NCBI RefSeq assembly: GCF_018448495.1
Contig: NZ_CP049902.1
Span: 2,046,001 to 2,110,000 of the forward strand
Source: Psychrobacter sp. WY6
GTDB taxonomy: Bacteria; Pseudomonadota; Gammaproteobacteria; Pseudomonadales; Moraxellaceae
Direction of reading: 5' to 3'
Length of the DNA: 64,000 nt
Positions 1 through 64,000 of the stretch are shown one piece after another. Under the pieces are notes generated by a model that was not told the DNA's origin, ran no database searches, and saw nothing but the letters and a program-made list of their open reading frames with translations. Positions within the stretch are counted from its first letter, which is position 1. Each line of letters starts with the position of its first letter. The position numbers were made by a program, and so were the translations under genes.

Positions 1-47
1 GCTTGCCGATAACTCCTGTCATAAATAAAGTATTCATTTTGGTAACA

Positions 48-149
48 TTATCCACTTTTCATACGTAAAAGTAGACCTATCACCAAACGCGCGTGGTCAA
101 TAAATTCAAAATGATTCAGCCCATAATCCTTTCTGTTAATCGTATAGAC
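48..149 (-). pseudogene. possible YceI-family fragment
   Basis: A short reverse-strand reading frame contains the segment TINRKDYGLNHFEF, which resembles the INR-D-G motif in the C-terminal half of YceI-like lipocalin-fold periplasmic proteins. It has no start codon of its own and runs into a stop at 48-50. Either this is a remnant, or the end of a real gene broken by a small indel, because a neighbouring frame continues for about 15 more codons. The match is short and the family call is tentative. Confidence 0.3.
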
Positions 150-167
150 TGCGTCTATCAGACTGAC

Positions 168-362
168 TCATTGCACTTGTGCAGGGAAGCCAGCCTTTGC
201 TAAAGCAGCCGTCATCTGCTCAACACTTGCGATGGTTTCAATACTGACCACTTTGGCTGCTAAATCCATGTCAACCTTGGCGTTTGAGTCGATATCGTGA
301 ATAATTGCTGTCACACCACGAGCACAGCCGCCATATTTCATGTTTCCAATCCATAGTTTCAT
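168..362 (-). CDS. HMA-domain heavy-metal-binding protein with degenerate metal motif (CopZ-like)
   Basis: This is a 64-residue single-domain protein of the heavy-metal-associated ferredoxin-like fold, the size of a CopZ copper chaperone. Such proteins carry Cu(I) in the cytoplasm and hand it to the P-type ATPase, which is encoded divergently about 150 bases away. The start at 362 is preferred because GGAGAAAGG lies just upstream and the N-terminus MKLWIGNM fits the first strand of the fold; a longer frame to 431 adds a non-homologous leader. The odd point is the metal motif: the sequence reads MKYGGC where the family has MxCxxC, so the first cysteine is a tyrosine (TAT instead of TGT). Metal binding may therefore be weakened, or this is a one-base sequencing error. 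The family call is good; function is uncertain. Confidence 0.7.
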   Translation of the reverse strand: MKLWIGNMKYGGCARGVTAIIHDIDSNAKVDMDLAAKVVSIETIASVEQMTAALAKAGFPAQVQ

Positions 363-448
363 AGCCTTTCTCCAAATAAGTTTTATTTCATCACTAAGCT
401 TAAGCCTTGTCTTGATGGTAATGTCAAACATATTTTAAAAAAACACGC

Positions 449-479
449 TTGACCTTACCATCATGTCAACCTCTATGCT
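449..479 (+). promoter_or_regulatory. CueR/MerR-type promoter of copA (19-bp spacer)
   Basis: A -35 box TTGACC at 449-454 and a -10-like TATGCT at 474-479 are separated by exactly 19 bases, the over-long spacer typical of promoters activated by MerR-family regulators. ACCTTACC at the left of the spacer resembles the left half of CueR operators, but the right half is imperfect. It sits 34 bases upstream of the copA start, and a CueR-type gene lies downstream of copA. Confidence 0.6.
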
Positions 480-512
480 GTTGATAACAGATTGAACATG
501 ATAGAGGATGTT

Positions 513-2987
513 ATGAACTCAGAAAATAGTAAGTCTTATCTTTACAATGAAACATTACCCATTGAAGGTATGACCTGTGCTTCCTGTGTGGGGCGGGTGG
601 AAAAAGCATTAAAAAAAGTTGAAGGTGTTGAAAATGCTGAGGTGAATCTTCGACTGAAAACGCCATGATTTCCTCGTCTCAACCTTTAGATCTTATCGCA
701 GCAACCAAAGCCGTAGAACGAGCCGGTTATAAGGTCTTGGCCTCTCAGCCGATTGAGCTGTCGATAGAAGGTATGACTTGTGCTTCCTGCGTTGGACGGG
801 TAGAAAAAGCCTTAAAAAAAGTTGAAGGCGTACAACAAGCAAACGTCAACCTTGCTACTGAACGCGCATGGGTACAAGGCAACGCTCAAGTACAGAGCAG
901 CGATTTGATTCAAGCCGTTAAAAAAGCGGGGTACACGGCTAAGCAGATTGAGCAGAATGCACGTGTTCGACAGGATAAAAAAGCCACGGAGCAGCAACAG
1001 CTGAAACGAGATTTGATGATCTCTTTAATTCTAGCCGTGCCTGTTTTTATTCTAGAAATGGGGTCACATATGATTCCAGCTTTTCATATGTGGGTCATGG
1101 ACAATATCGGCACGCAACAAAGCTGGCTGATTCAATTTGTTTTGACCACGCTGGTACTCATCTTTCCAGGCCGACGTTTTTATCAAAAAGGTATTCCAGC
1201 ATTATGGCGCTTGGCTCCAGATATGAATTCATTGGTGGCTGTTGGAACACTGGCGGCTTATAGTTTTTCGCTAGTCGCAACATTTATTCCACAAGTTCTA
1301 CCTGAGGGTACTGTGAATGTGTATTACGAAGCGGCGGCTGTGATTGTGAGCTTAATTTTATTAGGGCGTTATTTCGAGGCAAAAGCCAAAGGGCGTACCT
1401 CTCAAGCCATTCAACATCTAGTGGGTATGCAAGCAAAACAGCACGTGTTCACCACAATGGGCAAGTGACTGAAGTACCGATTGCAGAGGTGACCACAGAA
1501 ACGATTGTTGAGATTCGTCCCGGTGAGCGTGTTCCAGTCGATGGTGAAGTAATTGAAGGTCAAAGTTATATTGATGAATCCATGATTACAGGTGAACCCG
1601 TTCCTGTCAAAAAACAAGTCGGTGATCAAGTGGTCGGAGGAACAGTCAATCAGAATGGAACCTTAAATTTTCGGGTGACTGCTATCGGAGAATCGTCGGT
1701 ATTGGCACAAATCATTCGCATGGTTGAACAGGCTCAAGGGTCTAAATTACCGATTCAGGCATTGGTTGATAAAGTCACTATGTGGTTTGTCCCCATGGTC
1801 ATGCTCTTAGCAATGCTCACTTTTATAGTCTGGTTTATCTTTGGTCCTGACCCTGCGTTGACGTTTAGTCTCGTCAACGCCGTTGCCGTCCTAATCATTG
1901 CTTGTCCCTGTGCAATGGGATTGGCAACCCCTACATCCATAATGGTTGGTACAGGTCGCGGCGCAGAAATGGGCGTCTTATTCCGCAAAGGTGAAGCGTT
2001 ACAAGCTTTACAGGAAGTAAAAGTCATTGCTGTCGATAAAACTGGCACATTGACTGAAGGCAAACCAACCTTAACAGATTTTTATGTCCAACCAGGGTTC
2101 GAACGTGAGCAAGTCTTGCGTATTGTGGCATCGGTTGAAGCAAAATCTGAACATCCCATTGCCTTAGCCATTGTTCAGGCCGCAGAGCAACAGAATATTA
2201 GCTTATTGCCGATTACCACTTTTGACTCTGTGACGGGATTTGGAATCAAAGCAGGAGTTGAAGGTCAAGCCGTTCATATTGGTGCTGATCGTTATATGCA
2301 GCAATTAGGACTTGATGTTACTCCCTTTAAAGACGAAGCCGCGCACTTAGGACAAGAAGCTAAAACCCCCATATATGTCGCGATTGATCAGAAATTGGTT
2401 GCTATTATTGCCGTTGCAGATCCCATTAAAGACACCACTTATGCCGCGATTGCAGGTTTACATCAACTGGGCTTAAAAGTAGCAATGATTACAGGGGACA
2501 ATCGGCATACTGCGCAAGCTATTGCAGCAAAATTACATATTGATCAAGTGATCGCAGAAGTGTTGCCTGATGGAAAAGTAGATGCAATACGTCAACTGCA
2601 ACAACAATATGGACGAGTGGCTTTTGTTGGTGATGGTATTAATGATGCACCCGCTCTTGCTCAAGCTGATGTCGGACTGGCAATTGGCACAGGGACAGAT
2701 GTGGCAATTGAAGCCGCAGATGTAGTGTTAATGTCAGGTAGTTTACAAGGGGTTCCTAATGCGATTGCTTTAAGTCAGGCTACCATCAAAAATATTCGAC
2801 AAAATCTATTTTGGGCATTTTTCTATAACATTGCTTTAATTCCAATTGCCGCAGGGGTTTTATATCCAGCATTTGGAATTTTTTGTCACCTATTTTTGCA
2901 GCAGGCGCAATGGCGCTATCCTCTGTTTTTGTACTAGGTAATGCCTTACGCTTAAAGTACTTTCAGGTGCCCGTGATTAAAGCGTAG
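513..2987 (+). CDS. copA: copper-exporting P1B-type ATPase CopA (frameshifted in this sequence)
   Basis: CopA pumps Cu(I) out of the cytoplasm at the expense of ATP. Two N-terminal metal-binding domains, each with [20 protein letters not shown], are followed by transmembrane helices, an actuator domain with ITGEPVPV, the ion-path motif CPC ([13 protein letters not shown]), the phosphorylation motif DKTGT, and the hinge [16 protein letters not shown]. The frame is broken three times by single-base deletions: near 650, in an A run near 1437, and in a T run near 2880. After restoring these the C-terminus ends in a hydrophobic helix and a short tail ending VPVIKA at 2987. Start 513 is the ATG just before the first metal-binding domain. 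The two metal domains are nearly identical over about 20 residues, which suggests recent internal duplication. It is probably controlled by CueR from the 19-bp-spacer promoter. Confidence 0.92.
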
Positions 2988-3000
2988 AACTGTTAATATA

Positions 3001-3034
3001 GGGTTAAAGTACCCGTTTGGCTTTAACCCTTTTT
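3001..3034 (+). terminator. intrinsic terminator after copA
   Basis: GGGTTAAAG at 3001-3009 pairs perfectly with CTTTAACCC at 3021-3029 across an 11-base loop and is followed by five T residues. It lies between copA and the cueR-type gene, so the regulator may be partly insulated from copA transcription. Confidence 0.8.
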
Positions 3035-3049
3035 ATCAGGAGGAAAGTT

Positions 3050-3441
3050 ATGAATATCGGTCAAGCGTCAGAGCAATCAGGAATCTCTCCCAAAATGATC
3101 CGCTATTATGAACAGATTGGGTTACTTGATGCCGCAAAACGCTCAAATTCAGGATATCGAATCTATTCTAACAAGATATAAAAGACTTATGCTTTTTAAG
3201 ACAGGCTCGTGATTTAGGTTTTTCGTCCAAACAGATGAAAGAGTTGCTTGATTTGCGGAAAAATACAGATCGGCAGAGTGCTGATGTTAAACAATTGACA
3301 CTGCAACATATCGCAACTTTGAACCAAAAAATAGCTCAATTGCAAGATATGGTGAGCTCACTACAGATTTCAGCTGATCATTGCTCAGGTGATGCAAACG
3401 CCGATTGTGCCATACTAAAAGATCTTGAACAGAATAAATAA
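3050..3441 (+). CDS. cueR: MerR-family copper-responsive regulator CueR (one frameshift)
   Basis: This is a MerR-family activator of about 130 residues. The N-terminal winged helix begins MNIGQASEQSGISPKMIRYY, the standard MerR/CueR start, and a dimerisation coiled coil follows. The C-terminal metal loop reads HCSGDANADC, two cysteines separated by seven residues, which is the CueR signature for Cu(I)/Ag(I) and differs from the MerR three-cysteine site. AGGAGG lies about seven bases before the ATG at 3050. A single A is missing near 3173 (the sequence should read through SNKDIKDL), so the frame appears split in two. Its position downstream of copA supports a copper-sensing role. I see no other MerR-type gene in the window. 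Confidence 0.88.
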
Positions 3442-3808
3442 AGTAAATTACATGTAATCTCATCTGTTTTTTATGCATATTTCAGTCTAAAAAAACATGT
3501 GTCTAAAAGAATACTTTCAGAAAAAATTAAGGCTATGGTTTCCTAGTGAGGACTTGAACACTCGGCTGTAAGCTAATAGTATCAATGGTTTTGCCCACTG
3601 AAAGTCGCAGTATACTTCATGGTGTACTTACCATATATATTCTATCTGTGATCGGTGCGCTATACAGGAGTCGAACTACTAGTTTTAGATATGACTTTCA
3701 TGACTATGAAATTTACAGTATAGGTTATGACTACTGAGCTGTTTGATTAAAATCTATAAGGTTTATCTCTACAGTTTGTTCAATATAACTCAAAGGTTGG
3801 TTTTTGAT
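3442..3808. other. gene-free stretch, nothing convincing
   Basis: This A/T-rich interval has no credible reading frame. On the minus strand two short segments (near 3540-3570 and 3650-3680) look faintly like tRNA T-arm plus acceptor ends, but neither has a matching 5' acceptor strand or anticodon arm. I see no other structure. Confidence 0.4.
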
Positions 3809-4135
3809 TTAATTACCAAAAGATCCAAAACCATCTATATAACCACCATACGGCTCTGCTATAGCATTCAGTAATGATTCAGTTTCTACTACATCATAAT
3901 AGTTAGGAATCATGGATATTTTACAATAGCATGTAAAATCATCTTCTTCCTCTTCAATGCTGAAAGTAGTATTTGGTAAAGCTTCCTTAATTTTTTCTAC
4001 TACTAAGATTCCAAAACTCTCAGATGGTACTGAGATAAAAAAATCTATTTCGATCATTTTTGTCAAATCTGTTCCATCATCTTTTAATCTTTGCAATGCA
4101 TTTCCAGTATTATCATTCGGTAGTTCCTTATTCAT
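3809..4135 (-). CDS. RraB-family protein (regulator of RNase E activity B-like)
   Basis: This 108-residue acidic protein fits the RraB/DUF695-like fold. The segment LKDDGTDLTKMIEIDFFISV matches the family's early DGSD...-EHHLS region, an acidic EEEEDDF tract lies mid-protein, and the C-terminus YGGYIDGFGSFGN corresponds to the conserved YDGWGTYFE region. In E. coli RraB binds and inhibits RNase E, altering mRNA decay. The length is slightly shorter than E. coli RraB because the acidic C-terminal tail is missing. There is no operon partner on the same strand close by. Family assignment rests on motif resemblance only; a role in RNA decay here is inferred. Confidence 0.7.
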   Translation of the reverse strand: MNKELPNDNTGNALQRLKDDGTDLTKMIEIDFFISVPSESFGILVVEKIKEALPNTTFSIEEEEDDFTCYCKISMIPNYYDVVETESLLNAIAEPYGGYIDGFGSFGN

Positions 4136-4309
4136 CTTGATGTCCTTTGTTCATATTTAAAGTAATAGAGATATTAGAAAAGGCTATACCTCAAAGAAAC
4201 CAGTTATTTCAGCCCTCATGCGTATTAGTAGACTACTTAAAACAGACTGATATAACAGAACCACTTATAACAGACTATAAAAAATTAACACGACGATATC
4301 CTGTCCTAT

Positions 4310-4777
4310 TTAACCAAATACTCGCCATAATATCCAAAATAATCCAGCCATAATGATGGCAATCACCAATAGCCGTTTCAGCCAATAGGGTATCAGCGGT
4401 TTTTTATAGCCTAAATCATTAAGCTGGCTGTCCACACCATTTTGTAGGCTCTTGAATCCTCGACTTTGCTTAGTCGTTTTGACGCGATTTTTTATCAGCT
4501 GTCCAGCTTCATCCTCAGCACCTTGCTCTCTATCAAAGCTAATAGCATGATTAGGAATGCCTTGCTTGCTGGCGATAGTGTTGAGTTTTTGCTGCTGCTT
4601 TACCTTTAGTTGTGTCTCATAGGCATCAATCCTATTCTTGGCGTCATCCATACTAATGTCTTCATCTGCCGCCAAAGTCTTGATCGCCATCACTAAATTG
4701 TTTTTTTCGATCATCATGATGACGTCTCTTGGCAGCTTTGGGTTGACTGGTTTTGAGCTAGGGTCGGGGTTAAACAT
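4310..4777 (-). CDS. hypothetical protein with ribosomal L7/L12-like segment and C-terminal membrane anchor
   Basis: This is an unrecognised protein of about 155 residues. Residues 15-50 (PRDVIMMIEKNN followed by AIKTLAADEDISMDDAKNRI) resemble the helix-turn-helix pattern of L7/L12 C-terminal-like domains found in many proteobacterial hypothetical proteins, where the usual text is EAIKLLRE...LKEAK. A glutamine- and lysine-rich linker follows, then one hydrophobic helix close to the C-terminus (LLVIAIIMAGLFWILW), so it is probably tail-anchored in the inner membrane. I prefer the start MFNPDP at 4777 over the in-frame ATG at 4810, because the upstream residues look non-coding. No function is proposed. 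Confidence 0.6.
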   Translation of the reverse strand: MFNPDPSSKPVNPKLPRDVIMMIEKNNLVMAIKTLAADEDISMDDAKNRIDAYETQLKVKQQQKLNTIASKQGIPNHAISFDREQGAEDEAGQLIKNRVKTTKQSRGFKSLQNGVDSQLNDLGYKKPLIPYWLKRLLVIAIIMAGLFWILWRVFG

Positions 4778-4856
4778 GACTGTCCTTATGGCGATATGAA
4801 AAATAGGCATCGATAGTGTTGATTATTATAACCATTTTACAGCAATAATATTCAAT

Positions 4857-4895
4857 CAAAAAATACCGCAATCACGATAATGACTGCGGCATTTT
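4857..4895 (-). terminator. intrinsic terminator downstream of ppa
   Basis: Read on the minus strand, AAAATGCCGCAGTCA pairs with TGATTGCGGTATTTT across a short loop and is followed by T residues. It lies 3' of the ppa stop at 4938, on the same strand. Confidence 0.75.
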
Positions 4896-4937
4896 AATAG
4901 CTATCCTTTATTAGTATTTCTACCAATTTTTGATGGT

Positions 4938-5466
4938 CTATAGGTCTTTCCAGCGTTGGATAGACTCTTTGATGACTTCTTTGGCTTCTGCAACATCGCC
5001 CCAAGATTCAACGACCGTAGTGCCTGGTTTTTTCAGATCTTTAGTGGCTGAAATGGAACTCTAACTGGTTGATTAGCTGCTTTGGTAGATCCGCTAGGCT
5101 GTTATAAGCATTGCCTGTATCACGGTCATCAGCAGGTACGACGACGATCTTGTCATCGACTTCGCCATCATCAACGAACTTCATCACACCAATGACTTTG
5201 GCTTTTAGGAAAATACCAGTTGGTAGCGGCTGCTCAGTCAGCAATAATACATCAAGCTCATCACCATCTTCGTCAAGTGTTTGCGGGATAAAACCATAGT
5301 TACAAGGCTTGGCAAAAATCTGTGGATCAATACGATCAAGCTCAAATACCGCCAGTTCACGATTCCACTCAATTTTATGGCTGCTACCAGCTGGGATTTC
5401 TACTACTACGTTGATAATGCCGCCATCTACATCGCCTGCGTCCAAAATTTTGTTAAAATCTGCCAT
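4938..5466 (-). CDS. ppa: inorganic pyrophosphatase (one frameshift near the 3' end)
   Basis: This soluble family I pyrophosphatase hydrolyses PPi to two phosphates, pulling nucleic-acid and protein synthesis forward. Recognisable landmarks are IPAGSSHKIEWN near the N-terminus, the GFIPQTLDEDGDELDVLLL metal-binding region, and VVVPADDRDTGN. The apparent stop after FHFSH is caused by a single missing base near 5042. One frame over, the protein continues with YKDLKKPGTTVVESWG to the natural end at 4938, giving about 175 residues, the usual length. Start ATG 5466 (MADFNKIL) is preferred to the ATG four codons earlier. The gene should be essential, so the break is most likely a sequencing error. 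Confidence 0.9.
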
Positions 5467-5670
5467 AAAGTACTCCAATTTGCTTTTGTTTTAAGTGCTT
5501 GAATAAGTGATGATAAAAGAATAACGTCGCGGCACTGCGATATTATCACTGTGCCCAATATGTGCCGCCTGCGATTATAACAAGTTTGACTCAAATTTTC
5601 TCACAATGCTTAAGTCTAAGCGTGCACGATATTATGCAAAAAAGATTATGCAAAAACGGACTCAAAGACC

Positions 5671-6494
5671 TCACTTGGGTGCGAGTGCGCGTAGCTCAAT
5701 GAGTCCAGCATGACGCTTAGCAATGTTATCAATAAGTTTTTGGGTCACTTGCGCATAGCTTAAGGCTTCGCCAGTTTGTTCATCTGACTCTTTTTGCATA
5801 GCCACAAAGTCGGATAACCGTAACATTTGCATCCCCGCATAGCCGCACGGATTAATCGCATTAAATGCGGACAATTCACAATTTAAATTAAGCGCGATAC
5901 CGTGATAGCTAAATCCATGTTTAATTTTGAAGCCTAACGATGCCATTTTTCCAAGCATCATTTTATCATCGATGGAGGTACTGTTGGCTAGTGTATCGGT
6001 ATTGTCACTGTCATCCGCTAAAGATGTATCAGCATATAGATAAACACCGGGTGCATCACGGCGCGCATGGGCGCTAATGGCTGTCGTGTCTGATGAAGCA
6101 TTTTGCAAGCAGTCATTAATGACGTCTTCGATTGCTTGCTCGGCATGCGAGACCAAGTTGCGCACACTCCAGCCCAAGCTATTCAAATCGAACAACCAAT
6201 AAATAACCAGCTGCCCGTGACCATGCCATGTCACTTGACCGCCGCGATCCGTTTTTATAATAGGCGTATTGGTACGTTGCAAGATGTGCTCTTCTTTACC
6301 TGCTTGCCCTAAAGTATAGACATCATTGTGATCGACAATCCATAACTCGTCAGGTGTGCGCAGTCCTTGCTGTTTTTTTAAGTCAATACGCGCAAGTGTA
6401 CGTGCTAGCATCCCATCGAGAGTGGGAACGTAATCGGCTGTTTTAGAGATTTGCTGATCAGTGTGTCATTAAGCTGTTGCGTGGTGTTTTGCAT
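5671..6494 (-). CDS. lipB: octanoyltransferase LipB (probable 5' frameshift, internal insertion)
   Basis: LipB transfers octanoyl groups from acyl carrier protein to lipoyl domains. Landmarks are PDELWIVDHNDVYTLGQAGK, the substrate motif RGGQVTWHGHGQLV, the catalytic lysine region GKMASLGFKIKHG, and the catalytic cysteine in INPCGYAG. The visible ATG at 6411 cuts off the start. Upstream, an ATG at 6494 opens MQNTTQQLNDTLIS and joins the LipB frame through DYVPTLDG if one A is restored in the run near 6441-6444. Between APGVYLYAD and the catalytic lysine there is an extra acidic, serine/threonine-rich segment of about 28 residues not found in typical LipB. The protein would be about 274 residues, longer than the usual 210-230. 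Confidence 0.85.
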
Positions 6495-6859
6495 GAGAGT
6501 CGCAGTCTTATTGTGGTCTGGTTCGAAGAGGTGTATCACTGATATTCAGTCGTGATATCGATAGTGAGTGTAGCAGTTTTTGCGATTGGCACCCAAGATT
6601 ATCTCTGGTTACGCTGTAAAATTCAACAATCAAAACACTGATAAATGCCCTAACGGAGTAGCCATAATAAGCAAAATTTCTCATTGCTTAATATGAAATT
6701 TCTAGCATTGTGATGCGTGTTTCTAGACACTTATTTCATACAGACGCAGTAGTCAACTTAATGTGCTGTTCATTGATTCGTTGATGCGCTACATTAAAGT
6801 GCAATGAATGGAATCGCATTACTTATATTCAGGGGTGACCATCAATGTAACCCGCTGAT
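6495..6859. other. intergenic region between lipB and the repeat element
   Basis: This is an A/T-rich region with no convincing reading frame. It should contain the lipB promoter on the minus strand, but I do not see a clear -35/-10 pair. Confidence 0.4.
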
Positions 6860-7023
6860 TAGGGCGTGTCCTCAATTCAATCGATTGCTTTCTAAATGGG
6901 CTAAATTTTGCCAAACATCGTCAAATAGCTTCTTAATATCTCGATATTATTTGCGCTACTTTCCTTGTTTGACGGCAATTTATCTCATGTTTATCACCAT
7001 TTTTAAAATGAGGACAAGCCCTA
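6860..7023. repeat. MITE-like element, copy 1
   Basis: This 164-bp element begins TAGGGCGTGTCCTCA and ends with the imperfect inverse TGAGGACAAGCCCTA, flanked by TA on both sides. A second copy, 174 bp long and about 90% identical by eye, lies at 37331-37504. It encodes no protein. Its interior looks like the ends of an insertion sequence joined by internal deletion, so it is probably a miniature inverted-repeat element mobilised by a transposase elsewhere. It ends 63 bases before the aldehyde dehydrogenase start. Confidence 0.8.
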
Positions 7024-7086
7024 GAAATACAGAGTCTCTAACCCAATATAATATATTGACTCCAACGCAGATGACAAGGAAGATAA

Positions 7087-8566
7087 ATGACAGATAATAA
7101 TCAAAACATGAATGAGCAGACCTCAATCGACACGGATATGTTGCAGCAACCAGTGCCAAAATCGCCTAGTATTGCTAATACGGTTGATGAGATGCGAGCG
7201 CAATTTTCACGCTTACAAACACTCAGTCGCACGCAGCCAATCAATGACTGGGCCACCCGTGAAACCCAACTAGACAGTCTAGAGGTTATGCTTAGCGATA
7301 ACCAAGCCAGTTTCGCCAAAGCGATCAGTGCCGACTTTGGTTATCGTAGCGAATCAGAGACCCAGTTCGCTGAGTTGTTTCCTAGCTTTACTGGTATCAG
7401 TCATGCCAAAAAGCACGGTAAAAAATGGATGAAAGTTCAGCGGGCTTCTATTTCAGCGCTGTATATGCCAGCTCATAATGAAATCCAGCCTCAGCCATTG
7501 GGCGTGGTTGGTATCATGGTGCCTTGGAACTATCCGCTATTTTTAGCAGTAGGACCGATGATTGATGCACTCACTGCTGGCAACAGAGTTATGATCAAGA
7601 TGAGTGAAGCGGCACCGCAGTTCGCCCAAGCATTTGCCAGTGCGATTGCTCGTTATTTTTCACCAGACATGATTTGTGTCGTATTGGGTGAGGTAGACAT
7701 TGCGGTTGCTTTTAGTGAGCTGCCTTTTGATCATCTGCTTTATACGGGCTCTACAGCTGTGGGCAAAAAAGTTATGGCGGCGGCGGCTCCTAACTTAACA
7801 CCCGTCACGCTCGAGCTGGGCGGTAAATCACCGTCGTCGTCGTGTTAGAGGGTGCAAACTTAGAAAACGCTGTCAATCGTGTGATGATGGGCAAAACACT
7901 AAATGCGGGTCAGACTTGTATCGCCCCTGATTATGTACTGATTCAGCGCCAATATCATGAAGAGTTTATCCGTTTAGCAAAAGAGTGGATGGAAAAGCAC
8001 TATCCAAATATTGAGACCAATCCAGATTACTCACGTATTATCAATGGCGAGCAATTTAAGCGTGTCAAAGGCTATCTAGATGCATTATCGAGCGATGGGA
8101 TCCATAAGCTTACTGATGCTGAGTCTAATATCGAAACGCGTCTAATGCCGCCTGTCATCGTGAGTGAGCCTGCCCCTGATAGTGATGTGATGCAGGACGA
8201 GATTTTTGCGCCGATTTTGCCATTGATGCATTACGATACGCTGATGATGCCATACATTTTGTCAACGAGCGACCACGCCCACTGGCGTTATACGTTTTTG
8301 GTGATAACTATAACGCCCTAGAGAAAGTACGTAACAATACGGTCTCTGGTGGCCTATGTATTAATGAAGTGCTGATACATGTTGCCCAGCATGATTTACC
8401 GTTTGGCGGGGTTGGTGACTCAGGAACGGGGGCTTACCATGGTAAAGCGGGATTCGAGCGTCTTAGCCATATGAAACCAGTATTTGTACAATCCAAGTTG
8501 AATGGGTTGAATTTGTTGTTGCCACCTTATGGCGGGTTGTTTAAAAAGCCATGGCAATGTTTTTAA
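7087..8566 (+). CDS. aldehyde dehydrogenase, coniferyl-aldehyde-dehydrogenase-like (two frameshifts)
   Basis: This NAD(P)-dependent aldehyde dehydrogenase oxidises aldehydes to carboxylates. Seen in order are PLGVVGIMVPWNYPLFL (cofactor-binding region), TGSTAVGKKV, the catalytic glutamate motif VTLELGGKSP, the catalytic cysteine in NAGQTCIAPDYVL, and the C-terminal LPFGGVGDSGTGAYHGKAGF. The N-terminal lead of about 40 residues and the KKWMKVQR region are typical of the coniferyl aldehyde dehydrogenase (CalB) subgroup. Single-base deletions occur near 7832 (in a GTC repeat) and near 8243; with both restored the protein is about 493 residues and full length. A good ribosome-binding site (AAGGA) precedes ATG 7087. 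The true substrate cannot be read from sequence. Confidence 0.88.
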
Positions 8567-8920
8567 AATAACAAATGCTAAAGCGAGCAAAGTTGACATA
8601 GCTTTCTTTCAAGTAAACAAAAATACTTAATCATTGTGAGCAATCATACAAGCAACATTAAAAAATAGCATCTATCTCAATAGGTGCTATTTTTTTGTAT
8701 AAAAGTAAGCGATAAAAAATTAATGAGCATTTGTCATCTTGTCTATAAATCGCTACACTTTGTAGTAAGCCTAAACGATAGTAGTATTAGTTTTAGATGA
8801 AGACGTTGCCTAGTCTTCAACGACTGAATGAGTCACAAGCAGTACACGCTTGGCGTAAAGCAATAATGTTATTGACTTGGGCGTTCATTTCCATAATAAA
8901 AATTATAAATAGGACATCTT
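8567..8920. other. intergenic region with terminator, upstream of the ABC transporter
   Basis: Apart from the hairpin at 8661-8697 I see no gene. The region must hold the promoter of the ABC transporter operon, but no strong consensus boxes stand out. Confidence 0.45.
8661..8697 (+). terminator. intrinsic terminator after aldehyde dehydrogenase
   Basis: AAAAATAGCA at 8661-8670 pairs with TGCTATTTTT at 8685-8694 and runs into further T residues. It lies about 95 bases after the dehydrogenase stop. Confidence 0.7.
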
Positions 8921-10851
8921 ATGCGCCAATGGATTGCGTTAAGTTTACTATGCATGAGTGCGTTGTTACTGCCAGTATCGGCATCAGCAGCCTGCGAATC
9001 ACCAATCAAATTTGGCGCTCTGACATGGGAGAGCGGTCAGTTTATCTCTGGGGTGCTTAAGTACATCGCTGAAAATGGCTATGATTGTACAATTGAAGAG
9101 GTGCCGGGTGCTGGTCCTGCACTCGAAACGGCATTGTCACAAAACGACATTCAAGTGATTGGGGAGCAGTGGGTTGGACGCTCGCCAATCATGGAACAAG
9201 CCATCGAGCAGAATAAAGTGGCAGTCATCGGTGATACGCTCAAAGGCGGCGCAACTCAAGGTTGGTATGTACCCAAATATGTATTAGAAGAAAACCCAGG
9301 TCTACGCAGTTATCAAGATTTGCCTAAATATGCTGAGCTGTTTAAAGATCCTGAAGACCCTAGCAAATCACGCTTTATGAATTGTCCGTCTGGTTGGACG
9401 TGTGAGATTTTCAATACTCGCTTGCTGAAGAATACAGGTTTGGACAGTATCTTTAATAATGCCCATCCCGGCACTGGGGCAGCGCTCGACGCTGAGATTG
9501 CCTCTGCTTTTGAGCAACATAAGCCACTACTGTTTTATTACTGGCAGCCTACGGGCTTGATGGCAAAATATGACTTTGCGCCATTAGAGTTCCCTGCCCA
9601 TGATGACGCTTGTTGGCAAGATTTGTTACGAGCGGATGGCACCGCCGATTGTGTGTCTGGCTTCCCTGTCTCACCTTTAGGTATCGCAGTATCTACCCCC
9701 TTTATTGAATCCAATCCAGAGCTTGCTGATGTCTTTAAAAAAGTTCAGTTTAGCTCCGATGAGCTCAATGGTGCTATCTTGGAGATGAGTGAAAATAAAC
9801 GCAGTGGCGATGAGCAAGCACTAGCATTTTTGCGTAAATATCCGAGCGTCTGGCAAGCATGGTTGTCTGATGAAGCAGCCAGTAACCTTGCGGCTAAGCT
9901 AGGCATCAGCTTAACGGGCGAGGCTATCACTTCAGATGCAACCGTCTCTAGCACTAATCGAGCGACCTCATTATCGAGCTTTCCTTCTTGGTCACTTGAG
10001 ACGCCGCTTAATAATACATTAGCAAGCGTTGTCCAAAATTATGGCGATGTGTTTCGTACTGTCAGTACCATGGCGTTAACCTATCTATTGCTACCGATTG
10101 AGCGTCTATTAACCACTATGCCGCCTTGGCTTATCATTGCGCTTGTGAGCGTATTGGCATGGTTTGGTGTCCGTAAAATCTGGTTTGCACTGGCATGCGG
10201 CGCAGGACTTTTTCTCATTGGTGCATTTGGACTATGGGGCGCATTGATTGATACCTTGGCACTGCTCATCGTATCAGTGTTGGTGACCGTCGTGATTGGT
10301 ATTCCTATAGGCATTGCTATGTCGGGCAGTAAAATTCTTCGAAGGTTGTGACGCCAATACTGGATGTGATGCAGACCATGCCAAGTTTTGTCTATTTGAT
10401 ACCCGTATTAATGTTATTTGGGATTGGCAAAGTGCCTGCGTTATTTGCCACTATTATTTATGCCTTGCCACCACTGATTCGGCTGACGACATTGGGGATT
10501 ACCCAAGTCAATCATGAGATGGTCGAAGCAGGGCGCTCGTTCGGTAGCACACACTTGCAGCTGCTCATTTGGATTAAATTGCCGCAAGCATTACCCAGTA
10601 TTATGGCGGGCGTGAATCAAGCGGTGATGATGTCGCTCTCTATGGTGGTGCTCGCGTCTATGATTGGCGCACCGGGGCTTGGTGAAGATGTGTTGCAATC
10701 GATTCAAACGCTTAATATCGGTCAGGGCTTGCAAGCAGGTACGGCGATTGTCATCGTTGCCATTATCATTGACCGTATCACCCAAGCGTTCGGTCAAGGC
10801 AAGCGTGCTCGGCAAAAAACCATCGATGCTGGCAGGCATCCCATTGGTTAA
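8921..10851 (+). CDS. glycine betaine/choline-type ABC importer, fused substrate-binding protein and permease (one frameshift)
   Basis: This single polypeptide of about 643 residues has two functional halves. A signal peptide (MRQWIALSLLCMSALLLPVS, then ASA) leads into an OpuAC-type binding domain of about 310 residues (IKFGALTWESGQF, EVPGAGPALETAL, GEQWVGRSP). A linker and a transmembrane domain of the ProW/OpuB class follow, with the EAA-loop region EAGRSFGSTHLQLL and GAPGLGEDVLQSI. One base is missing near 10346; the second half then continues as VTPILDVMQTMPSFVYLIP. Family knowledge implies uptake of a quaternary-amine compatible solute such as glycine betaine, choline or carnitine. The binding domain lies at the N-terminus, opposite to the better-known permease-first fusions. 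The ATPase gene follows 75 bases downstream. Confidence 0.87.
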
Positions 10852-10926
10852 TTATCAGTGCCCTGGTCGAATGTTCAACACGCCCTAATCATAATGATAA
10901 CTAGAAAAATAAAAATGAGAGCCATC

Positions 10927-11833
10927 ATGAATCATATTCAATTGGAAAATATCAGCAAGATTTATAATGCCAATAGCTCGCAAGCAAAGTCTGCATTGGC
11001 ATTACTAGCAGAAGGTATGGATAGTATTCAGGTAAAGGAACAAACAGGCTATTCGGTCGGGCTTTATGACATCAATTTAAGCGTTAAAGCAGGTGAGCTG
11101 CATTGTATTATGGGCTTGTCAGGTTCAGGAAAATCAACCTTGATACGCCATATCAATCGTTTGATTGACCCAACCAGCGGTAAAATATGGGTTGATACTT
11201 CTATTAATGCTAAGCCGTCTACTATTGCTAAGCCCTCCACTAATGCCAAACCCTCTGCTGATGTATTAGAAAATGGAAGATCATCGTCTGCTATTAATAT
11301 TTTAGAGCTAAATGATAAAGCGCTACAGCATTATCGCCAGCAGACACTCAGTATGGTTTTTCAGCATTTTGGTTTGGTGCCACATATGACGGTGCTGCAA
11401 AACGTCGCTTACGGCTTGCGAGTGCGAAAAATGAGTATCAAAGAACGCCACGAGGTTGCTCGGCATTGGCTTAATGAAGTTGGGCTAGCAAATTTGGAGA
11501 AAAGTTACCCTGATGAGCTGTCAGGAGGGATGCAGCAGCGAGTAGGGCTTGCGCGTGCCTTAGCAACCGACAATCAAATATTGCTGATGGACGAGGCTTT
11601 CTCTGCCCTTGATCCCCTTATTCGTGCCCAATTACAAGACCAACTACTTGAGCTACAAGCACGGCTAAACAAAACCATCGTCTTTATCACTCATGATCGA
11701 TGAAGCGATTAAGGTCGGTCAGCGGATTAGTATTTTAAATGGCGGGCGTTTGGTACAAACGGATACACCCAGTGAATTACGCCACAACCCAGCTGATGAG
11801 TATGTGGCGCAATTTATGCGTGCCAAAATTTAA
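10927..11833 (+). CDS. proV: ABC transporter ATP-binding protein, ProV/OpuA type (one frameshift)
   Basis: This ATPase powers the betaine-type importer encoded just upstream. Visible motifs are Walker A GLSGSGKST, the Q-loop region SMVFQHFGLVPHMTVL, signature LSGGMQQRVGLARAL and Walker B ILLMDEAFSALDPL, followed by the H-loop THD. The apparent stop at 11703 results from a small indel near 11698; the next frame continues DEAIKVGQRISILNGGR to MRAKI at 11833. The N-terminus includes the AEGMDSIQVKEQTG segment typical of ProV proteins. About 40 residues between Walker A and the Q-loop are replaced by a low-complexity insert with three AKPS units. No C-terminal CBS domains are present, so osmotic sensing as in OpuA is not expected. 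Confidence 0.88.
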
Positions 11834-12121
11834 TTTAAAAATAATACGACGTTTTTTTAAATGCTGTTTTATAAATTACACCTGCAAAATGATAGATTTC
11901 TGTCTATATCATATTCTTACACTGGTGTTAAAAAAGTGTAGCAACCCCTTAGTTACTATTAAAGTAAACTCCATCATCGATGTATACTATTAAGATACTC
12001 TAATAGTGTATTAGCTTTGCTAAAATCTTGATTTATCCACTCTCATTGATTACGTAAGAAGATCATGAGCGAGCATAAAAACTCAGTTTATGATCGTAAG
12101 ACTTCGTAAAAAGGACCTCGC

Positions 12122-13936
12122 ATGCCGCATAAGAAAATTCGCCATAATGATCATAGTCATACTAATAAGTTAGCGACAGACTCACCATGTGATTCATCAC
12201 GTTGGCTAAAAAACATTAGTGCCGTTGGTGTCACGACAGTACTGAGTGCTGGCATATTGGTCGCTTGTGGACAAATGAGTAGTGCGGAGAGCAATGCAAG
12301 TAGCACGACTAAATCAGCCAAGCAAAACAGTGGAGTGACTAGCTCACGTGACATGCTGCCTTCCGATATGCTTGGACAAATGCGAGCGCTGCCGCAATTG
12401 ACAAAAGGCTTAGGTGACACGGGCAGCAGTCATTGACCCTAATAAACCGACATTGATTAAATTTGGGCAAGCTGGTGCCCATTATGTTTGGGTACGTTGG
12501 CAGAAACCGAAGAATGGCGCACCGATCCCAAGTTCGCTGATTTAAATGTCGTGACTGTTGTCAGTCCCGGTCATCTAAACGAAAAAGCCGATAGCGACTT
12601 TAGCACTTGGTATGCAGGCGTCCAAGCAGACTATCCAAAGCTACCAGTATTGTCTGACGCTTCAGGCGAGCTGATTAATAAACTTGGTGTGCAAGTTTAT
12701 CCAAGCTGGGCGATACTCGATAAAAGCGGCAACTTGGTGCATTTGGTGAAAGGCAATATATCGGCAGAGCAAGCCTATGCCCTTGCTGAAAATGCCAATA
12801 ATGATTTTGCTGAGCTTAAAGCAGGGAGTGCTAAACCAGCAAACGCGCAAACCTTAGACAACAACAGCAAGATTGAAACCATCAAACAAAAAGAGGGCGT
12901 TTATTATAACGATAAAGGCAAAGCGATTAATACGCGCTCAATCTACTTGGCGGGCGGCTGCTTTTGGGGCGTAGAAGCTTACATGGAGCGCGTCGAGGGT
13001 GTGGTCGACGCTGTATCAGGCTATGCCAACGGTGATACCGCCAATCCAAGTTACGAGCAAGTGATTCGTGGTTCAGGTCATGCCGAAGCCGTCAAAGTCA
13101 CTTACGATGCGGATAAAACAGACCTTGATACTATCTTAAAATACTACTTCCGCGTGATAGATCCAACCAGCCTCAACAAACAAGGCAATGATCACGGTGT
13201 GCAGTACCGCTCAGGCGTTTATTACACCGATAAAGAAGATAAAGCAGTGATTGATGCTGCCCTCCAACGTGTGCAAAGCCAGTATAAACAAAAAATTGTA
13301 GTAGAAAATGAGCCGCTAGACAATTTCTACTTAGCTGAAATGTACCATCAGGATTATCTGGCAAAAAATCCAAACGGCTATTGTCATGTTGATTTAAGCC
13401 TTGCCGATGATAAACCAGAAGGTACTGCGCGTACCAAGCTTGCACCTGTAAGTACCGTTGCTGAGACTTTAAATCCTAAGCGTTACGCAGGATTTGATAA
13501 AGGCGCGCTCAAAAACACCTTGACCAAAGCACAATACAATATCACGCAAGATGCCGGTACTGAGCGCGCCTTTAGCCATGAATATGATAATTTATTTGCG
13601 CCGGGTATCTATGTTGTCGATGTGGTGAGCGGTGAGCCTTTATTTTTATCAACTGATAAATACCAATCTGGCTGTGGTTGGCCAAGCTTTACCAAGCCGA
13701 TTGACATGCAAGTCATTACCCAGCATGAAGACACCGCTTTTAATATGGTACGCACTGAAGTTCGCTCGCGAGTAGCAGACTCACATCTGGGTCATGTATT
13801 CCCTGATGGGCCAAAAGATCGTGGCGGGCTGCGCTATTGTATCAATGGCGGGGCGCTACAGTTTATTCCAGTCGATGTGATGCCGCAGTCAGGCTATGCG
13901 CCATTAGTGAAGTTGGTTAAGCCTGCAAAACCTTAA
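12122..13936 (+). CDS. msrAB: lipoprotein thioredoxin-MsrA-MsrB methionine sulfoxide reductase (two frameshifts)
   Basis: This is a three-domain PilB-like enzyme that reduces methionine sulfoxide in the cell envelope. A lipoprotein signal ends in the lipobox LVAC. A thioredoxin-like domain with active site WCPLC follows, then MsrA with [16 protein letters not shown], then MsrB with [24 protein letters not shown] and RYCINGGAL. The thioredoxin domain is hidden by two single-base deletions, near 12421 and in a T run near 12463; restoring both gives [20 protein letters not shown]. The protein is about 605 residues. MsrA handles the S- and MsrB the R-epimer of methionine sulfoxide, and the thioredoxin domain recycles them. 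A lipid anchor places it at the inner or outer membrane facing the periplasm. Confidence 0.92.
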
Positions 13937-13966
13937 TTATTAATACTGATAATCGACTTTATATAG

Positions 13967-13997
13967 AGACGTTAAGATAATTCTTAGCGTCTTTTTT
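13967..13997 (+). terminator. intrinsic terminator after msrAB
   Basis: AGACGTTAAGA at 13967-13977 pairs with TCTTAGCGTCT at 13982-13992 with one G-T wobble, followed by a T run. It lies 31 bases after the msrAB stop. Confidence 0.8.
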
Positions 13998-14263
13998 ATG
14001 ATTGATGCCTTGAGCATAATTACTATCACAGCATGATGGTTCGTTTTATTATCGTTGTATTTTTGCTGTTATAGCCGTTGAATTATGAAAAACCAACCAA
14101 ACTTCGTTATACTCAAAAGCTGAGCGTTTTCTATTATTAATACTTTTATCATCTAGCGCCGTAAAACCACGTCCTTCTAGGGCGTGGATATCAGGCGTCA
14201 ACCGTTGTCACCTAAGATTGAACATACCTTGATAACCAAATACATTGAGATCATAATTACCCC

Positions 14264-15336
14264 ATGAAAACGCTCAAACTACGCATCAAAGACAAACATG
14301 CCACTCAGCTAAATATCTTAGCGGGGTCGGTTAACTTTGTCTGGAATTACGTCAATGAGCTAAGTTTTAAACACCTCAAGCGTACTGGTCAATTCTTTTC
14401 GGCTTATGATTTGGCTACACCAAAGGTGCGGGTGAATATCTAAACCTACACAGCCAAACCTTACAAGCAGTGACCGAAACCCATGCCAAGGCTCGTAAAC
14501 AGTTTAAAAAAGCCAAACTCAACTGGCGCACCAATAATCCTAAAGCCAAACGTAGTTCTCTTGGTTGGATTCCGTTTAAAAAGACCGCTATTAAGCATAT
14601 CAGCACCCGCCAAAGTGGTAAAAAGTGTCTAAAAAGCACCCTGCAATTCAGCTTAGCTAAAGGTAAAAAACTCACTATTGACCTATGGGACAGCTATAAC
14701 TTAGCGCTCTACACCATCAATACTTGCGAATTGGTACAGGACCATCGCGGTCACTGGTACGTCTGTGTGACGGTTAAAGAATTTCCAAAAACAGCGTGTG
14801 GCACTGGTCAAGTCGGTATCGATTTAGGTTGCAAAGATTCAGCAGTCAGTAGTGATGGCGACAAACTACAAACCAAAGTCACTCATCAATATGCTGAAAA
14901 ACTGGCCATTGCTCAAAGAGCTAAGAATAAAAAGCGGGTCAAGGCCATTCACGCCAAGATTAAAAATACCCGTCAAGACCTTATTCATAAATTCACATCA
15001 AAGCTTGTCAAAGCCAACAGCCTAATTGTTGTTGGTAAAATAAAATCAACATCATTCACTAAGGGCAAACTTGCCAAATCCGTCTATGACGCAGGTTGGT
15101 TTGAAATTAAGCGGCAACTGGATTATAAATGCGCGAACGCAGGTTGCCACTATATCGAAGTGAATGAAGCGTACACCACCCAAACCTGCTCGTGTTGCGG
15201 CTCTCGCCAAGACAGTCCGAAAGGTAGATCAGCGCTTGGTATAAGAGTATGGTTTTGTCGTTCTTGTAAAACGACCCATAACAGAGATGTTAATGGAGCA
15301 AAAAACATTCTCGCGGTCGGGCTTGGCCGTCTTTAG
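14264..15336 (+). CDS. tnpB: TnpB RNA-guided nuclease of IS605-type element (one frameshift)
   Basis: TnpB proteins are RNA-guided RuvC nucleases, ancestors of Cas12, that favour retention of their IS element. The protein is about 357 residues. The N-terminal wedge domain starts MKTLKLRIKDKHATQLNILA. RuvC-I is GIDLGCKDSAV, the zinc finger has CSCCG and CRSC, and RuvC-III is HNRDVNGAKNIL. One base is missing near 14414, after FFSAYDLA; the main frame resumes with YTKGAGEYLNL. The normal RuvC-II glutamate (usually in a VEDL-like strand) is not seen: the strand reads LIVVGKIKSTSF, with glycine in that place. A glutamate in YIEVNEAYTTQTC, just before the zinc finger, may substitute. Confidence 0.88.
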
Positions 15337-15380
15337 TAGGAATCCCCCTCCTTTGAGGGCGGGGAGGAAGTCAAAGTTAT
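15330..15380 (+). ncRNA. predicted omega RNA 3' scaffold / IS right end
   Basis: In TnpB systems the guide RNA overlaps the end of tnpB and the right end of the element, and its last bases beyond the element form the guide. Here a strong hairpin (15344-15364) and the conserved-looking tail GAGGAAGTCAAAG directly follow the tnpB stop. The guide would be the roughly 16-20 bases just after the right end. Inferred from family knowledge; transcript ends cannot be seen. Confidence 0.5.
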
Positions 15381-15443
15381 GTATACCTATTTCGTCGCTG
15401 GATTTGTTTGGCGGCTTTTCATTTTTGTATTTAAGGCTGTAAC

Positions 15444-16683
15444 ATGACCGTTACTCATACCTCTAAACCTTTCGAACCTATTATTACCTCTTTACTCGAT
15501 AATGATTTATATAAATTTACGATGCTGCAAGCCATGCTGCATCAGTTTCCACAGACACATGGTGTGTATCGCTTTCGCTGCCGTAATAATAAAGACACGC
15601 TGTATCCATTGGCTGATATTAAAGATGATCTAGAGCAGCAGTTAGACTTTATGTGAATTACGATTTTTAGAGGATGAACTAGAGTACTTACGTGGTTTGC
15701 GCTTTATGCGCTCAGACTTCGTTGACTATCTAGAATTGTTTAAGTTGAAACGTCGTTTTATTACCGTCAGTACGGATGATAAAGGTCGCTTATTTATCGA
15801 TATCGAAGGACCGATGATTCAAGCGATGTTCTTTGAAGTGTTTGTACTCGCCATCGTTAATGAGCTGTATTTTGATGCGCTATCGAATGCCAGTGTGATT
15901 GAAGAAGGGCAGCGCAGATTGGATGAAAAAGTCACATTGTTGCATCAATATGCGACAGAGCAGGCAAAATGTGATGCTAATACCCCGCCATTAATTATCG
16001 CTGATTTTGGTACTCGTAGACGTTTTAGCAAAGCTTGGCAAGCCCATGTGGTTGAGACTTTGCATAAAGCGGAACCAAAAATAGTGAGCGGTACTTCCAA
16101 CGTGTATTTAGCAAAAAAGCTGGGAATGACGCCAATCGGTACGATGGCACATGAATTTATGCAGGCATTTCAGGCTTTGGATGTGCGTTTACGTGATTCA
16201 CAAAAAGCGGCGCTTGAAGCGTGGGTGCATGAGTATCGAGGCGATTTGGGTATTGCGCTGACCGATGTCGTTGGGATGGATGCGTTTTTACGTGACTTTG
16301 ATTTGTATTTCGCTAAGCTGTTTGATGGTTTACGTCACGATAGCGGTGACCCGTATATCTGGGGTGATAAGGCGATTGCTCATTATAAAAATCTTAAAAT
16401 AGACCCAAGAACCAAGATTTTAACCTTTAGTGATGGCTTAGATTTGGATAAAGCTTGGGATTTACATCAGTATTTTAAAGGTCAAATAAAGACCAGCTTT
16501 GGTATTGGTACCAACCTCACCAATGATATGGGTATCACCCCGATAAATATTGTCTTAAAATTGGTGGAATGCAATGGGCAGCCAGTCGCTAAACTGTCAG
16601 ACAGTCCAGGCAAGACCATGATTAATAACGACACGTATCTTGCCTATTTGCGCCAAGTATTTGAAGTCGACGAGCCTGAATAG
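15444..16683 (+). CDS. pncB: nicotinate phosphoribosyltransferase (one frameshift)
   Basis: PncB converts nicotinate and PRPP to nicotinate mononucleotide in the NAD salvage pathway. The N-terminus includes [18 protein letters not shown], the family hallmark, and later segments include [36 protein letters not shown] and [16 protein letters not shown]. One T is missing near 15649, so the protein appears to stop after QQLDF and restart at 15697. Restored, the text reads [16 protein letters not shown] and the enzyme is about 413 residues, normal for the family. It converges on xseB with only 12 bases between the two stop codons. Confidence 0.92.
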
Positions 16684-16695
16684 AATTGACTTAAC

Positions 16696-16942
16696 TTAAC
16701 TGTCGCTATTCTCTGTTTTATCTTCTTCTTCAGCAAAAGCGGCATCTAGTGCTTGCTGTACCGCATTGATACGGGTTTCGCAAACGCGATAAGCAGCAAT
16801 CGACTCTTCAACAGTCGTCATCAGTATCAATATCTGGCTCATCTTGTTGCTGTAATTCAGCGGCATTGGTTTTTAGAATATCATAAGCCGCTTTAAAGGT
16901 TTTTGGGGCGGCTTTTTTGCGTTTGCGAGTAGGGGTTGTCAT
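16696..16942 (-). CDS. xseB: exodeoxyribonuclease VII small subunit XseB (one frameshift)
   Basis: This short gene is easily missed because it is broken by a one-base deletion near 16822. Restored, it encodes about 82 residues: a basic leader MTTPTRKRKKAAP, then TFKAAYDILKTNAAEL, LMTTVEESIAAYRVCETRIN and an acidic end. The pattern (two helices, the second beginning with ...EESIAAYRV..) matches XseB, which binds XseA to form exodeoxyribonuclease VII, an enzyme degrading single-stranded DNA from either end. It lies 102 bases downstream of xseA on the same strand, consistent with an operon. An ATG at 16942 provides the start. Confidence 0.8.
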
Positions 16943-17044
16943 AAGGTTTCCTAATTTTAAAATAAAGTCTTTGATTAAGTTGAATCGACGGTAGGTTGTA
17001 CTTCTTATTTATTAATATTTACGTCAATAATCTGTGCTTTTGCT

Positions 17045-18511
17045 TTACCGTTTTAAGAGAATGTGCACCGTTTGTTCTGGATGGAGCTGCGTACCGCTGG
17101 TCAGTATTTGCTTGTCTTTTGCATCAGTAAGCATGGTATAGCCTTGCTTGAGCACCCGAGAAGGACGGTGCAGGAGCACAATATCACGCAGATGTTCGCT
17201 ATCACGCTGTGCTTGTATTAACTGCTGCTGTGCGGAATGCATAATCGTTTTTTGGTTATTTTGACTGGCGCTAGCAGCCACTGTTAACTGCTGATAGGCA
17301 GCCGCTTGAGTCTGTGTGCGTAGCTCGCTGGTGAGTCTGGCGGCTTGCTTGACTTGGCGCTGAGCGCTTTGCTGAATACTACGCCACGCATAATCACTGT
17401 CTTTTTGCAGAGCGGTTAATTGACCAATTGTTTGTGATTGTATTTGGCTCAACTGGCGTGTCGTTTGTTGTGCAGCGGTGCTTAATTGACGCTGAGCAGC
17501 TTGTTTTATTTGCGCTTGGTATTGCAGCGTTTGAGTGACGAGCTGGGCTAAATGCGTCATGATAGCGGCAATCACCTTTGATGGGGTATCAAAGCTAGTA
17601 TGCGCGACTTCATCTAAGATCACTTTATCACGCTCGTGACCAATGCCAACCCAGACAGGGATAGGCTGCTCGGCAACCAATGCTGCCAATTCATAATCAT
17701 TTAGATAGGCTAAATCACCGACCGCACCGCCGCCACGAATAATGACTAATAAGTCTGGCAGGTGCTTATAAGTATCAAAAAACTGCTGGGCGTTAACGAT
17801 TGCTTGGCGGATCTCGCTTGGCGCATGATTACCCTGAAAGGTCGCATTATGATAATGGAAATGACAGGCACCTGTGCGCGCTAAGCGATCAGCGTCGGCT
17901 TGAAAATCGCCTAATCCAGCGGCTTTTTCAGGGGCAATGACCAGCACATGCTCAATATCAAATGGAACAGGCAGCTGTTGATTCAGGTTTAATAAGCCTT
18001 CTCCCGTCAAGCGGTCGACCATCTCTGCATACTGCCGCGCCAAGTCGCCTAACGTGTAGCTAGGGTCAATATCTTCAATAGTGAGAGAGAAGCCATATTG
18101 CGCATGGAAGCCTGCGGATACTTTGAGCAATACTGTCAAATCACGATCAAGGGGCATGCCAGTTGCGCGCTCAAATTTTGCTAAGACGCGTGCTGCTTTA
18201 AAGCGCCAAAGATTGCCGCGGCAACTAGCAATGACCTTACCGTCATCTTTTTCTGCCAATTCAAAGTAATAATGCCCGCCTTTACTAGATAGATTGCGAA
18301 TCTCTGCTTTTACCCATACACGGTGGTTAAAGGTCTGTTTGATAACCATATCAACGGCTGATAAATAGTCACTCAACCGCAGAACGGTATCTTCTAAATT
18401 GACTTCTATATTGTTTTCTTGCTCAGCTAACTCGGCTTCCAAGGTCGCTAAATCTTTAGCAGGCGCTAATACCTTAGCTGGTTTCATATTTGACAGGTTG
18501 GGTTTGCGCAT
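17045..18511 (-). CDS. xseA: exodeoxyribonuclease VII large subunit XseA
   Basis: XseA is the catalytic subunit of exodeoxyribonuclease VII, involved in mismatch repair and trimming of single-stranded DNA. The 488-residue protein has an N-terminal OB-fold (LSDYLSAVDMVIKQTFNHRV, then VWVKAEIRNLSSKGGHYYFE), the nuclease core with IIRGGGAVGDLAYLNDYELA and WVGIGHERDKVILDEVAHTS, and a glutamine-rich coiled coil (roughly 320-440) ending in a small domain with RPSRVLKQGYTML. The first 40 residues before the OB-fold are an extra leader, so translation might begin at the later methionine MKPAKVL. The frame is intact. xseB lies downstream. Confidence 0.95.
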   Translation of the reverse strand: MRKPNLSNMKPAKVLAPAKDLATLEAELAEQENNIEVNLEDTVLRLSDYLSAVDMVIKQTFNHRVWVKAEIRNLSSKGGHYYFELAEKDDGKVIASCRGNLWRFKAARVLAKFERATGMPLDRDLTVLLKVSAGFHAQYGFSLTIEDIDPSYTLGDLARQYAEMVDRLTGEGLLNLNQQLPVPFDIEHVLVIAPEKAAGLGDFQADADRLARTGACHFHYHNATFQGNHAPSEIRQAIVNAQQFFDTYKHLPDLLVIIRGGGAVGDLAYLNDYELAALVAEQPIPVWVGIGHERDKVILDEVAHTSFDTPSKVIAAIMTHLAQLVTQTLQYQAQIKQAAQRQLSTAAQQTTRQLSQIQSQTIGQLTALQKDSDYAWRSIQQSAQRQVKQAARLTSELRTQTQAAAYQQLTVAASASQNNQKTIMHSAQQQLIQAQRDSEHLRDIVLLHRPSRVLKQGYTMLTDAKDKQILTSGTQLHPEQTVHILLKR

Positions 18512-18743
18512 AATAATAGACCAAAAGTGAGGGAGCTTAAAAACGAGCTGTTTATAGAATAAGAGTCATAAAAAATCAGAAAGGATAGTTTACCCCAAAA
18601 GCGAGCACACAAAAGAGAAGCCAACCAGTCAGCGACTAATATATTCTTATCGCTGATTGGTTCGCTAAATACTTTGTTAAATAACAAGATACTTTATTAA
18701 ATAACGAGCCGCCAAATAAGTGCTTTATGAAATAATAATTATT

Positions 18744-19112
18744 TTATTGGCAACGAAAGTTGATTTTATACTCGTAATCGTCATCACGTGATAAGTTCGG
18801 CGAGCCCGTACCAAGGATCGTACCGAGGACGGCACTGGCTTGCCCAATCATCCGACCGGTATTTTCATCTAAAATACCGTTATAAGTGACTTTGTCATCG
18901 ACGATAATAACTTGCTTACCTCTGCAAGTCTTTTGTGCGCTGTCTATCGCATTTTGCTGTGCTTTTACTTTGCTATCGGCGATGCCAGTCGTCTCATAAA
19001 TAGAGTTTGCACGCTGGATAACTGGTGATGAAGGCGTAGTTTGGCAAGCACTTAGGGCGAGTGCTGCCGCCAAAGTAGCAGTCAGTGCAGCGGTTTTATT
19101 AATAGTATTCAT
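18744..19112 (-). CDS. small lipoprotein of unknown function
   Basis: This 122-residue protein has a clear lipoprotein signal: a basic start MNTINK, a hydrophobic alanine-rich stretch, and the lipobox LSAC at residues 20-23. The mature part contains ANSIYETTGIADSKVKAQQN and a probable disulphide pair (CRGKQV and the C-terminal FRCQ). A repeated Ala/Gly-rich segment (MIGQASAVLGTILGTGSP) lies before the end. I recognise no family. It would sit in the outer or inner membrane, facing the periplasm. It is monocistronic on the minus strand between xseA and a divergently oriented hydrolase. Confidence 0.75.
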   Translation of the reverse strand: MNTINKTAALTATLAAALALSACQTTPSSPVIQRANSIYETTGIADSKVKAQQNAIDSAQKTCRGKQVIIVDDKVTYNGILDENTGRMIGQASAVLGTILGTGSPNLSRDDDYEYKINFRCQ

Positions 19113-19426
19113 AAACGATTCCTAATGTCTGTCAGTCATATATAAAGTTGAATATCACAGCAAAGTTGAGGATACGCCATGCACGTATCCGTCCATAGGT
19201 GGCTCAACAACTATGATGAATCTACCCTATTCGGCTCTGGGGTGTCTAGTCGGTTATTGTGTGCGGTATTGCAGAGACCGCACATATTCATCATATATTC
19301 ATAGGCGACGTTTACTTATGATGAGCGAAAATGAAAATAAGCGGTACTATGACACAGCAAATCACTTGAAATATAAACCATATCTAGGATAATTGACCTA
19401 TTCATTTTTAATCAATAAGTAATTTT
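19113..19426. other. divergent intergenic region
   Basis: This 314-base region lies between the lipoprotein gene (minus) and the hydrolase gene (plus). It must carry two divergent promoters, but no strong consensus or palindrome is apparent. Confidence 0.4.
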
Positions 19427-20086
19427 ATGCCATTAATTCCTGCTCCTGCTGGCGTGCTCGAAGTCGACGCGCTTTGGCAACAAGATAATCCTAACAATCC
19501 AAATACCGATACAGTGGCGTTACTGTGTCATCCCAATCCGTTATTCGACGGCACGATGAATAATAAAGTGGTAACGACGATGTATCGCTTTGCTCGTGAT
19601 AATGGTATGCACGTGGTACGCTTTAACTTTCGCGGTGTCGGGCAGTCGACTGGCGAGCACGATTATGCGGATGGTGAAGTCGTAGATGCAATGACCGTGC
19701 TACAATGGATTGCAGAGCAAACCAATGCGCGCAAGTTATGGTTGGGTGGTTTTTCTTTTGGCGGTTATGTGACAGCACGGGTGGCTGAGCAGGTACTTGA
19801 AGCCCCTCATATTTGGGGGCTAGGCGATTTTGAGATTACTAAAATCGCCCTTATTGCTCCATCCGTTGAAAAAAATAACAGCAGTGATATAAGCTTGCCA
19901 GCCGATAAAACTTTTGAGATTTATGGCAATGCTGATGAAGTGATTGACCCTGATAATATGCAAGCATTTGCGGAGCGATTAGGAATTGCTGTCAGCGTTG
20001 TAGAGGGCGCAGGGCACTTTTTTCATGGACGTCTGTCAGAGTTGAAAGGCTTATTAGAAAAGCATACCTTTGGTAGCGACGCTTAG
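19427..20086 (+). CDS. alpha/beta hydrolase (CocE/dienelactone-hydrolase-like)
   Basis: This 219-residue alpha/beta hydrolase has the nucleophile elbow GFSFGG (serine in GxSxG form), the early strand-loop LCHPNPLFDGTMNNKVV with the oxyanion region, VVRFNFRGVGQSTGEHDYADG, an acid in GNADEVIDPD, and the catalytic histidine in GAGHFFHGRL. These features match the widespread family of small cytoplasmic serine hydrolases related to YjfP/KTR-type proteins, whose substrates are mostly unknown. The protein is complete. The ATG at 19427 has no strong Shine-Dalgarno sequence. It precedes zapE by 75-130 bases on the same strand and may be cotranscribed. Confidence 0.82.
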   Translation: MPLIPAPAGVLEVDALWQQDNPNNPNTDTVALLCHPNPLFDGTMNNKVVTTMYRFARDNGMHVVRFNFRGVGQSTGEHDYADGEVVDAMTVLQWIAEQTNARKLWLGGFSFGGYVTARVAEQVLEAPHIWGLGDFEITKIALIAPSVEKNNSSDISLPADKTFEIYGNADEVIDPDNMQAFAERLGIAVSVVEGAGHFFHGRLSELKGLLEKHTFGSDA

Positions 20087-20214
20087 TTGTTACCTAGTAA
20101 TATTAGGATAGAGAACCGCTATCAAGTCATGAGCTCTGATCGCTTTACTTTGACGAGTTCATGCAGAATCAACCATTACCTTACTATTTATTTTGTCTAA
20201 TGATGAGTCGTATT

Positions 20215-21315
20215 ATGAGTTTATCTCCATTGCAACGTTACGAGCAAGCCGTCAGTACAGATGAGTTTACTCGAGATGAGCAGCAATTTAAGGCCATGAG
20301 CTATCTTGATGAGATACATCATCAGCTCATCAATAGTGCGCCACAGAAGAAAAGCTTTTTTGGCTTTTTAAAGTCCAAGCCGACAGCACCAACGGGGTTG
20401 TATATGTGGGGCGGGGTAGGTCGTGGTAAAACATGGATGATGGACATGTTTTATGATTCATTGACCATTGATCGCAAGATGCGTCTGCATTTTCATCATT
20501 TCATGCAGCGCGTTCATCAAGAGCTAAACAAGCTGCAAGGTGAGAGTGACCCATTAGAAAAAGTCGCCGACATCATTTATGCAGAAGCGGTTATTATCTG
20601 TTTCGATGAGTTCTTTGTTTCTAACGTTTCTGATGCCATGATTTTGGGTGATTTATTTACCATGCTGTTCAATCGTGGTATTACATTGGTCGCCACCTCA
20701 AATATTGAGCCATCAGGATTGTATAAAGACGGCTTACATCGTGACCGTTTTATGCCCGCTATCGCTGAAGTAGAGCGTCATACTACGGTGATGAATATCG
20801 ATTCTGGTATCGACTATCGTTTGCGCGTATTGCAGCAGGCAGAGCTATATGAGTCGCCTATGACGAAAGCGAATCATCATTGGTTAGCCAACCGTTTTGC
20901 CAGTTTATCCAATAACCAAAAAATCAGTAATGAGCCAATTACGATTAATGGTCGCGAAATTAGAATTAATGCTCGCACTGAGGATATTTTATTCTGTGAT
21001 TTCCGTCATTTATGTATGGAGCCACGATCAGCATCTGATTTCATCGAAATCGCCAAGCAGTTCAGCACAGTATTGGTCAATGCCGTGCCTGCCTTAGATG
21101 ATGACTTACGTGATCCGACCCGTCGGTTTATTTATCTGGTTGATGAGTTTTATGATCGCCGTGTTAAATTGCTGGTTAGAGCGCAGCAGTCGATTTTGGA
21201 CCTATATCAAGGAGAGAAATTGGCGTTTGAGATTGAACGGACACGCTCGCGCTTACTTGAGATGCAGTCAGAGGATTATCTGCGCATGGAGCATCGGGTC
21301 GATGATGCGGCATAA
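20215..21315 (+). CDS. zapE: cell division protein ZapE (AFG1-like ATPase)
   Basis: ZapE is an AFG1-type P-loop ATPase that acts on the Z-ring during division, especially under low oxygen or heat. Walker A is GGVGRGKT, preceded by GLYMWG; Walker B is IICFDEFFV, and the downstream SNVSDAMILGDLF and TSNIEPSGLYKDGLHRDRF are hallmark segments. The C-terminal CDFRHLCMEPRSASDFIEI and RRFIYLVDEFYDR are also typical. I favour the start MSLSPLQRYEQAV at 20215 because family members begin just before the SPLQRYE element; an in-frame ATG at 20161 would add 18 hydrophobic residues with no family counterpart. The frame is intact, about 366 residues. Confidence 0.9.
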   Translation: MSLSPLQRYEQAVSTDEFTRDEQQFKAMSYLDEIHHQLINSAPQKKSFFGFLKSKPTAPTGLYMWGGVGRGKTWMMDMFYDSLTIDRKMRLHFHHFMQRVHQELNKLQGESDPLEKVADIIYAEAVIICFDEFFVSNVSDAMILGDLFTMLFNRGITLVATSNIEPSGLYKDGLHRDRFMPAIAEVERHTTVMNIDSGIDYRLRVLQQAELYESPMTKANHHWLANRFASLSNNQKISNEPITINGREIRINARTEDILFCDFRHLCMEPRSASDFIEIAKQFSTVLVNAVPALDDDLRDPTRRFIYLVDEFYDRRVKLLVRAQQSILDLYQGEKLAFEIERTRSRLLEMQSEDYLRMEHRVDDAA

Positions 21316-21502
21316 TTAAAGCCTCTTCATAGCCGATGATAATCTACAAGTTGTCGATTAAAACACTCATGGTTTTCCATTCAAGTCATTCACACTCAAT
21401 ATTGATATATTCGTTTGACATAACGTGTTTTTTGACAGTATTGAGAGCCAACCAAAGCATTGGTTTTTTGCATAAAAAGATAATAATAAATAAGGAGCGG
21501 TA

Positions 21503-22154
21503 ATGACTACATCCGACGAAAATGATAAAAAAACTGTCGACCAAAGACATCACCACTAACAGTATGCCGATTAGCAGTGAAGAAATGATTGGCTGGATCA
21601 ATTCAAGGCGCAGTATGGGCAATTTGGATACGCCAGCACCCACACATGCCCAAATCGAAACAGCGATTGAGTGTGCGGCGACAGCGCCAGATCATAAAAA
21701 ACTGCGCCCATGGCGTTTTATAGTGACACAGGGGGACGCCCGTCATGAATTGGGCAATGCCTTGGTCGCAGCGGCTCAAGCTAAAGCGGTGCAAGAGGGC
21801 GAAACGCTGTCCGAAAAGGACATCGTAAAAACTCAGGCCATGCCATTAAGAGCGCCCGTCATCATCACAGTTGTCACAAAAATACAAGCGCACAAAAAAG
21901 TTCCTCCTTTTGAACAAATGCTAAGTGCGGGTGCAGCTGTACAAAACCTGATTTTGGCGCTAAAAGCCCAAGGTTTTAGTACAGTGTGGCGTACGGGACT
22001 GCTATGTAATGAAGCTGCTGTTAAATTATATTTTGACGTTGGTCCAGATGATTATGTGACGGCTTTTGTTTATACTGGCACCAGTCCCAAAAATGAACCC
22101 GCCCGTAAACCGATTGATATCGAGTCTTTAGTGCGATTTGAGTCATATATCTAA
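21503..22154 (+). CDS. nitroreductase family protein (YdjA-like; probable 5' frameshift)
   Basis: This is an FMN-dependent nitroreductase-fold protein of about 216 residues. The FMN-binding N-terminus is INSRRSMGNLDTPAP, followed by CAATAPDHKKLRPWRFI, and the C-terminal half has LSAGAAVQNLILALKAQGF and WRTGLL. These match the YdjA subgroup (small NADPH-dependent nitroreductases). The strong ribosome-binding site AAGGAG stands before ATG 21503, whose frame (MTTSDENDKK) meets the main frame only if one A is removed from the seven-A run at 21527-21533. This is one of the few places where an insertion, not a deletion, is needed. Alternatively translation starts at ATG 21522. Confidence 0.82.
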
Positions 22155-22320
22155 GCGCTGTTTAGTGGCGCTTTCTCTGACGAATACCGCTCTCTAAGAA
22201 GACAGTCGGTCGTGTAGCAAAAAGATAGATAGCCTCAATACTCCAAAGCGTCATAAGTCATGATAAATAACCCATGATAAATTCTATTAATAATAAATCA
22301 GCCAATACGGATAACAGCAA

Positions 22321-23610
22321 ATGACCAGCCCTAATGAGAGCAATAAAGACTAAGTAGCGATAATACTGAGGTGAATACGAATGCCCCTGAAAAGCAAAAC
22401 AGTCTGCTGGCAGGTATCATCGAACGTGCTACCAAATCGGGTTGGTCGTAAAAAAACTCAATCTAGCGCTGTAGAATCAGCAGTGGCAAAAAACATGGCG
22501 GATTTCACAGCAATCCTCAAGCTACGTTTGGCGTTTCTAGGCCGGTGGTGTAGTTTGGTACAGCAATGGCAAACTTGGCTGCACGCAATGGCTGTGATAC
22601 ACGCTATGGGTACGTAACAAGCGTACGGTAAAAGCGATGATAAAAACGCGACCATAAAAAAATATTTACCAGGTTATAAGCTTGATGACAGCCTTAAGTA
22701 CAGCCATGACTTGGCAGCAGCCGTCAAAGACAAAGATATCGTTTTCATCGCTGTGCCTGGCTTAGCTTTTCGTGAGACCCTAAAGAATATTGCACCATTT
22801 ATCAGTGGTCAGTCTATTGTGTCATTGACCAAAGGTATGGAGAAAGATACTTTTGCCATGATGAGCGACATTATTAAAGATGAGCTACCTGAAGTGAATT
22901 TTGGTGTCATGTCGGGGCCAAACCTTGCGATAGAGATCATGAAAAACATGCCATCGGCGACCGTTATCGCCAGTGAGTCTGAGCCCTTGCGCCATGCCGT
23001 ACAAGCCGCATTACATAGTGCGTTTTTTCGAGTGTTTGCCAGTGATGATGTCAAAGGTGTGGAGCTTGGCGGTGCGCTAAAGAATATCTATGCGATTGCC
23101 ATGGGAATGGCGGCGGCCTATGATGTCGGTGAAAATACCAAGGCAATGATATTGACTCGTGCTTTGGCAGAGATGAGCCGCTTTGGGGTTGAGGCGGGTG
23201 CGAATCCGCTTACCTTCTTAGGATTGTCTGGTGTGGGTGATTTATACGCCACTTGTAGCTCAGAGCTCAGTCGTAACTATCGTATCGGCAACATGCTCGG
23301 TCGCGGTATGAGTATTGAGGCCGCGGTGAAAAAACTCGGTCAAACAGCTGAAGGGGTCAATACCATTCAGCAAGTGCATGAGAAAGCTACCAAAGAAGGC
23401 ATCTACATGCCTATTACCCATGCATTGTATGCGGTCATTTATGAAGATAAAGCAGCATTAGGTGTGGCGTTACATCTCATGGAAGCGGGCTTCCGTAGTG
23501 ATGTTGAATTTGTAATGGCACATGATCATAGTAATGCGGCGCTAACTGCGCAGATGAAGACGTCAAGCGATAGCACTGATGATGAAAGTGGCGATACTGA
23601 CAGTAAGTAA
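22321..23610 (+). CDS. gpsA: glycerol-3-phosphate dehydrogenase [NAD(P)+] (heavily frameshifted 5' third)
   Basis: GpsA makes glycerol 3-phosphate from dihydroxyacetone phosphate for phospholipid synthesis. From about 22640 the frame is clean: KYLPGYKLDDSLKYS, IVSLTKGMEKDT, VMSGPNLAIEI, the catalytic lysine in ELGGALKNIYAIAMGMA, GLSGVGDLYATCSSELSRNY and MPITHALYAVIYE. The 5' part (22321-22640) carries at least five small indels (near 22351, 22440, 22535-22555, 22610 and 22640). When they are smoothed, an N-terminal extension of about 70 residues (MTSPNESNKD, later RKKTQSSAVESAVAKNM) precedes the nucleotide-binding loop and GTAMANLAARNGCDTR. The gene should be essential, so this is the worst-quality stretch of the window. 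sixA follows closely. Confidence 0.9.
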
Positions 23611-23694
23611 AAACCCCAATGTTAAATGATGACGTTGTTCTAAGAATGATTATTCTGCAAACAACGTCATCATGACAATGCATAAAGGAAGGTT

Positions 23695-24153
23695 ATGAAA
23701 ATTATACTAGTACGTCATGGTCAAGCAGAAGATGAGTCGCGCCCAGACAGCGCGCGCCAGTTAACTGACTTTGGTCAACAGCAAGCAATGCAGACGGCAG
23801 AGTATGTGATGACTCACTATCATCCTGATTATTTTGTCGTCAGTCCCTATGATAGAGCACAGCAGACGCTAGCAGCATTTCAGACGCGCGCGCCCAAGGT
23901 TCCAGTAATCGTACAGCAAAATATCACGCCTTCTGATGATGCGCGTCAAGCCTTAATAGATATTGCGAATATTGACGCTGAGTGTCTGGTAGTGGTGTGT
24001 CATATGTCTATCGTTGCTTATATCGCTGGTTTATTAACCGGTGATTATCCTGAATCATTTTCTCTTGCAGAAGCAAGGGTGTTTGAGATGGAATTTGTAA
24101 TGGCAGGTATGGCAAAAGAGATTGATCGTTTTGTGCCTGAGCAGCCGTATTGA
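23695..24153 (+). CDS. sixA: phosphohistidine phosphatase SixA
   Basis: This 152-residue histidine-phosphatase-superfamily protein begins MKIILVRHGQAEDESRPDSA with the catalytic RHG motif, then RQLTDFGQQQAMQTAEYV, the second arginine region SPYDRAQQTL, and the second catalytic histidine in VVVCHMSIVAYIAGLL. This matches SixA, which dephosphorylates phosphohistidine in HPt-type domains and in the nitrogen phosphotransferase system. The ribosome-binding site AAGGAAGG directly precedes ATG 23695. It is encoded 84 bases after gpsA and before gspL, an arrangement I associate with Moraxellaceae. Complete, with no frameshift. Confidence 0.88.
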   Translation: MKIILVRHGQAEDESRPDSARQLTDFGQQQAMQTAEYVMTHYHPDYFVVSPYDRAQQTLAAFQTRAPKVPVIVQQNITPSDDARQALIDIANIDAECLVVVCHMSIVAYIAGLLTGDYPESFSLAEARVFEMEFVMAGMAKEIDRFVPEQPY

Positions 24154-24383
24154 GATTAGGTCGAATCGTCAGTGATATTGTTGACACTTAGTCTATTGAT
24201 GCTTAGTGGTGTTAAACTGGCTAAGTAAGGGTTGGCTACTAAAATTTCAGTCGCCAATGCATCAGGTTTTAGCTATTACAGGAGAACAATGATGATAACA
24301 AACCAACCTGCATCAGCATGAGATTGTCTGAATCCTATCTTATCCTACATTTAAAGCAGCTTTAATAATTAAGGACACGCTTA

Positions 24384-25604
24384 GTGTTACATGTTTGGTT
24401 ACGAGCGCAGCATAGCCCGCTAGCTGTCTGGCATGAAGATATTCAGCAATGGCAAACGGTCGATGGTTGGCAACAGCTACAAGCAATCTATGGTAATTAT
24501 AAAACCAATGCACAGAAGACTTTGTGTCTATACTTTCCATCAAGCCATATATTGCAGGTAGATACTGAGCTGAATGCGACTCAGCTTAAACAGCTGGGCA
24601 ATAGCGGCAAGCAATACTTGTTTGAAGAGACATCCTTGACCCCTGTTGAGCAATTGGCGATTCGGCAAATCAGTGAAGCTGATAATCACCAACTGTATGC
24701 ACTGGCGCAAAGCGATATCGAGTCATGGCAGAGTGCTAAGCTCGCTGGCATGAGCATAACGGCGTTACTGCCTGATTTTTTATTGCTGCCAACGCCAGAT
24801 GAAGGGGCAGGTCAGCAAGTAACACTGTATCAAGATGAGCAAACCATGCTACTGCGTCAGTCATTGCGACAAGGTATGGCTGTCAGTTATTTGCCCTTGA
24901 TCTTTGAACGTTTCCCGCATTTAAGTGAAGTGAATATATTACCGCCCATAACGGCTTTAGATGATCTTTCAAAGCCAACAAATTCGGCAATGCCCACGAG
25001 CTTTATGGCACAAACGGCCGCGCTTGTTGCAGATCATCAGTTATTATTAACCACATTGACCACGCCGCCCAAGCCTGTTGACAGCCCTGAGCGTCACGCG
25101 CTTAACTTCTTTATTAAATCAACGGACTCAAAGCTCTCACCGTATTTGCGTGTGGCAGCGATGGTCGCGTTATCGGCACTGGTATTACAGATGGCGACCG
25201 ATGGCCTGCAGTGGTATCAGTATAGTAAGGCGACGGTAGCGACCAAAGCTGAGATTGCGGCGCAGTATCAAGCTTGGTTTCCAAATGAGCCATTAAGCTC
25301 GCGCACCAAACTGCAAGTGCAATTGCAACCAAAGCTGCGCAGTGACAGCCAAGCACCAGCCTCTCATATGGCAGCATTGACTCGTATATCCCCGTTAATC
25401 AAACAGTCTTCACTGCGGGCGCAAGCATTAGTGATGCAGCCATCAGCACTCAGCTTTACCTTGATTGCCCCTGATCGTAATAGTCTTGATAAGTTTACGA
25501 GCACACTTGTTGCGCAGGGTTTAAATGCCAAGCTTGCACAGGTAAACAGTAATGAGCAAGGGCAGTTTAGTGGTCAAGTTACGGTGAATGTCGTAGTAAA
25601 ATAA
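24384..25604 (+). CDS. gspL: type II secretion system protein GspL
   Basis: GspL is the inner-membrane protein that links the secretion ATPase GspE to the pseudopilus assembly platform. The protein begins at GTG 24384 after AAGGAC, has an actin-like cytoplasmic domain (VWLRAQHSPLAVWHED, ...LYFPSSHILQVDTELN, KQYLFEETSLTPVEQLA), a single transmembrane helix around residue 255 (VAAMVALSALVLQMA), and a periplasmic ferredoxin-like domain (MAALTRISPLIKQSSLRAQA). Total is 406 residues, standard for GspL. gspM follows 99 bases downstream. No other gsp genes are in this window, so the system's genes must be dispersed. Confidence 0.85.
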   Translation: MLHVWLRAQHSPLAVWHEDIQQWQTVDGWQQLQAIYGNYKTNAQKTLCLYFPSSHILQVDTELNATQLKQLGNSGKQYLFEETSLTPVEQLAIRQISEADNHQLYALAQSDIESWQSAKLAGMSITALLPDFLLLPTPDEGAGQQVTLYQDEQTMLLRQSLRQGMAVSYLPLIFERFPHLSEVNILPPITALDDLSKPTNSAMPTSFMAQTAALVADHQLLLTTLTTPPKPVDSPERHALNFFIKSTDSKLSPYLRVAAMVALSALVLQMATDGLQWYQYSKATVATKAEIAAQYQAWFPNEPLSSRTKLQVQLQPKLRSDSQAPASHMAALTRISPLIKQSSLRAQALVMQPSALSFTLIAPDRNSLDKFTSTLVAQGLNAKLAQVNSNEQGQFSGQVTVNVVVK

Positions 25605-25703
25605 TGACACTACGCAAACCAATGTAGCGGCATCATAATTTATTTGCCAACTAGGCAACGGTAATAAATAGGCAGTGGTAATAAAAGTCAAAAAGGTTGG
25701 AAA

Positions 25704-26279
25704 ATGAAACGATTGCAGCGCCGCACTAAACGTAATAACATCACGCCAGAGACCAGTAACAGTATTGGAACCAATGTGCTGTCAACGCGTGTAAATAATT
25801 TTCAACAGATGCTATCGTTACGTTGGCAGGCACTTTCGCCACGTGATCAGTTGGCATTGGCCGTATTGTCTATGTTCTTATTATTGTTCATTGGGGGCTA
25901 TGGTGGTTATAGTATTCATCAAGCGGCAAACGATAGTAAGCGCGACTATCAAGAGCAAGTGGCTGATTACTTTTGGTTGCGTGCCCAAGCTGGCAATATC
26001 GATAGTAATGCGATCAATGCGGCAAACACGGCGGATGGTGAAGCCGCCATGCCACCTGCCAATAGTATCAGTGCATTGTTAAACAACTCAGGTATTGCCA
26101 ACGCTCAAGTCGTTGCGACGGGTGATGCTGTGCAACTGAGCTTCAATCATGCCAGTCAAGCGGTGGTCAGCACAGCACTTGGAAAGCTGGAACAGCAAGG
26201 CTGGCAGTTCAGTCAGCTATCGATACAGCAAGACTTGGTTACCAAAGCCATTCAAGTACAAGCGACTGTCACCTCATAA
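25704..26279 (+). CDS. gspM: type II secretion system protein GspM
   Basis: This 191-residue bitopic protein is the partner of GspL. A basic N-terminal tail (KRLQRRTKRNN) leads to LRWQALSPRDQLALAVLSMF, the typical GspM pre-membrane motif, then a transmembrane helix and a periplasmic domain with SISALLNNSGIANAQV and LGKLEQQGWQFSQLSIQQ. The RxxLS/PRDQ-type junction before the helix and the position after gspL support the assignment strongly. It starts at ATG 25704. GspL and GspM form a ring-like complex in the inner membrane. Confidence 0.85.
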   Translation: MKRLQRRTKRNNITPETSNSIGTNVLSTRVNNFQQMLSLRWQALSPRDQLALAVLSMFLLLFIGGYGGYSIHQAANDSKRDYQEQVADYFWLRAQAGNIDSNAINAANTADGEAAMPPANSISALLNNSGIANAQVVATGDAVQLSFNHASQAVVSTALGKLEQQGWQFSQLSIQQDLVTKAIQVQATVTS

Positions 26280-26444
26280 ATCGATATGCTGTGGAAACTG
26301 GAAATATTTTACTCTTTATCTACTATTGCCCCAAATTAACTAATCATCAATTTCTAAAATAGCCATTTATCATTAGCATCATTGAAAAATTGCACGTTTG
26401 ACACAATTGATTAACTATCACACAGCCAGAGATGGATATTTAAG

Positions 26445-26988
26445 ATGAATCAATCTTCTGATCGCAAACCTGACACACGTAGCCATCAGCAGACCAGAAC
26501 TGCTGAACACCAGAGTAATGCGTCAGTTGAAGCTGCATTTGATCATGAAATGACTCAGCAAAGGCAGAGCTATGGGGCGAGTGACAATATGAGCACTGGT
26601 AAGCGCCGTTCTTTAATCACTTATAATCATATTACTTATTTTTTATACGTAATCAGCTATTTTACCGCTGGATTACTGTGGGTTGTACCAATTGTGATGA
26701 ACTATGCGAAGCGCCATGACGCAGAGGGTTCGTGGTTGTCCACGCATTTCGATTGGCAGATTAAGACCTTTTGGTATAGCAGTGTTTTTCTTCTTAGGCA
26801 TCATTATCATTACCTTTGCATTAGGGGGTTTTGGCATCAGTATGCTGGCTGATAGCAATAATATTGCCATTGGTTCGGTATTATTAGCGGTATTTGGCCT
26901 GCTAATCATGATTTTTACCTTCATATGGCATCTTTATCGTATCGTCCGTGGTTGGATAGCCCTGACGGATGGTCGTCCTGTACCTTAG
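26445..26988 (+). CDS. membrane protein with three predicted helices (DUF4870-like; one frameshift)
   Basis: This protein of about 180 residues has a hydrophilic, glutamine-rich first 65 residues and three hydrophobic segments: ITYFLYVISYFTAGLLWVVP, a second after a frameshift (FFLGIIIITFALGGFG), and a third (LLAVFGLLIMIFTFIWHLY). The end YRIVRGWIALTDGRPVP is characteristic of a family of small bacterial inner-membrane proteins (DUF4870-like). One T is missing near 26787, so two frames must be joined. The function is unknown. It sits between gspM and pyrD on the same strand. Confidence 0.72.
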
Positions 26989-27170
26989 GGACTTTAGAAT
27001 ACATCTGTCAGCTCCTTAGCCAATATGTAGGTATAGCTATTAGTACTCTAATACAGAAATTTAGCGCATGAAACTTTGCTCTTATTTCTGTTAAGCTGAT
27101 ATAATCGCAGCGCTTGATTTTATTCGCACTATTCACTCACTATTTCTTTCGAGCAGGGTCTGCCATTACT

Positions 27171-28200
27171 ATGTCTTATGCCTTACTTCGCCCTTTTTTG
27201 TTTAAGATGGATCCAGAGCACGCCCACGAGATGACCTTATCTTTATTAGATAAAGCTCATAAAGCACGTGTTTTAGGTTTGGTATACGGTCAGTCAATGC
27301 AGCCAACAGACTGTATGGGCTTGCAATTCACCAATCCGGTCGGCCTAGCGGCAGGACTGGATAAAAATGGTGATTATATCGATGCGTTGGCTGAGCTGGG
27401 CTTTGGTTTTATAGAAGTGGGCACGGTCACGCCAAGACCGCAAATAGGCAATGATAAGCCAAGGTTGTTTAGAATCAAGCAAGCGGATGCTATCATCAAT
27501 CGAATGGGTTTCAATAACCAAGGTATCGATTATTTGATCGAAAACGTCAAGCGCTGTCAATATAAAGGCAATATTGGGATTAATATTGGCAAAAATGCCG
27601 ATACGCCAGTAGAGCAAGCCGCCGATGATTATGTCTATTGTTTAGAGCGTGCTTATCCGCATGCCTCCTATATCACCGTTAATATCTCCTCACCAAATAC
27701 TAAGAATCTGCGTGATTTACAAAGTGGCGAGGCCTTGACTCAGCTTTTGGATACGATTAAAAATCGTCACAGCCAATTAGCCACTGAATATGGTTTTTAT
27801 GTGCCACTGGTATTGAAAGTTGCGCCTGATCTAGAGCCGCTACAAGTGGATTATATCTCGCAGCAATTGCTCGATTTTGAGATAGATGGGTTGATTGCGA
27901 CCAATACAACGTTGAGCCGTGTTGGTGTTGAAGATTTACCTGATGGTGAGCAAGCAGGTGGTCTATCCGGTCGCCCCAGCCACATTAGTACCCAAATTTT
28001 ACAACAGTTCTCCGATCAGCTAGATGGTAAAGTCGCTTTAATAGGCGTCGGCGGTATTGACAGTGGTGCAAAAGCCGTCAAAAAAATCGAAGCGGGTGCA
28101 GATATGGTGCAGCTCTATACGGGGCTCATTTATCGTGGTCCTGGGGGTACAGTCTTGTATTCAAGCAATCGGTGGCTATTACGACGCGATGGAGCTATAG
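27171..28200 (+). CDS. pyrD: dihydroorotate dehydrogenase (quinone), PyrD (3' frameshift)
   Basis: PyrD oxidises dihydroorotate to orotate in pyrimidine synthesis and passes electrons to quinone at the inner membrane. The class 2 form is shown by the N-terminal helical domain ([20 protein letters not shown]). Core motifs are [66 protein letters not shown] and IATNTTLSR. Near 28142-28146 a run of five G residues shifts the frame. Removing one G (or adding two bases) gives a C-terminus of [17 protein letters not shown] ending at 28200, which fits the family better than the out-of-frame tail. The start at 27171 is preferred to the ATG at 27114. Confidence 0.9.
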
Positions 28201-28336
28201 CGGATCAATATCCTTAGCTCATTACCTATCATATGCACAAGATGACTGTATTTTGAGCTGAGTCATCAAAGATTAATGTGTCACAAAAAAGAAAGTAAAC
28301 ATCTGATAAAAATCGATAAGGTATGAGGCGTAGAAC

Positions 28337-28834
28337 ATGAGTGGTCTGGATATCGTGATTGCTATTGTTGTTTTGATCGGCTTATGGCGCGGCTTTCAAG
28401 TCGGATTGATTAAAACAGCCGTTGGTCTAGTCGGTTGGTTTATTGCCCTGATTGCTGCCACACGTTTGGCAGGAGTGGTTTCGCCGCAACTATCAGGCAT
28501 GGTACAAAACCCTGTTTTACAAATGGCAATGGCATTTTTATTGGTGGTGATAATCATATTGGCCATCATGCACTTAGTGGCATTTGTATTCTCAGGCGTG
28601 CTTAAAACCTTACGCTTGGGTGTCGTTGACAAAATGGCAGGTGGTGTTCTTGGTGCTGCTAAAAATGTACTGATGGTTTTAGTTGTGCTTAGCGTCAGCG
28701 CGCCGTTACTGGTGCAAATGCCACAATGGCAAACGTCAGTGCTCGCGCCTGAGCTATTGCCTTATGCCCCGATGGGTAAAGCGTTGGTCTCAGATGTATT
28801 AGGTATGGCTTGGGATCAAGTCAATCAGTCGTAA
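28337..28834 (+). CDS. cvpA: CvpA family membrane protein
   Basis: This 165-residue protein has four predicted transmembrane helices and the family signature WRGFQVGLIKTAVGLVGW, followed by IALIAATRLAG. CvpA is an inner-membrane protein linked in E. coli to colicin V production and to envelope stress resistance, with a still unclear molecular role. Its gene is typically next to purF, and here purF lies 317 bases downstream on the same strand, so the context supports the call. Complete, starting at ATG 28337. Confidence 0.9.
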   Translation: MSGLDIVIAIVVLIGLWRGFQVGLIKTAVGLVGWFIALIAATRLAGVVSPQLSGMVQNPVLQMAMAFLLVVIIILAIMHLVAFVFSGVLKTLRLGVVDKMAGGVLGAAKNVLMVLVVLSVSAPLLVQMPQWQTSVLAPELLPYAPMGKALVSDVLGMAWDQVNQS

Positions 28835-29151
28835 GTATTTTTACGGTTAGCCTTTAATGTCTCAACGCTTCGATGCTGATAGCTTGGATTTATGGTGCTA
28901 GAGGTTATCGCTTCTATCATATCCTCTGTGTAAGTCATCCTTGATAAAAAATTATTTAATCGCATTTAGAGACCACAAATGCCAACAAATAGTGCATTTT
29001 GCTAATAGTCAAAAGATAAATATTCGTTAAATTCTGAACAACAATCATCATGTCGTCGGTGAGTGACAGTACGCATTTTTTATAATCTACTGTTAGCAGT
29101 CTTGCCACTATTGTAGTACTAATTAATGAGTCAAAATAGGATATAGCTATT
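28835..29151. other. intergenic region cvpA-purF
   Basis: No gene is seen in these 317 bases. The spacing suggests that purF has its own promoter, but I cannot point to clear boxes or to a PurR-like palindrome. Confidence 0.4.
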
Positions 29152-30687
29152 ATGTGTGGAGTCATTGGAGTTGCAGCTCACGAACCAGTCAATCAGATTC
29201 TTTATGACGGTTTGACGATGCTACAGCATCGTGGGCAAGATGCAGCGGGTATTGTCACTTTGCAAGATGGACGACTCTATCTACGTAAAGAAAATGGCAT
29301 GGTACGTGACGTATTTATGAATCGTCATATGATGAAACTGGTTGGTAAGTTTGGTATCGGTCACGTCCGCTACCCAACAGCAGGCACGTCAAGCAGTGCC
29401 GAAGCGCAACCATTTTATGTCAACTCACCTTATGGTATTACCCTTGCACACAATGGTAACTTGACCAATGCTGAGAGCTTAGCCAAGTCTTTATACATCG
29501 AAGATCGCCGACATCTTAATACCGATTCAGATTCAGAAGTATTGCTAAACGTACTTGCCCATGAAATGCAAAACTTGGGTAAAACCAAAGCAACGCCTGC
29601 TGATATCTTTGAAGCAGTCACGGCTGTATATGGTCGCGTCGAAGGCGCTTATGGCGTGGTCGCTCTGATTACTGGTCATGGTTTGCTCGCATTTCGTGAT
29701 CCAAACGGTATTCGTCCGCTTATTTTCGGTAAGCGCATGGCACCGAATGGCGGCACCGAGTACATGGTTGCCTCAGAGTCAGTTGCACTGACAGGATCAG
29801 GATTTAGTATTATCCGTGATGTCAAACCTGGCGAAGCCATATTCATTGATTTAGATCATAAATTACATACCCATCAGTGTGTTGAGCAGCAAGAATACAC
29901 GCCTTGTATCTTTGAATATGTGTATTTTGCCCGTCCAGATTCTATCATGGACAACATCTCAGTTTACAAAGCACGCTTACGTATGGGTGAAAAGCTGGCT
30001 GATAAAATCCTTGCTGAATGGGGTGAAGATCACGATATCGATGTGGTGATTCCTATTCCAGATACCTCGCGTACGTCAGCGATGGAGCTGGCACTAAAAA
30101 TGAATATTAAGTACCGTGAAGGGTTTATGAAAAACCGCTATATCGGTCGTACCTTTATTATGCCAGGTCAACAACAACGTAAAAAATCAGTTCGTCAAAA
30201 ACTCAGCGCCGTACCACTTGAGTTCAAAGGTAAAAACGTCCTGTTGGTTGATGATTCTATCGTTCGTGGTACCACTTGCCATGAAATCATCCAAATGGCA
30301 CGCGATGCTGGTGCGAATAAAGTGTTTTTTGCTAGTGCCGCGCCACCGGTTAAATATCCAAACGTCTATGGTATCGATATGCCAGTACGCAGTGAGCTTA
30401 TTGCCTCAGGTCATACGGTAGAAGAAGTACGCGATATCATCGGTGCGGATAGATTGATTTTCCAAGATTTGGACGACTTGATTGATGCGGTAAAAGATAC
30501 CAAGTACAGCAAAGTTGAAGGTTTTGATTGTGCCGTATTTAATGGTTGCTACATCACTGGGCAGATCAATGAAGCGTATCTTGAGCATCTACAAGAGCAG
30601 CGCAATGACACTGCCAAGACGGGCAAAAAAGGCGTACAGATAGTGGCTGATACCCCAGTTGATATGATGGGCGTCGAAGAGCTTTAA
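29152..30687 (+). CDS. purF: amidophosphoribosyltransferase PurF
   Basis: PurF carries out the committed step of purine synthesis, making phosphoribosylamine from PRPP and glutamine. The protein begins [14 protein letters not shown], so the nucleophilic cysteine is exposed after methionine removal with no propeptide, as in the E. coli-type enzyme. The glutaminase domain shows [13 protein letters not shown] and [20 protein letters not shown]. The PRPP site is [13 protein letters not shown], preceded by [14 protein letters not shown] and RYIGRTFI. At 511 residues it is full length, with no frameshift. It is followed by a strong terminator. Confidence 0.97.
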
Positions 30688-30736
30688 GCTATCAATTTCT
30701 TAAAAGTATCAGTTTTTTGCAGCACTTTTAGAAAGT

Positions 30737-30775
30737 AAAAGGCTGGATTCTCATAAGAATCCAGCCTTTTTTTAT
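30737..30775 (+). terminator. intrinsic terminator after purF
   Basis: AAAAGGCTGGATTC at 30737-30750 pairs perfectly over 14 bases with GAATCCAGCCTTTT at 30757-30770, with a six-base loop and a T run. The A-rich 5' side means it could also work for the convergent azlCD genes. Confidence 0.92.
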
Positions 30776-30856
30776 TTTAAATATAGTTCAATTACAGGGT
30801 TTAAAATTATTCATATGAACTATAAGCTGTTATCCATTCACGTGTTTATCAATTTT

Positions 30857-31222
30857 CTAGTAGCCACTTAAAAAATTAGTAAATACCCATAGTAAGCCAT
30901 TAATGGCGGCGATGCCAACGACCATACTGACCAACAGCTGACGGCTGATATGATAAACGAACAACACCAAAATAAGGGCACCAATTTGCGCCATCAATAA
31001 ATGCAGTTCAGCACTATCTAGCCCAGTCGTTGCTGATAAATTTTGATAAGAAAGGCTGGTCAAAATAAGTAATACCATGACTGATAGCGGCAAGCTCTCA
31101 TTGAGCCGATGCAGCCAAGGTGTGTCTAACAACTTTCTGGGTATTAAGGCGGGTAGCGCACGGGTAATAAAGGTCACGGCGGCCATCGCAAAGGTTGCGA
31201 AAATAAGGTAACTACTGGTCAT
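30857..31222 (-). CDS. azlD: AzlD-family branched-chain amino acid exporter subunit
   Basis: This 121-residue, four-helix membrane protein starts MTSSYLIFATFAMAAVTFIT, with RALPALIPRKLLDTPWLHRL and LPLSVMVLLILTSLSY, which is typical of AzlD. AzlC and AzlD together form a branched-chain amino acid efflux system (BrnFE-like). The gene overlaps the end of azlC by 11 bases, so the two are translationally coupled. Its frame is intact. Confidence 0.9.
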   Translation of the reverse strand: MTSSYLIFATFAMAAVTFITRALPALIPRKLLDTPWLHRLNESLPLSVMVLLILTSLSYQNLSATTGLDSAELHLLMAQIGALILVLFVYHISRQLLVSMVVGIAAINGLLWVFTNFLSGY

Positions 31223-31943
31223 TGTTGGCTCCTGTCATATTGCGCTGCGTCCAAAACCCACGAGCTAAAATCAATAGCATACAAATGGTGATAGCTACCA
31301 ATAACAACCAATTGCTAGTAAATAAGGAGGCCACCGCTAAAGAAATGATAGCAATAGCAATGGGGAAATAACGTTTGATACTTTGGAACTGCTCATAAGC
31401 TAAGATTGCAAACAGACAGACTAAGGCAAAATCCAAATGTGGTACCAAATCGCTCAGAGTACTGCCGATCATGACACCAACCGTGCTCGCCAGTACCCAC
31501 CAGCTTTGATTAAATAAGCTCAATGGTAGTATCAACGCTTGTCTTGACTCATTAGGTAAACTGGTCATAACAGAGAAAGTTTCATCAGTCAGGGCAAATA
31601 GGCAATAGGTTTTGGCAAGCTTATGTTCTGGTAGGTATTGCAATAATGGCATACCATAAAATACATGACGTAGATTAATAGCGGCAATATTGGTTGCGAT
31701 GCTACCAATCGGTAAACCAGCGCTCAGCATCGGCAAACAAGCATATTGAGCGGCGCCCGCATACAGTACAACACTCAACATAATCGTTGCCCACACAGGG
31801 ATACCGGCAACTTGTGCCAGCACACCAAAGGCGATACCCGCAGGTAAATAGCCCATCGCCACAGGTAGGCTTTTTTTGAACCCCGCCGCCCAGTCGTAGC
31901 TGGTCTCATGCTGTTGATGTAATTCTTTTGAATGAGTAGTCAC
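31212..31943 (-). CDS. azlC: AzlC-family branched-chain amino acid permease
   Basis: This 243-residue integral membrane protein has the AzlC pattern: FKKSLPVAMGYLPAGIAFGV near the N-terminus, YAGAAQYACLPML, then INLRHVFYGMPLL and ALTDETFSVM. It forms the large subunit of a branched-chain amino acid exporter with AzlD, whose start codon overlaps its 3' end. Complete. Nothing nearby indicates the regulator; an Lrp-type gene is not in this window. Confidence 0.92.
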   Translation of the reverse strand: MTTHSKELHQQHETSYDWAAGFKKSLPVAMGYLPAGIAFGVLAQVAGIPVWATIMLSVVLYAGAAQYACLPMLSAGLPIGSIATNIAAINLRHVFYGMPLLQYLPEHKLAKTYCLFALTDETFSVMTSLPNESRQALILPLSLFNQSWWVLASTVGVMIGSTLSDLVPHLDFALVCLFAILAYEQFQSIKRYFPIAIAIISLAVASLFTSNWLLLVAITICMLLILARGFWTQRNMTGANNDQ

Positions 31944-32083
31944 ATGACATCCTAATTTTTGCTGTTTTTTGGTTATTATTAATATTTTACTGAAAGATTA
32001 ATGTTAGAAAACTGGTTTTAAAATGAAGCCTAGTGCGAGCAATGGCAAAACACCCTAGAAAAAATACACTTAATCGAAGAACA

Positions 32084-33493
32084 TTACACAGACGGCTGGA
32101 GCTTTTCATAGCTGGCTGTTTGATGAGCCCGGTACAAAGCCACCCAAAATAATCAGCCGAAGTAATAACAACACCACACGCTTAGCCAAATACCAGTCAT
32201 ATCCCACGTTGGTAGAGCACCCAGCTAAGTGGAAAAAAGATAGCGGCGAGTATCAATGCTGCGTTACGAATCACATTACCGGCAGTTAAGCCAAAAAATA
32301 TACCATCTAGCCAATAGGCACCAACGCCAACGAGAGGTAGTAATACCGCATAAAGATGGTACTCATATGCCAACGTAAAAACGGACTCGATATTGGTCAT
32401 AAATTGCAAATATGTTGGCATTGCCAGCCACCATATTGCACTCAACGTTATCGCTAGACCATAACTGACGATACCGGTGCGCTTGACGATAATACGAAAA
32501 CGTGGCCAATCCCGTCGTCCTGCTGCTTGACCGCTTAACGTCTCAGCCGATACTGCCACGCCATCAAGAGCAAAGGCTGAGATACTTAATACTTGAAGCA
32601 AAATAGCATTGGCGGCTAGGATGACGTCACCACTTTGAGCCGACAAGCGGGTAATCCAAGCGAAACTCAACGTCAAGATTAGAGTACGGATAAAATATCT
32701 TTATTTAATGAAAATAGCCTAAGCATTTTTTCTTTAGAAAAATGTTGCTTGTCGGCAGTGAATAAGGCTTGCCAAGATATTTGCAAATGCTGACGGCTGA
32801 GCCACAATGCTAGTATCACGCCTAGCCAAAAGGCAATAGTGGTTCCTAACGCCACCCCAACCAAGCCCATCTGCATGCCGTAGACAAAAAACAAGGTTAG
32901 AATGATTTTAGCATAGCGATAAAGCCTTGCTGGTAAAGCATGTAGCGAGTCTTACCTTGACCAGCAAACCAGCCAATAAAGGCAAAGTTCATTAGCTCAG
33001 CGATGACGCCCCAAAAGCGTACATCCAAATAAGTCTTTGCCGCTTGCCCACTTTCAGGGTTAGCCGATAGGGCTTGCAAGCCAAAATCTATCAACCAAGG
33101 CTTTGCCAGTAACAGAATGCTACCGATAGCAAACGCTAATAACAAGGCACGTTGCAAGATTGATAGTAGGGGTGATGGGGTTGACGATTTTGTGGTATGA
33201 GTAGAATTATCAACATGATTGACCGATTGTCCGAGCGCTTGAGCCGATAGCCCAGAAGACGCATATTGCAAAAAGTTAAAACTCACGAGCAATAAAGACA
33301 ATAACTGTATCGCCAAGCCCATCCCAGCAAGTTTAGCCGTGTCATTCATGTTACCCACGATCGCGGTATCGATGACGCTTTGTAGTGGCATGGCTAGGTT
33401 GGCCAATAACACGGGCAACGCAATAGCAACGATGCGCGCATATCGAGTATCAATCGGTGGCATAGCACTAGGTGGCGAGGTGGTCATTGGCAT
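32084..33493 (-). CDS. MATE family efflux transporter, DinF-like (several frameshifts)
   Basis: This multidrug and toxin extrusion (MATE) transporter couples Na+ or H+ influx to drug export. The N-terminal half reads ARIVAIALPVLLANLAMPLQ then SVIDTAIVGNM, the DinF-like signature. Frames change near 32905 (A run: restored IILTLFFVYGMQMGLVGVA), near 32690 (T run: restored DIFIRTLILTLSFAWITRLS), and at least twice between 32215 and 32130. The rest covers LDGVAVSAETLSGQAAGRRD and YWLDGIFFGLTAG. The likely end is a hydrophilic tail YRAHQTASYEKLQPSV at 32084. With the breaks mended the protein has about 470 residues and 12 helices, normal for the family. Confidence 0.85.
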
Positions 33494-33810
33494 TTTTGGC
33501 TCGTTTATCGCTGAAAAACAAGAAGGGCGGAGTTAGTGTCATTAACGCTATGACATTACCGTATAGTCAATTCATTATAAAGGCGTTACGGCGTAACTTA
33601 ACTTTACTTGAAGTATGGCTTATATATTTGTACTTTGTTGCCTGGACTCTGTTTTAAATGGAGTTAGCTCTAGCAAGTGTGATATTCAAGGCAAAAATAG
33701 CTACAAAGACAAAAGCACCTAGACTCATTATTCACGAGTCAGGTGCTTTTCTTGATGCTTGCTTAAATACTATCTTAGCTAGCGATTAGCTTGAGAAAGT
33801 ATAAAATTTA
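33494..33810. other. intergenic region between MATE gene and secF
   Basis: No gene is seen apart from the terminator at 33711-33750. The MATE promoter should lie at the left part on the minus strand. Confidence 0.4.
33711..33750 (-). terminator. intrinsic terminator downstream of secF
   Basis: AAAAGCACCT and GACTC on the left pair with GAGTC and AGGTGCTTTT on the right, with one bulged A. T residues flank both sides, so it can act in either direction. It lies 60 bases after the secF stop. Confidence 0.8.
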
Positions 33811-35073
33811 TTAAGCATTGTCTTGTTCAAACATTTTTGGATCATTGAAAGTGACAATTTCTTCTTCAAACTCAGGTTTTACTTTCACAATAAAGTCATC
33901 GCGTGATAGACCCATACGTAATGGAATCGAGCTTGCAATATACGTTGATGAGTAAGTACCGGCAAGCAGACCAATGAAGAGCGCTACTGAGAACCAGAAC
34001 AGTCCATCGCCGCCTAAGAATAGCATGGCAAGTACGACGAGTAAAACAGTGGAAATGGTCATAATGGTACGGCGCAACGTTTCGGTCAAAGACAGGTCAA
34101 CGGTCTGGCGAGGTGTGATACCACGGACACGACGAAAATTCTCACGAATACGGTCATACACAACAATTGTATCATTGATAGAATAACCAACCAGTGCCAA
34201 GACGGCCGCCAAGACGGTTAAGTCAAATGGGAAACCAAATAACGCAAAAACACCAATGGTCACGATAGCATCATGAAACAGCGATAATACCGCACCAAGA
34301 GCGAGTTTAAATTGGAAACGTAAGGCAACATAGCCCAACATACAGACCAATGCTAATACCAGTGACATGACTGAGTTTAGATAAATTTCATTACCAACTT
34401 GGCTGCCAATAATATTAACGTTACTGATTTCAACATTATTATTAGGCAGGGTTAATGCTTTAGTCAGGCTACTATTTAGGCCGTCTACGTTATCAGACTG
34501 TGGTGGCAAGCGTACGAGGAGTTCTTCTCGCGTACCAAGATATTGTACCACGGCATCATCAAAGCCATTATCGGCGGCAATGCTTGTACGACTTCAACTT
34601 GCTCAACAGGCTGCTCGTAACGCACATCTGCGGACACACCACCCGTAAAATCAAGTCCTAAGTTTAGACCGTTTACTGCAATTGCAATGATACTACCAAT
34701 AACCATCAATAGAGATAAAAGTGCCATTGGCTTTTCTATCTTCATAAACGGAATAATACGCTGGTTGCCAACGGCTTTGATACCGCCTTCAGCGATTGCA
34801 GCCGCATCATCAGCGGCATCACCCGATTCTACATCAGGATTGGCTGCTTGGGTGGTCAGTGCTTGACTGTCTTTACCCGCATCCTTACTGCCGCTCAGAG
34901 CTTTGCCTTTTTTTGATTTAGCGGTAGTTGGGTTATTGGCTTTGGTATTACTACCTTTCCCATCACGGCGTGGTTTTTTACGGCGGTGTGTGCTTGCCTC
35001 AACATTTGAGCCACTTGAAATCTCGATCTGGATTATTCTGCTGTTCTAAAGGATTGTTCTTATCAATCGTCAT
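33811..35073 (-). CDS. secF: protein translocase subunit SecF with long N-terminal extension (two frameshifts)
   Basis: SecF, with SecD, uses the proton gradient to drive late steps of protein export through SecYEG. The core starts IIPFMKIEKPMALLSLLM and shows GLNLGLDFTGGVS, FGFPFDLTVLAAVLALVGYS, NDTIVVYDRIRENFR, and TIMTISTVLLVVLAMLFLGG. Upstream of the core the same gene encodes about 110 hydrophilic residues (basic SSGSNVEASTHRRKKPRRDG, lysine-rich SKKGKALSGSKDAGKD, then acidic), starting at ATG 35073 after AGGAGAAC. Single-base deletions occur near 35022 and near 34577; the latter restores ALAADNGFDDAVVQYL. SecF is normally about 310 residues, so the extension is unusual. The ATG is nine bases after the secD stop. 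Confidence 0.9.
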
Positions 35074-35082
35074 AATGTTCTC

Positions 35083-36960
35083 CTAACCGATGCTCAAACG
35101 TTTGATAGATTTACGCTTACCATAAGCAATCTGTACCAGCGCACGTGTCACCATAATAGCGGTAAACAGTGAACTGACAATACCAATAGCCAATGTAACC
35201 GCAAAGCCTTTAATCGGACCCGTGCCAATTGCAAATAGAATAAAAGCAATCAATAGGGTGGTGATGTTGGCATCGAAAATACTACTAAAGGCTCGATCAA
35301 AACCTGCCACGATGGCGGATTTGGGCCGTACCCCGTTTGCTAGCTCTTCACGTATTCGCTCAAAGATCAGTACGTTGGCATCGACGGCCATACCGATGGT
35401 CAAAACGATACCAGCAATACCAGGCAAGGTAAGTGATGAGCCTAAGATTGACATAATAGCAATGATGATAATAACGTTCACGGCCAGCGCCACGTTGGCA
35501 ATCACACCAAATAGACGATAGAATATAATCATAAACGCAAACACTAATAGATAACCGACTTGCGTAGAGAATAGACCTTTATCAATATTGTCTTGACCTA
35601 ATGATGGACCAATGGTGCGTTCTTCTACAAAGTACATCGGTGCGGCAAGTGCGCCTGAGCGTAGTAGTAGTGCAAGCTCGGCAGCTTCAGCGCTACTATC
35701 TAGACCAGTAATACGGAAGGATGAGCCAAGGACCGCTTGAATATTGGCACGGTTAATGACTTTGGTCTCAGCATAAGGCGTTCTAACTTCGACAGTTTCG
35801 CCAGTTTCTGGATCTTCTTCGTAAGTGATTCTTTGCTTGTTTTCGATGAACAATACAGCCATCTGTTTGCCAACGGCGGTACGAGTGGCATTTTGCATGA
35901 GCTTACCACCAGCACTATCTAAAGTAATGCTGACTTCAGGAGAGCCGCTTTCATCCACACCAGTTTGAGCATTAGTGACTTTATCACCCGTGACAATCGC
36001 TTGACGTTCAAGCAGTACCGGCGGACCATCAAGCGTCTCAAACGGGAAAGCTTCGGTACCCGCTGGAGGGATGCCGCCCGTATAGTTTTCGCTGTCTTCA
36101 GCAACCATACGGAACTCAAGGTTTGCAGTGCGCCCTAAGACACGTTTTGCCTCAGCAGTATCTTGTACGCCAGGAAGCTCGACGACGATACGGCTAGCAC
36201 CTTGAGACTGTACTAAAGCTTCAGTCACACCAAGCTCAGCAATACGATTGCGAAGGGTGGTCAAGTTTTGATTGACCGCATAGCTATTGATTTCATCAAG
36301 CGTTGCATCGTTGTACGCTAAAATCAGTGCAGGACCTTGCTCATCAATAGAGGATTGCAAGCTAAAGGTATTGCCCATTGAGCCTTGCAGAACATTCTGT
36401 GCACGGTTACGAGCATCTGTATCAGCGAAATGTAATACCACACTTCGATCTTCTGTCTTAATGCCTTTGATCGCAATTCGCTCAGCACGTAGCTCGCGAC
36501 GCATGTCACGACTGGCACTGGTCAAACGCTGTTCAAGCGCCTTGTCCATATCGACTTCTAGTACAAAACGCACACCGCCACGCAAATCAAGGCCGAGTTT
36601 CATCGGTTTTGCCCCGATATCACGTAGCCACTGCGGCGTCGTTTGCGCCAAGTTAAGCGCGACGACATAGTCTTCGCCCAAGTTTTGACGCAGTACTTCC
36701 TGAGCTTTGAGCTGATCGACTGGATTGTCAAGACGTACCAGTGCACTGTTGCCCTCAAAGGTTCCATCATGGTTATTGATGCCAGCCTCTTCAAGCAAGC
36801 TTTGAGACTCAGTCAAGATACCTTCAGACAGCTGTGTACCTGCAGCGGCGCTTGTAATCTGCACGGCAGGTTCATCAGGATAGAGGTTAGGAGCAGCATA
36901 TAGACCGGCAATGATTAGCACGACGGCAATAAGTAAGTATTTCCAAGCGGGATATTGCAT
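35083..36960 (-). CDS. secD: protein translocase subunit SecD
   Basis: SecD is the large RND-type accessory subunit of the Sec translocon. The 625-residue protein starts at ATG 36960 (MQYPAWKYLLIAVVLIIAGL, the first transmembrane helix), preferred over an in-frame ATG at 37005 because the added 15 residues are not family-like. Seen are KLGLDLRGGVRFVLEVD (the hallmark of the first periplasmic region), TLRNRIAELGVTEALVQSQG, and the C-terminal membrane half with VGYLLVFAFMIIFYRLFG, MAVDANVLIFERIREE and GFDRAFSSIFDANITTL. The frame is intact. Cotranscribed with secF. Confidence 0.96.
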   Translation of the reverse strand: MQYPAWKYLLIAVVLIIAGLYAAPNLYPDEPAVQITSAAAGTQLSEGILTESQSLLEEAGINNHDGTFEGNSALVRLDNPVDQLKAQEVLRQNLGEDYVVALNLAQTTPQWLRDIGAKPMKLGLDLRGGVRFVLEVDMDKALEQRLTSASRDMRRELRAERIAIKGIKTEDRSVVLHFADTDARNRAQNVLQGSMGNTFSLQSSIDEQGPALILAYNDATLDEINSYAVNQNLTTLRNRIAELGVTEALVQSQGASRIVVELPGVQDTAEAKRVLGRTANLEFRMVAEDSENYTGGIPPAGTEAFPFETLDGPPVLLERQAIVTGDKVTNAQTGVDESGSPEVSITLDSAGGKLMQNATRTAVGKQMAVLFIENKQRITYEEDPETGETVEVRTPYAETKVINRANIQAVLGSSFRITGLDSSAEAAELALLLRSGALAAPMYFVEERTIGPSLGQDNIDKGLFSTQVGYLLVFAFMIIFYRLFGVIANVALAVNVIIIIAIMSILGSSLTLPGIAGIVLTIGMAVDANVLIFERIREELANGVRPKSAIVAGFDRAFSSIFDANITTLLIAFILFAIGTGPIKGFAVTLAIGIVSSLFTAIMVTRALVQIAYGKRKSIKRLSIG

Positions 36961-37330
36961 AATCACTTCTTTAGGTTGATAAACGACTGGCGACGTAGGC
37001 CACAAGTTAGCAGATGGGAAGTTAGCGATAGCAATGGTTGAGTGCTGTATCTAGCAGTCGTCATCATGCACCATTGCGATCATCCGCGATGATAGTAAAA
37101 CAGTAGAGCAAATAATACAGACGTATCTTTATATAGTCATCAAAAATATATAGTCAGCAAAATATCACTGATAAAATCAATAAAGACAGCATGGTCAAAA
37201 GCATAAACATAAATTGTCTATACTCTATGAGACTGTTTTTACATCATTGCTCTATAGCGAAAAATGACCGTAAATAAGGTACGGTCATTCTTAGGCACTG
37301 TATTAATCACTATATTTATTAACGAAAGAT
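36961..37330. other. secD upstream region
   Basis: This A/T-rich region lies between secD and the MITE copy and probably holds the secDF promoter. The only structure seen is the hairpin at 37259-37290. No gene. Confidence 0.4.
37259..37290 (-). terminator. intrinsic terminator between yajC and secD
   Basis: On the minus strand AATGACCGTA pairs with TACGGTCATT across a seven-base loop and is followed by TTTCG. It lies 3' of yajC (and of the MITE) and 5' of secD, so yajC transcripts would end before secDF. Confidence 0.7.
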
Positions 37331-37504
37331 TAGGGCGTGTCCTCAATTCAATCGATTATCCTCTAAATGGGCTAAAAATGGCTAAATTTTGCCAAACATC
37401 GTCAAATAGCTTATTAATATCTCGATATTATTTGCGCTACTTTCCTTGTTTGACGGCAATTTATTTCATTTTTACCCCTATTTTTAAAATGAGGACACGC
37501 CCTA
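37331..37504. repeat. MITE-like element, copy 2 (between yajC and secD)
   Basis: This 174-bp element starts TAGGGCGTGTCCTCA and ends TGAGGACACGCCCTA, perfect 15-bp inverted repeats, flanked by GAT on the left and GTA on the right. It differs from copy 1 (6860-7023) mainly by a 10-bp tandem duplication around GGGCTAAAAATGGCTAAA and a few substitutions. It lies in the gap between yajC and secD, which are adjacent in most bacteria. Confidence 0.85.
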
Positions 37505-37544
37505 GTAATCATTAATAAAACGCGACTAATATTTCAATCAATCA

Positions 37545-37874
37545 TTAAACGCTTTCGATTGTGCCAGCAGGTAACACTGAAATAACAGAAGCACGTTGTA
37601 CTTTGACATCAGTATTATTGTTTAGGCTGACCACTGCATAGTCACCTTCAATGGCTTTGATACGACCCATCAAACCACCAGCAAAAATGATTTCGCTACC
37701 GACAGTCAATGCATTGACCATGGCACGATGTTCTTTGGTACGCTTAGACTGTGGACGAATGACTAAGAAGTAAAAAATCGCAAAAAAAGCAACAGGCAAT
37801 AGTATTTGACTAAATAGTGACATCGCACCAGCAGCTTCTGGTGCAGCATGGGCAGCTTGGATAAATAACAACAT
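37545..37874 (-). CDS. yajC: preprotein translocase subunit YajC
   Basis: YajC is a small inner-membrane accessory protein of SecDF. The 109 residues contain a short N-terminal leader, one transmembrane helix (LFSQILLPVAFFAIFYFLVI), the conserved RPQSKRTKEHRAMVNALTVG and the SH3-like end with EIIFAGGLMGRIKAIEGDYA. Complete. The start at 37874 gives MLLFIQAAHAAPEAAGAM before the helix, common in Moraxellaceae. Normally cotranscribed with secD, but here 580 bases, a MITE and a terminator separate them. Confidence 0.92.
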   Translation of the reverse strand: MLLFIQAAHAAPEAAGAMSLFSQILLPVAFFAIFYFLVIRPQSKRTKEHRAMVNALTVGSEIIFAGGLMGRIKAIEGDYAVVSLNNNTDVKVQRASVISVLPAGTIESV

Positions 37875-38343
37875 AATTTCTCTCAGTAAGTCATAGATAA
37901 TAATAAATTAAACGCATAGTAACAAAAAATCCCAGACTTGGTAACTGTTAATCATAGGCTGAGTATGTTTTTCTTAAGGTAATGGCATGCTAGCGGTCAT
38001 TACTTTTTGCGGCAATATTTTGCCACCTCATATAAGTGACGCCAAAGCGCTGAGAGTATAACAAAATTCAAGCAGCGAATGGATGCTAGGTAGTAGTAGC
38101 GTAGCAAAAGGTATGATCAAGGATACCAAAAAACAAAGACTTAACAATAGCGTCTTATTGTGAAATGACATCATCAATGCTACTATCAAATGGCAATAAT
38201 TCCCTGCATTTAGCGCACAGTTTATTAGTATATATATATCCTATTATCTGCTGCTAAATCAGTTTTGAGCAGCGAGTTACCATCGTTTTAGCAGATAACT
38301 AATAGCTAATTAATCATGTTTGTTTTTAATGATTTAGTATCGT
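37875..38343. other. divergent intergenic region
   Basis: This 469-base A/T-rich region between yajC (minus) and the CNNM-type gene (plus) must contain two promoters. I see no gene, repeat or clear operator. Confidence 0.4.
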
Positions 38344-39693
38344 TTGCTCATTATATTTTATCCCTTTTACTTTTTTCTGTTTAGGTTACCTAACTTGTTT
38401 ACCACTTTTATGTTTGTACCTCGTTTGTGTCGTCCGCGCGCTTGTAAAGAAGCGTCTGCTAAACCTCCTCCGACATCACGCTATTCAAAGCGTCTTAGTC
38501 GTACCAATTCAATTGCTGGATTATCAGCACTGACGGCGATGCTGCTATTGCCATATCCAGCTTTTGCCGCTGATGCTTTAGCAGAGCCGACCGCGATCAG
38601 TGTGCTATTACTCATACTTTTTGTGGTTGTCGCTATCGGTATCTCGTTTGTCTGTTCATTGGCTGAGTCTGCATTACTGAGCATGACGCCGTCTTATATC
38701 GCTGATGTTCAAGAAAGCAATCCGAAAAAAGCAAATATGCTAAGACGCTTAAAGGTTGATAATATCGATCAGTCATTGGCGGCTATTTTGACTTTGAATA
38801 CAGTGGCTCATACATTAGGTTCTATCGGTGCTGGTGCCCAAGCCACGATTGTGTTTGGTAGTGCTTGGTTTGGACTGTTTTCTGCCATTATGACCTTGGC
38901 GATTTTGTTTTTATCTGAAATTATTCCAAAAACGCTTGGGACACTATACTGGCGTCAACTAAGCGGTATGGTCGCTTACTTCGTGCGAGGCATTATCCTG
39001 CTGTTGTATCCACTTATTTGGATCTCAGAAAAGTTAACCAAATTGCTAGTACGTGGCAAAGAACCCCAAGCATTCAGTCGTCGTGAATTTGCGGCACTTG
39101 CCAGTATCGGTGAAGAGTCAGGACAGATTGACCCATTAGAATCGCGCATTATTCGCAATTTACTAGCATTTGGTGCGATCAAAGTCGAAGATATCATGAC
39201 CCCGCGTTCGGTGATGTTGGCGTTTGAAGAAAACAAAACAGTCGCTGAATTATTGGTTGATCGCCCAAAATTGACGTTTTCACGACTGCCAATTTATGAT
39301 GGTGACTTGGATAACATCACAGGTTTTGTATTAAAAACAGACATGTTATTAGCAAAAGTAAACCATGCGATGCACAAGCCGTTGACTCAGTTTAAACGTG
39401 ACATTACTTTTGTTTTTTCAAAAATGAAACTGTTTGATTTGTTAGAGCTGATGCTAAAAAACCGTATACATATTGCGATTACAGTCGGTGAGTATGGTGA
39501 AGTCAAAGGTTTGGTTACTTTAGAAGATGTGTTTGAGACGCTATTGGGACTTGAGATTGTGGATGAAATAGACCGCGTCGAAGACATGCAAGCACTGGCT
39601 CGACAAATGATGGACAGACGAGTAGAGCGATTGGGCATGAAGCTTAGTGATGATGAACAACAATACGAAGATAATAGTACGGACGCTAAGTAA
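38344..39693 (+). CDS. CNNM/CorC-type transporter (DUF21 plus CBS pair)
   Basis: This protein is in the hemolysin C/CorC-CNNM family, associated with Mg2+ or Co2+ efflux. After a poorly conserved leader, the DUF21 membrane domain has three or four helices, with FVCSLAESALLSMTPSYIAD, NPKKANMLRRL, LTLNTVAHTLGSIGAGAQA and LSEIIPKTLG. Two CBS motifs follow: VEDIMTPRSVMLAF and ITVGEYGEVKGLVTLEDVFE. The protein lacks the C-terminal CorC_HlyC domain, ending in an acidic tail after EDMQALARQMM. The start is uncertain: ATG 38344 gives a phenylalanine-rich leader, and ATG 38410 (MFVPRLCRP) is an alternative. Confidence 0.85.
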   Translation: MLIIFYPFYFFLFRLPNLFTTFMFVPRLCRPRACKEASAKPPPTSRYSKRLSRTNSIAGLSALTAMLLLPYPAFAADALAEPTAISVLLLILFVVVAIGISFVCSLAESALLSMTPSYIADVQESNPKKANMLRRLKVDNIDQSLAAILTLNTVAHTLGSIGAGAQATIVFGSAWFGLFSAIMTLAILFLSEIIPKTLGTLYWRQLSGMVAYFVRGIILLLYPLIWISEKLTKLLVRGKEPQAFSRREFAALASIGEESGQIDPLESRIIRNLLAFGAIKVEDIMTPRSVMLAFEENKTVAELLVDRPKLTFSRLPIYDGDLDNITGFVLKTDMLLAKVNHAMHKPLTQFKRDITFVFSKMKLFDLLELMLKNRIHIAITVGEYGEVKGLVTLEDVFETLLGLEIVDEIDRVEDMQALARQMMDRRVERLGMKLSDDEQQYEDNSTDAK

Positions 39694-40135
39694 GCTTCCA
39701 TTTGGCTTATTAAATTGAGATTGGATTGACAGAAAGCGACCTAAAATTAGAGCGAAAACTGAGCTGTGTACTGCGTAAGTGGTTCAGTTAATATATCTAG
39801 TATTTATGATAACGATGGGCAGTGACTCATATTTCCAGAAATAATTGTGCCATATGGTTGGTATTTTAGTATTCGCAATAATTACACAGGGTGTCACATA
39901 GCTGTGAGAATTGAATGATAGTCTCACTCTATGGTAAAAGTACGCTGTCATCATTAATAAGTAGGTGATGATTAAACAGATATTTTTCACAAGTAGAATG
40001 AAGAGGGCACACGCTAGCCAGTGCTCGCTTCATTTATCATGATGTTAATGAGTAATAAACGACTACTATATTTAATCAATAAAAAACGTTAGTCATCAAA
40101 AGATGGCAACAACGATAACAGCATTGCTAAGGATT
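39694..40135. other. gene-free stretch
   Basis: These 442 A/T-rich bases have no convincing reading frame on either strand. A short minus-strand frame around 39784-39990 has no family-like features. Nothing else is seen. Confidence 0.4.
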
Positions 40136-40631
40136 ATGATGAAACGATTATGGGGAAAAGGGCTTTTGGCATTATTGCTAAAAAGTGCCAGCGTGGCGGC
40201 GGTAGTGACCGTTGTAAGTACTGTGAGTATCAGTGCACAAGCGGCAGCCATGACCGAAGCTTTGGTGCAGAACTATATAGCAGCAATGAAGTCATCAGCG
40301 AATAGCCAAAATGTCAATCAGGTCGCGCGTCTTGTCTCTGACGATGCACTGATTTCATTATCTAGAAAAGGTAAGTCTACCAGTTTAGATAAAGATGCTT
40401 ATTTAAAGTTGTTGCAAATAGTTGGAATAACACCTCTAATTACCGTTATGATATTTCTGTGGAAACATCGTTATTACGGGCGATCAGGCCAAAGCCAATG
40501 TCACGACCAATGAGAGCTGGGTAAAAGATGGTAAAAATGTCTCATTTGTCACTACCTCAAGAGTGACGCTGACGTTATCGACTGGTAATGCGGTGCTGCT
40601 ACGTGCCGTATCACAAGTAACGATTAATTAA
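40136..40631 (+). CDS. small secreted protein, NTF2/DUF4440-like (two frameshifts)
   Basis: This is an exported protein of about 165 residues and unknown role. The signal peptide is basic MMKRLWGKGL, a hydrophobic stretch and a likely cleavage after SISAQAAA. The mature part begins MTEALVQNYIAAMKSSANSQ and resembles nuclear-transport-factor-2-like folds (helix-rich start, then curved strands): LVSDDALISLSRKGKSTSLD. Single-base deletions near 40418 and 40464 break the frame. Restored, the text reads SWNNTSNYRYDISVE, then IVITGDQAKANVTTNESWVK and ends AVSQVTIN at 40631. Fold assignment is tentative. Confidence 0.65.
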
Positions 40632-40965
40632 TCGTTACTCGACTAATAACTCAGTACTGGCTAGTCAGCAATTAGACATTATCAACAATTAGGTATTAAT
40701 GGATAAGCATTGATTAAGAAACGTCTTTATCAGTGGATAATCAAAGACAATAGTGCATTAATCAGGCTCTTCGAAAGCTAAGCATTCCATCATAGCCATA
40801 CAAATTCACAGGGTTGAACAACTAAATGGTTGATTTTTCGTGAGAGGTCTAAAAATTGACTCAATGATGATTATTTTATATTAGACTGGTCTTTGCTTCA
40901 CATTGCATACTATACTAGCAAGCAACTTATCTATCACTTTCTGTCGTTAGGAAACTTCCAATATC
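40632..40965. other. intergenic region upstream of mltD
   Basis: No gene seen in 334 bases. It should carry the mltD promoter; TTGCAT and TATACT near 40900-40915 are weak -10-like candidates. Confidence 0.4.
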
Positions 40966-43964
40966 ATGTCTACTGTGCTATCAAAAATCTCGCTCATTTA
41001 TTGCGTTGCCATTGACGCTTGCGGTATCAACTTTACTTATCAGTGCTTGTAGCAATACGTCAGCGGTAAAAAAGGGTGCGACCAATAGCTCATCTGTTAT
41101 TACTAAACGCCCAGCTACTAAAGCGCCTGCAGCAAGCAGCAGTACGGACTATTCAACGGCATATTTAGATGCAGATAGCTTGGATGAGTTAGCCGATTTA
41201 CTCGAAGCCACTGACATGACTATGGTGGAAGGCAACAAACTTGCTATTCAGCAGTATGGTGATTTATGGAGTCGCTTACGTGCTGGCTATCGTATGAATG
41301 GCGGTCAGCCGACTTATAATCAGCGTATCGAAGGGCAAAAAAGCTGGTTTACCAGTCGACAAGACTATTTAAACCGTTTGACTGCACGTGCTAGTCGCTA
41401 TATCTATCACACCGTACGAGAAGCTGAGCGTCGTAATATCCCGACAGAGCTGGCTTTGTTACCTGTTATTGAGAGCTCTTACGATCCAAGCGGTACCAGT
41501 AGTGCGGCAGCAGCAGGCTTATGGCAGTTCATTCCAAGCACGGGTCGTATTTATGGTTTGAATCAAAGCAGTACCTATGATGGTCGCCGTGATGTCATCG
41601 AATCAACTCGCGCCGCTTATGACTTTTTGACCGCACTACATAACCAGTTTGGCAGTTGGGAGTTAGCATTGGCTGCTTATAATGCGGGTCCTGGTCGCGT
41701 GCAAAAGGCCATTGATGCTAATAGAGCTCAGGGTTTACCGACAGATTATTGGTCTCTGAGATTGCCTACTGAAACGATGAATTACGTGCCGCGTTTCTTG
41801 GCGGTAGCGGAAATTGTTGCCAAGCCTGAGCAATATGGTGTCTACTTGCCAGCCATCGCCAACCGTCAGCATTTCCGTAGTGTGCCAGTGAATTATGGCG
41901 TGAGCTTGGCTGAAGTTGCGCAAATGACAGGCGTGAGTTACGACGAATTAGAAAGGTTAAATACGGCCTTAACATCAGGGCGTGTTGATTCTTCTGGTCC
42001 CCAGCGTTTATTATTCCTAATGATGTGAGTCTTAATACCGATGTTAAATTGAGCTCATTGAGAGGCAATGGTACGGGCAATATACTGGCATCGAGTAATA
42101 CAAGCACACCAAGTAGCACGACCACGACGCCAAGCTATAATAACAAACCCTATACTGGCTCTTCATTACCATCTACAGGTAGCGCCTTGGCTGATTATGC
42201 TGCAAGCGCTAGTGTGCCGCAGCAAACGACCAGTTATAATCACCGTCAGCCACACCGACTAGCAGCTCTGTCTACAGTAATAATGCCTCGGTGCGTACTG
42301 AGCCACCATTGAGTACGGCAGAAACCAACAAGATCAATGCTGAGCTAAAAAGCAGTAACAGTCTACCGACCACCTCTGCTCAAATTACACAGAATAATAC
42401 GATTGTCCAAGAACCACCACTGAGCAAAGAAGAGCGTGATTTTATTGCCAATCAAATTCGCAGTAACACGCCTGAAACCAATGTGATCAATGCTGATGGT
42501 AATATTAATTTATCCGCCGTACAGACACAGCAGTCTATTCTAGAAGCCAGTGGCGAAGAGAAAAAGCTTAGCTTTGCAAAAACATCAGTAAGCAAGCCAA
42601 AACCCCAAGGTGCACGTACCACTTATACTGTCAAGCGTGGCGATACCTTATCTAATATTGCCAGTCGTGCGGGTGTCAGTTGGCGCGATATCGCTGAATG
42701 GAATCAAATAGATGCCAGCTCTAAGCTGCTATCAGGCAGTACCTTATACTTATACAATGCAAAAACCATCGAACCGTTGAGCACAGCTAACAATACCGCG
42801 GCAAGTCAACCAGAGAGCTATGTAGTACAGAGTGGCGATACGCTGATTGGTACTGCTAACCGCTTTGGTCTATCGGTGACTCAGTTGGCAACCTACAATA
42901 ATTTGAGTAGTAGAGCGGATTTACTACGTGGTCAAAAGCTATGGCTGATACCAGGTAAGGTGACTGCGCCAGTGACTACACCTGCCGCTCCCTCGACCAA
43001 GCCAAGTAAATCAAGCACCGCTACTAAGAACTATAAGGTAAAAGCGGGCGATGGCTTGATTGCTCTCGCACGTCAGTTCAATGTTTCAACTGATACACTT
43101 GCCAGCCTCAATAATATGAGCACTACAAGCTCACTATATGTTGGTCAAACGCTAAAAGTACCTGCAAGTGTTGATTTCGATGCAGCAAACATCTCAAGCT
43201 CTAGTAGCCGTAACAGTAGCTCAAGTTCGGTGGCAACCACCAATTACAAAGTAAAATCTGGCGATACTTTGATCGGCATTGCCAATAGCGTGGGTATCAG
43301 TCCAGCTGAGCTTGCGGCGGTGAATAGCAACTTTGATGCAAAAGCACGCTTACAACGTGGTCAAACCATCAAAGTACCCGTGTCTAAAGGATTGGTTGAT
43401 CGTCAGCTAAATGATAAAACTGTCAGTTATAAAGTAAAATCAGGCGATACGTTAACAGGCGTGGCGCAACGTTATAATATTGGTCTTAGTGACTTGGCAA
43501 CAGCGAACAACCTGAAAACCAACTCTAATTTGATACTCGGTCGTACGATTACGATTCCTGCCAGTGGCAGCGTTGTAGCGACCTCTAGTAGCAATAACCA
43601 AAGCAGTAGTTCGGCTAGTAGCACTGCCGCGACTAGCACAGCGAGCAGTGGCAAAAAATTGGGCAACACCGAGAGCTATAAAGTTAAATCTGGTGATGGT
43701 TTGATTGCTTTGGCACGTCAATTTGGTGTTTCGATAGACGACTTGGCTGCGACCAACGATCTCGCGACCAATGCCCAATTACAGCGTGGGCAAACGCTTA
43801 AAGTACCAAAGCTCACAGTGAGCTACACCGTTGGGTCAGGAGACAGTTTGATTGGCTTAGCACGTAAATATGGCGTCTCTACGCAAGAATTGGCTGAGAT
43901 GAATAATATCGCGGCGGATACGATGCTACAGCGCGGTCAGCGCCTGACCGTACCTAATCGTTAA
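40966..43964 (+). CDS. mltD: lytic murein transglycosylase MltD with seven LysM repeats (several frameshifts)
   Basis: MltD cleaves peptidoglycan glycan strands, releasing 1,6-anhydro-muropeptides. The lipoprotein signal ends LISAC; the leader reads MSTVLSKK once a missing A near 40985 is restored. The SLT domain carries the catalytic glutamate in LLPVIESSYDPSGTSSAAAA, then GLWQFIPSTGRIYGL and LAAYNAGPGRVQKAI. Frameshifts near 42013 and 42251 separate it from a serine/threonine-rich linker, and the rest is a chain of LysM domains, each starting with a YxVKxGDxL motif (for example YTVKRGDTLSNIASRAGVS). I count seven between 42620 and 43960. E. coli MltD has two. The protein has about 1,000 residues. 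Confidence 0.9.
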
Positions 43965-44025
43965 GAGTAAGTTGCTTAGTGAAATAATAGCCAAGTAAAT
44001 ACGATTAAGACAGATCATTCTGCAT

Positions 44026-44059
44026 AAAAAAGCTGCTCTTTATAAGAGCAGCTTTTTTT
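44026..44059. terminator. bidirectional terminator between mltD and mltF
   Basis: AAAAAAGCTGCTCTT pairs with AAGAGCAGCTTTTTT across a short loop (44026-44059), with A and T runs on opposite sides, so it serves both convergent genes. Confidence 0.9.
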
Positions 44060-44091
44060 ATCTATAAAATTCAATTCTCAAAATATTTCAA

Positions 44092-45300
44092 CTAGACAGT
44101 TTGAGTTTTGATAGTCTCAAGATAACTTCTAATATTGCTAACATAATGCATTGCTTGACCATAACGACTATTGGCAGCTTTATTATCAGCTAAGTACGCA
44201 TAAACGTTCGCCCAGCTTTTATCATCAATACCTTGATCTCGCAGTTTACGCTGAATACTCTTTACTGCATTTGGTCCCATGTTGTAGCCGGCAAGCGCAA
44301 ACCAAATACGATCTGTCTTTGGCACATCAGCAAAGTCAGCTTTCATTTGCTCTAAATAACGCGCGCCGCCGCCGATACTTTGGTAGGGATCGACGCGATC
44401 TGAGACGCCCATTGCTTTGGCTGTATTATTGGTCAACATCATGAGACCACGCACACCCGTTGGCGATACGGCATTGGCATCAAGGTGTGATTCTTGATAA
44501 CCCATGGCCACCAATAATTCCCAATCATGATTATAATTGCGTGCTTGCTCTTCAAAAGACGATTGATAATCAGGCAGTTTTTCGGTCAACGTTTTTTGGA
44601 AATGATCTTGGCTATAGGCGTCTTTTAGCAAGTTTTGATTGTAAAAGGCAGCAAGTTTTTGTGTGTTTTTCAGCTTAATGCTGTCACATAAAAAGTAACT
44701 GGCTTTTTGTGATAATGGGTCATTGGATGAATTGAACGTCCAACTGACTTTTGGATGTAAACCATTCTTTGTTAAGCTGGCGTCATAGCCGCAACTGATG
44801 TTGATAGACGATAAGTTAAACTTGCTCTTTAGCTGTGTACTGGCCGTTGTTAATGCCATGTCTACCTCGCCCGATCTCAGCGCCTTTAGGGCAGTTTCTT
44901 CATTGGCATACGCTTTTAGGTCGATATCAACGCCAAGCTCGTCAGCATAAGTACGCACCAAATCAAAACCAAAGCCATGTTGAAAACCGTCAGTCGCAAA
45001 ATAAGTGCTGTCACCGGGGACGGCAGCGATAGTTAACGTGCTTTCTAGCATAACGTTATCATAGGCTGGCACTGGCGCACGCATCGTCGTCAGACTCTCA
45101 GCAGGTAAAGAGAGAAGGGCGATACTAGAAACTTGCGCAAGCTTTTTGGTTCTAGAAAAACGACTCGATGTCGTCGGGGTAACGGATGAAACGATGTTAC
45201 TTTTAGTGTTCGGTAGGCGTTTAGATGGACGCAGTAAATAAGAAATACGGCGTCTAGCCCCTTGCGCAGATACTTTCACACGATAAGTAATACGCTGCAT
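44092..45300 (-). CDS. mltF: membrane-bound lytic transglycosylase F (MltF-like)
   Basis: This 402-residue protein has the MltF design: an N-terminal periplasmic binding-protein-like domain followed by an SLT catalytic domain. The first shows LTIAAVPGDSTYFATDGFQH, GFGFDLVRTYADELGVDID, LKALRSGEVDMALTT; the second WELLVAMGYQESHLDANAVS with the catalytic glutamate in YQESH, then PTGVRGLMMLTNNTA, GGARYLEQM and FALAGYNMGPNAVKSIQR. The leader is basic with an arginine-rich region and one weak hydrophobic stretch (VSSIALLSLPAES), so the anchor is less clear than in E. coli MltF. The frame is intact. Confidence 0.88.
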   Translation of the reverse strand: MQRITYRVKVSAQGARRRISYLLRPSKRLPNTKSNIVSSVTPTTSSRFSRTKKLAQVSSIALLSLPAESLTTMRAPVPAYDNVMLESTLTIAAVPGDSTYFATDGFQHGFGFDLVRTYADELGVDIDLKAYANEETALKALRSGEVDMALTTASTQLKSKFNLSSINISCGYDASLTKNGLHPKVSWTFNSSNDPLSQKASYFLCDSIKLKNTQKLAAFYNQNLLKDAYSQDHFQKTLTEKLPDYQSSFEEQARNYNHDWELLVAMGYQESHLDANAVSPTGVRGLMMLTNNTAKAMGVSDRVDPYQSIGGGARYLEQMKADFADVPKTDRIWFALAGYNMGPNAVKSIQRKLRDQGIDDKSWANVYAYLADNKAANSRYGQAMHYVSNIRSYLETIKTQTV

Positions 45301-46354
45301 GGATGTCTCCTGATTTTAGCCATCCTGCTTACCGTAAAACGCTTATGAATGTATGCTTATAAAGTAGTCATACATCGATGTTGCATTTTAGACAACCACG
45401 CACTTCTTAATAAGATAAGTGCGTCGTCATCTTGTTTAATAATAGTGCCGCTAATGAATTTTTATCAGATGTAGCGGTGCAGTTTTTAATTAGCTGGTTA
45501 TCTACTGGCGTATTCAGTGTATCAGGTAAGAGGGCTAAAAAATCTCTCAAAATATCAATATAAAACATCGATATAAAGTATCAATACAAAATGATGAACG
45601 CACAACACCGCGAAGGATATAAATCGGATGATTCCTTCATCGATGCATAGATAGGGCTAAGAATAAAACAACTATATATTAAACATAGGTAAGGTCATGA
45701 ACTAAGTTATTGAGACAAAACATAAAATGAGCGGGGTGCTTATGCACTCAGCTTTTCTATGCTGATATTAATGACCATGTCCTCTTTAAATCATTTGTAA
45801 TAGAGTCAACAGTGATTAATTTTTTGTCCAGCAATAAGGGTAAGCAAGTCGCTATTTTCATTACTAATAAAAAAATGATAGAAAATTTACTACCAATCAG
45901 CGGTTGCTAACCCAGTATCGCGACACTTAAATCAAGACATACCATGCTGCTGAAAATATATCACGCACAGTGTGTCTATTAGTAAACCGTCCAAAACCTC
46001 GCTATCTATATGACCTCAATAGCTATACAACATAGTAAGATTTTAGGCGGTTATACTCATTTAAGTACCATAACCGGAAGCTGTAATAAATGGGAAGCCT
46101 CATGACAAGACATTCTTTCTTCGGATATTAATATGCGGATATTCCTTGGATTATTCAAGTGTGGTTAAGAAATTAGCGATAAAACTTAACAATTGGGCTA
46201 TAGACGGTTAAAAAGGCCATTGTTATTGATACACTATTGAAAATTGCAGCAGCAAAAATTGTGCATACTGGACGACAATACTGATTGTTATTAGCCTTGT
46301 TTTCCGAAAATTATTCTAAATTTAGATAGCTATGAGTAGAGTTGAGGACACAGT
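45301..46354. other. 1-kb gene-free region
   Basis: This is the longest stretch of the window with no gene. It is A/T rich with many stops in all frames. I can see one hairpin, ACGCACTT at 45398-45405 with AAGTGCGT at 45417-45424, which lacks a T tract, and a weak repeat of ATCAATATAAAA/ATCGATATAAAG/ATCAATACAAAA around 45560-45595. No tRNA, riboswitch or IS end is recognised. Confidence 0.4.
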
Positions 46355-47188
46355 TTAAGCAGGATTATCAATATCTACAAAGGTCACGGGTATACTAAAT
46401 GCTTGAGAAACTATGTGACCGAGTGCTTGAATACCGCCGCGTTCTGTCGCGTGATGTCCACAAGCGAAATAATCAATGCCCAGCTCACGGGCAATATGGG
46501 TGGTACGTTCTGATATTTCGCCAGAGATAAAGGCGTCACAGCCCATCAATGCAGCTTGCTCGATCATATCCTGTGCGCCGCCCGTACAAATGCCCACGTG
46601 TTCGATAATTCTGTTATTATCGATATGAGCGCTTGTACTATTCGGTGCGCTATAATTGGCAGAGATATGCAATGGCAATCGTCCTAGTGTCTGAGTAATG
46701 TGAGCAATGAGGCTTTGAGCATTCTGCGGGGTACAAGTGGCGATATTACCCACTGGATGCGACTCACTAGGGTATAAAGCGCCGATAACGGTCATGTTTA
46801 ATGCGTCAGCCAACTTGGCATTATTACCAATGACAGGATGGGCATCGAGCGGCAGATGATAACCAATCAAAGAGATACCATGCTGCATAAGTTTACGGAT
46901 ACGCTGACCTTTCATACCAGTGATGGGGGCAGGTTCGCCTTTCCAAAAATAACCATGATGCACCATAATGGCGTCTGCATTGTCAGCAATCGCCGCATCA
47001 ATCAACGCCTCACAAGCCGTCACACCAGTGATGATTCGTTTGATAGGTCGACCCCCATCTACTTGTAAACCATTAGGGGCATAATCTTTAAAAGCATCTG
47101 CTAATAAATAGTCATCACAGAATGTGGTCAGCGCTTGAACGGTAATGGCGGTGTTTGAGGGCTCGCTTGAGATATTGTGTGTGGTCAT
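46355..47188 (-). CDS. NIF3/YbgI-family dinuclear metal protein
   Basis: This 277-residue protein of the NIF3 family (E. coli YbgI, also called GTP cyclohydrolase 1 type 2 homologue) has the signatures DYAPNGLQVDGGRPIKRIIT, ADAIMVHHGYFWKGEPAPIT with the two metal histidines, LIGYHLPLDAHPVIGNNAKL, and the C-terminal CDAFISGEISERTTHIAREL, then FACGHHATERGGIQALG. The family is universally conserved with no settled biochemical function; it binds two metal ions in a hexameric ring. Complete. It lies divergent from the downstream DegS-like protease gene. Confidence 0.92.
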   Translation of the reverse strand: MTTHNISSEPSNTAITVQALTTFCDDYLLADAFKDYAPNGLQVDGGRPIKRIITGVTACEALIDAAIADNADAIMVHHGYFWKGEPAPITGMKGQRIRKLMQHGISLIGYHLPLDAHPVIGNNAKLADALNMTVIGALYPSESHPVGNIATCTPQNAQSLIAHITQTLGRLPLHISANYSAPNSTSAHIDNNRIIEHVGICTGGAQDMIEQAALMGCDAFISGEISERTTHIARELGIDYFACGHHATERGGIQALGHIVSQAFSIPVTFVDIDNPA

Positions 47189-47503
47189 GGTATTCCCTTA
47201 TAATTGATTCAGTGGGGCAAGCATTTATGGCTAACATGTGGCTTTTGATAATGAGTATTTTAACATGTAGCTACAGTAGGATAGACAATCCTACTCACTG
47301 AAATGGTACACGATACGTTACAACTGGGTAGTATTGGCGGTTATAATTTATACATGTAAGCTTGCCGTATAGATAGTGCAAAAAAACAACCATCTAGTGG
47401 GCTGTGAACGTTTGATAAATGCCGCTCAATGCATCCTAATATACACCATGCTTCTTACCTTATTTATCTTCGTCTGTTTGTATCAAATTTATAGAGGTTT
47501 TAT
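47189..47503. other. divergent intergenic region
   Basis: These 315 bases lie between the NIF3-family gene (minus) and the protease gene (plus). No gene and no clear operator is seen. Confidence 0.4.
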
Positions 47504-48829
47504 ATGTCGTCATCTCGGAACACCAGCAGCAAGGCGTCTGTATTAAAATGGTTACCTTGGGTTTTATTGCTAGTCGTGATTGCCGCATTTATTTGGTTGT
47601 TTGCGAGTATGAAGACGGCATCAGAGCAAGCATGGGAGCCGCCCAGAACCACACCTGCTGAGCAGCAAGCGTCAGCACCTGTTTCTGATACACCCGCAGC
47701 GATTTCTTCTTATCATAATGCGGTTGCTCGCGCCTCACAATCAGTCGTGAATATCTACACCACGCAAACGATGGCAGAGCATCCTTATATGAATGATCCT
47801 GTGTTGCGCCGCTTTTTTGAGTTCCATGGTGCACCGTCAGAAGAGCAGGGCAATACCAATTTAGGCTCTGGGGTGATTGTCTCAGATGGCTATATCGTGA
47901 CCAATGCCCATGTGATCGAAAAAGCTGATGAAATTACGGTCGCCTTTAATGATGGTCGTAAGAGCCGCGCTAGAATCGTTGGTACAGATCCAGACAGTGA
48001 TTTGGCAGTGATTAAAGTAGATATGACCGGTTTGGCACCACTTGGTTTCCGTAAAGAACCTATCCGAGTTGGCGATGTCGCATTAGCGATTGGTAATCCT
48101 TTCGGTGTCGGTCAAACGGTAACGCAAGGGATTATCTCGGCGACAGGACGTACTGGGCTTGGGGTCAACAAGTTTGAAGACTTTATTCAGACCGATGCAG
48201 CGATTAACCCAGGTAATTCGGGCGGCGCACTCGTTGACGCTTTTGGTGAATTAATTGGTATTAATACGGCCATTTACTCACGCTCTGGCGGCTCTATGGG
48301 TATCGGTTTTGCTATTCCTACCGCTATCGTTGAGCAAGTGATGAACGCCATTATCAAAGATGGTAAGGTGAGCCGTGGTTGGTTGGGGATTGAGATACAG
48401 TCACAGCTACGTGACCCAACGCAGCTTGAAACCTCGACTGGGGTAGAAGTGCTTAATGTCGTTCCTAAGAGTCCTGCTGCTAAGAGTGGTCTGCGTATCG
48501 GCGATATTATTTTGACGATTGACGGCGTTGAGATGACGGATGCCAATACCTTGATTCAGTATGTCGCTCGTAAAGCACCGAATACCACGCTGAATGCGCA
48601 AATATTACGCCGTGGTAAAAATGCGCAAGTCAAAATACTGTTAGAAGAGCGTCCAGCACAAGAGCCGATGGAACGTCCGGTTGTGATTCTTGATGAAAAT
48701 GTTGGTGGTATAGAAGATCCAAATCTACAAGGTGAGAGACAAGACGTACCGATGATGTCAGAAGCCGAGCGTGACCGTATGCGTGAAGAGCTGTTGCAGC
48801 TGTTTGAAAGAGATGGTGCACCCTTATAA
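47504..48829 (+). CDS. DegS/AlgW-like trypsin-family periplasmic protease
   Basis: This 441-residue HtrA-family serine protease has a single N-terminal membrane anchor (WLPWVLLLVVIAAFIWLFAS), a linker, the trypsin-like domain, and one PDZ domain. Catalytic residues are in TNAHVI (His), DSDLAVIKVD (Asp) and INPGNSGGALVDA (Ser). The PDZ domain begins GWLGIEIQSQLRDP, with SPAAKSGLRIGDIILTIDG. One PDZ and an anchor fit DegS/AlgW, which cut the anti-sigma factor RseA/MucA in the envelope stress response. The C-terminus carries an acidic 60-residue tail (EERPAQEPMERPVVILDEN on) not usual for DegS. No rseA or rpoE is in the window, so the target is inferred. Confidence 0.87.
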   Translation: MSSSRNTSSKASVLKWLPWVLLLVVIAAFIWLFASMKTASEQAWEPPRTTPAEQQASAPVSDTPAAISSYHNAVARASQSVVNIYTTQTMAEHPYMNDPVLRRFFEFHGAPSEEQGNTNLGSGVIVSDGYIVTNAHVIEKADEITVAFNDGRKSRARIVGTDPDSDLAVIKVDMTGLAPLGFRKEPIRVGDVALAIGNPFGVGQTVTQGIISATGRTGLGVNKFEDFIQTDAAINPGNSGGALVDAFGELIGINTAIYSRSGGSMGIGFAIPTAIVEQVMNAIIKDGKVSRGWLGIEIQSQLRDPTQLETSTGVEVLNVVPKSPAAKSGLRIGDIILTIDGVEMTDANTLIQYVARKAPNTTLNAQILRRGKNAQVKILLEERPAQEPMERPVVILDENVGGIEDPNLQGERQDVPMMSEAERDRMREELLQLFERDGAPL

Positions 48830-48902
48830 GGTCACTCTTCATCACCTAAAACTTAAGCAAAATAAGCTTAATCAAAATGGCTTGAACAATTTATAGACAG
48901 TA

Positions 48903-48937
48903 AAAAAGCGCGTTATCTTGAAGATAACGCGCTTTTT
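48903..48937. terminator. bidirectional terminator after the protease gene
   Basis: AAAAAGCGCGTTATCTT pairs perfectly with AAGATAACGCGCTTTTT, with a short loop. It lies between convergent genes (protease on plus, ferredoxin on minus) and can end both transcripts. Confidence 0.92.
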
Positions 48938-48970
48938 GTTTCGACTTTTTTAGCACTATTTTGGTTAATA

Positions 48971-49237
48971 TTACTCTATAGTAGGCTCGTGATTAATGTA
49001 AATCACCCCCTGCACACGACAACAGCAGGGTAGGATCTCGTCTTCATCAATCATGGCAAGGGGCGCAAACGGATAGTCAATGACGTGTGAGCTGGCGATA
49101 CGCTTGATGCGGCAACTGCCACAATAGCCTTCCTTACATTGATAATTGATATCATGTCCGGTGCGTAGCAATCCATCAAGCAAGCTTTCGTCATCATGCA
49201 AGTAAAATTGCTTTTTACTCGTCATTACCCAAGTCAT
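48971..49237 (-). CDS. yfaE: 2Fe-2S ferredoxin, YfaE-like
   Basis: This 88-residue plant-type 2Fe-2S ferredoxin has cysteines in YQCKEGYCGSCR and LPCCCR, the expected CxxxxCxxC...C pattern. In E. coli YfaE maintains the diferric-tyrosyl radical of NrdB, and here the gene directly follows nrdB on the same strand, so the role is well supported by context. The start at 49237 (MTWVMTSKKQF) is used; the methionine four codons later is an alternative. Confidence 0.88.
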   Translation of the reverse strand: MTWVMTSKKQFYLHDDESLLDGLLRTGHDINYQCKEGYCGSCRIKRIASSHVIDYPFAPLAMIDEDEILPCCCRVQGVIYINHEPTIE

Positions 49238-49304
49238 AGTCTTATCCTGTTTGTTTCCCTATCATTCTGTACTTTCTAAACAATAATCTTTCAAAAACTA
49301 TTTT

Positions 49305-50456
49305 TTAAATGAACACATAAGCTCTAAAGTTCAAATCATCAAAATCACTGTCTGATAAATATGAATCAATTTGACCAACCAAGTATGAGCTGATTTCCGT
49401 CTCTTGCGGGGCAACTTGTACGTTGTCAGATGACAACCATGTGTTAATCCACGGGATTGGGTTTGATTTAGAATTCGGGAATGCGACTGGCAAGCCAACC
49501 GCTTCCATACGTAAATTGGTGATGTATTCAATATATTGGCAAAGAATGTCTTTATTGAGACCAATCATTGAGCCGTCTTTGAATAGATAGCCTGCCCATT
49601 CTTTTTCTTGCTCAGCCGCTTTACGGAATATCTCGATGCTTTCTTCATAGCACTCTTTGGCAATGTCGACCATCTCAGGATCATCACGACCGATGCGCAT
49701 GAGGTTAAGAATATGCTGAGTGCCCGTTAAATGTAGCGCCTCATCACGAGCAATCAATTTAATAATCTTGGCATTACCTTCCATTAGCTTACGCTCAGCA
49801 AAGGCAAATGAGCAAGCGAATGACACATAAAAGCGAATGGCTTCTAAGACGTTGACTGCCATCAAGCACAAGTAAAGCTGCTTTTTCAGCGATTTTAAAT
49901 CGACAGTAATTTGCTTACCATTGATCGTGTGCGTGCCTGCACCGTATAGGTTATATAGCGATGAGTTATAATATAAGTCATCGTAGTACTTGGCGATGTC
50001 TGCGGCGCGCTCTAGGATATGATCGTTTTGCATGATGTCATCAAAGACGATAGCAGGGTCATTGATAATATTGCGAATGATATGGGTATAGCTGCGCGAG
50101 TGAATGGTCTCAGAAAACGTCCACGTCTCAATCCACGTCTCAAGCTCAGGAATCGATACCAATGGCAGTAGTACGACGTTTGGGCTGCGACCTTGGATAG
50201 AGTCGAGTAGCGTTTGATACTTTAGGTTACTGATAAAAATATGCTGTTCGTGTGAGGACAAATTGCCATAGTCCATACGATCACGTGATACATCGACTTC
50301 TTCTGGACGCCAAAAGAACGACAGTTGCTTTTCAATCAATTGCTCAAAGATAGGGTGCTTTTGTTGGTCGTAACGCGCCACGTTGACCGGATTACCAAAA
50401 AACATCGGCTCTGTTAGCGCATTGTTTGGCGTTTGGGAAAAAATCGAATAAGTCAT
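49305..50456 (-). CDS. nrdB: ribonucleoside-diphosphate reductase 1 subunit beta NrdB
   Basis: NrdB houses the di-iron tyrosyl-radical cofactor of class Ia ribonucleotide reductase. Recognisable parts are [20 protein letters not shown] (first iron ligand), [16 protein letters not shown], and [19 protein letters not shown] (iron ligands near the radical site), and the acidic C-terminus [15 protein letters not shown] that docks into NrdA. Complete, 383 residues. nrdA is normally directly upstream, but here about 2.4 kb of accessory genes lie between. Confidence 0.96.
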
Positions 50457-50533
50457 GAGACTGCCTTTATCATTGATATGGTTATTAAGTTATAGGGTTT
50501 TGACTAGATTTGGTTTGATTGGATGGGATTGTA

Positions 50534-50917
50534 TTACAAGTGCTCTAAAGATATCTGTTCTGGCGTCTGTCCATCATTCATATACGCTTTAAATATCTCA
50601 CTTAGCTCACTATCGTCCAAACCTTCCAATTCATCGATCGCACTCTTACGCAGCGCACTCAAGCCATCATCATCTGATAGTTGATGCATTTCTTTCTGTA
50701 CGTCTTTTTTAGTCGTTCTCTTTATTGGTTTTTTCAATACTTTTGTGGTGACTTTCTTTAATGCTTCTGGTTTTGCTGCTGTGCCTTCGCCTAATTGCTC
50801 ACGGACGTCTGCGATGTCGACTTCCACTTGTACGATATGCGAGTCACCATCGTTTAGGTCTGAAAATACGTTAGGGATAAACAAACCACCGTCTTTGATG
50901 ATTGCGGTATATTGCAC
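50534..50917 (-). CDS. hypothetical protein, antitoxin-like ends
   Basis: This 127-residue protein is unrecognised as a whole. The first 35 residues (MQYTAIIKDGGLFIPNVFSD then LNDGDSHIVQVEV) have the small beta-hairpin pattern of AF2212/DUF104-type antitoxins. The middle is a lysine-rich region (TTKVLKKPIKRTTKKDVQKE), and the last residues, AYMNDGQTPEQISLEHL, resemble the C-terminus of the neighbouring antitoxin, ARLNDGQIPIKVTLDDL. It lies 77 bases upstream of nrdB, just 3' of the RelE gene. It may be an orphan antitoxin or a third element of the module, but no toxin partner of its own is seen. Confidence 0.6.
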   Translation of the reverse strand: MQYTAIIKDGGLFIPNVFSDLNDGDSHIVQVEVDIADVREQLGEGTAAKPEALKKVTTKVLKKPIKRTTKKDVQKEMHQLSDDDGLSALRKSAIDELEGLDDSELSEIFKAYMNDGQTPEQISLEHL

Positions 50918-50952
50918 TCTATGACCTCCGTTATTTTTATTCTGTCTGTGTT

Positions 50953-51243
50953 TTAATTAGGGGTGGCGTGTCGCAAGCGCATCATATACTTTGTTTTTTC
51001 TCTTTTGCCGACTGCTAATACATAAACCACCACCACATCATCTTTTACGGTATATACCAGACGATAGCCTACGGTGCGTAGTTTGATTTTATAAGTATCG
51101 GTACGTCCCGATAGTTTTGACGCAGGCACATGAGGATTTGACAATCGCTGCTGTAACTTTTTCTTAAACTGCTGCTGAATATTTGGCGCTATCTTTTTCC
51201 ACTCTTTTAATGCCAAAGGATGAAACTCAAGATTATAAGTCAT
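50953..51243 (-). CDS. relE: type II toxin RelE
   Basis: This 96-residue toxin closely follows E. coli RelE in pattern: FHPLALKEWKKIAPNIQQQF, KLSGRTDTYKIKLRTVGYRL and VYVLAVGKREKTKYMM. RelE cuts mRNA in the ribosomal A site. The residues known to matter in the family, the two lysines of YKIKLR, the arginine of GYRL and that of GKRE, are present, so it looks active. It overlaps the antitoxin gene by 11 bases, with the antitoxin first, as usual in such operons. Confidence 0.92.
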   Translation of the reverse strand: MTYNLEFHPLALKEWKKIAPNIQQQFKKKLQQRLSNPHVPASKLSGRTDTYKIKLRTVGYRLVYTVKDDVVVVYVLAVGKREKTKYMMRLRHATPN

Positions 51244-51484
51244 CCAAAGTTACCTTTATCGGTATCTGCCCATCATTCAATCGTGCACTAACGGTTTGGC
51301 TTAATGCCATGTCGTCCATCGCTTCCATCATGCGCTCAAAAACGTCTGTTGAGACTAAGTAAGCCACTGGTTTATTGTGGTTTAAAATAGCAATGGACTC
51401 GCCGTCTGACTGTTTAATCAGTGCCGACGGGTTAGTCTTTAACTCTGAAATACTCGCTGTCTGTGTCGCAAATATCGGTTGCAT
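51233..51484 (-). CDS. Phd/YefM-family antitoxin of the RelE toxin
   Basis: This 83-residue antitoxin begins with SISELKTNPSALIKQSDGES then IAILNHNKPVAYLVST, typical of Phd/YefM-type antitoxins (DNA-binding N-terminal domain). The unstructured C-terminal half (VSARLNDGQIPIKVTLDDL) would wrap the toxin. The combination with a RelE-type toxin is common. It is likely to autoregulate the operon by binding upstream of 51484; I see no clear palindrome there besides the A/T-rich stretch. Confidence 0.9.
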   Translation of the reverse strand: MQPIFATQTASISELKTNPSALIKQSDGESIAILNHNKPVAYLVSTDVFERMMEAMDDMALSQTVSARLNDGQIPIKVTLDDL

Positions 51485-51568
51485 GATTCATTCTCCATTA
51501 AAATTAAGCTCTAAATATAGGGCTAATTTTAGCACGAAAATTAGGTCTTATTTGTTAATCTATATATT

Positions 51569-51638
51569 TTGTAGGGTGCGCCTCGCGCACCTTTAAATAT
51601 AATTTACATATCATCGGTGCGCTGGGCGCACCCTACAA
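51569..51638. repeat. palindromic REP-like element
   Basis: Two 23-bp arms, 51569-51591 (TTGTAGGGTGCGCCTCGCGC plus ACC) and 51616-51638, are inverse copies with two mismatches, around a 24-base A/T-rich middle. Each arm also contains its own small hairpin (GGTGCGC with GCGCACC). This doubled-hairpin layout matches bacterial interspersed palindromic repeats of the REP/RAYT type. It lies upstream of the RelE module and at the 3' end of the unknown membrane-protein gene. Confidence 0.8.
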
Positions 51639-52778
51639 CTACTTTGAGCCTTTATTAAATGAACTTAATAATCCTGTCAATTGTTCAAGACCATCAAAAG
51701 TTGCTGGCATTTGGTCTTCAGTAGCCACGATAGGAGCAAAAATAACACTCTCGAACCTTTCAAAGCTTTCTTTCATTCCTTCTCTTAGTCCCTTAGTGTC
51801 AGAATCGTAGTTATGTATAAACTGACAGAGAGTGAGACGTAAATCTATTTGCAGTATTTGTGATTTGATAGATCTAACGTTAACCAATGATATTTTAAAA
51901 AAATAAAGAAGTATGAAAAGGAACAAAACCGTTGAGATAGTAACTATGACAAATATTGGGTTCTCAAAGCTATTAGCACTTAAGTAATAAGCTGACCAGA
52001 TAGATTTTGAGACTATAAGTAAAACTATTACAGCCATCAGACCATAATATATAACCTTGACTATTCAATTCTTTTTTCTTCTGTTTTCTAAGTGTTCTGA
52101 AGCCATTTGACAAGCCAACAAAGTTATATTCACTTTTTTGGTTGTTTAAGGTTTCCTGTATTTCTCTAATGTCCTGTTTCAATAGAATATTTTTTCTATT
52201 TTCTTCCTCAATTAGATCTTGATGTTCATGCAAATTATTAATAGTTTGGATGACTGAACTATCGAGGCGTCGATTCAAATGTCTTGAGAATACTTCTTGT
52301 GGAATGATATACCATAAATAACAGAGTTTATTTAAACTATCATATGTCAGTGTATAAGAGTAAGACTGTAAGCTTGTTACTGCCTGCTCAAAAAAAGATC
52401 TATGTGTTTCAAAAGTAGTTATCAATGAAGCTTCATATATGTCTGCTAGTAATACTATATATATCGACTCTATGACTTTTCTAACTAAACTAGCTCGAGG
52501 TTTCTCTTGCTTAGAAAAATCATACAGATTTTTATTGTCTTCCGCTAAGGCGTTATCATTCAGTGCAACACCTATTTTTCCCAGTTATGATACTTGAGAT
52601 CAATACTATCTAAAATAGATAGATTTTTTTTGTTCTTACTATCTAATATACTGAGTACAGCTTTAACTAGGTCATTTGTTTCTGTGCTTAAATCTAAATA
52701 TTCAGAATGTTTGTGTATCTGGTTTTCAAACTTTCGCTTTAGGTTTTCAAATTGAGGGCTTTTATAAGGAAAGATCAT
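51639..52778 (-). CDS. unknown two-helix membrane protein with coiled coil (two frameshifts)
   Basis: Three apparent fragments form one gene. The start is MIFPYKSPQFENLKRKF at 52778; a missing A near 52577 joins HNWEK to IGVALNDNALAEDNKNL; a missing base near 52062 joins RKQKKKELN to VKVIYYGLMAVIVLLIV. The protein of about 380 residues has a helical cytoplasmic part, a coiled coil (NNLHEHQDLIEEENRKNILL), two transmembrane helices (MAVIVLLIVSKSIWSAYYL and the hydrophobic segment FVIVTISTVLFLFILLYFF), and a C-terminal cytoplasmic domain with LRLTLCQFIHNYDSDTKG and FERFESVIFAPIV. It is unlike its housekeeping neighbours and lower in GC. No family is recognised; a defence-related role is possible from context only. 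Confidence 0.65.
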
Positions 52779-52864
52779 AGTTATCTCGATATTAGTAGAT
52801 AAATATATGATAACAGCGTACAGCGGATTTAGCTCAAAAGCTAAACCCGCCATCCATCAATAGC

Positions 52865-55136
52865 CTAAATCTTACATGCACCGCCAGCACAATCATCTTC
52901 CATATCCGCTTGGGCATCGTTCGCACCATCACGGGTGTTGTGAATACAACGTCTTCACGCCAAGCTTATACGCGTTTAGTAAATCCTTAAGCAATATCTT
53001 CATTGGTACACGACCGCCTTCATAACGAACGGGATCGTAGTTGGTATTGGCAGAGATACTTTGATCGACGAATTTCTGCATGACAGCGACCAGCCGTAGG
53101 TAACCGTCATTGTTTGGCATTTGCCATAGTAGCTCATACTGATTTTTTAGCTTATCAATCTCAGGCACGACTTGCTTTAGGATGCCGTCCTTTGACGCTT
53201 TGATAGACACCAAACCACGTGGTGGCTCGATACCGTTGGTCGCGTTGGCGATCTGACTAGAGGTCTCAGACGGCATCAAGGCGGTTAGGGTAGAGTTGCG
53301 CAGACCGTGAGTGGTGATTTCAGTACGTAGGGTTTCCCAATCGAGATGTAGCGGCTCTTGGCAGATTTTATCCAAATCTTTTTTGTACGTATCAATCGGC
53401 AAGATACCTTGCGAGTACGTCGTCTCATTGAACGCAGGGCAAGCGCCTTGCTCTTTTGCCAATTTGTTTGACGCTTTCAAGAGATAAAATTGCAACGCTT
53501 CAAATGTTTGATGGGTGAGACCCAATGCTGAGTCGTCTGAATAGCGCACGCCATTCTTAGCAAGGTAATACGCATAGTTAATAACGCCCACACCGAGTGT
53601 ACGACGACGCATGCTGCCATTTTGAGCCGCTTTAACTGGATAGTCTTGATAATCAAGCAGGGCATCAAGCGCACGGACGATTAGCTCAGCTGGTTCTTCG
53701 ATGTCGCTGACGTTGTCGACTTTACCCAAGTTGACCGCTGATAGCGTACAAAGCGCGATTTCGCCTTCTTCGTCATTGATATTATCAAGTGGCTTGGTCG
53801 GTAGGGCAATTTCCATACATAGGTTTGACTGACGAATCGGCGCAACCGTTGGGTCAAATGGGCTATGCGTATTGCAATGATCGACGTTTTGGATGTAGAT
53901 ACGACCCGTGCTCGCACGTTCTTGCATCATTAGGCTGAACAAATCAGCGGCTGGGATTTGACGGCTACGAATGCTTGGGTCATTTTCGTACTTGGTGTAT
54001 AGCTCTTCGAATTTGTCTTGATCTTCAAAGAACGCATCATACAAGCCCGGCGTGTCACCTGGTGAGAATAGCGAGATGTCTTGACCTTTGATGAGGCGCG
54101 TGTACATCGTTTTATTTAGCTGTACGCCGTAATCCATATGACGCACACGTTGTCTTCCACCCGCGTTGTTTTTAAGTACCAATAATGACTCAACTTCTAA
54201 ATGCCACAATGGGTAAAACAACGTCGCTGCACCGCCACGGACGCCGCCTTGTGAGCAGCATTTAACAGCTGTCTGAAACAGTTTATAGAATGGGATACAA
54301 CCGGTATGCTGTGCTTCGCCGCCACGAATAGGGCTACCAAGGGCGCGGATGCGACCCGCGTTGATGCCGATACCAGCACGCTGTGACACATAGCGTACGA
54401 TGGCGCTGGTGGTCGCGTTGATAGAATCTAGGCTATCACCACATTCGATCAATACGCATGAGCTAAACTGACGCGATGGGGTACGCACTCCTGCCATAAT
54501 AGGTGTTGGTAGCGAGATTTTGAATTGCGACGTCGCATCGTAAAAACGCTTTACGTAGTCCAAACGATCTGATTTGTCATAACGGCTAAACAAACACATA
54601 CCAACCAGCATGTACAAGAACTGCGGGCTTTCAAAGACGGTCTTGTTGACACGGTCTTGGACGAGGTATTTACCTGCCATTTGCTCAACAGCGGCATAAG
54701 CAAGGTTCATATCGCGCCAGTGATCAAGATATGCTTCTAATTCATCAAACTCAGCACGGCTATAATCAGCTAGGATATGCTGATCGTATTTACCAGCGTC
54801 GGTCAGTTTTTTGACATGATCATAAAGGTGCGGCGGGGTGAATTTATTGTAAGCAATTTTACGCAGATGGAAAATCGCCAAACGCGCAGCCAAATACTGA
54901 TAATCAGGCGTATCTTCAGAGATAAGATCTGCTGCTGACTTGATGATGGTCTCGTGAATATCGCGAGTCTTGATACCTTCATAAAACTGAATGTGCGACT
55001 TTAGCTCAACTTGCGACACAGACACATTATCCAAATTGTGAGCTGCCCACTCGATTACCTTATGAATTTTATCCAAATCAATAAGCTCTAATCGTCCGTC
55101 ACGTTTGGTCACTTTGATTTTGTCGATGTGTGTCAT
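52865..55136 (-). CDS. nrdA: ribonucleoside-diphosphate reductase 1 subunit alpha NrdA (3' frameshift)
   Basis: NrdA is the catalytic subunit of class Ia ribonucleotide reductase. The N-terminal ATP cone begins KVTKRDGRLELIDLDKIHKV. Catalytic residues appear in QFSSCVLIECGDSLDSI, NLCMEIALPTKPLDN and CTLSAVNLGKVDNV, with the radical loop at MPSETSSQIANATNGIEPPR. A base is missing near 52947; the next frame reads HNTRDGANDAQADMEDDC and ends with the redox tail CAGGACKI at 52865, the two cysteines that are recharged by thioredoxin. Full length is about 757 residues. nrdB follows after 2.4 kb of accessory DNA. Confidence 0.95.
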
Positions 55137-55673
55137 GTTGCCCTCTTAAGTTGATAACTTGGTAATTATTTATAATGTTGCTTATAGTGATGCTGCACAG
55201 TCAGTAAACGGCAGGCATTCTTTATAATGCTACGATGCTTGCGCCGCGATAGGTGTTTTTTTAGGCAAAAATCTACCGCTACTCATAGTGACAATTAAAT
55301 TCACTGAGTACTACATATAGCGTGTTTGTTAGTAGGTAGGCACAATATAGCGGGAAAATTTTGAAAATACTATATTGATTTTAGCATCAAACTATGTTGC
55401 TGTGAGGTTGTGCTGTGTCCGAATTTTAGCAAAGGACGATGGGGTAAGGGTTAGACGCGATTGACTCAAATAATAAGTTTTTTGTAAAAATCGTAGGATC
55501 ATTTGCTTTTCATTCGCGAGTAAATGACCCACCAATAAGGGGATATAGAACAATAATCATGAGGGCGCAGATTGTACAGCAAACCACAAAAAATCGCCAC
55601 CCGTATGTGATTAATAGCGAGTGACGATTTCGACGGAAAAGCAGCTGGCTTTTTTTAAACGACAATTATCTGT
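55137..55673. other. nrdA upstream region
   Basis: These 537 bases hold no gene. They contain the nrdA promoter region and the candidate NrdR boxes at 55310-55355. The rest is A/T rich without visible structure. Confidence 0.45.
55310..55355. promoter_or_regulatory. candidate NrdR-box pair upstream of nrdA
   Basis: Two 16-base segments, ACTACATATAGCGTGT (55310-55325) and GCACAATATAGCGGGA (55340-55355), both resemble the NrdR box (consensus near acaCwATATaTwGtgt) and are spaced 30 bases start to start, close to three helical turns, as for known NrdR tandem sites. They lie 174-219 bases upstream of the nrdA start. The matches are imperfect, so confidence is modest. Confidence 0.4.
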
Positions 55674-56066
55674 TTATACGACCAAACGGACTGTTTTGGC
55701 AGCGTCGAGTGAGGCATACAGTACATTGACCTGATCGGCTGCTGTAAGATATAGATTGACCCGTGCTGAATGGAAGCGACCCGTTTTAGACGGTTTCACT
55801 TCTATCGAGGCCAAATCGAAATCAGGGAACTGACTGCCCAAAATAAGCTTCACTTCATTGAGTAAGTTCTCACGCTCGCCTTCATGACCAATGATGCTAA
55901 GTGGATAGTTCATTGGAAAGTCCCAGAGCTCAGGATTTTGAATATCCGTCCTTTTGCCTGTGATCACACCTTGATTGGGCGTTAGGTTGGTCATTTTTAC
56001 TGATTTTTCATTTGCTGGTGCTTGGTTGTTGTTTTGATTGGTGCTGTCTTTTGGATCGTCAGTCAT
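55674..56066 (-). CDS. DUF493/YbeD-family protein
   Basis: This 130-residue protein ends with an ACT-like domain typical of DUF493 (E. coli YbeD): FPMNYPLSIIGHEGERENLL, then DLASIEVKPSKTGRFHSARV and NLYLTAADQVNVLYASLDA. YbeD is often encoded next to lipB, though here lipB is 50 kb away. The first 40 residues are a glutamine/asparagine-rich leader. The function is unknown. Complete. Confidence 0.85.
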   Translation of the reverse strand: MTDDPKDSTNQNNNQAPANEKSVKMTNLTPNQGVITGKRTDIQNPELWDFPMNYPLSIIGHEGERENLLNEVKLILGSQFPDFDLASIEVKPSKTGRFHSARVNLYLTAADQVNVLYASLDAAKTVRLVV

Positions 56067-56250
56067 GATGTGTGCCTCGCTTTATTAAATGTTAGCTATT
56101 AGCATAAGAGCTTTATTCACCATTTATAGTGGCACTAAACTTATAATTCAAGTGCTAAAATGGCAATGACAGTATGCTATGGATCACTGTGATCTGTCAT
56201 AAATTTTGCTCAGTCATCCATGATAATCAAATGTTAATACACATATCAGC

Positions 56251-56947
56251 TCATTTTTTATAAGCACAAACAGCGACATAATCCCCACGGTCATAGCCTT
56301 CGATGACTTCTTGCACCTTGTCATTGGCATACATAGGATGGGTCAGTAAGGTCTGCGCATACTCAAAATCGACGAAACCATTGGCTTGCATCAGCGCGAT
56401 TTTTTCATCAGGTGCGCCAATTTGCTGATTTAACCAGCTCAATAGGATAGGGATCAGCAGGAGAGATATGCGCAAGTAGCGGATGCTCCCAAGTATTTAA
56501 TGAGCTGGCCAAATTATATAAGCTGGCAAAACCGCTTTCTTTTGGCACATCGATAACAATCAATTTGCCGCCGGTTTTTAAGGCATCAAATGCCTTTTTA
56601 ATACAGATATCCAAATCGTTGATGTAGCTGACACTGCCGTTAAACATGATGATATCAAACTTATTTGGCTCAATATCGCAAGTCTCGGCAGGACTAATAT
56701 CCACTTGTAAGCCGCGCTTTTTAGCGATTTCAGCCATGTCTTTAGAAGGCTCAATGCCGTGCCTGATATGGATATCATAATCCTGCGCCAATAGTGACTC
56801 AAACAGTCCACTACCGCAGCCGATAGACAATATCTCACTATCCTTATCTAAGAAATGCGCGACCAGCTTTAGCTCACTGGTCAGTAAGTTTTGGTTGTCA
56901 AAAAACCAGCTGTCATACGCGCTTGCATGTTCATCAAATGCTGCCAT
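56251..56947 (-). CDS. class I SAM-dependent methyltransferase (one frameshift)
   Basis: This methyltransferase of about 230 residues has the SAM-binding motif I LSIGCGSGLFESLLA, motif II region HGIEPSKDMAEIAKKRGLQV, and FDIIMFNGSVSYINDL as motif III-like strand. The substrate is not readable. A small indel near 56434 shifts the frame; the natural end is QQIGAPDEKIALMQANGF to YDRGDYVAVCAYKK at 56251. It resembles the UbiE/Methyltransf_11 group. It is monocistronic between the ybeD-like gene and tenA. Confidence 0.82.
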
Positions 56948-57059
56948 GATGTTTCTCCTTGAGTGTGTCCATTATTATGTTTAGGGTTAAGTTAAATTTT
57001 ATTTATAATAAATATGGTATATAAAAGTATTTGCCATAAAGCTAGCACTTTGCATAGGG

Positions 57060-57716
57060 CTAGGACAGATCAAGCGCTTGTTGCCAAAAATTCACTTCCA
57101 TACGTGAAGCAGTATTAAATAACTGTTGGAATTTGTCTGCCTGAGCGGGGTTAGCCTGTGCTAGTAGCGTATTAATCTGCGCTTCATTCTGCGCGGTAAT
57201 CGCTTGAAATTCGTCACTGGCAAAGACATCAATCCATGGCTGGTAAGGATTGTCCGCGACAAAACCTTGTTCTTTAATGCGTTTGCCAATTTCGCCATAG
57301 CCCATCAAACAAGGAGCAATTGCCGCATAAAGCTCAGCTAATGAGCCTGACATGGCAGCGTCCAATAGGTAGCGGCTATAGGCAATAGTCACGGCAGATT
57401 CAGAAGCGCTTTCTACTTCTTTAAGTGGGATGTCCCACTCATGACATAAATCGAGATACATGCCAATTTCCATATCTAGCATGGCATTGATGCCTGCTTG
57501 ACCGACTCGCATTTGTGCCAGCGTATCACTCCTATACACGCTCAACGCCATCACACGGGTATAGTGAATAAGATATAAATAGTCTTGCACAAGATAGTGA
57601 CGAAAGCTGTCAGGGGCGAGCGTACCTGCTGTTAGCTGTTTGACAAAATCATGCTGAATGTAGTCATCCCATGTGGGGCAATGGTGGCGTAATGTTTGGT
57701 AGTTCATAGTGTTCAC
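57060..57716 (-). CDS. tenA: thiaminase II / aminopyrimidine aminohydrolase TenA
   Basis: TenA hydrolyses aminopyrimidines to salvage the hydroxymethylpyrimidine half of thiamine. The 218-residue all-helical protein has HDFVKQLTAGTLAPDSFRHY, LVQDYLYLIHYTRVMAL, the catalytic cysteine in AAIAPCLMGYGEIG, and the C-terminal glutamate region ASRMEVNFWQQALD. It is full length. A TPP riboswitch and a terminator lie between 57773 and 57960 upstream, so its expression should fall when thiamine pyrophosphate is plentiful. No other thiamine gene is present nearby. Confidence 0.93.
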   Translation of the reverse strand: MNTMNYQTLRHHCPTWDDYIQHDFVKQLTAGTLAPDSFRHYLVQDYLYLIHYTRVMALSVYRSDTLAQMRVGQAGINAMLDMEIGMYLDLCHEWDIPLKEVESASESAVTIAYSRYLLDAAMSGSLAELYAAIAPCLMGYGEIGKRIKEQGFVADNPYQPWIDVFASDEFQAITAQNEAQINTLLAQANPAQADKFQQLFNTASRMEVNFWQQALDLS

Positions 57717-57772
57717 TTACTGTTATAAAATGCGAGTAAGCAAAGAGTAGGAGGTGATCAGTGAGCAGGCAC

Positions 57773-57810
57773 AAAAAAACCTTACCAGATTATATGAATA
57801 AACTGGCAAG
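57773..57810 (-). terminator. riboswitch-controlled terminator before tenA
   Basis: Read on the minus strand, CCTTGCCAG pairs with CTGGTAAGG across an A/T-rich loop and is followed by seven T residues. It lies between the TPP aptamer and the tenA start, as expected for a transcription-terminating expression platform. Confidence 0.85.
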
Positions 57811-57859
57811 GCTTGCTTAGCAATGTATGCTTAAGAGGTGTGCTATAAAATGTCACGCT

Positions 57860-57960
57860 TGTTTCCGTCAGTGCTAACTGCATCAGGTTCGCGGGTAACT
57901 CTCAGCCATGATTTTGAATTGTAGTTAAAGCATCAAAAATCAAAGCACCCCGACAAGGTT
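57860..57960 (-). promoter_or_regulatory. TPP riboswitch (THI element)
   Basis: The minus strand shows the THI-box landmarks in order: TCGGGGTGC, then GGCTGAGAG, ACCCGCGAACCTGATGCAG, TTAGCACTG and CGGAAACA. These match the conserved P2/P3/P4/P5 parts of the TPP aptamer. The P3 arm (after CTTTGATTTTTGATG) is short. It sits directly upstream of tenA with a terminator between, so high TPP should end transcription. Confidence 0.93.
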
Positions 57961-58330
57961 TATTTTTCAGAAATAAATAAAGTTTATATAAGTTTAAACT
58001 GCTCGTACTTAAGCAATCGGCTCTATGGTAGACGAATTCAGTTATCATTAGCAAGTGATGCGCAAAAAACCATGAATAAAGGTTGTCTTACAAGCGTAAA
58101 TAGGCAAGTTTTTACCTTTTATTAAGCTGATCAAGTACCACGAGAATGGTGAAAGAAATCACTATTTTCAAATGTTTTTTATTCATAAACGCTCTACGAT
58201 TGCCTATATTATTTAGCTACCCGACGGTAGGATATTAAAAAATATCTTATAAATTAAGGCAACATGTTTATGGGACACTGTCTCATTTAGCATTGATTAA
58301 TTTATGCTTTATAATCATTCAGCTAAGAGG

Positions 58331-59257
58331 CTATGGCAAATAGCCATTGATAGGAGTGATCTCAGGCGGAATATCTGCCTCTTCTAGTGCTTCTCGCAGA
58401 TTAATCTCGATAGTACGCGACAATGCAGTCAGGGGTAGTTTGTTGGCGGCTAAGCCGAAAGGCTCTTCTAGCTCTTCACTGAGGGCATCCAAACCAAAAA
58501 AGGTATAAGCGATCACGGCACAAATCAGTGGGGTCACCCAACCGAGCGAGGCCACCAAGCCAAAAGGCAACATGATGCAATACAGATAGGTCGTGCGATG
58601 GACCAGCAGCATATAAGCAAACGGCAGCGGTGTATTATGAATGCGCTCGCAGGCCGCCAATACAATGGTCATAGACGTCAGGCGCTCGTCCATGTTCTGT
58701 ATGACTTGCTCTGACACCAGTCCTTGACGCCGAATGTCGCCGAGCTGCTTACCCATGAGGCGCATGATGTAATCAGGTAGGTTGCGCGCTTGGCGCATAC
58801 TATCATGGTGTTTCGATGCGACAAAAGGCTCGACATCATGCCAAGGTGACGAGCCGCGCAGGCGATGGCGCACAGCATGCGCAAAAGCAATGGTCAGGTA
58901 AACCATCGTTCGCCCAGTCTCGTGCCCATTCTCGGTATCAGTATCTATAAAAGAAAGCACTTGACGGGTTAAGCTACGCGCATCATATACCAACTGACCC
59001 CAAAGCCCTCGAGCTTCCCACCAGCGTTGATAACTGGCATTGTTGCGAAATCCAAGAAATAGCGACAACGCGATTCCTAGCAAGGTAAAAGGAGCCATAC
59101 CATAATAAGGAAAAGAGTCAGGAAGCCAGTGCTGAATAATTGTTATAAGTGTGCTGAGAAGCGCGATCAGCAAAATTTGCGGATAAATTTTTGGAATGAC
59201 AGAGCCGTGCAGGGTAAAAAGTATCTTGAGAGCGTTTGGGGTTTGCCGGACAATCAT
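58331..59257 (-). CDS. bestrophin family ion channel (UPF0187)
   Basis: This protein of about 308 residues belongs to the bacterial bestrophin-like family, pentameric channels that conduct anions or, in some bacteria, cations. Landmarks are PFTLLGIALSLFLGFRNNAS, then YQRWWEARGLWGQLVYDARS, and near the end LPFGLVASLGWVTPLICAVI and FGLDALSEELEEPFG. The start at ATG 59257 (MIVRQTPNALK) is chosen because AGGAAAC precedes it; an ATG at 59278 is also in frame. Complete. Confidence 0.88.
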   Translation of the reverse strand: MIVRQTPNALKILFTLHGSVIPKIYPQILLIALLSTLITIIQHWLPDSFPYYGMAPFTLLGIALSLFLGFRNNASYQRWWEARGLWGQLVYDARSLTRQVLSFIDTDTENGHETGRTMVYLTIAFAHAVRHRLRGSSPWHDVEPFVASKHHDSMRQARNLPDYIMRLMGKQLGDIRRQGLVSEQVIQNMDERLTSMTIVLAACERIHNTPLPFAYMLLVHRTTYLYCIMLPFGLVASLGWVTPLICAVIAYTFFGLDALSEELEEPFGLAANKLPLTALSRTIEINLREALEEADIPPEITPINGYLP

Positions 59258-59373
59258 GGTGTTTCCTATCGATGGCATGTATAAAAAAGCGATGGCAAGG
59301 GTATCAATCAGCGTATACTCAAATCATCGCGACCTATGATATCAGTAGTTACCAATATGGCAATAATAAGATG

Positions 59374-59437
59374 ATACTTAAATACTTAAATACTTAAATA
59401 CTTAAATACTTAAATACTTAAATACTTAAATACTTGA
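59374..59437. repeat. octanucleotide tandem repeat (ATACTTAA)8
   Basis: Seven perfect copies of ATACTTAA and an eighth with one change (ATACTTGA) run head to tail over 64 bases. It lies between the bestrophin gene start and the map stop, outside coding sequence. Copy number is likely to vary between strains. Confidence 0.95.
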
Positions 59438-59482
59438 ATCACTCTTGTATTACGCAGCAGCAAGGAAAACTGTAAGCACGCT

Positions 59483-60256
59483 CTAACGGGTCTCTTCTTC
59501 ACGCAGCGTCAGCACTTCATAACCATCGGCAGTCACCGCGATGGTATGCTCCCATTGGGCAGAAAGCTTTTTGTCTGCAGTCACCACCGTCCAGCCGTCT
59601 TTTTTCATTTTTACTTTGGCTTTGCCTTGATTAATCATTGGCTCAATAGTAAAGGTCATACCTTGTTTTAGAACCAAGCCTGCACCTGCGCGACCATAAT
59701 GTAAAACTTCAGGCTGTTCGTGCATTTCGCGACCGATACCATGCCCGCAGTATTCTCTAACGACAGAGTAACCGTGCTGTTCGGCATGGCTTTGAATGGC
59801 ATGCCCAACATCACCGAGCGTTGCACCCGGTTTGACAACACGGATACCTGCCCACATGGCCTCATAAGTGTTATCGACGAGGCATTTTGTTAAGGGCATC
59901 ACATCGCCAATCATATACATTTTGCTAGAGTCGGCAATAAAACCGCCTTTTTCTAAAGTAATGTCCACATTGATGATATCGCCTGATTTTAGGACTTGGT
60001 TGCTTGAGGGTACACCATGACAAACTACTTGATTGACAGAAGTATTGAGCACGTATTGGTAGCCGTATTGACCTTTGCTGGCAGGTCGTGATTGTAAAAC
60101 ATCCACAATATAGCGCTCAGCCAAATCATTGACAGTCATTGTGGAGATGCCAGCGACCATGTGCGTATCTAAGTAAGCAAAAACCGATGCCAATAAGCGT
60201 CCAGACTCACGCATGATGGCCAACTCTTCAGTAGTTTTTAGCGCGATTTTAGCCAT
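59483..60256 (-). CDS. map: type I methionine aminopeptidase
   Basis: Map removes the N-terminal methionine from new proteins. The 257-residue protein has the pita-bread fold with metal ligands in INVDITLEKGGFIADSS (Asp and Asp), the histidine in CGHGIGREMHEQPEV, the glutamate in TFTIEPMINQGK, and the last in SAQWEHTIAVT. The frame is intact. The ATG overlaps the stop of a ParD-like gene by eight bases (ATGGCTAA), so the two are translationally coupled. It is not next to rpsB, the classical map neighbour, so it may be a second copy. Confidence 0.93.
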   Translation of the reverse strand: MAKIALKTTEELAIMRESGRLLASVFAYLDTHMVAGISTMTVNDLAERYIVDVLQSRPASKGQYGYQYVLNTSVNQVVCHGVPSSNQVLKSGDIINVDITLEKGGFIADSSKMYMIGDVMPLTKCLVDNTYEAMWAGIRVVKPGATLGDVGHAIQSHAEQHGYSVVREYCGHGIGREMHEQPEVLHYGRAGAGLVLKQGMTFTIEPMINQGKAKVKMKKDGWTVVTADKKLSAQWEHTIAVTADGYEVLTLREEETR

Positions 60257-60455
60257 CGATAAGATTTCCTATATTAACATCTGCTCGTTTTAACTGCTCG
60301 CTGATGATATCGGTATAAGATGCGTGAGGATTGGCCTCGGCCAACATACCTATCTTTATCCAATACTCTGCCTGCGCGTTAATCGAACGTACCATTACCG
60401 CACTGGCTTTACGAAGCTCTTCGTGTAGCGCATCATCAATTTTAACAATACCCAT
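60249..60455 (-). CDS. ParD-like family protein
   Basis: This 68-residue protein resembles the ParD-like ribbon-helix-helix family: MGIVKIDDALHEELRKASAV, MVRSINAQAEYWIKIGMLAE, NPHASYTDIISEQLKRADVN. Such proteins look like antitoxins of type II systems but here the partner encoded downstream is Map, not a ParE toxin. The start at ATG 60455 is chosen because the helix pattern starts there; an in-frame ATG at 60509 exists. The stop overlaps the map start. The family is known mainly from this association, so it may regulate map expression or Map itself. Confidence 0.82.
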   Translation of the reverse strand: MGIVKIDDALHEELRKASAVMVRSINAQAEYWIKIGMLAEANPHASYTDIISEQLKRADVNIGNLIDG

Positions 60456-60580
60456 TGTTTTACCTAGTATATGAAATGTATACGAATCATACATATTGTA
60501 TAGTTCCATTGCAAGCTCGTTCTTGTATTCCTCGATGAAGACATGTAGTTATAGCATTCGAGCCATCAAATCGATGACCC

Positions 60581-60611
60581 AAAAAAGCCGAGATAAACTC
60601 GGCTTTTTTAT
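60581..60611 (-). terminator. intrinsic terminator downstream of rpoD
   Basis: AAAAAAGCCGAG at 60581-60592 pairs perfectly with CTCGGCTTTTTT at 60598-60609 across a five-base loop, with A and T runs flanking. It lies 20-50 bases after the rpoD stop. Confidence 0.92.
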
Positions 60612-60633
60612 TGGTGCTTAGTTTGCTTTATGA

Positions 60634-62541
60634 TTAATCATTCTCTAAGAAAGAACGCAGATGCTCAGAGCGTGACGGATGACGCAATTTACGCAGTGCT
60701 TTTGCCTCAATCTGACGAATACGCTCACGTGTTACATCAAACTGCTTACCCACTTCTTCCAAGGTATGGTCGGTTGGCATGTCGATACCAAAGCGCATTT
60801 TTAGTACGCGTGCTTCACGCTCAGTCAGATTGCCCAATACATCACGAGTCGCTTCACGCAGACCAGCTGCGGTCGCATCATCAACAGGGCTTGAGATCGT
60901 ACCATCTTCGATGAAATCACCTAGATGCGAGTCTTCATCATCACCGATGGGTGTCTCCATAGAGATAGGCTCTTTGGCGATTTTCAGTACTTTACGGACT
61001 TTAACTTCGTCCATCTCTAAGCGTTCACCTAACTCCTCAGGCGTTGGCTCGCGTCCCATTTCTTGTAGCAACTGAGAAACACGATTTATTTTGTTAATGG
61101 TCTCGATCATGTGTACAGGAATACGGATGGTACGCGCTTGGTCAGCGATAGAGCGGGTAATTGCCTGACGAATCCACCATGTCGCATAGGTCGAGAACTT
61201 ATAACCACGGCGATATTCAAATTTATCGACTGCTTTCATTAGACCGATGTTACCTTCTTGGATTAGATCTAAGAACTGTAGACCACGGTTGGTATATTTC
61301 TTCGCGATAGAAATAACCAAACGCAGGTTAGCTTCGACCATTTCTTTTTTGGCGCGGCGAGCTTTTGCTTCACCGACTGCCATACGGCGCGCCACGTCTT
61401 TCATGTCGTGGATTTTCATGTCGAGCTGTTGCTCGTAGTCACGAATGCGACGTTGCAATAAAATAACATCATCAGTGACTTTTCTAGCGTACCAGCAAAT
61501 GCAGGCTTACCTTTGATGCGCTCAATCAGCCAATCAACGTTGGTTTCGTTGCTAGGGAAAGTCTTACGGAACTCTTCACGTGGCATACGACCACGGCGAA
61601 TGACCAAACGCATAATCTGACGCTCTTGCTTACGTACATCATCATAGACATCATGCATGATGGCCATGACTTGGTCTGACAAGCGATTGTTTAGCTTAAG
61701 CATCATAAAGCGTTCGGCAAGTAGGGCATAAGCAGTATCTGCTTCTGTGCTACCACGGCCATAATCTAGCAAGGCTTGCTTGGCTTTAATAAATAAGTGT
61801 TCGATTTCTTCTAGACGCAGACGTACTTCTTCAGGATCGATACCGCTGGTTTCTTCTTCAGCTTCCTCTTCAACGTCGTCTTCATCCTCGTCCTCATCAT
61901 CAAGCGCCGCTGCTTTGGCTTTTGCTTTGATCACAGGTGGATTTTTTTTCTTCTTTTATGCGTTCACGTTCTTCTTTTGCTGCCTCTTTCGCTTCTTGGG
62001 CAGCGATTTTGTCTGCTTCGGTCTCAGGATCTAAAAAGCCAGTAATGACGTCAGAAAGCTTTTTTCGCCATCTTGTACTTTTTGATACTCATCAAGGACG
62101 AACTGTACGGTGCCCGGCCAGTAAGACATCGCATGCTGTACGTCACGAATGCCTTCTTCGATACGCTTGGCAATAGCAATCTCACCTTCACGGGTTAATA
62201 GATCAACCGTACCCATTTCACGCATACATACGTACAGGGTCAGTGGTGCGACCCGGCTCAGTCTCAACAGAGGCCAATACCGCCGCTGCCTCATCCGCTG
62301 CCATGTCATCATCGCTTGAATCGTCGTTCATCAAGATGTCATCGGCATCAGGCGCAGATTCAAAGATTTTGATACCAACGTCGGTCAGCATTTGCACAAT
62401 ATCTTCGATCTGATCGCTTTCGGTAATAGAGTCGGGCAGTTGGTCATTCACCTCAGCATAGGTGAGATAGCCTTGCTCTTTACCCATTTGGATTAAGGTG
62501 GCCAGTTGAGATGTGGACTTAGAAACTGACTTATCGTTCAT
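60634..62541 (-). CDS. rpoD: RNA polymerase sigma factor RpoD (four frameshifts)
   Basis: RpoD is the housekeeping sigma-70. From N to C: region 1.1 ([20 protein letters not shown]), region 1.2 with PVRMY followed by [20 protein letters not shown], the non-conserved domain with a strongly acidic run ([17 protein letters not shown]), region 2 ([40 protein letters not shown]), region 3, and region 4 ([40 protein letters not shown]). The gene is broken by a two-base loss near 62226 (PVRMYMREM), and by A-run losses near 62062, 61945 and 61481. About 635 residues when mended. Start at ATG 62541 ([11 protein letters not shown]) is preferred to 62568. Sigma-70 is essential, so the breaks are errors. 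dnaG lies upstream. Confidence 0.93.
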
Positions 62542-62568
62542 AAATACTCGCTTACTTGCATCGGACAT

Positions 62569-63073
62569 TTTTATATTGTGACGCGCTATCGCTCGTTCAG
62601 TGCGTTGATGTAATCAATCGATTCATCAAAATATGGCGTAGAGGTTGTCAATAATATCAAAAATGAGTTGATATGAATAAAGGCTCAAAATACTACAATT
62701 ACAATGCTAAAAAACTGCTAGAAATTGGTCGCGCTAAAAACTCTTCAAGATAACATTATCTAAAAAATAATATATAAAGATAACGGTACCTAAAAACGGA
62801 TACTTCAAAATAATATCTAAAATTTGTGCTTAATGAGGCGGATTTATCGCCATCTATTAAATCGGGCTATAAATAGTTAGCGACACAGTTTAACACACAC
62901 CAGCGTAATCAAGCACGAGGTAGTGATATCTACCGACCGTTTTTTGCTGATTATTTTATATCAGCCAAATGATTAAATGGTAATACATGCTATTGGGCAT
63001 AATCATTAGTAGTGGGGGCAGCCGCTATACTTTTAAAGGGTTAGAGATTTTTTAGCAAAAATAATGGCAAACG
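62569..63073. other. dnaG-rpoD intergenic region
   Basis: This 505-base interval has no gene. It is A/T rich in its lower half (62690-62830, with repeats of CTAAAAA and AATAATAT). It should contain an rpoD promoter; I see no clear heat-shock type (sigma-32) boxes. Confidence 0.45.
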
Positions 63074-64000
63074 TTAAGATTTGACGGTAACCATCTGCGC
63101 TGACTGCTCAGCTTGCTGCGCGCGTAACCAGTCATTTAATAACTGCGACTGCTTACGGACAATCGCCAGCTTGATATGATCAGGATTTTTGATGAGCTCT
63201 TGCATCTTTTTTTGCAGATGTAACTTGAGCAACTGCATCACCAAGTTTTCGATCAACTCATCCAAGCTCAAAATATTTCTGCCAATTAATGTCTTATAAA
63301 ATCCGCCCCAGCTACGGCTAAGTGTCTCTTGGGTGATTGGTTTGACATTAGACAATATAAAGTGTGCGGCGGCGTTGGCATCTTTGGGTAAATGATTCAG
63401 GCAGCGTTTGATGGTGCTAACGATATCCAGCAAGGCGATATCTTGCAAATCTTCCCAAGCCAGCGGACGCAAGATGTCAGGCGCGGCTTTTTGCTTGATG
63501 TGTGCTGGCAGCTGTAAATCATTAATACCTGCCTGCTGCCAAATGGCTTCGATAGGGTCTTCAATTAAGGCACGTGGCTGAAACAAAAAACAAAGCTGCA
63601 ATTGCTGACTGATGGTCATGTCACCATCAAAATCTAGCAGCGCATCTTTGGCTTCGATATTTTGGCTACGTTTACCACCCAGCTTCTGATAGACGTCATT
63701 GTTCAGCAAATAGCGAAAGCTACTGCCTTTAGGTAATGCAGTGGTCAAGGCACGTACTTGCGACATGAGCTTGGCTTTGCCTTCTGCTAAGGTTAAATCG
63801 TAACGCTCGCTTAAATAGGCAAAAATATACTGTGACAATGGCATGGCATTCGCGATTTGCTCACGCATGGCATCGCCACCCTGACTTTTAATAAACGTAT
63901 CAGGATCATGATTGTTGGGTAGGGTCAAAAACCGCAACTCTTTGTCATCGGCAAGCACGGGTAGCGCAACTTCAAGGGTGCGCCAAGCGGCTTTTTGCCC
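63074..64000 (-). CDS. dnaG: DNA primase DnaG, C-terminal part (runs past the window edge)
   Basis: The reading frame runs from the right edge of the window to a stop at 63074 and covers the end of the TOPRIM-containing core and the helicase-interacting domain. Landmarks are GQKAAWRTLEVALPVL, LRFLTLPNNHDPDTFIKSQG (the typical ...PDPDE/DTFIR region), ALPKGSSFRYLL, and the C-terminal helical domain with LNDWLRAQQAEQSAQMVT. DnaG lays RNA primers for replication. It sits upstream of rpoD, the classic macromolecular-synthesis gene order, with rpsU not in the window. Confidence 0.92.
   Translation of the reverse strand, partial: GQKAAWRTLEVALPVLADDKELRFLTLPNNHDPDTFIKSQGGDAMREQIANAMPLSQYIFAYLSERYDLTLAEGKAKLMSQVRALTTALPKGSSFRYLLNNDVYQKLGGKRSQNIEAKDALLDFDGDMTISQQLQLCFLFQPRALIEDPIEAIWQQAGINDLQLPAHIKQKAAPDILRPLAWEDLQDIALLDIVSTIKRCLNHLPKDANAAAHFILSNVKPITQETLSRSWGGFYKTLIGRNILSLDELIENLVMQLLKLHLQKKMQELIKNPDHIKLAIVRKQSQLLNDWLRAQQAEQSAQMVTVKS

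Follow-up and report, generated by a model that had tools for sequence, protein, structure and literature searches.

In ParDE and other type II toxin-antitoxin (TA) systems, with ribbon-helix-helix (RHH) or PF11903 antitoxins, a small antitoxin-family gene usually comes first and its partner overlaps or abuts it. CopG and omega are small RHH autorepressors of plasmids. Among type I methionine aminopeptidases (MetAP, Map), the E. coli enzyme (TIGR00500, PDB 2MAT) is the natural reference, and B. subtilis (MapB/YflG) and M. tuberculosis (MapB) possess second MetAPs, which to our knowledge are not paired with a ParD-like gene. In this study, we compare with these systems a ParD-like gene that overlaps a gene for a type I MetAP (map2) in a 64,000-nt stretch of contig NZ_CP049902.1 of Psychrobacter sp. 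WY6 (the window, to which coordinates refer unless another locus is named). Like TA operons, the pair has a small antitoxin-family gene in front and a candidate operator over its promoter, and it is carried by plasmids and mobile cassettes, but its second gene encodes a complete methionine aminopeptidase instead of ParE, RelE, or zeta, and the PF11903 protein begins with MG[IVL]-. Like CopG and omega, the ParD-like protein would keep dosage constant via repeated half-sites with helical spacing, although its target would be the gene of a protein-processing enzyme and not a replication or segregation gene. Map2 shares with E. coli Map the metal ligands, the catalytic histidines, and the P1' residues C78, M206, and Q233, which are identical in the two, but its clade (1a) has a changed pocket (C/P59 to S, Y62 to Q, C70 to N, and F177 to M), and it is a second copy that is partnered, apparently regulated, and mobile. 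Unlike the second MetAPs of B. subtilis and M. tuberculosis, Map2 moves with its ParD-like gene as a unit. In a literature search outside bioRxiv and subscription texts, we found no description of this pair; in the accessible part of PMC3948609 the Map and RHH terms concern unrelated genes, and a marine survey table in the accessible part of PMC12654330 contains 6 hypothetical/ParD-like pairs.

The ParD-like gene (60249..60455, minus strand) encodes a 68-aa protein, putatively the repressor of the operon, which starts with MGIV- and matches the PF11903 ParD_like profile with 81.2 bits (cut-off 23) over residues 1-57 against profile positions 1-57 of 73; in a profile search it is the sole PF11903 match in the whole assembly. 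Its ORF, opened by the ATG at 60455, is nested in a longer one, and an alternative in-frame start at 60509 would give 86 aa, in which case coding would cover the promoter and operator described below. Homologues align starting at Met1-Gly2. Among 39 diverse homologues, M1, G2, H11, R15, R23, S24, N26, Q28, A29, W32, G36, and P43 are invariant and the helical core is strongly conserved, whereas the C-terminal part differs in length and sequence; the closest relatives are from Psychrobacter. The map2 gene (59483..60256, minus strand) encodes 257 aa with a TIGR00500 score of 289.8 bits (cut-off 171.35). A sequence-only reading of this DNA had pointed to an eight-base overlap of the two genes and to a TA-like layout, and both are borne out: the ParD-like stop and the Map2 start share 8 nt, ATGGCTAA (60249..60256, minus strand), and a small antitoxin-family gene comes first. 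The last base of an AGGA stretch lies 10 nt ahead of the map2 start. Just 3' of map2, at 59374-59439, there is a tandem array of 8.2 copies of the 8-bp unit ATACTTAA with 98% matches.

The same reading had asked whether this Map is a second copy, and it is: another type I Map gene of the assembly lies at C1:1352922-1353657, upstream of a glnD-like gene (recognised by eye), which is the gene order of E. coli. The map2 ORF is unbroken. The glnD-side map is split by a frameshift and the glnD-like gene is split too. The window's rpoD (60634-62568) is broken up into some four ORFs that overlap and differ in frame, of which the first alone was checked with Pfam, and its open frame of 290 aa compares with ~630-690 aa in relatives. 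Since rpoD is broken here and occupies one frame in relatives, assembly indels best explain the split map and glnD-like genes, and all three breaks are probably indels of this assembly, which is 85.6% complete, and not gene losses.

Map2 is probably a working enzyme, as its catalytic residues are complete. The metal ligands D97, D108, H171, E204, and E235 and the catalytic residues H79 and H178 are invariant in 135/135 distinct Map2 sequences (the set left after removal of duplicates and of 6/159 Map loci that have no usable full-length sequence) and in 67 distinct other Maps. Map2 is under purifying selection; dN (0.01-0.20) is far below dS (0.2 to saturation) in both genes of the pair. Where it departs from the housekeeping enzymes is the P1 pocket, which consists of S60, Q63, Y66, N71, M178, and W222 in Map2 compared with C59, Y62, Y65, C70, F177, and W221 in E. 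coli Map, the P1 residues given in Table 2 of PMC10724148. In clade 1a, which comprises 116 sequences including that of the window, S59, Q62, and N70 occur in 116/116 and M177 in 115/116, whereas Y62, C70, and F177 occur in 66/66 housekeeping-type Maps, with L254 set aside; a second clade, 1b (18 sequences), has N59, Y62, C/L70, and Y177. Four of the ten group-specific columns are among the six P1 residues (hypergeometric p=1.8e-5, post hoc).

However, the pocket is not confined to the pair. The same or similar pockets without an adjacent type-1 PF11903 gene (type 1 being the group of the window's ParD-like protein) were found in L254, which lies beside a glnD-like gene, and in L318 and L321; the pocket is therefore characteristic of a Map lineage rather than of the module alone. 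A FastTree phylogeny supports the split between Map2 and other Maps with 0.946, L254 being misplaced, and clade 1a with 0.999; with L318 and L321 included, the values are 0.744 for 1a alone, 0.993 for 1a plus both, 0.988 for 1b, and 1.0 for the divergent pair L206 and L311. The type-1 gene is thus linked to three Map lineages, namely 1a, 1b, and a divergent type with a TYYCFW pocket, which indicates either repeated recruitment or an old association with losses. As a separate observation, the Map adjoining a glnD-like gene in L308 (G156) clusters with the 1b lineage and has the pocket NYYCYW, and this grouping suggests that accessory and housekeeping Maps may have swapped roles. We also considered the pocket as a sign of a new substrate specificity, for example for oxidised N-terminal methionine; this idea is weakened by genome G160, whose only first-look Map has the pocket SQYNMW and which has no PF11903 match.

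The ParD-like/Map pairing, which the sequence-only reading described as conserved in related bacteria, is indeed conserved, and it is not due to chance. In the nearest loci of named genomes, which are the best 80 of 321 relatives and therefore biased toward close ones, a Map sequence follows the ParD-like gene in 80/80, the Map N-terminus is intact in 79/80 (L077 retains a C-terminal piece only), and the two genes share exactly 8 nt in 76/80. A pooled set of 182 PF11903 loci was then formed from the close relatives, the order, class, and phylum surveys, and plasmids, with none dropped and some species present twice, and each locus was assigned to type 1 or type 2 by its best-matching query. 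Type 1 begins with MG[IVL]- and has Gly2 in 161/161 loci, whereas residue 2 of the type-2 proteins, whose start codons are extrapolated, is A, S, or G. Map is present at 159/161 type-1 loci (128 distinct ParD-like proteins), the exceptions being L148 and Aureimonas L207, and at 0/21 type-2 loci, the survey loci being taken from the best-scoring matches and the many lower-scoring ones left out being mostly type-2-like; the two types share no partners among the loci seen. The type-2 locus L218, the sole one whose partner was looked up, adjoins a ParE toxin gene. Where both genes of the type-1 pair are on the same strand, 109/158 overlap by exactly 8 nt and 156/158 lie within -20 to +25 nt of each other, and for the type-1 loci fetched in the class and phylum surveys Map is present at 34/35.

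Within the genus Psychrobacter (87 genomes), all 23 type-1 carriers have an adjacent second Map, and 0/63 non-carriers have a further Map that scores above the curated cut-off, the extra matches present in 11 of them having been checked; a few of these 63 genomes are just 83-86% complete, and in one (G076) the single Map is in two pieces. Counted apart from these, G060 has an intact Map2, a ParD-like gene reduced to its C-terminal part, and no operator. Of 369 gammaproteobacterial genomes, 9, our own included, have a Map with 60% or more identity to Map2 (E<=1e-80), and in 8 of these the type-1 gene is adjacent; the exception is G160, whose Map, again the only first-look candidate in the genome, has the SQYNMW pocket in the absence of PF11903, and in G309 of the same family the pocket recurs at 58% identity while the sole PF11903 match is on a different contig. 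The stronger proposition that a second Map always implies a ParD-like gene is false. A second Map over the cut-off is found in 7/60 Pseudomonadota genomes besides our own, and the type-1 gene adjoins it in 4 of the 7 (G507, G528, G550, and G557). The genomes G516 (L309), G531, and G544 have a second type I Map and no PF11903 match.

The earlier suggestion that the ParD-like protein might bind upstream of 60455 can be followed to a conserved candidate site. The upstream regions share a near-perfect palindrome with the consensus TATATGATTCGTATACGTTTCATATA, which contains three boxes at 10-bp spacing and is represented in the window by TGTATGATTCGTATACATTTCATATA (60468..60493, minus strand), three palindromic boxes ~10 bp apart, identified by consensus match and position frequencies. 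The consensus was made by eye after most loci had been seen and is AT-rich, and against shuffles that preserved base composition only, a score of at least 17 of 26 was reached at 151/161 type-1 loci, 1/21 type-2 loci, and 0.9% of the shuffles. Ten of the 161 type-1 loci score below 17. The same score was reached in 131/141 distinct type-1 upstream regions and in 23/26 phylum-survey loci that were unseen when the consensus was written. With up to 3 mismatches, the pattern has one site in the whole assembly, that at 60468-60493 with 2 mismatches, whereas a backward-read control gave 0; a single genomic site fits an autorepressor of one operon. A consensus scan also placed a sigma-70-like promoter at 60486..60514 (minus strand), with TTGCAA at 60514-60509, a 17-nt spacer, and TATGAT at 60491-60486, and this -10 sits inside the candidate operator. 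Such consensus sites are not significant alone (5 in the stretch vs 3.5 expected), but a -35 match of at least 4 of 6 to TTGACA at 16-18 nt occurs in 63/126 relatives vs 14.6 expected from shuffles, and a TTGC motif forms the -35-like element in the relatives' upstream regions. In the divergent copies L206 (Sulfitobacter plasmid) and L311 (viral contig), operator-like boxes can be seen by eye between both genes. Taken from these sequence patterns, the ParD-like protein probably represses the promoter of its own operon.

Its assignment to the RHH class, which we take from the Pfam description and from general knowledge of such repressors, is less visible in the predicted structure. The AlphaFold monomer has helices at 8-41, 47-57, and 62-67 and no strand, so that the RHH fold is not clear, Foldseek returned no similar structure for this model at E<=0.001, and a profile-based comparison of the protein with PDB sequences likewise gave nothing. 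We infer from its family that the ParD-like protein is a repressor of the RHH type.

The pair is mobile, as judged from its presence on plasmids, its variable presence in chromosomes, and its integron-cassette-like copies. In the window, homology with G037 (L294/L310) and G018 (L295) ends at the rpoD end or terminator and restarts at a bestrophin gene, and the segment between these breaks (59275..60577), which contains the pair, is missing from both; there, 425 bp and 262 bp of other sequence, respectively, lie between the rpoD end and the bestrophin gene, with no pair. The segment was either gained here or lost in G037 and G018. In G039, no pair was found within 1.5 kb after rpoD. A ParD-like match is present in 169 of 72,556 plasmid records, and 16 of the 17 records inspected are type 1, with Map adjacent in 15 of these (by annotation, or by tblastn where unannotated; H33 was found using the pair as query) and the Aureimonas plasmid without Map. 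Copies with at least 99% identity are present on eleven plasmids of Klebsiella and Salmonella. A megablast search with the pair of the Klebsiella plasmids found no close copy in 20,395 E. coli records. A phage collection gave no match, and one viral contig (L311) has the two genes. On the A. baumannii plasmid pAb825_36 (L211), a diverged copy of the pair has blaOXA-58 and an ISAba825 element in its vicinity. A map gene on Acinetobacter blaOXA-58 plasmids is named as pathogenicity-associated in PMC6796979, whose accessible text makes no mention of a partner.

A small number of marine Gammaproteobacteria have the pair in a form that resembles an integron cassette equipped with a promoter of its own. 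A gapped search of 157 loci found attC-like hairpins 3' of map in two, L088 and L105, with a score of 10.5 vs a maximum of 10.0 in 3,140 shuffles, and L097 and L106 resemble them by eye but have attC scores of just 2.5 and 3.0. When strict ends were applied, attC sites on both sides were found in 0/80 loci (one upstream only, one downstream only), and an ungapped search gave 0/157 loci. Group II intron matches lie directly upstream of the pair at L111:4377-4759. By name, many carriers are marine genera. Among 101 neighbouring proteins from 26 loci (141 neighbour ORFs of 36 loci were listed, and 37 from plasmid loci and 3 beside L074, L104, and L112 were left out), no Pfam family is seen more than 3 times at E<=1e-5, and a larger conserved operon was rejected on this ground. 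We likewise rejected methionine-sulfoxide repair as a general link; in Pantoea At-9b msrA is immediately 3' of map, but tblastn with that MsrA gave 0 matches at the other 160 type-1 loci (E<=1e-5).

Considering these features, we favour the reading, with a probability of about two in three, that the pair is a compact, horizontally mobile, autorepressed operon with an accessory Map, which is built like a TA system but probably is not one. In this operon the ParD-like repressor would bind the three-box operator over its own -10 and shut the operon, and the overlapping stop and start would couple translation, so that both proteins are kept in proportion. Map2 would be an active second methionine aminopeptidase with a different methionine pocket. 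Autorepression would hold it at a low level that is independent of dosage in any host or plasmid, and titration, degradation, or inactivation of the repressor would release Map2. The output would be additional or alternative N-terminal methionine excision and not poisoning.

What the accessory Map is for could be answered in several ways. It is possible, if doubtful, that Map2 serves as an inhibitor-insensitive spare, which would carry out excision when bengamide-like MetAP inhibitors block the housekeeping enzyme, the repressor then switching Map2 on. The concentration of group-specific columns in the P1 pocket, with P1' residues unchanged, would suit this role, as would the mobile copies in many marine carrier genera, and MetAP inhibitors made in nature by self-resistant producers are described in PMC6022970. 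However, the same pocket occurs in G160, whose Map looks like the sole one, so the pocket may reflect lineage history, and the neighbours of the pair have no common gene family. A different proposal, and a rather unlikely one in our estimate, is that the ParD-like protein acts chiefly on the Map2 protein, which it would bind, inhibit, or stabilise and which would in turn serve as corepressor. RelE is such a corepressor for RelB, and antitoxins usually contact toxins through their C-terminal part. Joining of the type-1 gene to several Map lineages (1a, 1b, and TYYCFW) is in keeping with this proposal, as are the stoichiometry that translational coupling would fix and the strongly conserved helical core. 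The C-terminus of the ParD-like protein is variable, however, and in L206 and L311, where the divergent genes are not translated together, operator-like boxes are still present; both points speak against the proposal.

Less likely again is a homeostat, in which removal of Met1 from the repressor would alter its DNA affinity, so that the operon would sense total Map capacity and make Map2 when this is short, for example when the housekeeping Map is inhibited or metal-starved. The basis for this idea is the Met-Gly N-terminus of the ParD-like protein, with its Gly2 in all type-1 loci. A Met-Gly N-terminus is an ideal Map substrate, and by comparison with CopG, the N-terminus would presumably belong to the strand with which an RHH dimer reads DNA. 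Of the roles considered, insensitivity to inhibitors and feedback on excision capacity lend themselves best to testing.

A true type II TA system, in which Map2 would be a poison neutralised by binding of the ParD-like protein and addiction would maintain the pair, seems highly improbable despite the resemblance in layout. The small upstream antitoxin-family gene, the overlap, the operator of autoregulatory type, and the plasmid and cassette carriage would all be expected of such a system, and relatives in PF11903 do adjoin toxins, namely ParE in the type-2 locus L218 and a zeta toxin in a case described in PMC6504116. However, purifying selection on Map2, a complete enzyme, is strong, and as a TIGR00500 MetAP it stands outside the known toxin families; a PADLOC search gave no match for the ParD-like protein or Map2 at E<=1. 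E. coli tolerates extra Map. Furthermore, the loss of the ParD-like gene next to an intact Map2 in G060 argues against strong toxicity of Map2, and Maps with the same pocket exist without an adjacent type-1 gene. Finally, that the two genes are chance neighbours, or hitch-hikers in a larger conserved operon, can practically be dismissed, as the pair is kept at 159/161 loci and no neighbour family is seen more than 3 times among the proteins from 26 loci.

Methionine excision is commonly regarded as a constitutive housekeeping process. A widespread mobile unit that combines an apparent switch with a Map of different pocket would mean that excision capacity is itself selected for and regulated. 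The near-identical copies on conjugative-typed Klebsiella and Salmonella plasmids bear on MetAP as an antibacterial target. And, a family of antitoxin type apparently has, in its type-1 members, a protein-maturation enzyme as its partner.
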